From NCBI RefSeq assembly GCF_020905375.1, contig NZ_JAJJBU010000038.1, forward strand, positions 1-35,121: a DNA stretch of 35,121 nt, read 5' to 3'. A program made the position numbers and the translations under genes. The notes beneath the pieces were generated by a model that was given only the letters and a program-made list of their open reading frames with translations, made no database searches and had not been told where the DNA came from. Source of the stretch: Arthrobacter cryoconiti (GTDB lineage: Bacteria; Actinomycetota; Actinomycetes; Actinomycetales; Micrococcaceae). Shown in pieces: positions 1 to 35,121 of this stretch (its first letter is position 1; each line of letters begins with the position of its first letter).

Positions 1-53
1 CCCGTAAAAACAAAACGAACTGTCCCAGATCCTTGACACACCTCAGTGTGGCT
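1..53 (+). mobile_element. Right end of an insertion sequence (partial)
   Basis: Positions 17-53 match the reverse complement of 35070-35106 at 30 of 37 positions, far above chance for two short sequences sitting exactly at the window edges. I read this as the inverted repeat of an IS whose body lies to the left, outside the window. It contains TTGACA at 33-38, which could act as an outward -35 element; the best partner 17 bp away, GAACAT at 56-61, is poor. The IS family cannot be assigned because no transposase is visible. Confidence 0.55.
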
Positions 54-181
54 CAGAACATTCACTGGTCAGCTTGGGAACGGCTACGGACCGCATGGGG
101 CGCGAATGCGGATCCGATATTGAAACGTCATATACGTCGTAAGGGTGGTTCGGTGTGCCGTGCGCGTCTTAGCATCTGGGT

Positions 182-1054
182 ATGCCCAATGACCCACGCT
201 CGGAGCCACTGTCTACCCGCGACCTCACACTAATGAGGCAGATCGTCATCGGCATCGTGCCCGAGGCAGAGCGTTTGACGCACCTGTCAGTCGGCCGACC
301 CCCAGGGGCGGAGTCCGCGGCCCTCCAGTTCCTGGAGGACATCGTAAGTCAGTCGACTCCGAAAGACAGCTCGCACAAACGTCATGCTCACCTCGCGATG
401 GGACTCTACACCTTCGCTGCACTCGACCATATGAGAGCATTCGTGCCGCTGCTCAAAACCAAACGCCACATCATGCCGCTGGCGACTTTGACCCGAGGCT
501 CAGTGGAAGCACTCGGCAAAGCCAACTACCTTCTCGACGCCAATTCTGCCAGCGACCTCTTACGGCGACACGTGAGTCTCGCAACCCTAGAACTAGGCAA
601 TTCGGTGAAACACAGCGAATTTGCCTACCACGACGGAACGAAGGTGGACGGCAAGGCCTACCTTGAAGGGGTCAAAGATTTGGTGGTGCAGCTGGGGCTC
701 AGCAAACCAGACCAGGTGAACGTGACGGGGCTAACATCGGATTTGCTCAACGAAAGTTCTCCTGGCTCTCCTGGCCGAACATTCTACTCACAGCTCTCAG
801 GGGTAGCACATGGGGAGACTGCCGCGGTGTCAATGTTCATCGCATCTGACCTCAATGAAGGACTCCGATTTGTCCACAAGCGAGATGTTCTTCTCCCGTA
901 CGCGGGGATGCTCTTCGCCACGTGCAGACTCGTCTTGGACAAGATGATCGATCATTTCGGGGTCGAGCAGGAGTACTGCAATGGCTGGCGTGGAGTCACG
1001 GAGCGAGCCGAGCCATGGATCAAGGAGTTACGAGACTCAGACCCAAACCTATAA
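182..1054 (+). CDS. Hypothetical protein, 290 aa, accessory region
   Basis: I do not recognise this protein with confidence. It is soluble, with no signal peptide or membrane segment. The middle (about residues 60-130) is helical and leucine/alanine rich, containing AALDHMRAFVPLL and LTRGSVEALGKANYLLD, and recalls uncharacterised DUF5677-like helical proteins; that likeness is weak. The ATG at 182 has only a poor ribosome site (CTGGG just upstream); an ATG at 233 is an alternative start. It lies between an IS end and a resolvase gene, so it is probably cargo of a mobile segment. Its coding reality rests on an 870-bp open frame with coherent protein character. Confidence 0.6.
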   Translation: MPNDPRSEPLSTRDLTLMRQIVIGIVPEAERLTHLSVGRPPGAESAALQFLEDIVSQSTPKDSSHKRHAHLAMGLYTFAALDHMRAFVPLLKTKRHIMPLATLTRGSVEALGKANYLLDANSASDLLRRHVSLATLELGNSVKHSEFAYHDGTKVDGKAYLEGVKDLVVQLGLSKPDQVNVTGLTSDLLNESSPGSPGRTFYSQLSGVAHGETAAVSMFIASDLNEGLRFVHKRDVLLPYAGMLFATCRLVLDKMIDHFGVEQEYCNGWRGVTERAEPWIKELRDSDPNL

Positions 1055-1208
1055 CAGCGCGACCGCGAGCAGTGTCCCGTAAGCCGGTCCCCCACCGGAC
1101 ACGCCCGCCTCTGAAGTGCTTCGTTGCAATCTTTGGCGGTCGACTGTTCCGTATAGGGTGTTCGATGGCTTGACCGGTGACGGGGCCTTTTATGACACAC
1201 TGATATAC

Positions 1209-1808
1209 ATGCCTAAGATCCTGGTCGGCTACGCCCGCGTGTCTACGGAGGAGCAAGACCTCACCGCGCAGCGTGATGCCCTGGTAGCCCTCGGTGTTGA
1301 GCCAGAACGCGTCTATGTTGATCACGGTTTTACTGGTAGGAACAAGAATCGCGCCGGACTTCGCGAAGCCCTCGCCGCCTGCCGGGCCGGAGATACCTTC
1401 GTCGTTACCAAGCTTGACCGCCTGGCCCGTTCCGTCCGGGACGCACACGAAATTGCTGACGACCTCGCTAACCGCAAAGTCAAACTCAGCATTGGTGGTT
1501 CCGTCCATGACCCAACCGACCCAATGGGCAAACTTCTATTCAACGTTCTGGCGATGATCGCCGAGTTCGAATCCGACCTCATCAGCATGCGCACCCGCGA
1601 GGGAATGAAAGTCGCTAAAGCCAATGGACGGCTCCGTGGAAAACAGCCAAAACTCACAGTGAAACAAGAAACCCACCTCCTGGAACTGCACGGTGAAGGA
1701 AAATACACCATGGCCGAAATGGCCGAACTATTCTCCATCAGCCGATCCACCATCTACCGGGCAATTGAACGCGGACAACGCAGGGCAGCCGAACCAAAAC
1801 GCTCCTGA
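1209..1808 (+). CDS. Serine recombinase / resolvase
   Basis: A 199-aa site-specific recombinase of the small resolvase/invertase type. The N-terminal catalytic domain begins GYARVSTEEQDL, which includes the nucleophilic serine (Ser10). It continues with the LDRLARS segment and the AMIAEFESDLISMRTREG helix typical of the family. The C-terminus (about residues 150-190) is a helix-turn-helix with TMAEMAELFSISRSTIYRAI. Length is normal for a Tn3-type resolvase. The ATG at 1209 is chosen because it starts directly at the conserved MPKILVGYARVS; the open frame extends upstream to 1116 but without family similarity. No transposase partner is visible, so it may be a plasmid or transposon remnant. A res site could lie in 1055-1208 but I cannot define it. 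Confidence 0.93.
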   Translation: MPKILVGYARVSTEEQDLTAQRDALVALGVEPERVYVDHGFTGRNKNRAGLREALAACRAGDTFVVTKLDRLARSVRDAHEIADDLANRKVKLSIGGSVHDPTDPMGKLLFNVLAMIAEFESDLISMRTREGMKVAKANGRLRGKQPKLTVKQETHLLELHGEGKYTMAEMAELFSISRSTIYRAIERGQRRAAEPKRS

Positions 1809-1950
1809 GGATTACACAAATGATTCCTGATGAGCTCACTCAAAGCTATGCATCGGATACTCCCTCCACGATCCCGCCATTCAAAGCGGACTGAGTCACC
1901 GATGGGCTCAAACCGGGCAATACTGCACCGCACACGCGCGACCAAACCGC

Positions 1951-2045
1951 CAAGTGATCATTACTCCTGACACGGACCGTCTGTGAGTTGCCGAACTATT
2001 TGGCGCGCCGCTAGGCACGATTGCCGACCTCAAACGATTGGGCGG
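1951..2045 (+). pseudogene. Decayed coding remnant
   Basis: Read from 1951, this frame gives a protein-like segment (QVIITPDTDRL, then VAELFGAPLGTIADLKRL) interrupted by an in-frame TGA at 1984-1986. The second part resembles a helix-turn-helix. It has no start codon and runs into the 3' end of the HxlR gene. I read it as debris of a gene lost near the resolvase; the parent family is not recognised. The rest of 1809-1950 shows nothing I can name. Confidence 0.3.
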
Positions 2046-2462
2046 TCAGTCAAGGCTTCTCTGGCGGTTAGTGAGAACTTCGTTCATATGCGCCTCGGCC
2101 CACGATTTCAGGCCTCGAATGGTCTGCTGCAACGAGATCCCTAGCTCGGTCAGCTCGTAAGTCACCGTGACCGGCACGGTCGGCACCGCAGTCCGGGAGA
2201 CAAGCCCATCGGCCTCCAACGACCGCAGCGTCTGGGTAAGCATCTTTGGGCTGACGCCAGCCAGGGTGCGCGAAAGCTCTGAATAGCGCATCGCCGTCGG
2301 CACACCCGTGCAGTCGGGGCCGCTGCCCAGAGCAGCCAGAATCAATGTCACCCACTTGGCAGAGATCCGGTCCAGTAGCTTCTGACTCGGACACACCGCA
2401 AGAAACGCGTTGTACTTTGCCTTGCTCTGGGCTCTCTTCTCGGATGCCGTCAGGGTTGCCAT
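2046..2462 (-). CDS. HxlR-family transcriptional regulator
   Basis: A 138-aa winged-helix regulator. Family hallmarks are visible: an early cysteine in FLAVCPSQKLLDRISAKW, then the recognition region SELSRTLAGVSPKMLTQTLR, the wing EADGLVSRTAVPTVPVTVTYELTELG, and the C-terminal dimerisation helix with LKSWAEAHM. HxlR proteins usually sense electrophiles or oxidants through that early cysteine and repress a neighbouring detoxification gene. The gene is divergent from an aldo-keto reductase at 2593, and an 18-bp perfect palindrome lies between them, so it very probably controls that gene and itself. The ATG at 2462 immediately precedes the normal family N-terminus. Confidence 0.93.
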   Translation of the reverse strand: MATLTASEKRAQSKAKYNAFLAVCPSQKLLDRISAKWVTLILAALGSGPDCTGVPTAMRYSELSRTLAGVSPKMLTQTLRSLEADGLVSRTAVPTVPVTVTYELTELGISLQQTIRGLKSWAEAHMNEVLTNRQRSLD

Positions 2463-2492
2463 TGATTCCTCGTCTCACTCGGTGGGTGACTA

Positions 2493-2510
2493 ACGCACTT
2501 CGAAGTGCGT
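2493..2510. promoter_or_regulatory. Perfect 18-bp palindrome, probable HxlR operator
   Basis: ACGCACTTCGAAGTGCGT is its own reverse complement. It lies between the divergent HxlR and reductase genes, 31 bp from the regulator start. A second dyad, CTTCCG at 2512-2517 and CGGAAG at 2521-2526, adjoins it. Position and symmetry fit a dimeric HxlR operator controlling both genes; binding is inferred. Confidence 0.65.
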
Positions 2511-2592
2511 ACTTCCGAACCGGAAGCTACTACCCCATACTCGTCTAAGGAGCCGTCGGCACCATCCCCAGTTTCGTGTGAAAGGCATCTTC

Positions 2593-3465
2593 ATGACAAA
2601 TCTCTCCCCCACGCTTCCCGGAGGCACCTGGAACCTTGGCGACCTCACCGTCTCCCGTTTCGGATACGGTGCCATGCAGCTCGCTGGTCCCTGGGTCATG
2701 GGTCCGCCGGCAGATCGAAGTGCGGCACTTGCAGTTCTCCGTGACGCCGTCGAGCTCGGAATCACCCACATTGATACGAGCGACGCCTACGGTCCACGCA
2801 TCACTAACGAGATCATCAAGGAGGCACTGCACCCGTATCCAGTCCGGCTGAATATCGTCACGAAAGTCGGTGGAAACCGCGACGACCAGGGCGGCTGGCC
2901 AACAGCCCGTGAGCCCGACCAACTGCGGAAGCAGATCGGCGAAAACCTCGAATCCCTTGGCCTGAACACACTGGGACTCGTCAACCTTCGCCTCGGTAAC
3001 GCCGAGGGCACCGTGGCGGGATCGATAGCCGAATCGTTCCAAGCCCTCGTGGACATGCAAGAACAGGGACTGATCCGCCACCTCGGCGTCAGTAACGCCA
3101 CCCCGGAACAGGTGGCGGAAGCCATGGACATCGCGCCGATCGTCAGCGTACAGAACATGTACAACCTCGCCTTCCGCCAGGACGACGAACTGATCGACTT
3201 GCTCAACACACAGGGAATCGCCTACGTGCCCTTCTTCCCCCTCGGTGGCTTCAGCCCACTCCAATCCGCTGCACTCTCCGCGGTCGCATCACGACTGGAC
3301 ACCACACCGATGTCCGTCGCTCTCTCATGGCTGCTGCAGCGCTCACCCAACATCCTGCTGATTCCCGGCACCTCATCGCCCGCGCACCTGCGCGAGAACA
3401 TTGCCGGCGCTGGGCTCCGGTTCGCCGTCAGCGACATCGCTGAACTCAACACGATCGGACGGTAA
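2593..3465 (+). CDS. Aldo/keto reductase
   Basis: A 290-aa NADPH-dependent oxidoreductase with the (beta/alpha)8 fold. The catalytic Asp and Tyr are in DTSDAYGP and the Lys in TKVGG. The usual catalytic His position reads NLRLG instead of QLH, a variation I associate with the YdbC-like branch. The C-terminal cofactor segment is LLIPGTSSPAHLREN. The start is the ATG at 2593, preceded by AAAGG at 2581-2585; a GTG at 2578 would add five residues but lacks a ribosome site. Divergent transcription from the HxlR gene suggests induction by reactive carbonyls or quinones. Substrate unknown. Confidence 0.92.
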   Translation: MTNLSPTLPGGTWNLGDLTVSRFGYGAMQLAGPWVMGPPADRSAALAVLRDAVELGITHIDTSDAYGPRITNEIIKEALHPYPVRLNIVTKVGGNRDDQGGWPTAREPDQLRKQIGENLESLGLNTLGLVNLRLGNAEGTVAGSIAESFQALVDMQEQGLIRHLGVSNATPEQVAEAMDIAPIVSVQNMYNLAFRQDDELIDLLNTQGIAYVPFFPLGGFSPLQSAALSAVASRLDTTPMSVALSWLLQRSPNILLIPGTSSPAHLRENIAGAGLRFAVSDIAELNTIGR

Positions 3466-3801
3466 CCGGCCCTCGGCACATTCGGGCTTACCGCTGACCT
3501 AGGCCCGAACATGTCGCCGACAATGTAAGCGCATTACACGAGCCCAGCAAGATCTAGCGCGTCCGTAGAAGACCCGGTTTCCGGACACCTTTGTGCCTTT
3601 GGCCAATGACTTGTGGCATGCGCCTTCCAGATCACGCCTTCCAGATCACGCCTTCCGGCACTCGACGCCGGGCATTCGAAACTCCGCACTCGACGCGAAG
3701 GAATGCAGTTTCACCCTTGCGGCTAACTACAAACAGTCGTCATGGAGTGAGCCGCTCCACGTGTGAACACCTAGCACCCCTTTGGGGCGGCTACGCTGTT
3801 G
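3466..3801. other. Noncoding gap with hairpin and short tandem repeat
   Basis: No convincing gene lies in this 336-bp stretch. A dyad TTCGGGC (3481-3487)/GCCCGAA (3503-3509) sits 15 bp after the reductase stop and could help end transcription, but no T-run follows. A 14-bp unit is tandemly repeated at 3621-3648 (separate entry). TACGCT at 3792-3797 resembles a -10 element very close to the next start codon. Confidence 0.5.
3621..3656. repeat. 14-bp tandem repeat, 2.6 copies
   Basis: CGCCTTCCAGATCA occurs at 3621-3634 and again exactly at 3635-3648, followed by a partial third copy CGCCTTCC at 3649-3656. It lies in the noncoding gap before the AlkD-like gene. Perfect copies suggest recent replication slippage. 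Confidence 0.85.
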
Positions 3802-4503
3802 ATGATGATTGCGGACCACGTTCAAGCCAATATGCCGTTTCTTGCCGCGCTGCCTGCCGCCTTGCGGGCGGTTGCCCTACCAGCGAAAGCAGCGGGCATG
3901 GCGGCTTACATGAAATCCGCCACGCCTTTCCTTGGCGTCCCCTCCCCCATGGTGCGCGCTACTGTCCGCACTCTCGCCAAGGAACATCCCTTTACCGGCG
4001 CAGCCCAGATGAGTGCTACGACCCTCAAGCTATGGGCCGAAGCGCAGTACCGTGAGGAACGCTATGCAGCCATCATGTTGACGGACTCACCCGTGTGTCG
4101 CGGGGAAATAGAGTTGCTGCCGTTTTATACCACTGTGATCGAAGAGGGCCAGTGGTGGGACTACGTGGATTCCATAGCGCCCCGCCTGTGCGAACTACTT
4201 TTGGCGCACCCCGCCACCATGGAACCGCTACTGCTGGCTTGGAGCCAGCACACGAATATGTGGTTTCGTCGCGCGTCCATCATTGCTCAACTTGCGGCGA
4301 AGACTGCCACAAACACCGCCTTGTTGGAGGAACTATTAGTCCCCAATTTGGCAGATCCGCAATTCTTTATCCGCAAAGCCAGCGGGTGGGCTCTGCGGCA
4401 ATATGCCAGAACTGATCCCGGCTGGGTACTGGACTTCGTGGCGCGCCACAAGAATGCAATCAGCTCGCTGACGTACCGTGAGGCTCTCAAACACCTGATT
4501 TAG
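3802..4503 (+). CDS. AlkD-like DNA alkylation repair protein
   Basis: A 233-aa all-helical HEAT-like-repeat protein of the DNA alkylation repair family, which excises alkylated (N3- or N7-) purines without base flipping. Diagnostic segments are WWDYVD (Trp119 and Asp123, matching the catalytic Trp/Asp spacing of AlkD), MWFRRASII and FFIRKASGWALRQYA, which carries the third conserved Trp. Length is normal. The start is one of TTG 3799, ATG 3802 or ATG 3805; ATG 3802 is chosen, and no strong ribosome site decides it. It converges with the mannosyltransferase gene and overlaps its 3' end by 17 bp. Confidence 0.92.
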   Translation: MMIADHVQANMPFLAALPAALRAVALPAKAAGMAAYMKSATPFLGVPSPMVRATVRTLAKEHPFTGAAQMSATTLKLWAEAQYREERYAAIMLTDSPVCRGEIELLPFYTTVIEEGQWWDYVDSIAPRLCELLLAHPATMEPLLLAWSQHTNMWFRRASIIAQLAAKTATNTALLEELLVPNLADPQFFIRKASGWALRQYARTDPGWVLDFVARHKNAISSLTYREALKHLI

Positions 4504-6184
4504 GTGAATTGTCTAGAGCCTCAGTGCTGGAATCGGAAAGAGCGTCCAGCCTGGCGCGTGACGGGCTGAAAAGCACGCGGGTCTTTCGGTCCCAAAAGAT
4601 GATCCACACCGCCCCGAAAACTCCGACTCCGATCGCCACGGCACGCACAGCTATCACAGGGATCCACTGAAAGATGCTCAGCTGGTCTGTAAGTGCGATC
4701 AAGGTAAAGAACACGCTCAGGTAGTACACGCCGCGCAACGCAACGCCATCTTTGATGCCGGTCATGGCAAAGAACGCCAAGAGCCACAGCATGTACCAGG
4801 GCTGGATCATGGGAGCCAAGAGAACCACAGCGGCAAAGGCCCACGCCATCCGGCGAAGGACGAGCTGGCTGTAGGCGCCAGAGTGAGAATCGCTGAACGG
4901 CTCCGAAGTGGAATTTGCCACAGCAACGCCGAGGGAACCCTCCCGCGCTCCGGAGCCGCCCTGTACTGTACTTATTTTCCGTACTGGACGTATCCTGGCC
5001 AGCGCCAAGGCAACCACCAGCAGAATAGACGCCCCCTGACAGATTCCCTGCAAAACAGCTGTCACGCCGGCGCCTGAACCACCGAACATCGACACTGCGA
5101 AGCCCACCGCGTGAGAGAACAACCCCACCGGTGCGTACCAAATCCATACCGCCCCTGGAGTCTGGAGCGCGGCCAGCCAACCAAAGCCCAATCCATTGAC
5201 CATGCCCATGGCAGCCATCAGTCCCATGGAGATAACCAAGGTCGCACCCCACAACAGAAACTTCTTGCTCCAGCCGGCACGGGAACCGGCCCACAGCAAT
5301 CCAACGAACGGCAAGGCGATTAAGGTGATGGGCTTAATCGCGATGGACAGCGTGACTAGAACGATCCCCAGAATAGGACGTTTCGCTGACGCATAGTAGA
5401 TCCCAGCTACCACTAGCCCCAGCATGAGGGAGTCGTTATGGACGCTGGCGATGAAATTGATCAGCAATACCGGATTTAGGACAACTAGCCACAGCGTCCG
5501 ATCCGGATTCAGGCCATGCCGGGCTGCGAGTTTGGGAATGTAGACAAATAGTAAAACCACGCCCAGCAAACTCGCCAGCCGGAACGGGATCAAGGCCAGC
5601 TCAGGGCTACCGTTGGACAGTGCGACGGCGCCTTGCTCCAGCCAGAGCCACACCGGTCCGTAGGGCGTAGGAGCTTCCGTCCACAGGGTGTCCGAGCCAA
5701 GGAAGAAGTAGTTGCTCAGGGCCGAAATACCATTTGTATAAGGATTCAGACCCTGTTGCATCAGTCGGCCCTGACCAATGTAGGCGTAGGAGTCACGGCT
5801 AAATAGTGGCAAGGCCAACATCATCGGCGCTGCCCACAAAATCAATGCCTTGCGCAAGATCGGGCGCGCCGTGCCATCCCAGGCGCCCAGATGCTGACGC
5901 AACCGCAGCCAGGCTCGGAGCATCAGCAACGCACCGATGCATAGCATCACTGTGGTGATGATGACTGCCGCGGGAGTGGTTCGAGCCACGATGAACAATG
6001 GTGTTCGGATGAGCGAGGAACTGCTGGCAAGCCAACCAACGCCGAAGGACCCTAAAAGTAACAGGACAGATCCGGCGAATCCTTGCCACACAGCCTTTTG
6101 GGCACCAGAATAACGAGCGGGTACCTTAGTTGACACCTGGCTCCTCGTCTCGCGCTGGGCAACATCCGAGCTGCTCAAGCACAT
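4487..6184 (-). CDS. MptB-like alpha-1,6-mannosyltransferase (copy 1)
   Basis: A 565-aa multi-membrane GT-C glycosyltransferase that would use a polyprenyl-phosphate mannose donor on the outer membrane face to extend a mannan chain. MptB-family marks are FSRDSYAYIGQGRLMQQGLN, YGPVWLWLEQGAVAL, NFIASVHNDSLMLGLV and PMIQPWYMLWLLAF. Hydrophobic segments run through most of the protein, with a hydrophilic insert near residues 400-435. The ATG at 6184 has AGGAG only 1 nt upstream; a GTG at 6136, preceded by GAGGAG at a 4-nt gap, is a credible alternative. It is divergent from a GT-C-like gene at 6298 and paralogous to the copy at 8998-10545. Acceptor is inferred to be lipomannan-like. Confidence 0.87.
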   Translation of the reverse strand: MCLSSSDVAQRETRSQVSTKVPARYSGAQKAVWQGFAGSVLLLLGSFGVGWLASSSSLIRTPLFIVARTTPAAVIITTVMLCIGALLMLRAWLRLRQHLGAWDGTARPILRKALILWAAPMMLALPLFSRDSYAYIGQGRLMQQGLNPYTNGISALSNYFFLGSDTLWTEAPTPYGPVWLWLEQGAVALSNGSPELALIPFRLASLLGVVLLFVYIPKLAARHGLNPDRTLWLVVLNPVLLINFIASVHNDSLMLGLVVAGIYYASAKRPILGIVLVTLSIAIKPITLIALPFVGLLWAGSRAGWSKKFLLWGATLVISMGLMAAMGMVNGLGFGWLAALQTPGAVWIWYAPVGLFSHAVGFAVSMFGGSGAGVTAVLQGICQGASILLVVALALARIRPVRKISTVQGGSGAREGSLGVAVANSTSEPFSDSHSGAYSQLVLRRMAWAFAAVVLLAPMIQPWYMLWLLAFFAMTGIKDGVALRGVYYLSVFFTLIALTDQLSIFQWIPVIAVRAVAIGVGVFGAVWIIFWDRKTRVLFSPSRARLDALSDSSTEALDNSPKSGV

Positions 6185-6297
6185 ACTCCTGATCTCTGGC
6201 AGTCATCAGAGTTTTTGCCGTGACCCTTCTGGGGGTCAGCCACACGAGGCTGGATTCGCGGCTGCGCTAATATGTGTAAAGCGCAAGGACTCTGTCC

Positions 6298-7719
6298 TTG
6301 GCATTCTACCCACCCTCGCTTGAGAAGGACCCAACCATCTCCACGGACACATTCTTTGCCGCGCTCGCCCGTTTCAGGGACCACCTCCTGCCGGCACCGG
6401 CCCAAGCCTGGTTGAAAACCCCTCGCGGCCTGTGGACCGTCTTCGCTGGCGTCCATCTCTTCTTCCTCATTTTCTCCGCCATACTTTCTTTGCGCGGAGA
6501 AGCCTTCAGCGACACCGTCATTTACCGCATTTGGGCAGACGTAGGCTTCGACGAGACGAAGATCACGGGTCCCAGCCCGTGGGTTTACCCCATTTTGGCT
6601 TTGATTCCAATGGCCGTGGCCCATATTTTTGGCAACGGTCCTTTCTTTTTCCTCTGGGTCCTGATGATTTCCGCGCTGAATTTTTTGGCGGTAGCAAAGC
6701 TCACCAGCTGGGGACGCAAGCCCCAGGCAATCCCGGCAGCGCTCTGGTGGATCTCCTTCACAGCCATCTTGGGCTGGCTTGGCTTCGCCCGCGTGGATGG
6801 GTTCACCGCTCCCGTGGTGCTGATCGCCCTCTCCTTGGGTGTGGCACAGCCGTTCTTGGTCTCCTTCATCCTCAGCACAGCAACGTGGGTAAAAGTCTGG
6901 CCGGCCGCGATCGTGCTCGCCCTTTTTACCGTGGTGAAGCAAAGGGTCCGGGTGGTGCTGGCAGGTGTACTGGCCACCGCCCTCGTGGTGGTTCTGGCCC
7001 TGTCCATGAATTCACTACCGAAGCTGCTGGACTTCTTGCTCCAACAAGGTGACCGTGGCATGCAGCTTGAGGCCACTTTCACAACTCCGTGGCTATGGAT
7101 GAGCGTGCTGGGCCTGGGTGGGTCCCACATGTACATGAACCAAAACATCAACTCAATGCAGGTCGACGGACCCGGCACGGAACTGATGAGTGTCTTGATG
7201 CAGCCGCTGCTGATTGTCGCCGCACTCTTGGTGGCTGGCCTGATCTTCTGGGCATTACACACCGGTAAACGCACCGGCGGCCCTGACCGCACTGGACTAC
7301 TTCTCCTGGGCGCCCTGGCATTGGCCACCGCATTCGTTGTCTTCAATAAGGTCGGCTCGCCCCAGTTCATGGTCTGGCTGTCCCCCGCTGTCGCCGTGGG
7401 GCTAACGCATGATTGGAAGAAGTGGCGTGTTCCAGCCACCATGCTCATCGCCATCGGTGCGCTGACTTTTCTGATTTATCCGCTGTTTTACGACGCACTT
7501 TCACACAACAACCCCATCATGGCTGGCGTGCTGACCTTGCGAAATCTGCTGCTCGTAGTCCTGTTCATCTGGGCTGTCAGGCAGTTGGTCCTCACTGGGC
7601 GGGAGACAAACCCAACCACAGGCTCACCCACCAAAGGGCTTTTAGCTGCCGAGGAACCCAATGACGCGCAGCCAGCTGCTGCGCAGGTAATTGCGCCCTC
7701 CACCGTTGAGGAGTCCTAA
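6298..7719 (+). CDS. GT-C-like (DUF2029/GT87-type) membrane glycosyltransferase, paralog A
   Basis: A 473-aa membrane protein with about ten hydrophobic segments. It has the layout of polyprenyl-phosphate-mannose-dependent GT87-type transferases: an early acidic loop (EAFSDTVIYRIWADVGF), PWVYPILA, TWVKVWPAAIVLALF and FNKVGSPQFMVWLSPAVAVG. It is clearly homologous to the next gene over its whole length. The TTG at 6298, with AAGGA at 6285-6289, is the only conventional start near the N-terminus. A stronger site, GAGAAGGA at 6322-6329, lies 7 nt before an in-frame ATC at 6337, so initiation there is possible (see findings). The next gene follows with overlap or a 1-bp gap. Substrate inferred. 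Confidence 0.8.
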   Translation: MAFYPPSLEKDPTISTDTFFAALARFRDHLLPAPAQAWLKTPRGLWTVFAGVHLFFLIFSAILSLRGEAFSDTVIYRIWADVGFDETKITGPSPWVYPILALIPMAVAHIFGNGPFFFLWVLMISALNFLAVAKLTSWGRKPQAIPAALWWISFTAILGWLGFARVDGFTAPVVLIALSLGVAQPFLVSFILSTATWVKVWPAAIVLALFTVVKQRVRVVLAGVLATALVVVLALSMNSLPKLLDFLLQQGDRGMQLEATFTTPWLWMSVLGLGGSHMYMNQNINSMQVDGPGTELMSVLMQPLLIVAALLVAGLIFWALHTGKRTGGPDRTGLLLLGALALATAFVVFNKVGSPQFMVWLSPAVAVGLTHDWKKWRVPATMLIAIGALTFLIYPLFYDALSHNNPIMAGVLTLRNLLLVVLFIWAVRQLVLTGRETNPTTGSPTKGLLAAEEPNDAQPAAAQVIAPSTVEES

Positions 7720-9001
7720 GATTTCAACCCCCGTTTTTGACCGGTTCCTCACCTCCGCCACAGCGCTGCGGAACCGTGTCCTTCCCCCCAACGCGGTGTC
7801 GTGGTTCCAGACCCGTGCCAGCGTCTGGTGGGGCTTTGCCGCCCTTCACCTGTATTTCATGGCCTGGATGTTCTCTTTCTTCATCCACGGCAACACCTTT
7901 AGTGACACCGAGCAGTACCGGGAGTGGGCACAGCTAGGCTACAACCCAGCTATCCTGGGGGACGCCATCAGCCCGTGGGTTTACCCGGTGCTTGCCCAGA
8001 TCCCCATTTTTGCCGCCAACCTGTTGGGGTCATCGTTGTATCTGCTGGGCTGGATGCTCATTATTACGGCGCTGAACGCCGTGGGCATCTGGTTCCTCCT
8101 TCGCGAGCCCCGGGCCCAGCGCGGCGTGGCCCCCGCCTGGTTCTGGCTCTTCTTTACAGTTTTCATGGGCTACCTCAGCTTCGCCCGAGTGGAAGGCATT
8201 ACCACTTCCATAGTGCTGATCGCCCTGCTGTACGCGGCTCAGCGCCCCGCCGTGGCCGCCGTATTGCTATCTGTGGCGACCTGGATCAAAGTCTGGCCAG
8301 CCGCCGTCGTGCTGCCGTTGCTCGTCACCAGCGCGCGAAGGATGCACGTACTACTTGCAGGCATAGTTGTTAGCGCACTCGTGGCCGGTTTCACGCTGTT
8401 CTCCGGCGCCGGGGAACACTTGTTTGACTTTGCCGTTAATCAGGGCGAGCGGGGCATGCAGCTTGAAGCGACATTTTCTACACCGTGGGTCTGGTTAAGC
8501 GTGTTCGGTATTGGCGGCTCTAAAATCGCGGATAACGTAGCCATCAACTCCACGGAAGTTTACGGACCCGGAGCTGCACTAGCCGCAACACTCATGCAGC
8601 CGTTGCTCATCATTGCTGCCGTAGCGGGAACCCTGATCATGCTTTGGGCGCTTCGTCGCGGAGCAGAACGCGAAGAACTGCTGTTGGAAGGCTCTTTGCT
8701 GATGGTCACAGCATTCATTGTCTTCAACAAAGTGGGCTCCCCACAGTTCATCATCTGGCTTGCCCCTGTGGTTATTGCCGGGCTGGTTCACAATTGGGAA
8801 CGTTGGAAAATTCCGGCCACCTTGCTCATGGGGATCGCGGTCACCACGTTTGTGATCTACCCGCTGTTCTACACACCCCTGATTCACGCCAACCCCATCA
8901 TGGCGGCAGTGCTGAGCATCCGCAACGTGCTCCTGGTGACGCTGCTTATATGGTCTGCGCGGCGCACCGTAGAGCTTGCTCGCAGAGCGGGAACGCGTTA
9001 G
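7706..9001 (+). CDS. GT-C-like (DUF2029/GT87-type) membrane glycosyltransferase, paralog B
   Basis: A membrane protein of about 430 aa, paralogous to the preceding gene. It shares GMQLEATFSTPWVWLSVFG, FNKVGSPQFIIWLAP, PWVYPVLAQIP and the ending RNVLLVTLLIWSARR. It is translationally coupled to paralog A: the stop of A is at 7717-7719. Conventional starts are TTG at 7691 or 7706, neither with a ribosome site. The only good site, GAGGAG at 7708-7713, is 7 nt before an ATT at 7721. The start is therefore uncertain and I list 7706 as a compromise. The 3' end overlaps the convergent MptB-like gene by 4 bp. Role inferred as sugar transfer in envelope glycolipid or glycan synthesis. Confidence 0.78.
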   Translation: MRSPKISTPVFDRFLTSATALRNRVLPPNAVSWFQTRASVWWGFAALHLYFMAWMFSFFIHGNTFSDTEQYREWAQLGYNPAILGDAISPWVYPVLAQIPIFAANLLGSSLYLLGWMLIITALNAVGIWFLLREPRAQRGVAPAWFWLFFTVFMGYLSFARVEGITTSIVLIALLYAAQRPAVAAVLLSVATWIKVWPAAVVLPLLVTSARRMHVLLAGIVVSALVAGFTLFSGAGEHLFDFAVNQGERGMQLEATFSTPWVWLSVFGIGGSKIADNVAINSTEVYGPGAALAATLMQPLLIIAAVAGTLIMLWALRRGAEREELLLEGSLLMVTAFIVFNKVGSPQFIIWLAPVVIAGLVHNWERWKIPATLLMGIAVTTFVIYPLFYTPLIHANPIMAAVLSIRNVLLVTLLIWSARRTVELARRAGTR

Positions 9002-10545
9002 CCCTTTCGGCGATTGAAAAGCAGTTTGCGGGTGTGGACGTCCAGGAGTAGCAAGTACGCCACCGCACCCAGCGCCACCCCGTACGACAGCGCCCGTGCA
9101 GGCACTGGCAGGCTCACAAAATTCCACACAAACACCTGGTCCTGGGCGCCGAAGACAACGAAGAAGCCCACCACCACGTAGAGAACCTTGACCTGCCAGT
9201 TGTTCCGGATGCCTGTGGCTGCCAGAAACGGCAGGAACCAGAGCACGTACCAGGGCTGGATGATCGGTGCCAGAAGGACGACGGCGGCAAAGGCGTACGC
9301 CATACGCCGCACCACCCGTTTTGGGTCACCAAAGAGGACCAACCACGCCGCGAGGAACATGCTGGCAACCGTCAGCAGAGTCCTGAACCCTGACTCCACG
9401 AAGCTCCCATCCAGACCCACTGCGCTGGCAAATCCCCCGACCATCTGGCCGCCGAAGCCAGACGGCGAATAGCCGGTGTAACCCGGAGTGCCATCCAGTA
9501 GTGCCCAAGTCCAGCCGAATCCAAGTCCGTGCGGCAATCCACCCAAAAAGAGTAATGCCGTACTGATGCCCAAGGTGGCTGCCCAACACGCAAATTTCCG
9601 TCCCCAGCCAGCCTTTGAACCAGCCCATAGCAATCCGATGAAAGGCAAGAGGACGATCGTGATGGGTTTGACGGCGATGGATGCCGTAACGAGAACTATG
9701 CCCAACAGCGGCCGTTTCACCGCCGCGAAGTAGGTACCGGCAACAGCCAAACCGACCATGAGGGCATCATTGTGAGCACTGGCGATGAAGGAAATCAAGA
9801 ATAGTGGGTTGGCTGCGGTCAGCCATAACGCCCTAGCGCCGTTAATACCGTGCAGTTGGGCCAATTTGGGCAGATAGTAAACGCACAAGGCAACGCCCAC
9901 ACACGCGAGCAGGCGGAAAAGCAGGACCGAATAATCCGGTTGCGCCCCCGTTAGACCCACCACGCCACGGCTGAGCCACAAAAATAGGGGCCCGTAGGGG
10001 GTCCTATTTTCGGCCCAGGACGGGTCGGTGCCCAGCATGAACCAGTTATTGAGCGCAGAGATTCCTTGCACATAGGGATTCATGTTTTCCGCCATGAGCC
10101 GTCCCTGGCCGGTGTAGGCATAGACGTCGCGGGAAAAAATGGGCACCGTCAAGATCAGTGGAGCGCCCCACAGACAAATGGCCCGCACCACTTGGCCCAA
10201 GGAACCAGGCCCCCATCCGGCGAGCCGTTGGCCCAGCCGCAGCCAGGACCGCAATAAAACCATGACACCGAGAGTGAGCAGGATTGTGGAGATCATGACG
10301 CCATTGCCCTGCGTCCGCAGGGCAATGACCAGAGGGTGGCGGATCATCGGTGAGCCATTGGCGATCCAACCAACACCGACGGAGCCCACCAAGACAAACA
10401 ATGAGCCCACGAAGCCTTCAAGCAAAGCTATCCAAGGACGGTAACCCTTAACCACCACTGAAGCCGCGGCGCGCGGTAGGGCGCTCACGGGCAGTCTCCG
10501 GCCGGCGTCGAACTGATGGGGATCCCCTTTTGGATGGTGAGTCAT
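8998..10545 (-). CDS. MptB-like alpha-1,6-mannosyltransferase (copy 2)
   Basis: A 515-aa GT-C mannosyltransferase of the MptB type, paralogous to the copy at 4487-6184. Shared marks are FSRDVYAYTGQGRLMAENMN, YGPLFLWLSRGVVGL, SFIASAHNDALMVGLAVAG and PIIQPWYVLWFLPF. It lacks the hydrophilic insert of copy 1 and is 50 residues shorter. ATG 10545 is chosen; an in-frame GTG at 10551 would add two residues, and neither has a strong ribosome site. It is divergent from orn with a 73-bp gap and converges with paralog B. Likely role: a second step, or a different acceptor, in mannan or mannolipid synthesis. Confidence 0.87.
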   Translation of the reverse strand: MTHHPKGDPHQFDAGRRLPVSALPRAAASVVVKGYRPWIALLEGFVGSLFVLVGSVGVGWIANGSPMIRHPLVIALRTQGNGVMISTILLTLGVMVLLRSWLRLGQRLAGWGPGSLGQVVRAICLWGAPLILTVPIFSRDVYAYTGQGRLMAENMNPYVQGISALNNWFMLGTDPSWAENRTPYGPLFLWLSRGVVGLTGAQPDYSVLLFRLLACVGVALCVYYLPKLAQLHGINGARALWLTAANPLFLISFIASAHNDALMVGLAVAGTYFAAVKRPLLGIVLVTASIAVKPITIVLLPFIGLLWAGSKAGWGRKFACWAATLGISTALLFLGGLPHGLGFGWTWALLDGTPGYTGYSPSGFGGQMVGGFASAVGLDGSFVESGFRTLLTVASMFLAAWLVLFGDPKRVVRRMAYAFAAVVLLAPIIQPWYVLWFLPFLAATGIRNNWQVKVLYVVVGFFVVFGAQDQVFVWNFVSLPVPARALSYGVALGAVAYLLLLDVHTRKLLFNRRKG

Positions 10546-10606
10546 TGCCACACAAACGGTGGTCTTAAGATTTTACCAGCGCAGAGTGGGAGATGCCTGT
10601 TCGCGG

Positions 10607-10612
10607 TACATT
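10607..10612 (+). promoter_or_regulatory. -10-like element placed for a leaderless orn mRNA
   Basis: TACATT ends 6 nt before the GTG start of orn. Transcription starting about 7 nt after it would begin at the start codon, and there is no Shine-Dalgarno sequence. No clear -35 is seen. Confidence 0.35.
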
Positions 10613-10618
10613 GGACGG

Positions 10619-11221
10619 GTGCCTATTACTAATGAACGCATTGTGTGGATTGATTGTGAGATGACAGGCCTAGACGCCGTCAACGATGCCCTGATCGAGG
10701 TGGCAGTGCTCGTGACGGACTCTGAGCTGAACATTCTCGGTGAGGGCGTGGACGTTGTGATCAAGCCGTCCGCGGAAGCTTTGGCCCAGATGGGCGACTT
10801 TGTGCGCAACATGCACACCACGTCCGGACTCCTTGAGGAACTCGACGGCGGGACCACCATGGAAGATGCGCAGACGCAAGTGCTTGACTACATCAGAGCG
10901 CACGTCCCGCAACCAAATAAGGCCCCCTTGGCAGGAAACTCCATCGGCACCGACAAAGTATTCCTTGCCCGGGACATGCCCGAATTGGTGGAACACCTGC
11001 ACTACCGCGTGATCGATGTCTCCACTATCAAAGAGTTGGCCCGACGCTGGTACGCCCGCTCCTATTTCCAGTCCCCCGCCAAAACCGGCGGTCACCGCGC
11101 ACTCGGAGACATCAAGGACAGCATCACAGAACTCAAGTACTACCGGAAGGCGGTTTTCGTGCCAGCACCAGGCCCCGATTCCGCCACCGCCAAAAAAATC
11201 GCAGCCTCCTTCACCGAGTAA
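10619..11221 (+). CDS. orn: Oligoribonuclease
   Basis: A 200-aa DEDDh 3'-5' exoribonuclease that degrades 2-5-nt RNAs (and pGpG) at the end of mRNA decay in the cytoplasm. The catalytic Asp12 and Glu14 are in WIDCEMTGLD; the C-terminal His159 and Asp164 are in GGHRALGDI. RWYARSYFQSPAKTGG is typical of actinobacterial Orn. Length is normal. The start is the GTG at 10619, where family similarity begins; no ribosome site precedes it, and a -10-like TACATT ends 6 nt before it, so the mRNA may be leaderless. Confidence 0.96.
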   Translation: MPITNERIVWIDCEMTGLDAVNDALIEVAVLVTDSELNILGEGVDVVIKPSAEALAQMGDFVRNMHTTSGLLEELDGGTTMEDAQTQVLDYIRAHVPQPNKAPLAGNSIGTDKVFLARDMPELVEHLHYRVIDVSTIKELARRWYARSYFQSPAKTGGHRALGDIKDSITELKYYRKAVFVPAPGPDSATAKKIAASFTE

Positions 11222-11321
11222 TTTTCGCCCAACCTCACGAGCCACCCGGCATCTCAAAGCGATCTATCTCACAAAAAATGTGTTTTTCTGTTTTTTGGTC
11301 ACGAGCACTCGATCAACCGGG

Positions 11322-11327
11322 TAGACT
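11322..11327 (+). promoter_or_regulatory. -10 element of the tRNA-His promoter
   Basis: TAGACT, a good actinobacterial -10, lies 63 bp before the tRNA in the orn-tRNA gap. The -35 is unclear (TTGGTC is present but 21 bp upstream). Confidence 0.4.
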
Positions 11328-11390
11328 AGTCGTCGTTGCCCAAAGCGCAAAGCCCGCCCTTTCGCGGGACTTGCCCGACGGTAACGCATG

Positions 11391-11463
11391 GTGGGATTAG
11401 CTCAGTTGGCAGAGCGCCTGGTTGTGGTCCAGGAGGTCGCGGGTTCAACCCCCGTATCTCACC
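11391..11463 (+). tRNA. tRNA-His (GTG anticodon)
   Basis: A full cloverleaf can be drawn. The acceptor stem GTGGGAT pairs with ATCTCAC (one G-U). The D arm is TAGCTCAGTTGGCAGAGC. The anticodon stem CCTGG/CCAGG encloses the loop TTGTGGT with anticodon GTG at 11424-11426, and the T loop is GTTCAAC. A G at 11390 and discriminator C at 11463 provide the G-1:C73 pair that identifies tRNA-His. CCA is not encoded. It lies between orn and def and is followed by a strong terminator. Confidence 0.97.
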
Positions 11464-11487
11464 CCTTGGTGTTTCATCGAAAACACG

Positions 11488-11519
11488 AAACACCCCGGTC
11501 ATTGGACCGGGGTGTTTTT
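11488..11519 (+). terminator. Rho-independent terminator after tRNA-His
   Basis: A 13-bp perfect stem (AAACACCCCGGTC with GACCGGGGTGTTT), a 4-nt loop ATTG, and a T-run overlapping the 3' arm. It lies 24 bp after the tRNA and before def. It is the only classical terminator I see in the window. Confidence 0.93.
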
Positions 11520-11568
11520 CATTCCCGGAGCGTTAGCAACCCGGCAGAGAACCGGACAAGGACCCACT

Positions 11569-12141
11569 ATGACGATCCTCCCCGTGACCATTCTGGGCGA
11601 GCCCGTGCTACATCGGCGCGCCGATGAGGTAACGAGCTTTGATGCCTCGCTAGCCACCCTCGTGACGGACATGTACCAGACCATGGATGCCGCCAACGGT
11701 GTAGGTCTTGCGGCACCTCAGATCGGTGTTGGCTTGCGCGTCTTCACGTACCGGATGGAGAACGACGACGGCGTTCCCAGCCAAGGCGTCCTGGTGAACC
11801 CCACCCTGACCGTGGGCAAAATTTCAGGCAAAACCCCTGACCCCGATGACGAAGTCGAAGGGTGTCTCTCAGTTCCAGGAATTGATTTCCCACTCAAGCG
11901 CGCCGATTGGGTGCATGTGCGAGGGTTTGATGCCGACGGCAATCCCCTTGATTTTGAGGCCACAGGCTGGTTTGCCCGATGCATGCAGCACGAATACGAC
12001 CACCTGGACGGCAAGTTGTATGTGGACCGACTCAACGACCGCTATGCCCGCAAAGCGAAACGGGCGAAAAAGGAACTGGGCTGGGGCGTGCCGGGTCTCA
12101 CGTGGATGCCCGGCGTTGATCCGGACCCATTCGGCCACTAA
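11569..12141 (+). CDS. def: Peptide deformylase
   Basis: A 190-aa metal-dependent hydrolase that removes the formyl group from nascent N-terminal Met. All three motifs are intact: GVGLAAPQIG, EGCLSVPG (metal-binding Cys) and QHEYDHLDG (two metal His and the catalytic Glu). Length is normal for the actinobacterial type. The start is the ATG at 11569, with AAGGA at 11558-11562; the frame is open upstream through the tRNA and terminator, which is not real coding. Confidence 0.97.
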   Translation: MTILPVTILGEPVLHRRADEVTSFDASLATLVTDMYQTMDAANGVGLAAPQIGVGLRVFTYRMENDDGVPSQGVLVNPTLTVGKISGKTPDPDDEVEGCLSVPGIDFPLKRADWVHVRGFDADGNPLDFEATGWFARCMQHEYDHLDGKLYVDRLNDRYARKAKRAKKELGWGVPGLTWMPGVDPDPFGH

Positions 12142-12274
12142 CAATCCTTAGCTGGCAAGTTTTCCTCCTGAAAAGCCACGTTGAAGAACATGTGGACACC
12201 AACAGGAGTAGCGTGGCACTACGGATTTTGATCGCTGGCGCCATGAACTGCTCCGAATGATTTTGAAAAGGCCA

Positions 12275-12288
12275 CATTGAGCTCAATG
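12275..12288. promoter_or_regulatory. 14-bp perfect palindrome before the sugar porter gene
   Basis: CATTGAGCTCAATG is its own reverse complement and ends 19 bp before the transporter ATG. It could be an operator for a sugar-responsive repressor; no regulator gene is adjacent, so this is inferred from symmetry and position only. Confidence 0.35.
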
Positions 12289-12307
12289 CGGTCGCGAAGG
12301 GGAATGT

Positions 12308-13750
12308 ATGTCCAAGCTCGACCCCACAGCAGAAGGCGCCGTACCGGGGATATCCCGGAAAGTGATAGGCCTGGCTATCGCCGGCGCAGTGGGAGGTTTT
12401 CTCTTCGGCTTTGATTCCTCGGTAGTCAACGGCGCAGTTGACGCCATCTCCAAGAATTTCGGTCTCGGAGAGGCCCTGACTGGTTTCACCATCGCCGTCG
12501 CCTTGCTCGGGTGCGCACTAGGCGCCTACCTTGCCGGGCGAATCGCCGATGCCAAGGGACGACTGCCAGCCATGAAGCTTGGCGCTGCTCTCTTTCTCGT
12601 CAGTGCACTGGGAACCGGGCTAGCGTTTTCCGTGGTTGACCTGATCTTCTGGCGTCTAGTAGGCGGACTGGGCATTGGCCTGGCTTCCGTCATTGCACCG
12701 GCGTACATTTCTGAGATTTCCCCCCGGCGTCACCGTGGCCGGCTGGCTTCGCTGCAACAACTTGCCATCACTGTTGGTATCTTCGCTGCCCTGCTCTCAG
12801 ATGCTCTGTTCTCCAATGCCGCAGGCGGTGCACTCAATGAGCTGTGGCTTGGACTTCCTGCCTGGCGCTGGATGTTCCTGGCCGGAGTCGTTCCGGCCAT
12901 TGCCTACGGATGGATCGCCTTTGTGCTCCCGGAGTCCCCCCGCTTCCTGGTTTTGAAGGGCAAGGAGGATCAGGCCAGGGAGATATTTCAATCGATCGCG
13001 CCGAATGAGGATCCGGATCGAAGCGTTCGCGACATCAAGGACGCCGTCAAAGCTGATTCCTTAGCTGCCCGGAAAGGATCACTGCGAGGAAGTCGTTTTG
13101 GTCTGATGCCTGTGGTCTGGATTGGCATCATCCTCTCCGTACTCCAGCAGTTTGTTGGCATTAACGTCATCTTCTATTACTCCACCACGCTGTGGAAGGC
13201 CGTGGGCTTCCAAGAAAGCGATTCTCTGACCATCTCCGTCGTCACGGCGATCGTCAATATCCTCGTCACCTTGGTAGCCATCGCCTTAGTGGATAGGATC
13301 GGCCGCCGGCCCATCCTGCTCACCGGTTCCATTGGAATGGCAGTTTCCCTGGGAACCATGGCACTGGCCTTCGCCTCATCCACAGGTTCCGGGAATGACA
13401 TCAGTTTGCCCGGCGCTTGGGGACCAGTCGCCCTGGTTGCAGCAAACGTCTTTGTCATCAGCTTCGGCGCGTCCTGGGGCCCACTGGTGTGGGTACTTCT
13501 TGGTGAAATCTTCCCGTCTCGCATCCGCGCCCGGGCATTGGGTCTGGCTGCTGCGGCTCAGTGGATCGCCAACTTCTTGATCACTCTAACCTTCCCCATC
13601 ATGGCGGCAGCATCCCTGCCCCTCACTTATGGCATGTACGCCCTGTTCGCGGCGGCGTCGTTCTTCTTTGTCCTGACTAAGGTCCCGGAAACCAACGGAA
13701 TGTCCTTGGAACAGGCGGAAACTCTGTTCGTGAAAAAGCCAAAAAAGTGA
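12308..13750 (+). CDS. MFS sugar porter (proton:sugar symporter)
   Basis: A 480-aa inner-membrane transporter with 12 predicted helices. Sugar-porter signatures are GFDSSVVNGAVDAI in helix 1, GRIADAKGRLPAMK (loop 2-3), APAYISEISPRRHRGRLASL, PESPRFLV at the end of helix 6, QQFVGINVIFYYS in helix 7, DRIGRRP, and the closing PETNG. These point to uptake of a hexose, pentose or polyol. The ATG at 12308 has AAGGGG 5 nt upstream. A palindrome lies just before the ribosome site. No catabolic genes are adjacent, so the substrate cannot be named. Confidence 0.94.
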   Translation: MSKLDPTAEGAVPGISRKVIGLAIAGAVGGFLFGFDSSVVNGAVDAISKNFGLGEALTGFTIAVALLGCALGAYLAGRIADAKGRLPAMKLGAALFLVSALGTGLAFSVVDLIFWRLVGGLGIGLASVIAPAYISEISPRRHRGRLASLQQLAITVGIFAALLSDALFSNAAGGALNELWLGLPAWRWMFLAGVVPAIAYGWIAFVLPESPRFLVLKGKEDQAREIFQSIAPNEDPDRSVRDIKDAVKADSLAARKGSLRGSRFGLMPVVWIGIILSVLQQFVGINVIFYYSTTLWKAVGFQESDSLTISVVTAIVNILVTLVAIALVDRIGRRPILLTGSIGMAVSLGTMALAFASSTGSGNDISLPGAWGPVALVAANVFVISFGASWGPLVWVLLGEIFPSRIRARALGLAAAAQWIANFLITLTFPIMAAASLPLTYGMYALFAAASFFFVLTKVPETNGMSLEQAETLFVKKPKK

Positions 13751-13767
13751 CAACTCCATGTGTTCGC

Positions 13768-13773
13768 TAAACT
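13768..13773 (+). promoter_or_regulatory. -10 element, probably for a leaderless mRNA
   Basis: TAAACT ends 6 nt before the ATG at 13780, with GTGACA at 13747-13752 as a possible -35 (short 15-bp spacer). No ribosome site precedes the ATG, so the transcript of the acyltransferase-like gene is probably leaderless. The promoter partly overlaps the end of the transporter gene. Confidence 0.5.
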
Positions 13774-13779
13774 AGAACT

Positions 13780-14643
13780 ATGATTCCCAGCACAGCGTTG
13801 AGCCCGGAGACCATCTTTGACTATCTGGACGTTGGCGAGGAAGACCGGGCCTCGTGCCTTGAACTGTTGGAGGCACAAATCAGTCCGGCCGCCTCCGCCG
13901 TTCAGGATTACTTACTGGCAGCGTTGGGCAATCCCTCAGATTCGCCCACGCCCGATGTAGACGTCGACGGGACTCCCGCCACGGAAATCCAGTGGCTGGA
14001 AGCAATGATTCGCTTTGTCCCCGCGCTGCAGCAGTGGCATGCGGAAAGGGATATTCCGGACGCCGTCACCCGCGACACACTGGCCGATTTTGGCCGGCAT
14101 TTGCGCATCAACCGACGCGTACACGGCCGTTTCGGCATGGACACATATAAGTGGCTCAGTCACCACTTTGCTGGCCGCATCTTCCAATTGGGCCGTTTGC
14201 AATACATGCTCCACCAGCCCTCTACCGATATTCCGGGCGTTGAGGCGGACGAATGGGTGCTGGGGATCCACATCCCAGAAGGTGGCGGACTCGGGATGCA
14301 TTTGGTCACTGAAAGTCTGGCGCAGGCGCGGCGTTTCTTTGCCGCCCACTTCCCCGAACACCCGCTCACCACCGCAAACTGTGAGTCGTGGCTGCTAGAT
14401 CCCTATTTGGCCGAACATATTGATCCGGAATCCAACATTGCCCGTTTTGCGGCCCTCTTCACGCCGTACGGGGCACCCCGCGATGAGGCGACTGACGCCG
14501 TGTACTTCACCTTCCGCACCCGCAGCATGGAACACTTGGATCTGCTCCCCCGTACTACGGCCCTCCAGCAGTTGGTGCTCGGGCGCATCGAGGCCGGCGG
14601 GATCTGGCAGGTAGGCACAGCCTTCCTACGCCTGCCCCACTAA
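13780..14643 (+). CDS. Acyltransferase-domain protein (NAT_N/GNAT_C type)
   Basis: A 287-aa soluble protein resembling uncharacterised actinobacterial 'acyltransferase domain-containing' proteins: a helical N-terminal domain (about 1-125) and a GNAT-like C-terminal domain (about 125-287). Visible family-like segments are FQLGRLQYMLHQPS, EWVLGIHIPEGGGLG, AHFPEHPLTTANCESWLLDP and the final IEAGGIWQVGTAFLRLP. The substrate is unknown and I do not see a classic acetyl-CoA loop. The start is the ATG at 13780, directly after a -10 element. It stands alone between the transporter and release factor 3. Confidence 0.7.
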   Translation: MIPSTALSPETIFDYLDVGEEDRASCLELLEAQISPAASAVQDYLLAALGNPSDSPTPDVDVDGTPATEIQWLEAMIRFVPALQQWHAERDIPDAVTRDTLADFGRHLRINRRVHGRFGMDTYKWLSHHFAGRIFQLGRLQYMLHQPSTDIPGVEADEWVLGIHIPEGGGLGMHLVTESLAQARRFFAAHFPEHPLTTANCESWLLDPYLAEHIDPESNIARFAALFTPYGAPRDEATDAVYFTFRTRSMEHLDLLPRTTALQQLVLGRIEAGGIWQVGTAFLRLPH

Positions 14644-14653
14644 GTCCTTCGAA

Positions 14654-14682
14654 CTGGCACCGGTACCGCACTGCGCTAAACT
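14654..14682 (+). promoter_or_regulatory. Promoter for release factor 3 gene
   Basis: CTGGCA (14654-14659) and TAAACT (14677-14682) are spaced by 17 bp in the gap before the release factor gene. Each is a 4-5/6 match to the housekeeping consensus. The predicted leader is about 75 nt. Confidence 0.4.
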
Positions 14683-14764
14683 GAAGAGTTGGCAATTCCG
14701 CCCGCGCTTCGAGCCCATGCACCCGCCAACCTTGAACTTCCCACCCCGGTAAGAAAGTAGTCCT

Positions 14765-16372
14765 GTGTCCCACACGGCCCAGTCCCCCGTCCACGCTACC
14801 GACATTCCCGGCCAAGCCGGCCGCCGTCGCACTTTCGCCGTCATCTCACACCCGGATGCCGGCAAGTCAACGCTGACGGAAGCTCTAGCGCTGCACGCGA
14901 AGGTTATTGGTACCGCTGGCGCCACCAACGGCAAATCAAACCGGAAGGACACAGTCTCCGACTGGCAGCAGATGGAAAAGGACCGTGGCATCTCCATCAG
15001 TTCCGCTGCCCTGCAATTCTCCTACCGGGATACCGTCATCAACTTGCTGGATACTCCTGGCCACGCTGACTTCTCCGAGGACACCTACCGGGTGCTGGCG
15101 GCTGTTGATTGCGCAGTGATGCTGGTAGACGCTGGTAAAGGCCTGGAAACCCAGACCATGAAGCTTTTTGAAGTCTGCCGCCAGCGCAATCTTCCCATCA
15201 TCACCGTCATCAACAAGTGGGACCGTCCAGGGCTAGATCCCTTGGAACTGATGGATGAAATCACCGAACGCACCGGACTGCGACCCATGCCGTTGACGTG
15301 GGCCATCGGCATCGCCGGTGATTTCCGCGGCGTCTGGGATATCCAGCGTAAAGAATTTGCCAAGTTTTCCCGCAACAGCGCTGGCGCCCACATTGCGCTG
15401 ACGGAGTACCTCACCCCCGAGGCAGCCGCCGTGTCTGAGGGTATTGCCTGGCAAGATTCCATTGACGAGGCCTCACTAGTGGTCGATCCTGACGCGCCAC
15501 TGGACCTCGAAGCGTTCTACGCTGGTAAAGCCACTCCACTCTTGTTTTCCTCCGCCGCTTTGAACTTTGGGGTCAAGCAAATCCTCGACGCCTTGGTGGA
15601 CTACGCGCCCCCGGCTGCGCCCCGTCACGATGTCACCGGCGGGACCCGTCCCGTGGATGCGCCATTCTCCGGCTTCGTTTTCAAGGTTCAGGCAGGCATG
15701 AATCAAGCACACCGTGACCACGTGGCGTTCATCCGTGTCTGCTCGGGCATGTTTGAGCGCGGCATGGTGGTCACCCAGGGCCGCACTGGGAAATCCTTTG
15801 CCACCAAATACGCCCAACAGGTGTTTGGCCGTGAGCGAGAGGTGATCGACACCGCGTTCCCTGGCGACGTCGTCGGCCTGGTCAATGCCTCTGCATTGCG
15901 CGTGGGAGATAGTTTGTTCGTGCAGGACGCCGTTGAGTACCCTGCCATCCCGCTCTTCGCACCCGAGCATTTCCAGGTGGCGCGCTCCAAGGACCCCAGC
16001 AAATACAAGCAGTTCCGTCGCGGGATCGAACAGCTCGAACACGAAGGCGTCATCCAGGTGCTGCGCTCGGATCTGCGCGGGGACCAGGCACCGGTGCTCG
16101 CCGCCGTTGGCCCCATGCAGTTCGAGGTGGTTGAAGACCGTATGCACCATGACTTCAACGCCCCCATGCGCTTGGAACGCTTGTCATACTCTCTCGCAAG
16201 ATTGACGACGGCGGACGCTGCAGCCACGTTGAACACTGTCCATGGCGCTGAAGTGCTGGAGCGCAGTGACGGAGAATTCCTCGCGCTGTTCAACGATATT
16301 TGGGCCATGCGGCGGGTAGAAAAGAACCACCCAGATTTGTCTTTGACGGAAATCGGCACGTCCATGAAGTAG
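14765..16372 (+). CDS. prfC: Peptide chain release factor 3
   Basis: A 535-aa translational GTPase that recycles RF1/RF2 from the ribosome after termination. G motifs are SHPDAGKST (residues 28-36), DTPGHADF and NKWD, with the RF3-specific KDTVSDWQQMEKDRGISISS switch region. Domains II and III follow, with RVCSGMFERGMVVTQGR and VGPMQFEVVEDRM. Length is normal. The GTG at 14765 is chosen since it starts the normal N-terminus; the upstream AAGAAAG is only a modest ribosome site. It converges with the nuclease gene with a 20-bp gap and no obvious terminator. Confidence 0.96.
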   Translation: MSHTAQSPVHATDIPGQAGRRRTFAVISHPDAGKSTLTEALALHAKVIGTAGATNGKSNRKDTVSDWQQMEKDRGISISSAALQFSYRDTVINLLDTPGHADFSEDTYRVLAAVDCAVMLVDAGKGLETQTMKLFEVCRQRNLPIITVINKWDRPGLDPLELMDEITERTGLRPMPLTWAIGIAGDFRGVWDIQRKEFAKFSRNSAGAHIALTEYLTPEAAAVSEGIAWQDSIDEASLVVDPDAPLDLEAFYAGKATPLLFSSAALNFGVKQILDALVDYAPPAAPRHDVTGGTRPVDAPFSGFVFKVQAGMNQAHRDHVAFIRVCSGMFERGMVVTQGRTGKSFATKYAQQVFGREREVIDTAFPGDVVGLVNASALRVGDSLFVQDAVEYPAIPLFAPEHFQVARSKDPSKYKQFRRGIEQLEHEGVIQVLRSDLRGDQAPVLAAVGPMQFEVVEDRMHHDFNAPMRLERLSYSLARLTTADAAATLNTVHGAEVLERSDGEFLALFNDIWAMRRVEKNHPDLSLTEIGTSMK

Positions 16373-16392
16373 CAACCACCCTGGCAGGTCCC

Positions 16393-17262
16393 TTATGGCG
16401 CATAGCCAGAGGCGAGAATCTTCTCTTCCGGGCATGCACTGAGAATTCTTTCCATGGCGTCGTGTTCATCCTTGGTGACCCACAGCTGGTACGCCACCTT
16501 GACCGAAATCTGCCGGGCCACATATCGACAGCGAAAGCTCTTGTTGGGCGGCAGCCACGTGGCGGCGTCTGCGTCCGACTTCTCCTGGTTGGCTGGACCG
16601 TCCACAGCCAGTAGATTCAGCGGGTCATTGGCGAGACTTTGACGCTGGATCTCCGTGAGTTTTTGCGCTCCTGTGACCCACGCGTTGCCCAAAGCCACCA
16701 CGTGATCTATCTGCAACGCCGCACTTGACTGCCCGCCACGCGTGAACGTGAGATCGTGGCCTGTATAGGGCTCGTGCATGGTTCCGCCCTGAATCAGGCA
16801 CAACGACCCGATGACATAGCGCAGTTCCTTGAGGTCGCGGCGCAAGATGTCATTGCGGGTGTCGCAGCCGTTCGTATCGACATCCAGCCATGCTTCGCCA
16901 AAGACGCTTCGCTCGTACCCGGTAGCCGGAGCCCGGCCTTTCACGGGCAGGGTAGCCAGGGCAGCCAATGCGGTGGCAGTGCCCACGCGAAACACAGGCT
17001 GGCCGAGCCCGGGGACCGGCGTAGTCACCGTTGGAGGCGGCCCGGCATCTGGCTCGAAAGGCCATCTGCCGCTGGCGTGCAACCAGCCAGCTACAGCGAT
17101 GAGCAGGAGCACAAACAACGCGGCCGCGGCCATCAACAGCTTACGCATCGGATTTGCCGTGGAAGATGGGCCCGCTGTGTTCTTCTGGGCAGCCCGGTCC
17201 CTGTGGAAGTTGGCGGTACGCCCTTTTACGGAGCCTGTTTCGTTCACGGCGTGCCCGCCCAT
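16393..17262 (-). CDS. Membrane-anchored or secreted HNH nuclease (DUF1524)
   Basis: A 289-aa protein with a charged N-terminus, one hydrophobic segment near residues 40-60 (LLMAAAALFVLLLIAVAGWL) and an extracytoplasmic C-terminal HNH domain. Nuclease marks are QIDHVVALGNAWVTGA (DHVV histidine), DPLNLLAVDGPANQEKSD and the terminal CRYVARQISVKVAYQLWV helix. This DUF1524/GmrSD-type domain is common as a secreted nuclease in actinobacteria, probably for nucleic-acid scavenging or competition. The ATG at 17262 is chosen because GGAGGG lies 8 nt upstream; a TTG at 17268 is too close to it. No immunity partner is visible. Confidence 0.86.
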   Translation of the reverse strand: MGGHAVNETGSVKGRTANFHRDRAAQKNTAGPSSTANPMRKLLMAAAALFVLLLIAVAGWLHASGRWPFEPDAGPPPTVTTPVPGLGQPVFRVGTATALAALATLPVKGRAPATGYERSVFGEAWLDVDTNGCDTRNDILRRDLKELRYVIGSLCLIQGGTMHEPYTGHDLTFTRGGQSSAALQIDHVVALGNAWVTGAQKLTEIQRQSLANDPLNLLAVDGPANQEKSDADAATWLPPNKSFRCRYVARQISVKVAYQLWVTKDEHDAMERILSACPEEKILASGYAP

Positions 17263-17415
17263 GGCCAACTCCCTCCGCTTAGCGTGGCCGGATCATGCTC
17301 AGAGTCTAGGCTCGCCGCCAGAATCATGCAGGAAGTTTTCCACACCCCCAAGATCCGTGGACTATTTATCTGGGCGTTTGCAGCTCCGACAAAGCGCTTC
17401 TCATGCTCACCATGT

Positions 17416-17664
17416 TCACCATGTTTCGTCTGCCTGGTCCGCCTCGTAGGCGAGGGCCAGTGCCATTTTTGGGCACAGCTTCACCGCGTCTGCTGCGGCT
17501 TCGGAGTGTTGAAAATCGATCACCACGTTGCTGGGGTCCCCACCAGCGGCTTGCATCGCTAACGGATATCCCCAGTCGTCGCGGCCCAGCAGCGTTGGCA
17601 GGAGCTCAGTGCACAGCCCCCGGCCGTCGCACCGTGTCCAGTCGATGTGCAGTACCTCTCTCAT
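17416..17664 (-). CDS. Ferredoxin, 3Fe-4S type
   Basis: An 82-aa single-cluster ferredoxin. Cysteines are Cys12, Cys18 and Cys64 followed by Pro; position 15, where a 4Fe-4S ferredoxin would have Cys, is Arg, so a 3Fe-4S cluster is expected. It is last in the redox operon. Its ATG overlaps the TGA of the NuoF-like gene by 4 bp (ATGA), indicating translational coupling. Probable role: a one-electron carrier exchanging electrons with the NuoF-like protein. Confidence 0.88.
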   Translation of the reverse strand: MREVLHIDWTRCDGRGLCTELLPTLLGRDDWGYPLAMQAAGGDPSNVVIDFQHSEAAADAVKLCPKMALALAYEADQADETW

Positions 17665-18917
17665 GAACGTCGTCCTTTTGTTTTCAGGCAGGTCCCCGAC
17701 AAGTGCGCGTCCACATCTTCAGAAAATTGGTCCAGGGCGCTTCTTACAAGTTCAGCCGTCCCATCCGGGTGGTGACAAGCACCGCGGCCAGTAACCACGT
17801 CACTTAGCCGGACCAGTTCCAGCAGTAGTCGTGGATCACGGTCGCCATAGGCAATGGCATTCATGACTCTGGCCATCGCCGGAAGACCGAACATGCAGGG
17901 GCCGCACTGTTTTGCCGACTGCGTGGCCAAGTAGCTCACGATCTGCGCAGTGGCCTCGAGTCCGCACTGTGAGTGAAGAAGAACATGCACCACTCCGGCA
18001 CCGGGCCTGACAGTATGACTTTCAGTCCCTGTGGGAGCCAGTCTGTAGTCCAGCCGACGCACCCACCGCCCGTGATAGCCTCCCACTAGGAGGGCTCCGA
18101 CGGTGGAAACGTCGATTCCGGATTGAGTCAGCACGTCTTCAAGACTCACATCCCCTGCGACTTCTAGTATCTGTCCACTAATTGGGCCAGAAATGGAGAG
18201 AAGTCGTGTGCCGGGATCCCGTTCCGTGCCTACGCAACGGAACCAGGCGGCGCCGAAGCGGGCGATCAAGGCCATGTGAGCCAGCGTTTCCACATTAAAC
18301 ACAAGCGTCGGGCGGCCTTTAAACCCCGAATCGCTAAGCCTTCTTCGGCGCTCTAGTGGCAGCGCCTTACCGTTGGCAATGCTGTTCACAACGGCGCTGG
18401 CCTCACCGGATATGAAGGTCTCACTGGCTGCGACTATTTTGATGTTGCGAGCGTCCGTCCTTTCGGCCAGGGCGCGTTTTACGGCCGGAATGCTCGGTGC
18501 GCTCACGTACATGAACATCTGCCCTCCGGCGACTGCGCGCGCTGCGCAAAGCAGCCCGTCGATCACCACATGCGGGGCATGGGCAAGGAGCGTTTTGTCC
18601 TTGAAACTCAGAGGCTCGCCCTCAGCGCCATTCGCGATCACCACCGGTTTAGTCGCCATGATTGCTCTGGAACGGGCGGCGGCCCCAGCAGCAGCGATCT
18701 TCCGCCACGAGGCAAATGCTGCTCCGCCACGCCCAGTTAAACCTGCGGATTCCAGCACGTCGATGAAGTCCCCTTCGATGCCGGAGGCGGGCAACGGACC
18801 AAACGCCTGAACATGTGCGCTTATATCGGCGTTGTTGCCAGCAGCAAATAGACGGTACGTCCCGCGAAGTCCCCGGTGATCCCCAAGGCCTGGCATTTGT
18901 GCAGCCAGGCTCGTCAT
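17661..18917 (-). CDS. NuoF-like NADH/FMN/iron-sulfur oxidoreductase
   Basis: A 418-aa protein homologous to complex I subunit NuoF outside any nuo operon. The FMN/NADH fold shows LTGRGGAAFASWRK, NGAEGEPLSFKDK, FISGEASAVVNSI and PTLVFNVETLAHMALI, aligning with the canonical GRGGAGFP, FKDR, GEETALLNS and NNVETL motifs. The iron-sulfur region reads SAKQCGPCMFGLPAM and GACHHPDG: the first of the four canonical cysteines is Ala, leaving three. I believe this is usual in actinobacterial stand-alone homologs. ATG 18917 overlaps the preceding TGA by 4 bp. Likely role: oxidise NAD(P)H and feed the ferredoxin and the membrane partner. Confidence 0.88.
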   Translation of the reverse strand: MTSLAAQMPGLGDHRGLRGTYRLFAAGNNADISAHVQAFGPLPASGIEGDFIDVLESAGLTGRGGAAFASWRKIAAAGAAARSRAIMATKPVVIANGAEGEPLSFKDKTLLAHAPHVVIDGLLCAARAVAGGQMFMYVSAPSIPAVKRALAERTDARNIKIVAASETFISGEASAVVNSIANGKALPLERRRRLSDSGFKGRPTLVFNVETLAHMALIARFGAAWFRCVGTERDPGTRLLSISGPISGQILEVAGDVSLEDVLTQSGIDVSTVGALLVGGYHGRWVRRLDYRLAPTGTESHTVRPGAGVVHVLLHSQCGLEATAQIVSYLATQSAKQCGPCMFGLPAMARVMNAIAYGDRDPRLLLELVRLSDVVTGRGACHHPDGTAELVRSALDQFSEDVDAHLSGTCLKTKGRRS

Positions 18918-19471
18918 TGCAATTCCTCCTGGCGGGTTTTTGCTGTTTCAAGGAAGTTCGTTGAAAAACGCCACACCAGGGCGGCACCTACGCTGATTAG
19001 TGAGCAAATGGCCAGCATGAGGAAGAACTTGCTGGTCCCATCTGTGCCGTTACCGAGGGCGTGGGCCAACGCGATAGGCCACATGGCATACGTAAACCAG
19101 TGCACTGCGCGAAACGCCCGCACGCCAATGCGGCGCCGTAAGAGGCTGGTCACCACTACCGCAACCACCAGATCGAAAGCCACCGTGCCGAGTCCTTGCC
19201 AAAACGGCCGGTAGGACCCTAAGAAGGGCACGACGACGTCGGCCACAGTGAGCTTCGCGAAGGAGTCCAGTACCAGGGTCCCCACGTGGAGGGCCAGAAA
19301 AATTGTGGCCAACAATGCAAAGTTGCGATGGATCAGGGTCAACGAATACCGTGGGATGCTGAGCAGCGGCCTGCCCGAGCGTGTGAGTATCCCCAACACG
19401 ACGGTGCCGGTAAAGAGGATCAGCGAGACGATTCCGCTCACGCGTCCCAAGGCCCACAGGGTGTTATCCAC
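18914..19471 (-). CDS. Ferric-reductase-like heme membrane protein
   Basis: A 185-aa membrane protein with about five or six helices and no cytoplasmic FAD/NADPH domain. Two His pairs in facing helices, His48/His62 and His124/His137, fit two stacked hemes as in ferric reductase, NOX and MsrQ-type domains. The GTG start at 19471 overlaps the ApbE stop by 8 bp. The missing reductase domain is plausibly supplied in trans by the NuoF-like protein encoded next. Expected role: move electrons across the membrane to an extracytoplasmic acceptor. Confidence 0.85.
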   Translation of the reverse strand: MDNTLWALGRVSGIVSLILFTGTVVLGILTRSGRPLLSIPRYSLTLIHRNFALLATIFLALHVGTLVLDSFAKLTVADVVVPFLGSYRPFWQGLGTVAFDLVVAVVVTSLLRRRIGVRAFRAVHWFTYAMWPIALAHALGNGTDGTSKFFLMLAICSLISVGAALVWRFSTNFLETAKTRQEELQ

Positions 19472-20486
19472 AGGACCGGGCTCCAGAGCATGCTAAACCA
19501 CTGCCCTGTTCGTCTTGGGGCCAGTCCCCAGTCGTAACAACTCTTCCTTGCTGATCGATCAGACGTGCCGCAACTCCATCGTGTTGGAACCACTCCACCG
19601 CTGCGAAGCCGCGAACTATGCCAGCGGTGCTGTAGACATTCGCCCGCAAGCAGGAGGGGGCCGCCACCGTGACGGAACGCCAGATGGATTCTGCGGGCAA
19701 CCCAAAGCGGGGATCAAGAATGTGATGGACTGACGTTCCCGCGCGCTGCCACCTACGCTTCTGGGTGCTCGAGGTCGCCACGGCAAAGCCGGCCCCCAGC
19801 GTGACCTGCTGCCACGGATCCGCTGCAAGGTCCTGAACGAGGACTTGCCAGCCACCCTCAGGTGCAGGTCCGGACGTCGCGATGTCACCCCCTAAAGACA
19901 CCAATGCTCCGCAGCCCAAGGCGGCAAACACCCGCGCGGCGGCCTGATCGGCTGCTACGGCTTTGGCCGTGGCCCCTAAATCGAGGAGAAGATCCTCTGG
20001 CACCGTCAGGATCCCCTCTTCAAAGCGAACCCGCGACCACCCGGGGATGCGCGAAAAGGCAGCGACCGGCACAGTAGTCCGCGACGAAATGGCGGCGACA
20101 GCTGCGTCATCGCTCCGCTCAGTGAGGGCGGGCGAGTAGATAGTGACTTCGGAGATGTCGCGATCGTAACCAAGGGCTCTGAGTTCATTACCCAAAGTCG
20201 GGTCCACATCTCCGTCACTCCATTGAGCGGCGTTCAGTGCGCTAACGATCAGCACGCTCAGTTGCGGGCTGATGCGCGCCCCCTGTGAAAGTTGCGGCCT
20301 GATTCTCGCCAGTTCCGAATCTGCACGGAATCCGCTGCACGCTTCATCTATCTCTTCAATAACTACGCGGACAAGTTTCTCAGAGGCACGCACTAATGCC
20401 GGATCGGTAACCGTGAGGGATACTTTTATACCCCATGCAGTCCACGAGGACTGACCGCTCATCTTAGGAACCTGAGGAGTGAGCAT
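19464..20486 (-). CDS. apbE: FAD:protein FMN transferase (ApbE family)
   Basis: A 340-aa enzyme that attaches FMN from FAD covalently to a Thr or Ser of extracytoplasmic proteins. Family motifs are DLGATAKAVAADQAA (usual DLGGIAKG), VSLGGDIATSG (usual LGGN), HHILDPRFGLPA (usual HIIDPRTG) and ANVYSTAGIVRG. No clear signal peptide or lipobox is seen at the chosen start. ATG 20486 is preceded by GGAGGGG with a 6-nt gap; the frame is open upstream but overlaps the previous gene. It overlaps that gene by about 23 bp. No PF04205-type FMN-binding target is found in the window. Confidence 0.88.
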   Translation of the reverse strand: MLTPQVPKMSGQSSWTAWGIKVSLTVTDPALVRASEKLVRVVIEEIDEACSGFRADSELARIRPQLSQGARISPQLSVLIVSALNAAQWSDGDVDPTLGNELRALGYDRDISEVTIYSPALTERSDDAAVAAISSRTTVPVAAFSRIPGWSRVRFEEGILTVPEDLLLDLGATAKAVAADQAAARVFAALGCGALVSLGGDIATSGPAPEGGWQVLVQDLAADPWQQVTLGAGFAVATSSTQKRRWQRAGTSVHHILDPRFGLPAESIWRSVTVAAPSCLRANVYSTAGIVRGFAAVEWFQHDGVAARLIDQQGRVVTTGDWPQDEQGSGLACSGARSCG

Positions 20487-20739
20487 TGATTGCCCCTCCA
20501 TTGCCAGGCTGTACCGCGCTGCCATCGGGAGAATAACCATTGTCTTGGGGTTGAGTTGGCACGGAAGCTTGACTCGGCGAAGTACCTGGATCAGGGCTCG
20601 TGTTAGAAGTTGTAGTTGCATGGACAGGAATGGTCGGCTGAACCGCCAACACCGCTACGCCTGCTGCAGTCATGCTGCTGGCAGCAACTACCGTGGTGAT
20701 GCGAGTCGCCCACTGCTTGCCACTGATTTGTGCGCCCAT
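20464..20739 (-). CDS. Small secreted or membrane-tethered peptide of the redox operon
   Basis: A 91-aa protein, not assigned to a family. A cationic N-terminus (SGKQWATR) is followed by a hydrophobic segment to about residue 40, ending VHA, which fits a signal peptide cut or a single anchor. The rest is low-complexity Ser/Thr/Pro/Asp/Gly rich, ending NAHSSGS. ATG 20739 has GGAG 9 nt upstream. It is first in the operon and overlaps apbE. Inference: an extracytoplasmic partner, possibly a flavinylation target, because a Ser/Thr-rich secreted chain precedes the flavin transferase. No known acceptor domain is visible. Confidence 0.68.
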   Translation of the reverse strand: MGAQISGKQWATRITTVVAASSMTAAGVAVLAVQPTIPVHATTTSNTSPDPGTSPSQASVPTQPQDNGYSPDGSAVQPGNGGAINAHSSGS

Positions 20740-20872
20740 GGGTCCACTCCTGTCTTCGCAATGACAAACTCTCTACGTACGCATTCTTCACGGGGTTTCT
20801 TTGCGTATTCTTGGACAGTCCTGAGTGAAAGATTAGAGTTCTGCGGGCAAAGACGATAAGCCCTTCTTGGAT

Positions 20873-21547
20873 TCAGGGACTGGACTCTTGTTCAAAGGCT
20901 ACTTTGTACGGCTTGGCAATGTTGGCTCCAGAGACATGTTCCTTGCGCGCATTGTGCTTCTTTCTCAAGCGCCAAATCACAAGCGCCACCAGGACCAATC
21001 CGAGGAGAGCAAAAGTGACTGTATGCCCAATGCTTTTTGCTATGCCGAGATAGGCGTTGCCAGCAAAGTAGCCGATTAGAACGGCTGCGCTACCCCAGAT
21101 CATGCCCCCTGCAGCATTAAAGAGTAGAAAGCGCCTATATGGCATATGAGACAAACCCGCCAACGCTGGCATGACGGCTCTAAAAAAGGCAGTGAACCGT
21201 CCTAGAAAGACTGCGGCGCCACCGCGTCTCGCCAAGAAATCACGTGCGTGATCGAGTTTTTTCCGTCGTTTTCGTAACAGCCGAAGATTGAGCAGCCGGG
21301 GGCCAAAACGCCTTCCGACTTCGTAGCCGACGGTGTCGCCCAAGATGGCGGCCAGAACAACCAAAAGGGTGATCAACCAAAGCTCCAAGTGGTGCTGGCT
21401 GGCTAGGACGCCGCCAAGGATCGCTGCCGTTTCCCCGGGAAGGACAAACCCAACGAACAATGCATCCTCAGCGAAGACGAGTGCAGTAATGAGCAGGTAG
21501 GCCGCTACGGGAGTAACCTGCAAAACTGCTGCGATAATCGTGCTCAT
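20873..21547 (-). CDS. DedA-family membrane protein
   Basis: A 224-aa integral membrane protein of the DedA/SNARE-associated family, whose members include undecaprenyl-phosphate or phospholipid flippases. Marks are EDALFVGFVLPGETAAILGG, GDTVGYEVGRRFG, the central FLGRFTAFFRAVMPALAGLS (family F-R-x-x-P-A-G core) and FNAAGGMIWGSAAVLIGY. The C-terminal tail is basic. ATG 21547 is chosen over GTG 21550. It stands alone between the lipoprotein gene and the redox operon on the same strand, separated by 124 and 133 bp, so it may have its own promoter. It fits the lipid and envelope theme of the genes to its right. Confidence 0.9.
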   Translation of the reverse strand: MSTIIAAVLQVTPVAAYLLITALVFAEDALFVGFVLPGETAAILGGVLASQHHLELWLITLLVVLAAILGDTVGYEVGRRFGPRLLNLRLLRKRRKKLDHARDFLARRGGAAVFLGRFTAFFRAVMPALAGLSHMPYRRFLLFNAAGGMIWGSAAVLIGYFAGNAYLGIAKSIGHTVTFALLGLVLVALVIWRLRKKHNARKEHVSGANIAKPYKVAFEQESSP

Positions 21548-21671
21548 CACTGTCCACTCTTCGTCTGCGGCCTTTTTGGAATTTTACCCGGCTTCCCTTG
21601 GAAGGTCTGGGGAAACATTATGCGTGCGTAAGTTGTGACAGTTGGGTCATCCTCAAACTCCACGGGCTGGC

Positions 21672-22232
21672 TTAGTCCAGTTTTTCTCCCGTTCCAGGAG
21701 ATTTTGTGGCTGTTCCCGTTGCCGTGGCATAGCCAGTGGCGTCTGCAATAACTCTGATGCTGACTTGGTTGGTTGAACTCCGATAGAGACTGTATTTATT
21801 TTCGGGATAGTGATTGGGCGCGGACACGTTGTCGAAGTAGATGGTCTGCTTTTGTCCTGGAGCGAGCGTGAGACCGTCGAGCTTTTGGTAATAGGACTCA
21901 GTTTTACCGGTAGTGACGTCCTTCATCGTGTAGTACACATCTAAACCCGTCATGGCCGCTGCGGTAGTGTTCGCGAGGGTGAACTGTAACCTGTCCGGAA
22001 CGGGTGCCTTGGATTGGGGATCTACGTTATTTTCTGCAAGTGCATCTGAAATGGTGAGTCCTGGCTTCGTGCCCGACGTCGCCATGGGGTTGCTTGCGAT
22101 GGGAAGGACAGTGGCCGCTGACGTTGATGCGCTGGGCGGATTCTGCGGCGAGGTGGATCCGCAAGAGGCCAAAGAACCTAGAGCGATCAATGCAGCAGTC
22201 AAAATGGCGGCGGGTTGGATTAGCTTCTTCAT
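21672..22232 (-). CDS. Lipoprotein of the ABC export operon
   Basis: A 186-aa secreted lipoprotein: a signal peptide with KKLIQPAAILTAALIALG and a lipobox LASC (lipidated Cys near residue 24), then a Ser/Thr/Ala-rich linker and a beta-rich domain (residues 70-170) with LTISDALAENNVDPQSKAP, DVYYTMKDVTTGKTESYYQ and KQTIYFDN, resembling a small beta-sandwich. I do not recognise the family. ATG 22232 begins 1 nt after the permease stop, so it is probably co-translated. The open frame starts further upstream at 22301, but that part lies within the permease gene. It may be a sensor, chaperone or receptor for the exporter. Confidence 0.8.
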   Translation of the reverse strand: MKKLIQPAAILTAALIALGSLASCGSTSPQNPPSASTSAATVLPIASNPMATSGTKPGLTISDALAENNVDPQSKAPVPDRLQFTLANTTAAAMTGLDVYYTMKDVTTGKTESYYQKLDGLTLAPGQKQTIYFDNVSAPNHYPENKYSLYRSSTNQVSIRVIADATGYATATGTATKSPGTGEKLD

Positions 22233-22233
22233 T

Positions 22234-23205
22234 TCAGGAGACCTTTCGTAGAATGATTTTCTTCGTACCGGATAGCATCGCGGTGCTGACAGAGGCGGCA
22301 AGCGCCGCTAAGAGCCAGAGAGTGTTGTTAAACGTGCCAGCCCAGATGAAGGAAAGTGGCTGTTGGTTGTATTCGTTTTTGATGCCAAGGTAGGCGAAAG
22401 TGGCACGTTCATATTGTTTAGTCACGGAAGTTTGTTCGATCAGGTCACGAGTCGTCTCATAACCTGTGAAGTGCGCCATGACCGCTTGTTCATGAGATTT
22501 GTCTACCTGCAAACTTGCAAAGAGTCCCCCGGGAATCTGATTGTCAGGATCCATGGTGTCTCCAATTTGAGGGATGATCAGGACCACAACGAGCCAAAGC
22601 ACAAGTGCAAGAACTAATCCGGTCCCTGTGCGCCGAATCAACGAGGCCAAGCTCATAGCCAGTAATGACCACATGATGAGGTAGACGGCGGTGTGAGCTG
22701 CGGCGAAAAATAGATGGACGTAGTCCCCACCGTGGAGAGGGGCGTTTCCGATGACAAGCAACGAAGCGGTGATGACCAGGAAGAGTGCTGCAACAGTGCT
22801 GACCCATAGCAAGACGACGGCCAGAATCTTCCCTCCGATGAATGCATACCGTCCCAGTGGCCGGCTGAAAAGAAGCGCAAGTGTCCCCCGGCCCTTTTCT
22901 TTGGTGATCATCGAATAGCCCAGGACTACCGCAAACAGACTGCCAATGATTTCTAGATACTCAATGCCGCCTCGGAGCATTTGCAAGGGAAACAGCGACG
23001 GTTCAGGAGCTGTGGCTGAGCTGCCAGCAGCTTTCAGGGCATCAACATAATGTTGGTAGTCAGCAATCTTGAGCCGAAAATCAGCCGACGCCACGATCAC
23101 AGACAAAACGACGGCTACCGCAAGGAAGGCAAAGAGCACCACCATGAAACGGTTGCGCCTCAAGTCCGTGATTTCTTTCCTAGCCAGCGTCAGGATCTCA
23201 GTCAT
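22234..23205 (-). CDS. ABC transporter permease (ABC-2 type), second subunit
   Basis: A 323-aa permease with six hydrophobic segments and a long extracytoplasmic loop after the first helix, as in ABC-2/NosY-type exporters. RKEITDLRRNRFMVVL at the N-terminus and KEKGRGTLALLFSRPLGRYAF (coupling region) are family-like. The ATG at 23205 has GAGGAG 8 nt upstream and overlaps the first permease stop by 8 bp. It forms the export complex with the two upstream genes. Cargo unknown. Confidence 0.87.
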   Translation of the reverse strand: MTEILTLARKEITDLRRNRFMVVLFAFLAVAVVLSVIVASADFRLKIADYQHYVDALKAAGSSATAPEPSLFPLQMLRGGIEYLEIIGSLFAVVLGYSMITKEKGRGTLALLFSRPLGRYAFIGGKILAVVLLWVSTVAALFLVITASLLVIGNAPLHGGDYVHLFFAAAHTAVYLIMWSLLAMSLASLIRRTGTGLVLALVLWLVVVLIIPQIGDTMDPDNQIPGGLFASLQVDKSHEQAVMAHFTGYETTRDLIEQTSVTKQYERATFAYLGIKNEYNQQPLSFIWAGTFNNTLWLLAALAASVSTAMLSGTKKIILRKVS

Positions 23206-24100
23206 GAAGGGCACTCCTCATCCGGCCCCGGCGGGTCATGATAACGGCAACGCACGCTGCGATGGCGAAAGCCAAAATCGTCCAAATGCTAGTTGTCACA
23301 GTGCCCGTTGCCTGCGGATCCGCAAGTATCAGTGCACCAGCGTGCTTGAAGTGCTCGCCAAGGGATAACGGATTTACTAGATTGGAGGTCACTGCGAAGA
23401 ATCCGCTCTGGATCGCTGGTGGGGAGGCAACCGGGTTCAGCAGTGAAACGGGATGCGCTGCTGTTCCCAGAAGCGGCAAAATGAAAATCGTGACACTCCA
23501 GACCACGATCGGAATGAGCAGCGCCGATGTGACGGAAGTTGCGTACAGCCCTGCGAGCATACCCAGGCAGAGGAACGGCAGTATAAATAGCCACGCCACG
23601 GCATATAGACCGACAAGCCGGGCGCCGTCGTCGACGGATATTATTCGACCGGCTACGACACTGATGCAAGCGATGCTGATCACAGCCGAGACCGCCAGCA
23701 GCAGAGCAGTGAATAAGCCCAATCCGGCAAGTTTGGCACTCAGATAGAAAGACGGCCGCACGTCCCGGGACAGAACCAAGTCCATGGTTCGGGCTTGCCT
23801 ATCCCGCAATGTGGAATAGACGCCGACCACGATTGCCAGCAATGCCCCGATCAGCACAATGTAGATCACCGAGTTGCGGGCGTAATACAACGGAGAGAGT
23901 GAATCAAACGGGTTGGGAACAGTCGTCAGGCCCTGACGAACCGCTTCACTGTAAACGCCAGTAACACTAGCCCGGGCCGAAGAACCAATGAATGCCGACG
24001 CAGCAACCATCCCGACGAAGACGGCCAGCAGTACTTGTGGCAACCGCTCGCGCATGGTGCATAGAAGCTCGTGGGCGATCACCGCAGTCCAGCGGTTCAT
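23198..24100 (-). CDS. ABC transporter permease (ABC-2 type), first subunit
   Basis: A 300-aa permease with six hydrophobic segments and an extracytoplasmic loop at residues 40-75. The segment STLRDRQARTMDLVLSRDVR corresponds to the KEKGRGTLALLFSRPL coupling region of the second permease, so the two are distant paralogs and probably form a heterodimer. ATG 24100 overlaps the ATPase TGA by 4 bp (ATGA). ABC-2 systems export lipids, glycans, lantibiotics or drugs; which applies here is unknown. Confidence 0.87.
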   Translation of the reverse strand: MNRWTAVIAHELLCTMRERLPQVLLAVFVGMVAASAFIGSSARASVTGVYSEAVRQGLTTVPNPFDSLSPLYYARNSVIYIVLIGALLAIVVGVYSTLRDRQARTMDLVLSRDVRPSFYLSAKLAGLGLFTALLLAVSAVISIACISVVAGRIISVDDGARLVGLYAVAWLFILPFLCLGMLAGLYATSVTSALLIPIVVWSVTIFILPLLGTAAHPVSLLNPVASPPAIQSGFFAVTSNLVNPLSLGEHFKHAGALILADPQATGTVTTSIWTILAFAIAACVAVIMTRRGRMRSALHD

Positions 24101-24834
24101 GCCCGCTGCCCAGCTTCAATGTGGAGGTATATATCCTCCAACGATTCTTGGTCGGGGAAGGATTTCAACGTCGCGTCCACGGAATCCTGATAAATCAATG
24201 TTCCTGAGCTGAGGATCCCGATGCTAGTGCATGTTTTTGTTACCTCAGCCAACAAATGTGTGTTCATGAAAATGGTCATGCCGAGCTTCGTGTTCAGGGA
24301 AATAATGGTCTCACGCAGTTTCGCCACTCCCTGAGGATCAAGTCCTGATGTGGGCTCGTCCAGAAAGAGGACTGAGGGTTCATGAAGTATCGCTTGGGCA
24401 ATGCCGGCCCGTTGTCGCATTCCCTTGCTGAACGTTCCCATTCTCTGGTTCTCGTGCCCACTAAAATCCAAAAAATCTAGGACTTCACTAATCCGTGATC
24501 CCACGGATCGGACTCCTGAGAGCCGGGCAAAAAATATGAGGTTTTCCGCCAAGGTGAGATTGTCGTAAAACTGGACGTTTTCAGGCAGATATCCAATGCT
24601 TCGCCGGACCGCGGTAGCTGCTGTCGTGATGTCGTGCCCGTTGATCTCCGCCGTTCCGGACGAGGGCTCCATGAGCGTGGTCAGTAGATTGACGATGGTT
24701 GTTTTCCCGGCGCCATTATGACCTAACAAACCAAAGATTTCCCCTGTGGGAACTGTCAGGTTCAACTCGCGAAGCGCTTGGTGAGGACCATACCGTTTGG
24801 TCAGTGCGGTGGTAGATATCGCTGTAGCAGTCAT
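24097..24834 (-). CDS. ABC transporter ATP-binding protein
   Basis: A 245-aa ATPase of the CcmA/NosF/BcrA-like class. Walker A is GHNGAGKTT, the signature FSKGMRQRAGIAQA (variant of LSGGQ), Walker B VLFLDEPTSGLDP, with the H-loop in MNTHLLAE. The ATG at 24834 is chosen because the normal family N-terminus begins there (TAISTTALTKRYG); upstream extension to 24960 does not look like an ATPase. The ribosome site is weak. It is first in a four-gene operon with two permeases and a lipoprotein. CTAAG-N6-CTGAG just upstream suggests control by the adjacent two-component system. Confidence 0.93.
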   Translation of the reverse strand: MTATAISTTALTKRYGPHQALRELNLTVPTGEIFGLLGHNGAGKTTIVNLLTTLMEPSSGTAEINGHDITTAATAVRRSIGYLPENVQFYDNLTLAENLIFFARLSGVRSVGSRISEVLDFLDFSGHENQRMGTFSKGMRQRAGIAQAILHEPSVLFLDEPTSGLDPQGVAKLRETIISLNTKLGMTIFMNTHLLAEVTKTCTSIGILSSGTLIYQDSVDATLKSFPDQESLEDIYLHIEAGQRA

Positions 24835-24859
24835 AGGATTGGACGCTACGCGCCAACGG

Positions 24860-24875
24860 CTAAGAGGAAGCTGAG
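24860..24875. promoter_or_regulatory. CTAAG-N6-CTGAG site before the ABC operon
   Basis: CTAAG at 24860-24864 and CTGAG at 24871-24875, 11 bp apart, lie 26 bp before the ATPase start. A weaker pair, CTGTC (24933-24937) and CTGAG (24944-24948), has the same spacing. Both resemble the exact CTGAG pairs before the kinase and regulator genes, so a common OmpR-type regulator is inferred. Confidence 0.4.
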
Positions 24876-25460
24876 AGCACGGACACCAGCCGTACCAACA
24901 GAAAATTTCCCTATAGATCTCGTGCGCTTGTCCTGTCGACCGGCTGAGAACTAGATCCAACTACTCGGATACTTTTGCTTTGCCAAGAAAGCCACTGGTG
25001 TCAAGGAAGTAGAAGCGGCTGCATGACCTTTGAAAGCCGCTTTGATGGTGGCTGTCCGATCCGCGGATACCGCCGCTTCAGCCTCACCACTCATGTCAAT
25101 AGCTGAAGAATGCGTTGCCAGAGGAGCCTGGCTGTCCCGGAACATGAACCAGCACAGGACCGTGCGCTTGGGCTGCCAATCCGCTCTTGGATTGCACTTC
25201 GAAGGTGCTTAAGACCACTGGCAACGGCCACTGGAAACGCTCCAGAAATCAGGTGGATAGTTCAGATGAGTGCCAGAAAATAGTTTCCTAACTTCCGGGA
25301 GGAGGGTGGAGAGCTTAGCGAGAGGGCATTCCTTGTGCTCACAGCAATGGCCCGTTCAGGATGGATTTTCCGGAACGGGCCATTGCTGTGAGCAGAAGGG
25401 GCTGGCCTCGCCTATTTGCTGGCGCCTCCTCCGTGATTGTTCACCTGTACGCTGACTGGG
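24876..25460. other. Long gap without a convincing gene
   Basis: This stretch lies between the ABC operon promoter and the end of the secreted-protein gene. A 64-codon frame on the minus strand (24951-25145) has no ribosome site and no recognisable protein character. The one clear structure is the 22-bp perfect inverted repeat at 25336-25394 (separate entry). Nothing else is recognised. Confidence 0.5.
25336..25394. repeat. 22-bp perfect inverted repeat, strong hairpin
   Basis: The left arm 25336-25357 and right arm 25373-25394 are exact reverse complements with a 15-nt loop; inside the loop GGA and TCC can pair too. It starts 67 bp downstream of the minus-strand secreted-protein stop. No T-run follows on either strand, so it could be a U-less actinobacterial terminator, a REP-like element or a mobile-element scar. 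Confidence 0.85.
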
Positions 25461-25799
25461 CTAGGGGGAACCGGGCAGATCGCCAGGATCGGTGTGATCG
25501 CCGGTCTGCTGAACGTCAGGACCAGTATCTCCGGCGGCTTCTGGCGTACCCGCCTTTTCGTTCTGATCAGGTGTTTCCGTTGCCCCGGGAACATCAGGCG
25601 TGTCTCCGGGGGTGGGTGCATCCGTGCTCGATTGGGCTGAGGAGGACGACGGCGGCGTCTGTTGCGGGGTCGCCGCACTGGCTGCTCCAACACCGAGTCC
25701 AGCCAGAGCCATCACGCCCACCGCTCCCATGATGACCTTCTTCTTCATGTCCATTCGCGACAACCGGTCCTTGAAATTGGTTTCTTTATGAAGGGTCAT
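25461..25799 (-). CDS. Small secreted acidic, Pro/Thr/Asp-rich protein
   Basis: A 112-aa protein. The N-terminal signal region is MDMKKKVIMGAVGVMALAGL ending ASA, with probable cleavage near residue 43. The mature part is about 70 residues of Ser, Pro, Thr, Asp and Gly, intrinsically disordered, with DTGPDVQQTGDHTD near the end. ATG 25799 has AAAGGAGA about 7 nt upstream, an excellent ribosome site, which supports a real gene and keeps a 15-residue extension before the signal core. It is divergent from the sensor kinase at 25967 and shares its CTGAG repeats, so it may be a target of, or an input to, that system. Function unknown. Confidence 0.78.
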   Translation of the reverse strand: MTLHKETNFKDRLSRMDMKKKVIMGAVGVMALAGLGVGAASAATPQQTPPSSSSAQSSTDAPTPGDTPDVPGATETPDQNEKAGTPEAAGDTGPDVQQTGDHTDPGDLPGSP

Positions 25800-25877
25800 T
25801 GTGTTCTCCTTTTCCTAGGGACTTTCTTTACTGCCATCTCGGGTGAGTGGCGATAATCCCACTGTGCCCGGCCTGTA

Positions 25878-25914
25878 CTGAGACGACGCTGAGTTCACCT
25901 ATGTGGACGCTGAG
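25878..25914. promoter_or_regulatory. Triple CTGAG direct repeat between secreted protein and kinase
   Basis: CTGAG at 25878, 25889 and 25910: the first two are 11 bp apart and the third 21 bp on, i.e. one and two helical turns. The last two sit in longer identical copies, GACGCTGAG at 25885-25893 and 25906-25914; GACGCTGA recurs at 25941-25948. Same-face direct repeats are the usual operator form of OmpR/PhoB-family regulators. Binding by the regulator at 27433-28119 is inferred. Confidence 0.5.
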
Positions 25915-25966
25915 AACAAGGGCACTACGATTGCACAAAAGACGCTGACCCGGGCATGGTTGAACC

Positions 25967-27373
25967 ATGAAACAACTTCGTACGCGGGCGCGCATGTCCC
26001 AGCGGAACCTCCGGCCTGCTTGGGGTGTGCGCAAAAGAGCTACGGCAACCGCCGTCGTCGTAGTCGCCTTAGCTCTAGTTGCCGGCGGCTTGCTCTTGTT
26101 AGTGCTCCTGCAGACATCTCTGATCGCCACCACTGAAAGGGCCGCCACGGCCAAGGCTGCTGATGTGGCAGCCCTGATCACCAGTCAGGACGTTTCCGAG
26201 GCAGGCCAAGCCCTCACTGCCACCGCTCACAGTGGCCAGTACGTTCAGATCATCGATCCGCATGGGTCAGTGGTCGCCTCATCGGAAAAATTGGCGGCCA
26301 CGGCCGCACTGGCGGATTTGCATCCTCGTGCAGGAGAAACCAAGACGCTCTCTGTTTCCAGTTTGCAAAGCATTGGAGACACTGACGAGTTCTTGATTGT
26401 TGCGTCCGGAGTGCCAACCGGACAAGGTACGTACACGGTCCTTGTGGCGTCAACCGTTCAGGTCCAGGCCGATTCCGTTGCCACGGTTGCTTGGTTCCTT
26501 CTCGGCGCAACACCCTTGTTGTTGATAGTCGTTGGCTTCGCAGTGTGGCTTTTAGTCGGAAGGTCTCTACGTCATGTCGAACGCATACGTGACCAGGTTG
26601 CCCGCATCAACGCCAGCAGACTCAGCGAACGGGTAGAGGTTCCGGCCACCAATGATGAGATCCACCGCCTCTCCGTGACCATGAACACCATGCTCGACAA
26701 ACTTCAAGCGTCCGACGGCGAACAGCGACGATTTATTTCCGACGCAAGCCACGAACTGCGCAGCCCGCTGGCAACAATCAGTGCGGGATTGGAAATCGCA
26801 GCAGCGGACACAAGCGGCGATACTTGGTGCGAGCTTCAGGGCATGCTCAGTGGAGAAACGGCGCGCATGCGCTACCTGGTCGATGATCTACTGACACTAG
26901 CAAAAACCCACGATGGTAGTTTCCGCGTCGCTGCCCAGGACGTTGATCTGGACGACGTTCTGGCCACCGAAATCACCCGTCTGCGTCCGCTAACGGCACA
27001 CACCATCACTGCCAGCATTGTCCCTGTCAGAGTTACTGGGGATGCGCACCGCCTTGGACAAGTGCTGCGCAACGTCCTCGATAACGCTAACCGCCACGCC
27101 AGATCCACGATTACTATTCAGCTCTCCATTGCCCCCAAAGGAGTCGTAATAGTTATCGATAACGATGGCTACCCCGTCCCTGAGTCTGATCGTGAACGGA
27201 TCTTTGAGCGCTTCGTCCGGCTCGACGAGAGCCGCTCACGTGAAAGCGGCGGCAGTGGGCTCGGCTTGGCCATCGCTGCTGGCATCATGGGCGCCCATCA
27301 TGGCACTATCACCGCAACCCAGGCCCCTTCCGGAGACTGCCGTTTCGAGCTGCGCCTGCCCTTGGGGCCGTAG
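25967..27373 (+). CDS. Sensor histidine kinase (HAMP, system 1)
   Basis: A 468-aa membrane kinase. The first helix is at about residues 28-50, followed by an extracytoplasmic sensor domain to about 165 and a second helix at about 170-195. A HAMP linker (RSLRHVERIRDQVARINASR) follows, then HisKA with phospho-acceptor His262 in DASHELRSPLATI, and HATPase with NVLDNANRHA, IDNDGYPV, FERFVRLDESRSR and GGSGLGLAIA. The glycine-rich G1 box is reduced (DNDG), which is common in actinobacterial kinases. The start is the ATG at 25967 without a strong ribosome site; ATG 25994 is an alternative. It converges with the response regulator at 27433 rather than forming an operon with it. Confidence 0.93.
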   Translation: MKQLRTRARMSQRNLRPAWGVRKRATATAVVVVALALVAGGLLLLVLLQTSLIATTERAATAKAADVAALITSQDVSEAGQALTATAHSGQYVQIIDPHGSVVASSEKLAATAALADLHPRAGETKTLSVSSLQSIGDTDEFLIVASGVPTGQGTYTVLVASTVQVQADSVATVAWFLLGATPLLLIVVGFAVWLLVGRSLRHVERIRDQVARINASRLSERVEVPATNDEIHRLSVTMNTMLDKLQASDGEQRRFISDASHELRSPLATISAGLEIAAADTSGDTWCELQGMLSGETARMRYLVDDLLTLAKTHDGSFRVAAQDVDLDDVLATEITRLRPLTAHTITASIVPVRVTGDAHRLGQVLRNVLDNANRHARSTITIQLSIAPKGVVIVIDNDGYPVPESDRERIFERFVRLDESRSRESGGSGLGLAIAAGIMGAHHGTITATQAPSGDCRFELRLPLGP

Positions 27374-27432
27374 ACCGAATTTAGCTTACCGTTCCGCCAA
27401 CACAGCAAAGATCGAAATGAATGGCACCGACC

Positions 27433-28119
27433 CTACGCTGCCGGTGCTCGATCCGCGGTGAGAAGGTATCCCATGCCACGGACGGTTGAGACGGTAGCGA
27501 CGTTGAAAGGGACATCAATTTTGCGTCGCAAGTAACCGATATAAACTTCCACCACGTTGTCGCCGCCTTCAAAAGCGGGGTCCCAGACATTGTCAAGAAT
27601 TTCGGCTTTGGACACCACTTGGTCATGCCTCCGCATTAGAAATTGCAGCAGCCCGTACTCCCGGGCGGTCAAGGAAATCGGGCTGTCACCGCGGCTGACG
27701 CTGCGGGTCATTGGGTCCATTCGGAGAGTCCCCACCGTCATCACCACAGGCCGTTCGGGGGCACCCCTCCTGATTAAGGCGCGCAGTCGAGCCACCAACA
27801 CCAGAAAACTAAACGGTTTTGTCAGGTAGTCATCAGCGCCCAGATCGAAAGCATCAGTCTGGTCATATTCACCGTCTTTGGCCGTCAGCATCATCACAGG
27901 AGTCCAGATCTTACGCTCTCGCATTTCTTTGAGCACGTCGTATCCATTCTTTAACGGCAACATAAGATCCAAGAGAATCACGTCATAGGGGTTTTCTGTT
28001 GCAGCCCACAACCCGCTGACCCCATCATGAACTACTTCCACAACGAACCCCTCGTTCGCCAAGCCGCGCCGAACTGTCTCGGCCAGCAGCTTCTCATCCT
28101 CCACCAATAGAATCCGCAT
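27433..28119 (-). CDS. OmpR-family response regulator (system 1)
   Basis: A 228-aa regulator. The receiver has acidic EDE at residues 7-9, phospho-acceptor Asp51 in VILLDLMLP and the conserved Lys in LTKPF. The C-terminal winged helix has LTAREYGLLQFLMRRHDQVVSKAE and the final TVRGMGYLL. It is almost certainly the partner of the convergent kinase, whose stop lies 59 bp from its own. Its promoter carries CTCAG-N6-CTCAG, the same half-sites as before the kinase, which suggests autoregulation. Confidence 0.94.
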   Translation of the reverse strand: MRILLVEDEKLLAETVRRGLANEGFVVEVVHDGVSGLWAATENPYDVILLDLMLPLKNGYDVLKEMRERKIWTPVMMLTAKDGEYDQTDAFDLGADDYLTKPFSFLVLVARLRALIRRGAPERPVVMTVGTLRMDPMTRSVSRGDSPISLTAREYGLLQFLMRRHDQVVSKAEILDNVWDPAFEGGDNVVEVYIGYLRRKIDVPFNVATVSTVRGMGYLLTADRAPAA

Positions 28120-28158
28120 AGGAGTCCTTCCCTCGTATGTGCAGTATGACTGGAACGT

Positions 28159-28202
28159 CCTGAGAAGTCGCTGTGAGCGTGACTTCTCAGGCAGGACTCA
28201 GG
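28159..28202. promoter_or_regulatory. CTCAG repeats and 11-bp inverted repeat before regulator 1
   Basis: CTCAGG at 28186-28191 and 28197-28202 form a direct repeat with 11-bp periodicity. CCTGAGAAGTC (28159-28169) and GACTTCTCAGG (28181-28191) form a perfect inverted repeat with an 11-nt centre. They lie about 40-83 bp before the regulator ATG. On the coding strand the direct repeat reads CTGAG-N6-CTGAG, as before the kinase. Confidence 0.5.
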
Positions 28203-28474
28203 ATGTCAGTGGAACGCTAGTCTCTGTCCCCCACAACTGGTCAGGAAAACAATGGTCGCGAGCCCTCCCCCGCATTTAGCGAGCACCCCCACTTTGGTCA
28301 TCGACTCAGTCATCGCTGACAATGCCGCGGTTCGGGACCAGAACTGCGGTGATCGTGTCATGGGTAATACTAGGGGTCCCGGTATCTGGCCCAACACGCC
28401 TATAGGCTCAATGGAATGCGCTTCCCGTCCCAAAACAGGACCATTCCAATCAAAGAACCCAAAGTAGCAACCCC
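28203..28474. promoter_or_regulatory. Intergenic region with possible promoter for the MprF-like gene
   Basis: Between the divergent regulator and the MprF-like gene (355-bp gap in all) no gene is convincing. TTGGTC (28294-28299), 18 bp, GACAAT (28318-28323) is a possible plus-strand promoter, and TAATAC at 28365-28370 a second -10. Short open frames here lack ribosome sites. Confidence 0.3.
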
Positions 28475-31066
28475 ATGAAGACAAAAAAAGACTTTCAGCT
28501 CTGGCCATCCAAGTGGGGCATCGTCTTCCCTGCCATATTCAAAACTTGGAGGCATGCCCCCGCGACGTGGATACTTCTCGTGCTCCTGTGGGTACCCGGA
28601 TTACTGACGGGTACCCTTCGCTCAGGACAGCACCCAGGATGGCGTTCCGCAACTGTCCTTACGTCGTCCTCCTTGCCCGAGCACTGGTGGACAATCATCA
28701 CGGCTGCCTTCTGGGAACGAGGACTAGTAGGGTATCTTATCGGCACAGCGTTGCTACTCGTGGTGGGTATTCCAGCTGAACGTCGGCTTGGAAGCTTGCG
28801 CTTTATCATCGCAGGCCTAACCGCCCAAACTGCTGGGATGGTTCTGACGATCGGCATCGTCCACGGGGGACGGAGTCTGCTCGGTAGCTGGTCGGCACAG
28901 CTACTGACACATTCGTTCGTAGGACCGTCCGCTTTCCTCTTCGGAGCAGCACTGGCTGCAACCACAAGTTTGGGAGTATTGTGGCGCCGTCGGCTTAGGC
29001 TCACACTCTTTGCCTTGCTGATACTGCTTGCTCTCTACAGCGGCTCTTTCCCCGACCTTATTAGGCTTGCAGCGGCCACCGTCGGAGTCTTCCTAGGTCC
29101 GCTACTCTTTGGCCGCACCCCCAGGATCAGTGTTCCAATTTCTTCGCGGCGTGAAGCAAGGGTTCTGATCGCACTCATCGTGGCTGCTTCAGCCGTAGGG
29201 CCAGTCTTGGCAGGCCTGCTACCCCATGCCGTTGGCCCTTTGTCGGTGCTGCGATTTCTATTCACCAACATCCAAGTGGTGGATCCACAAACACTTCAAA
29301 CTCTCTGCTCCGACCCCACTCAAGTCAAGGACTGCGCCGCCGCGCAGTTGCAGTTGCGAGCCGGCGCGGGTGGCATTTTCATGTCGATACTACCTTCCGT
29401 GTTGCTGCTGGTCATCGCCGATGGACTGCGTCGAGGTCGCCGCTTCGCCTGGTACGCGGCGCTGATTATCCAAGGGGGCTTAGGAATCCTTGCTGGTAGC
29501 TACATTGTGACGGCATTCATGCCGTCCGGGGCCAGCATGCCCTCCAACGAGGGCTTAGGCGCCGTTGAAATCACAGCCAAGTACCATCCATTGGGCCTCA
29601 TTCTGCCACTTTTGTTGCCGGTTTTGCTGGTAATTTTGCTGTTAGGGACCCGGAGACTATTTCGCGTCACTGCACCACCTAAAACTTACCTTTCGCTCTT
29701 CGGGACCCTTCTTACTACCGCCGTCGTCCTCTCCGTCATCTACGTCTTGGCGGCCTTGGGTTTGGCCTCCGGATTTGCGCCTGCCCCAGGACTGGCCGAC
29801 CTGCTGGCAGACCTTCCGGATCGCTTTCTTCCCCTCGGTTATTTACTGGATCTATCCCCAGCTTTCTTTCCCCAAAGCAGCGCCACCGTGATTCTCTATG
29901 AAGGCATTGGCATCACTTTTTGGTGCATTGCTACCGTCCTCATGCTGAGGTCATTTCTGCGGCCAGCCCACGACTCTCAGGGCACCAATGCACTTCGCGC
30001 TCGAGGCATCCTCAAAGCTACTCGCGGTTCGTCATTGTCATGGATGACCCAATGGAGTGGCAACAGTTACTGGTTCGCTGAATCTGGTAACAGCTTCATC
30101 GCTTATCGCGTTCTCTCCGGAATCGCGTTAACTCTGGGACCGCCCGTGGGCCCACCCACGGAATTGCTTAAGACGATCGATGAATTCACTCGATACACAG
30201 CCGAGAACGGATGGACTCCTTGCTTTTATTCGGTGCCAGGAGAGTTCAGAGCCGCTACGCAGGACCTCGGCTGGGGATCCGTTGAAGTCGCCCAGGAAAC
30301 TATCCTGGATTTGGCAGGCCTTTCCTTCACCGGCAAGAAATTCCAAGATATTCGCACTGCCCTAAACAAGGCGAATAAGGAAGGCATCCACGCACAGTGG
30401 ATTTCCTACCCCGAGGCGCCTTTATCCATTGCGGATCAAATCCATGCCATTTCAGAAGAGTGGGTAGCCGATAAGAAGATGCCCGAAATGGGTTTCACTC
30501 TAGGCGGACTAGAGGAGATCAACGACCCGGAAGTACGCTGTTTACTCGCCATCGATGATCAGCACACTGTCCACGCGATTGCTTCGTGGCTTCCCGTCTA
30601 CCGCGATGAAATCGTTGTCGGTTGGACACTGGACTTTATGCGCCGACGCAGCAGCGGATTCCGTGCCAGTATTGAATTTCTGATTGCGTCGGCGGCCCTA
30701 TCCTGCAAGGAGGACGGCTACGAATTCCTCAGCCTCTCAGGCGCGCCGCTTGCACGCATCGAGCAAACACCAACCGGCTCAGCACTCCACACGCCTGAGC
30801 CGCGACGAGCCGGCCTGGACAAACTACTCGAACAGCTGGGCGCCATTCTTGAACCTGTCTACGGATTCAAGTCGCTATTGACGTTCAAATCAAAATTTCA
30901 GCCACGCTATGAACCTCTGTTCATGGTCTACCCTGACGCTGCGGCGCTTCCCAATATTGCCAACGCCGTCGGCCGAGCCTATCTCCCCAAGGTCTCCTTT
31001 CAGCAAAGCCTCAACCTGGCTGGAAGAATCATTCGTCACCCGGCCCAGCGACGGCGAAGAGTCTAA
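28475..31066 (+). CDS. MprF-like protein: rhomboid-like membrane domain plus DUF2156
   Basis: An 863-aa protein. Residues about 25-200 form a rhomboid-like membrane region (HWWTIITAAFWERGLVGYLI, ERRLGSLRF). More membrane helices run to about residue 500. The C-terminal cytoplasmic DUF2156/GNAT-like domain (about 520-840) shows SFIAYRVLSGIALTLGPPVG, FRAATQDLGW, RTALNKANKEGI and the terminal FKSLLTFKSKFQPRYEPLFM. This is the aminoacyl-phosphatidylglycerol synthase domain that transfers Lys or Ala from tRNA to membrane lipid, giving resistance to cationic peptides. ATG 28475 has no strong ribosome site. It stands between two two-component systems. Which amino acid is used is unknown. Confidence 0.87.
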   Translation: MKTKKDFQLWPSKWGIVFPAIFKTWRHAPATWILLVLLWVPGLLTGTLRSGQHPGWRSATVLTSSSLPEHWWTIITAAFWERGLVGYLIGTALLLVVGIPAERRLGSLRFIIAGLTAQTAGMVLTIGIVHGGRSLLGSWSAQLLTHSFVGPSAFLFGAALAATTSLGVLWRRRLRLTLFALLILLALYSGSFPDLIRLAAATVGVFLGPLLFGRTPRISVPISSRREARVLIALIVAASAVGPVLAGLLPHAVGPLSVLRFLFTNIQVVDPQTLQTLCSDPTQVKDCAAAQLQLRAGAGGIFMSILPSVLLLVIADGLRRGRRFAWYAALIIQGGLGILAGSYIVTAFMPSGASMPSNEGLGAVEITAKYHPLGLILPLLLPVLLVILLLGTRRLFRVTAPPKTYLSLFGTLLTTAVVLSVIYVLAALGLASGFAPAPGLADLLADLPDRFLPLGYLLDLSPAFFPQSSATVILYEGIGITFWCIATVLMLRSFLRPAHDSQGTNALRARGILKATRGSSLSWMTQWSGNSYWFAESGNSFIAYRVLSGIALTLGPPVGPPTELLKTIDEFTRYTAENGWTPCFYSVPGEFRAATQDLGWGSVEVAQETILDLAGLSFTGKKFQDIRTALNKANKEGIHAQWISYPEAPLSIADQIHAISEEWVADKKMPEMGFTLGGLEEINDPEVRCLLAIDDQHTVHAIASWLPVYRDEIVVGWTLDFMRRRSSGFRASIEFLIASAALSCKEDGYEFLSLSGAPLARIEQTPTGSALHTPEPRRAGLDKLLEQLGAILEPVYGFKSLLTFKSKFQPRYEPLFMVYPDAAALPNIANAVGRAYLPKVSFQQSLNLAGRIIRHPAQRRRRV

Positions 31067-31276
31067 CGACCCCGCCATCTGCCGAAAGATGTCTGTCCTT
31101 GTCTGGGTGAGGGACCATTTGGCGCCACGAATCTCCCCAGCAACTTCGGTGTGGTTCCTGGAATGGTTTCACCGCATCCGGTGCTGGAAACCGTTGCTTT
31201 GGTTGGCAACATCCTGATGGGCGCCGGGGTCGTCGTCTTTATCTTGGGACTAATTTTCACGTTCCGCAGACGTTAA
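31067..31276 (+). pseudogene. Possible gene fragment or tiny membrane protein after the MprF-like gene
   Basis: The frame of the MprF-like gene stays open for 69 codons after its TAA at 31064-31066, ending at TAA 31274-31276. The last part reads as one membrane helix with a basic tail (VALVGNILMGAGVVVFILGL, then IFTFRRR). A GTG at 31151 or ATG at 31163 could start a protein of about 40 aa, but neither has a ribosome site. It is either the 3' remnant of a lost membrane-protein gene or a tiny membrane protein. 31277-31362 holds nothing recognisable. Confidence 0.35.
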
Positions 31277-31362
31277 CCCACATCCACTCGACGGACCGTC
31301 GTCGAACCGGCAAACGGTGAAAGCACCGTCCGACGCACTGAACGGACCGATGATACCCAGAT

Positions 31363-31905
31363 CTAGCGGTTGGTAGCTTCTTGGCTTGGCGGGCTCGAAA
31401 TAACCCTCGATTTATGCGCACGATACTCGTGCAGGGTGAGCCAAACAATGAATCCGTCAAACGCAGTCAGCAAGGCTAAGCCGATGCTAAAGGAACCCAA
31501 TAGTTGGTAAACCTGGTAAATGATAAAGACAAGTAAAAAGGCCACCATCCATGGATATGCCCAGAGCTTGTCTCTCAAGACTGCCCAAACCAGCACAATT
31601 TTCACGAGCCCATGAAGAAGCAAGTACAGCGCCCCGAAGAGGGACGCCGATACAGTCAGTGTGCCAGCGTAGTGGACCAACGCGTTAGCGACGGCATCAT
31701 GGGGGTCCTCGGAAAGCTCGTGTTGAGTGAAGAAACGCGCCACAGAATTGAGTTGAGCTGGGGAGACTAAGAGCAGCAGAACACCACCAATGAGCTCAAG
31801 TAGCCCATCTGCGCCCTTCACGACAAGACTGATCTGAAATGTACGATCCAACGCAGAGCGTCTGCTGGCTACGCTTTCTACGTCACCCTTCGCTACTCGC
31901 TTCAC
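31363..31905 (-). CDS. DUF2127 membrane protein
   Basis: A 180-aa integral membrane protein of the DUF2127 family, function unknown. About four hydrophobic segments are present; family-like parts are LVVKGADGLLELIGGVLLLL, LYLLLHGLVKIVLVWAVLR and KLWAYPWMVAFLLVFIIYQV. The GTG start at 31905 is preceded by AGGGGA. It lies 82 bp after kinase 2 on the same strand and converges with the MprF-like gene. Its upstream region has AGTAAAT repeated 13 bp apart (about 31960-31980), so it probably has its own promoter. Confidence 0.88.
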   Translation of the reverse strand: MKRVAKGDVESVASRRSALDRTFQISLVVKGADGLLELIGGVLLLLVSPAQLNSVARFFTQHELSEDPHDAVANALVHYAGTLTVSASLFGALYLLLHGLVKIVLVWAVLRDKLWAYPWMVAFLLVFIIYQVYQLLGSFSIGLALLTAFDGFIVWLTLHEYRAHKSRVISSPPSQEATNR

Positions 31906-31987
31906 AGCATTCCCCTAAAGTAACGGCTCGTGCAGTTTCAATTTTGACACCATCGCGTTAGTAAATACCTTAAGTAAATGCTAGGAG

Positions 31988-33475
31988 TCATACATTGCCT
32001 TGTACTCCACTATTGATTCCCCAAGCCTCGTCGTCTCGACGAGCGCTCCATTTCGACGGAATTCTCAGAGTGAACGTGGTGCCGCTCGTTGCGCTCGCGA
32101 CCGAAACACTACCTCCAATGAGCACCACATTTTCTTTCACCAGGGATAACCCCAGTCCGGTGCCACCTCGGCTGCGAGAGCGGTCCGACTTATAGAATCG
32201 ATCGAATAGATGCGCCAAGTCTTCAGCGTCGATGCCGCCTCCGCAGTCATGGACGCGGAGCTCGAGCTGATCCGCATGGGCCTCTCCGGTAATTATTACG
32301 GGTTCTTTCCCGTGTGCCAATGCGTTAGACAGTAAATTCGAAACAATCACGTCGAACCGTCGCAAGTCGCTTTCAATCATGAGCGGGCCCGCCAATGCGA
32401 CTTCCACACCGTCAGGCCAAGCACGTTCGGCATGGAGACGTCTAAGTCTCTGCGCCACATCGAAACGGGTCGGCTGTACCATGATTTGGCCGGCGTCGAA
32501 CTTTGAGATCTCTAAAAGATCCCCGGTCAGTTGGGCCAGGCGTCGGGCAGCCGATGCCGTCAGCCGCGCCGCCTCTGCCCGATGCTCTAGCGTTCCGGCA
32601 GGATTGTCCAGCACATCCGCAGAAGCCACCATCGCTGCAGTTGGCGTGCGGAGCTCATGGGAAACGTCCGCCACAAAGCGCCTGGCACGAATTTCAGATT
32701 CAGAAAGTTCCGCCATGGCTTGATGCAGTCGGGTGGAAGTGTCATTAAAAGCCCTAATGACCTCGCTGAGTTCGCTGACTCCCCTGACACGCAACTCTGT
32801 CGGCTTACCCGTCACGCCAAGATTCTCAACCGCCGCGCGCAGAGCGGTCACGGGACGCAAGAGCCCTCTCGAAAGGAGCACCCCAATGAGCGCCGCTACC
32901 AACCCCACCAGAAGGCTTAGCAATGATGCCGTGGAAGTCAGCTGATCGATTTGCCCTTTTTGGACCATGAGCGGATACCTTGCGTACAGCACGACGTCGA
33001 CATCTGAGGACGTCTGCGTACCAGATTGTGAGCTGCTCAAGAGCAGAATTCGTTTTGATTCCCCCACAATGAAGGTCAATTTTCCATCGATCGTGGTGCG
33101 AGCGAAGGTAGTGCCTGAACCAGCTGTCTTAGTCAATCTGAAAGACGCAGGAATATCATTGAGGCTTATGTTGCCCAGGGACATCGAAGGGGTAAGTACA
33201 TCGAGGGCTACAGGGCCGTGCAAAACACTCGAGAAGGTCTCCAGGGCATATTTTGGGGCGTCTGCATTTGCTGGAATTGTTAGCTGATAAGGCAGCGCCA
33301 AGGACACACTTTGAAAGTCAGAAAGCACTCGATTCTGCTCGGCTTCGAGGATATTATCCCGAGCGGACCAAATGGTAATGCCACCTGCGGCCCCGGCTGA
33401 TAGGACAGCGATCAGTGCGAACCCGATGGCCAGACGGAACCTCATGCTTGCCAAGAGATCCTTAACCCGGAGCAT
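31988..33475 (-). CDS. Sensor histidine kinase (HAMP, system 2)
   Basis: A 495-aa membrane kinase. TM1 is at about residues 15-37, followed by an extracytoplasmic domain of about 145 residues, TM2 near 185-205 and a HAMP linker. HisKA has His273 in DVSHELRTPTAAM; HATPase has NLLSNALAHG, HDCGGGID, LFDRFYKSDRSRSRGGTGLGLSLV. ATG 33475 is preferred; a TTG at 33487 would add four residues. It overlaps the response regulator gene by 14 bp and is third in the PAP2-regulator-kinase operon. The signal is probably envelope related, judged from the neighbours. Confidence 0.94.
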   Translation of the reverse strand: MLRVKDLLASMRFRLAIGFALIAVLSAGAAGGITIWSARDNILEAEQNRVLSDFQSVSLALPYQLTIPANADAPKYALETFSSVLHGPVALDVLTPSMSLGNISLNDIPASFRLTKTAGSGTTFARTTIDGKLTFIVGESKRILLLSSSQSGTQTSSDVDVVLYARYPLMVQKGQIDQLTSTASLLSLLVGLVAALIGVLLSRGLLRPVTALRAAVENLGVTGKPTELRVRGVSELSEVIRAFNDTSTRLHQAMAELSESEIRARRFVADVSHELRTPTAAMVASADVLDNPAGTLEHRAEAARLTASAARRLAQLTGDLLEISKFDAGQIMVQPTRFDVAQRLRRLHAERAWPDGVEVALAGPLMIESDLRRFDVIVSNLLSNALAHGKEPVIITGEAHADQLELRVHDCGGGIDAEDLAHLFDRFYKSDRSRSRGGTGLGLSLVKENVVLIGGSVSVASATSGTTFTLRIPSKWSARRDDEAWGINSGVQGNV

Positions 33476-34163
33476 TTTGCCTGTCAAAGCGGTATCCGAA
33501 GCCGCGTACCGTCACAACCATTTTCGGTCGGGTGGGGTCATCTTCGATCTTGCTTCGAAGCCGCTGGATGGACGCATCCACCATCCTTGACTCAAACAGA
33601 TAGTCAGTTCCCCAAACATTGTTCAAGAGCTGCTCACGGCTTTGCACCTGACCTGGATGGCGTGAAAGCTCCAGCAACAATCGAATCTCCGTGGGTGTGA
33701 GTTGGACCAGTTCACTATTCTTGCGAACCACCATCGCATCCCGATCCACACTCAGTGACCCACTGGTGAAAACGTTTGGCATTTCCATACCGACCACCCC
33801 GGTCCCACGACGTAGAACAGCTCGTATTCGGGCATCAAGGATGGCAGGTTCAATGGGTTTCAGAACATAATCGTCGGCACCCGCCTCAAGTCCCAGGACA
33901 ACGTCCATGTCATCACCACGGGCCGTCATAACGATAATTGGCACGGTGCTACTGCGCCGGATCAATCGGCAAACCTCGATCCCATCGATGTCCGGAAGCA
34001 TCAGATCCAGAATAACTAAATCGGGCGGGTTCTTGCCGAGAACGGCAGAAACTCCCTCGCCACCCAAATAGCAGCCATCAACGCTATGGCCTCGTTGACT
34101 CAACGCTAAACGGAACGCCGCGTTGATATCCGGGTCGTCTTCAACAATCAATAGTCTGGCCAT
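33462..34163 (-). CDS. OmpR-family response regulator (system 2)
   Basis: A 233-aa regulator. The receiver has acidic EDD at residues 8-10, phospho-acceptor Asp53 in LVILDLMLP and the Lys in VLKPIEP. The winged helix has LTPTEIRLLLELSRHPGQV and the closing VRGFGYRFD. ATG 34163 is preceded by GGAGGAG at 8 nt and overlaps the PAP2 stop codon (TAATG), so the two are coupled. The open frame continues upstream but only inside the PAP2 gene. Confidence 0.95.
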   Translation of the reverse strand: MARLLIVEDDPDINAAFRLALSQRGHSVDGCYLGGEGVSAVLGKNPPDLVILDLMLPDIDGIEVCRLIRRSSTVPIIVMTARGDDMDVVLGLEAGADDYVLKPIEPAILDARIRAVLRRGTGVVGMEMPNVFTSGSLSVDRDAMVVRKNSELVQLTPTEIRLLLELSRHPGQVQSREQLLNNVWGTDYLFESRMVDASIQRLRSKIEDDPTRPKMVVTVRGFGYRFDRQNAPG

Positions 34164-35047
34164 TAATGTGACTCCTCCAAGGCGTAGCGAGTGCGGTGCG
34201 CCACGCCTACTAACGGTATAGGACTCGGCGCGGACCATACAGGTGCGGTGCTGATAGCCAGTGGGGGCAGGCTGACCAGCAACACGGAGGCCAGTACGGC
34301 AGCGAGCGCACCAACCTCCGAACCGATGATGGCCCATGAACTCGTCAGCGTAATCCCAAGAATAACCACAACTACAAAAGCGACTCTATAGACCGAGCCG
34401 TGGATCATCGTAGACCTGGAGGACCCTAACGTAAACAAGAACCCGATTCCCAACGCTAAAAGGCTTGAACCCAGAACATCGCTTGCTCTGTGCCAGCCCG
34501 CAGTCATAACCGAGGCAACGACCAATCCATGCAGAATGGCTAGTGCCGGAACCACTACAGTCCTCAACCGCTTTGGCCACCAGATACCCACCGCAACACA
34601 AACCCCTGCACTGATGGCTGCATGACCGCTAGGAAAACTATTGCGCGCGGACGTAAAGTCAATGACCTGTTCCGGCCGTATCAGGACGTCCTTGAGTAGT
34701 TGCGATGCCATTACCGTCGCGCCAATCGAGGCGCCAGCGAGTAACGCCGATCTCCACCGTTTTCTCAGCACCAGAACCGCGACGATGACGCCCACAGCAA
34801 ACAAGAGTGTGGTGATGGAGATACTGCCCAAGAGTTCATCCCCCGGTGGTCTTCCCCAACCCGGGAACACAAACTGGCCTAGCGCCGTGGAGTCAGCACG
34901 CTGGCCTGCCGCGGTGTGTACCAAAACCAGGTTCACCCCACAAAATGCCAAGGTGCTTGCGATGACTAGGCTAAAGGCCATGGGCACGGAGCGATCTCTG
35001 GTTCTCATAGCCTTAACCATCCACGCCAGATGTCCGGGTTTTGCCAC
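34163..35047 (-). CDS. PAP2-superfamily phosphatase
   Basis: A 294-aa membrane phosphatase of the PAP2/lipid phosphate phosphatase group, acting on undecaprenyl pyrophosphate, phosphatidate or a similar lipid outside the membrane. Motif 1 is KDVLIRP, motif 2 SFPSGHA, and motif 3 TAGWHRASDV (the usual Ser-Arg before it is not seen). Six hydrophobic segments plus a C-terminal two-helix extension. GTG 35047 is a weak start; ATG 35020 or 35008 are alternatives. It is first in an operon with regulator 2 and kinase 2, so the system may sense or control lipid-carrier recycling. An IS end begins 23 bp upstream, so its native promoter may be displaced. Confidence 0.88.
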   Translation of the reverse strand: MAKPGHLAWMVKAMRTRDRSVPMAFSLVIASTLAFCGVNLVLVHTAAGQRADSTALGQFVFPGWGRPPGDELLGSISITTLLFAVGVIVAVLVLRKRWRSALLAGASIGATVMASQLLKDVLIRPEQVIDFTSARNSFPSGHAAISAGVCVAVGIWWPKRLRTVVVPALAILHGLVVASVMTAGWHRASDVLGSSLLALGIGFLFTLGSSRSTMIHGSVYRVAFVVVVILGITLTSSWAIIGSEVGALAAVLASVLLVSLPPLAISTAPVWSAPSPIPLVGVAHRTRYALEESH

Positions 35048-35069
35048 AATCTCGGCACACCACTGTCCC

Positions 35070-35121
35070 AGTCACACTGAGGTGTACTAATGATGTGAGA
35101 CAGTTCCTGAAAGGATTGTTC
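35070..35121 (+). mobile_element. Left end of an insertion sequence (partial)
   Basis: 35070-35106 matches the reverse complement of 17-53 at 30 of 37 positions. Beyond it, AAAGGA at 35110-35115 looks like a ribosome site whose start codon would fall just outside the window, so the transposase gene probably begins there. The two ends together imply IS copies in the same orientation on both sides. The family is not assigned; an IS481- or IS3-like element is possible. Confidence 0.55.

Follow-up and report, generated by a model that had tools for sequence, protein, structure and literature searches.

The window analysed here (the whole stretch of 35,121 nucleotides of the Arthrobacter cryoconiti contig NZ_JAJJBU010000038.1) carries, within positions 17416-20739, a five-gene operon with all genes on the minus strand (Table 1); as it is conserved in related genomes, this is no chance arrangement. 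In the preliminary description of the locus the five genes were said to overlap: the five genes are there, but overlap is found at three of the four junctions (apbE/cytochrome 8 nt, cytochrome/NuoF-like 4 nt, NuoF-like/ferredoxin 4 nt), the first one being a 1-nt gap between the small-protein stop and the apbE ATG. In many relatives the ATG or GTG of apbE stands immediately 3' of the small-gene stop, and the longer apbE reading frame in the window, running from 20621, represents an upstream start. The gene identities first given (secreted peptide, ApbE, four-His membrane protein, NuoF-like protein, 3Fe-4S ferredoxin) were confirmed. As regards the surroundings, a regulatory link and iron uptake as the function were both considered. 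One kind of histidine kinase is found upstream, no more than 3.2 kb away, in 20 of the 80 related loci; in the window none immediately precedes the operon. A VIT1 gene is present in 8 of the 80, in no case on the operon strand in the 3.2 kb upstream.

Table 1. Features of the operon in the window and the basis of their assignment
Feature	Position	Strand	Basis
Small protein, 91 aa	20739-20464	-	Start agrees with relatives (MGTQISGRQWAARITT in L002)
Predicted single membrane-spanning or signal-anchor segment of the small protein, residues about 14-33	20641-20700	-	Hydrophobicity scan
C-terminal seven residues N-A-H-S-S-G-S of the small protein, proposed flavinylation motif	20467-20487	-	Conserved end in relatives
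ApbE (FAD:protein FMN transferase), 332 aa	20462-19464	-	PF02424; ATG start 20462
Cytochrome b, MsrQ/NOX/STEAP-like, without reductase domain	19471-18914	-	PF01794; four invariant His
NuoF-like protein (FMN/NADH and Fe-S domains)	18917-17661	-	PF01512 and PF10589
Ferredoxin, 3Fe-4S type, three conserved Cys	17664-17416	-	PF13459

The cytochrome matches the Pfam family Ferric_reduct (E=3.6e-9), its histidines 48, 62, 124 and 137 are invariant in 29 aligned sequences, and its structural model is helical (pLDDT 81), with NOX5, DUOX1 and STEAP2 as the best PDB matches (weak, E 0.045-0.1); the four histidines and the helical model agree with two predicted heme sites in six helices. A T-D-G-T stretch of the cytochrome was considered as an ApbE target and set aside, as it is not kept in the cytochrome alignment (judged by eye). 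The NuoF-like protein bears the domains Complex1_51K (7.5e-27) and NADH_4Fe-4S (5.7e-17), shows five Cys columns (Cys in 80/80 rows with a letter, out of 84 rows) and reaches 153 bits against the NCBIfam model nuoF_fam (TIGR01959), a score so far under the cut-off of 559 that it is not NuoF itself; it is likely to be an NAD(P)H dehydrogenase. The ferredoxin (Fer4_15, 3.5e-9) has, in 69/69 aligned relatives, the pattern C-x5-C...C, which we take to be that of the 3Fe-4S type.

The ApbE (E=6.6e-44; PDB homologues 3pnd, 1vrm and 6nxi) is single-copy, with one match in its own genome. No signal peptide was seen on its sequence, and in its AlphaFold model (mean pLDDT 83.8) a strand begins already at residue 3. 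On the assumption that its catalytic columns correspond to those of FmnB (they were assigned by spacing), the Ser, His and Arg of the columns matching S257, H273 and R262 are kept in the window and in nearly all relatives. These three are the residues named as catalytic for FmnB (PMC12052999). According to the preliminary description, which had called for a genome search for PF04205 (FMN_bind), no FMN-binding domain protein is encoded; the search found zero matches in the operon and in the whole genome (99.97% complete), and a second profile including divergent actinobacterial FMN_bind forms (E up to 1, an empty result that carries little weight for want of a positive control) also matched nothing, so that the claim holds genome-wide for both profiles and a distant FMN_bind partner in the genome was rejected. 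The own-genome search further covered DUF2271 and NqrB/RnfD, neither with a match. Among the related loci, the FMN_bind profile matched 0/60 in L082-L141 and two in L001-L080 (L013 and L025), in both cases a few kb off and on the other strand.

The terminal acceptor had been left as unknown; the acceptor that this ApbE would modify is most likely the product of the small first gene, which the preliminary description had listed and left unused. This protein consists of a basic N-terminus, one predicted membrane segment and a disordered linker, and terminates in N-A-H-S-S-G-S-COOH. No Pfam family reaches its cut-off on this sequence (best E 0.041), NCBIfam gives no match at E up to 0.1, and the FMN_bind domain is absent from it in the Pfam search; the idea that the small gene encodes a degenerated or remote FMN_bind protein was rejected, given this lack of a Pfam match and relatives that form a family of their own with a conserved tail. 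Averaged over 71 relatives, the net charge is +2.7 at the N-terminus and -0.5 in the tail, which makes an N-in/C-out topology likely. As the ApbE carries no visible signal peptide, a tail lying outside would need to be modified before export. The tether spans 41-154 residues in the relatives, and across the class Actinomycetes an equivalent small protein sits before apbE or before the cytochrome gene in related operons.

With the open reading frame before apbE or the cytochrome gene picked blind to the motif, [ST]-x-G-[ST] was found to be terminal in 68/71 candidates from 81 set-I loci (shuffling expects 2.1) and in 25/30 candidates from 37 independent set-II loci (shuffling expects 1.0). Passed through the same filter, 97/128 reading frames near apbE or the cytochrome gene bear the motif end, as against 7/228 elsewhere, 5 of these 7 being displaced or second copies. 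The three misses of set I were L056 (AKGS), L077 (AHGS) and L070 (where the rule picked another frame), and the five of set II were L110 (wrong anchor picked by the rule; the actual protein ends SSGS), L113 (TGAS), L115 (SGQS), L116 (SHSS) and L117 (SNAS). No candidate was returned for 10/81 set-I and 7/37 set-II loci; the small protein is nevertheless seen in 7 of the former (L001, with a run of N, L010, at a contig end, and L015, with a broken apbE frame, being unjudgeable) and in 6 of the latter (L109 holds two copies behind the ferredoxin gene). In a set of 78 small-protein relatives Gly occupies position -2 and Ser position -1 in 78/78, and Ser position -4 in 74/78; since 71 of these were picked by a rule including the motif (the other 7 by position only), the motif-blind count is the fair one. 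The motif Gly codons vary in this set (GGG 30, GGA 24, GGC 12 and GGT 12; n=78) and those of Ser -4 are mixed, so that the constraint acts on the protein. Moreover, the motif is kept where the next gene is the cytochrome gene or lies far away.

The known ApbE site reads D-x-x-[ST]-G-A-[ST] (PMC12052999), and the C-terminus in the window departs from it by Asn for Asp and by S-G for G-A. The canonical site stands at the same place in distant relatives (L113, ending DSNTGAS; L165, ending DATTGAS; L175, ending DTSTGASG), and bridging ends are found in L176 (HTKTGAS), L179 (HTTTGGS) and L087 (HATTGGS). A far group (with cytochromes of 50-99 bits) has looser ends (TKTS, SKG, RASKA), with the strict motif in 3/10 candidates and the relaxed one in 7/10.

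ApbE is present in 50/50 genomes with the operon, and PF04205 is absent from 14 of them, 12 of which have exactly one ApbE match; in the remaining 36, an ApbE match lies no more than about 1 kb from each of the 40 PF04205 matches (by eye). ApbE occurs in 60/61 genomes with a strong cytochrome match as compared to 108/235 others (we placed the threshold between strong and weak at 76 bits and transferred the genome lists by hand). None of the 10 weak-cytochrome operons without a neighbouring apbE has a small-protein candidate, and ApbE is missing altogether from 6 of their 10 genomes; where a strong operon has no apbE beside it (mycobacteria, L083, L096 and L115, the small protein of the last ending GSSGQS), the small protein is still present, so that the link is to an ApbE in the genome and not always to an adjacent one. 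A strong operon match occurs in 35 of the 57 genomes in which ApbE is found and PF04205 is not; from the other 22, loci of 13 were covered, of which 5 showed a small protein (or, in L163 and L164, one of 238-243 aa) with an [ST]-x-[GA]-[ST] end, 7 an FMN_bind-like neighbour missed by the Pfam search (in two cases with low scores, at 23 and 17 bits), and 1 (L129, with a cytochrome but no ApbE on the locus) neither of the two.

These observations have to be weighed against the possibility that the target of the ApbE is some other protein, of this operon or encoded elsewhere in the genome, with the small protein in an accessory role (e.g. as a cytochrome assembly or docking factor) and its conserved end serving as a binding tag. 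The departure of the window motif from the canonical site would suit such a role, as would the mycobacterial arrangement, in which the small gene directly precedes the cytochrome gene, with no apbE separating the two. Nevertheless, we consider it unlikely, since the genome holds no match to FMN_bind (divergent forms included), DUF2271 or NqrB/RnfD, equivalent small proteins end in canonical ApbE motifs (L113, L165 and L175), the weak-cytochrome operons without a neighbouring apbE offer no small-protein candidate, and the Mycobacterium genome of L054 has an operon-type ApbE beside a ferredoxin gene (L158). Judging from these sequence comparisons, we regard the small protein as very likely the substrate of the operon ApbE and, with a little less assurance, its last Ser as the probable site of flavinylation.

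In the phylogenetic tree the operon-type ApbEs form one side against those paired with FMN_bind (support 100/100). Under the assumed column assignment, the position of the FmnB residue D301 is Asp in 22/22 FMN_bind-paired rows (4 further paired loci yielded no row), Glu in 20/20 rows of two far groups, and Asn in the window ApbE and in 103/109 main rows (the others being 5 Glu and 1 gap), some main rows having no verified adjacent small protein (e.g. the mycobacterial L158, L173 and L174, with apbE apart). With Asn in place of the catalytic Asp, the activity could be altered; this replacement and the missing signal peptide of the ApbE weigh most heavily against our reading. We argue, with fair though not full confidence, that there is an Actinomycetes-wide, unnamed family of foldless, membrane-tethered ApbE substrates that would carry the flavin at their extreme C-terminus, and that a dedicated ApbE lineage changed its catalytic acid (Asp to Glu/Asn) roughly in step with the tag changing from D-x-x-T-G-A-S to H-x-x-S-x-G-S; such a family would cover a large share of the target-less ApbEs of this class.

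The mechanism that we propose starts from a small protein anchored N-terminally in the membrane, with a disordered tail that ends in the modified ApbE motif. The ApbE would move FMN from FAD onto the C-terminal serine, and the FMN would then be held on a flexible tether outside the membrane, as charge and composition suggest; NAD(P)H would reduce the NuoF-like protein, from which electrons would pass to the 3Fe-4S ferredoxin, to the two cytochrome hemes and finally to the FMN on its tether, by which an external acceptor (e.g. ferric iron or a quinone) may in turn be reduced. A foldless carrier would, as a counterpoint, expose its FMN to oxygen. The chain advanced in the preliminary description (from NAD(P)H via the NuoF-like protein, ferredoxin and hemes to the exterior) fits the gene content and the MsrQ-like systems (PMC8238504), its electron flow remaining a prediction. 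All in all we think it highly probable that the operon is a complete flavin-based device for sending electrons outward, with the first gene as flavin carrier; the outward chain taken by itself we hold to be fairly likely. The direction is not fixed by the sequence, and Meheust et al. allow for reversed flow (PMC8238504), in which case the tethered flavin would oxidise an outside donor and the electrons would run via hemes and ferredoxin to NAD+; given that the reduction of outside acceptors is the role usually ascribed to NOX/STEAP-like folds (here with weak matches) and to the MsrQ-like class, and that the VIT1 genes are a mild hint of iron reduction, we hold this inward flow to be improbable. 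An origin of the motif in Ser/Gly-rich low complexity or in an overlapping apbE ribosome-binding site can practically be dismissed, and as sole cause is refuted, since, although the tails are rich in Ser/Gly/Thr and GGG/GGA TCC TGA codons stand where a ribosome-binding site could lie, shuffled tails give 2.1/71 and 1.0/30 against the 68 and 25 observed, GGC/GGT is used in 24/78, the motif persists if the next gene is the cytochrome gene or distant, and elsewhere it ends few reading frames, mostly displaced or second copies.

The PplA of Listeria contains FMN-binding domains and has as its donor a different NADH dehydrogenase than the one found here, and all natural ApbE substrates known to us are folded domains. 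The proposed carrier would resemble PplA in being a flavinylated protein that sends electrons outward in a Gram-positive (PMC12052999). Meheust et al. (2021, PMC8238504) described MsrQ-like flavinylation systems in Actinobacteria, 31 clusters among them having a NuoF-like protein: there as here, a PF01794 cytochrome adjoins apbE and the flow is proposed to run from NAD(P)H to the exterior, whereas typical MsrQ-like clusters have a carrier with an FMN-binding domain, its place being taken here by the foldless small protein with the C-terminal motif. For a gene of the ApbE, FMN-binding, DUF3570 or DUF2271 kind, the pipeline of that study required a signal peptide or lipidation site, and in 4% of genomes (670) it was left with an ApbE for which no substrate was known (PMC8238504). 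Our literature search (over article listings with the openings of their abstracts, preprints and most subscription journals aside) found no paper on such a small-protein flavin carrier; as the small protein escapes the models of Pfam and NCBIfam, the operon is annotated without its key part. If our reading is true, the small protein would supply a target for many 'orphan' ApbE enzymes, and with its combination of anchor, disordered linker and terminal tag it would be smaller in design than any other flavoprotein known to us, as well as nature's equivalent of the engineered flavin tag. The latter, of seven residues, works best at a protein N or C terminus (Tong et al. 2021, via PMC12052999), and in both cases a terminal stretch of about seven residues would suffice for ApbE; the engineered tag is man-made and canonical, the one in the window natural, membrane-tethered and altered. 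DUF2271 and DUF3570 (PMC8238504), as well as Flavodoxin_4 and FMN_red (PMC11334425), are ApbE substrates without FMN_bind that were found by gene context and an [ST]GA[ST]-like motif; they are folded, in contrast to the small protein, which has no evident fold and whose motif (S-S-G-S in the window) is the C-terminus itself. In the FMN_red protein of Lactococcus the predicted sites lie on an unstructured C-terminal extension (PMC11334425).

On the minus strand of the window, five genes stand in a row, encoding first a small protein and then ApbE, a cytochrome b, a NuoF-like protein and a ferredoxin, with a single base between the small gene and apbE and overlaps of 8, 4 and 4 bases at the remaining junctions. 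Genes two to five match the Pfam families ApbE, Ferric_reduct, Complex1_51K with NADH_4Fe-4S, and Fer4_15; a Pfam search with the small protein returned no family above the cut-off. The cytochrome has His invariant at four sites (29 relatives aligned), a feature shared with the two-heme proteins MsrQ, NOX and STEAP, and its AlphaFold model (mean pLDDT 81) ranked NOX5, DUOX1 and STEAP2 first among PDB structures, though the E-values were weak. The ferredoxin carries three Cys in C-x5-C...C spacing (kept in 69/69 relatives), and the NuoF-like protein, distant from NuoF proper, retains five Cys columns in the alignment of relatives. Judged from its closest relatives, the host probably belongs to the Micrococcaceae. 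The closest described kind, in the sections consulted of PMC8238504, is the MsrQ-like flavinylation system, in which a NuoF-like gene occurs in 31 clusters and an FMN-binding-domain gene is typical, whereas the operon has a small putative carrier instead. As such a carrier found no mention in the consulted sections of PMC8238504, PMC11334425 and PMC12052999, nor in the titles and abstract openings of the literature searched, we file the operon as a putative variant of the MsrQ-like system with a new carrier type.

The preliminary description had held that no FMN-binding domain protein is encoded, and this extends to the whole host genome (3.6 Mb, 99.97% complete), in which PF04205 had no match. 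A profile including divergent actinobacterial FMN_bind forms, DUF2271 and NqrB/RnfD likewise matched nothing there, and exactly one ApbE (the operon's own) was present. Among 50 cytochrome-holding genomes, ApbE occurred in all 50 and PF04205 in 36; an ApbE match lay within about 1 kb of all 40 PF04205 matches (comparison by eye). Among the 14 genomes devoid of PF04205, exactly one ApbE match was present in 12. The operon ApbE is thus independent of FMN_bind. The canonical flavinylation site is frequent in the FMN_bind domains of cytochrome-holding genomes (e.g. DTVSGAT). In four further ApbE loci (L166-L169), from genomes where the PF04205 search had found nothing, apbE adjoins lipoproteins of divergent FMN_bind type that carry V[AS]GSSLTS in place of SGAT. 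Two Leifsonia-type loci (L013, L025) lack apbE among their small, cytochrome, NuoF-like and ferredoxin genes; an FMN_bind protein is encoded a few kb off on the other strand.

Across 80 related loci (81 with the window), the ORF before apbE (before the cytochrome in mycobacteria) mostly codes for a similarly built small protein: a basic N-terminus, a single hydrophobic stretch, a Ser/Gly/Thr- or Pro-rich linker and a conserved end (e.g. HGRSSGS, HATSSGS, HAQSGGS, HTTSKGS). G-S forms the final two residues in 78/81 loci, 71 of these 78 proteins having been selected with the motif among the criteria; the remaining three loci are obscured by a run of N (L001), by the contig end (L010) or by a broken frame (L015). 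Within the 78, position -3 varies, position -4 is occupied by Ser in 74 proteins and by Thr or Ala in 2 each, and position -7 by His in 48 and by Asp in 4. Since the codons of the motif Gly and Ser vary among relatives, selection acts on the protein level. Under a rule that ignored the motif when picking upstream ORFs, 68 of the 71 candidates found in the 81 loci ended in [ST]-x-G-[ST] (2.1 expected by shuffling the last 40 residues), as did 25 of 30 from 37 independent strong loci of the class-wide sample (1.0 expected likewise); loci left empty by this rule mostly hold the small protein at another start or place (7/10 and 7/7). Throughout the 180 fetched loci, 128 ORFs close to apbE or the cytochrome passed the same filter and 97 of them had this end; of 228 such ORFs lying elsewhere, 7 had it, and 5 of these 7 are displaced or second copies (L041, L074, L079 and two in L109); in L110 and L112 the small protein does precede apbE. 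A far group has looser ends (strict motif in 3/10 candidates, relaxed in 7/10).

According to the consulted part of PMC12052999, ApbE places FMN on the final Ser or Thr in D-x-x-[ST]-G-A-[ST], for which seven residues suffice. In the window, the small protein closes with N-A-H-S-S-G-S, likewise seven residues, the fourth and seventh of which are Ser. At the same terminus, distant relatives bear the canonical site (L113 DSNTGAS, L165 DATTGAS, L175 DTSTGASG), and others intermediate ends (L176 HTKTGAS, L177 HTTTGASGVIK, L179 HTTTGGS, L087 HATTGGS, L098 HATSGATS, L117 DASSNAS). This series from the canonical to the window form is the strongest argument for the tail as a predicted ApbE substrate. 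The same review reports that an Asp-to-Ala replacement made little difference and that Gly or Ala changes cut flavinylation to about half (PMC12052999), which makes the altered motif a plausible ApbE site.

The window ApbE has family homologues of known structure (3pnd, E=1e-16) and, with columns assigned by spacing, retains the Ser, His and Arg corresponding to S257, H273 and R262 of FmnB; the counterpart of D301 is Asn. This column holds Asp in 22/22 aligned FMN_bind-paired enzymes (21 so labelled plus the L025 row, an enzyme near that locus's FMN_bind gene), Asn in 103/109 rows of the window kind (Glu 5, gap 1) and Glu in 20/20 rows of two far groups. A tree was built from 61 rows: the window, 25 random Asn rows, every longer non-Asn row, and those 9 FMN_bind-paired rows that were of sufficient length, all of divergent type. 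In it, a branch supported at 100/100 has the window-kind ApbEs to one side, and the Asn enzymes cluster together (99/98). The residue at this column may mark the substrate class. Asn and the altered tag are not strictly linked, since L113 and L098 combine Asn with a tag that is canonical or nearly so. Asn at a catalytic Asp column also counsels caution on the predicted activity.

Of 296 class genomes, 168 contain PF02424, 111 contain PF04205 and 88 match the cytochrome profile. ApbE was present in 111/111 FMN_bind genomes and in 60 of 61 with a strong cytochrome match (line set by us at 76 bits), the exception being a fragmented genome with its match at a contig end; conversely, 35 of 57 ApbE genomes lacking PF04205 had a strong match. 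Ten fetched weak-cytochrome operons with no adjoining apbE yielded no small protein by the motif-blind rule (6 of these genomes lack any ApbE), and strong operons with no adjoining apbE (mycobacteria, L083, L096, L115) do have one; the small protein therefore accompanies the genome's ApbE rather than the cytochrome fold alone. The Mycobacterium genome of L054 has a window-kind ApbE elsewhere, beside a ferredoxin gene (L158).

Against this background of genes, conservation, motif series and co-occurrence, we propose that ApbE would flavinylate the terminal Ser of the small protein, and that electrons would pass from NAD(P)H through the NuoF-like protein, ferredoxin and hemes to the tethered flavin. 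The tail (median 72 residues) would lie outside the membrane, given a mean net charge of +2.7 at the N-terminus and -0.5 in the tail (71 relatives), the more positive side preceding the membrane segment in 67/71. As no signal peptide was seen in the window ApbE, whose AlphaFold model opens with the first strand, flavinylation would precede export.

Features with coordinates or strand
Feature	Source	Position	Strand	Remarks
Small-protein gene	window	20464-20739	minus	91 aa
apbE	window	19464-20462	minus	Asn275 at D301 column
Secreted or anchored protein	window	16393-17268	minus	GmrSD_C (PF07510), directly 3' of operon
Second small proteins	related loci L028, L035, L074, L079	L028:2416-2778; L035:2186-2617	minus (L074, L079)	before response regulator + histidine kinase pair beside operon
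Tandem small proteins	L109		minus	ends VAQSGGS, VAHSGGS; behind ferredoxin gene, not before apbE
Second apbE region	Mycobacterium genome, L159	2532-5357		between Pro-rich small protein (end HAVSKASGG) and cytochrome b-Fer2 fusion

The second small proteins (ends TSSGS, TSQGS, SHGS; kinase pair Pfam-checked for L028 only) look as if two carriers were served by one ApbE, and the L159 arrangement suggests that small carriers may serve fused reductases too. Longer proteins of 238 and 243 aa (L163, L164), ending in TTYTRGS and preceding apbE and a remote cytochrome, are perhaps a folded carrier version. Three operons from records titled Acidobacteria, Sporosarcina and Bifidobacterium (L010, L034, L078) resemble Micrococcaceae or mycobacterial ones, and these records are probably mislabelled or misbinned.
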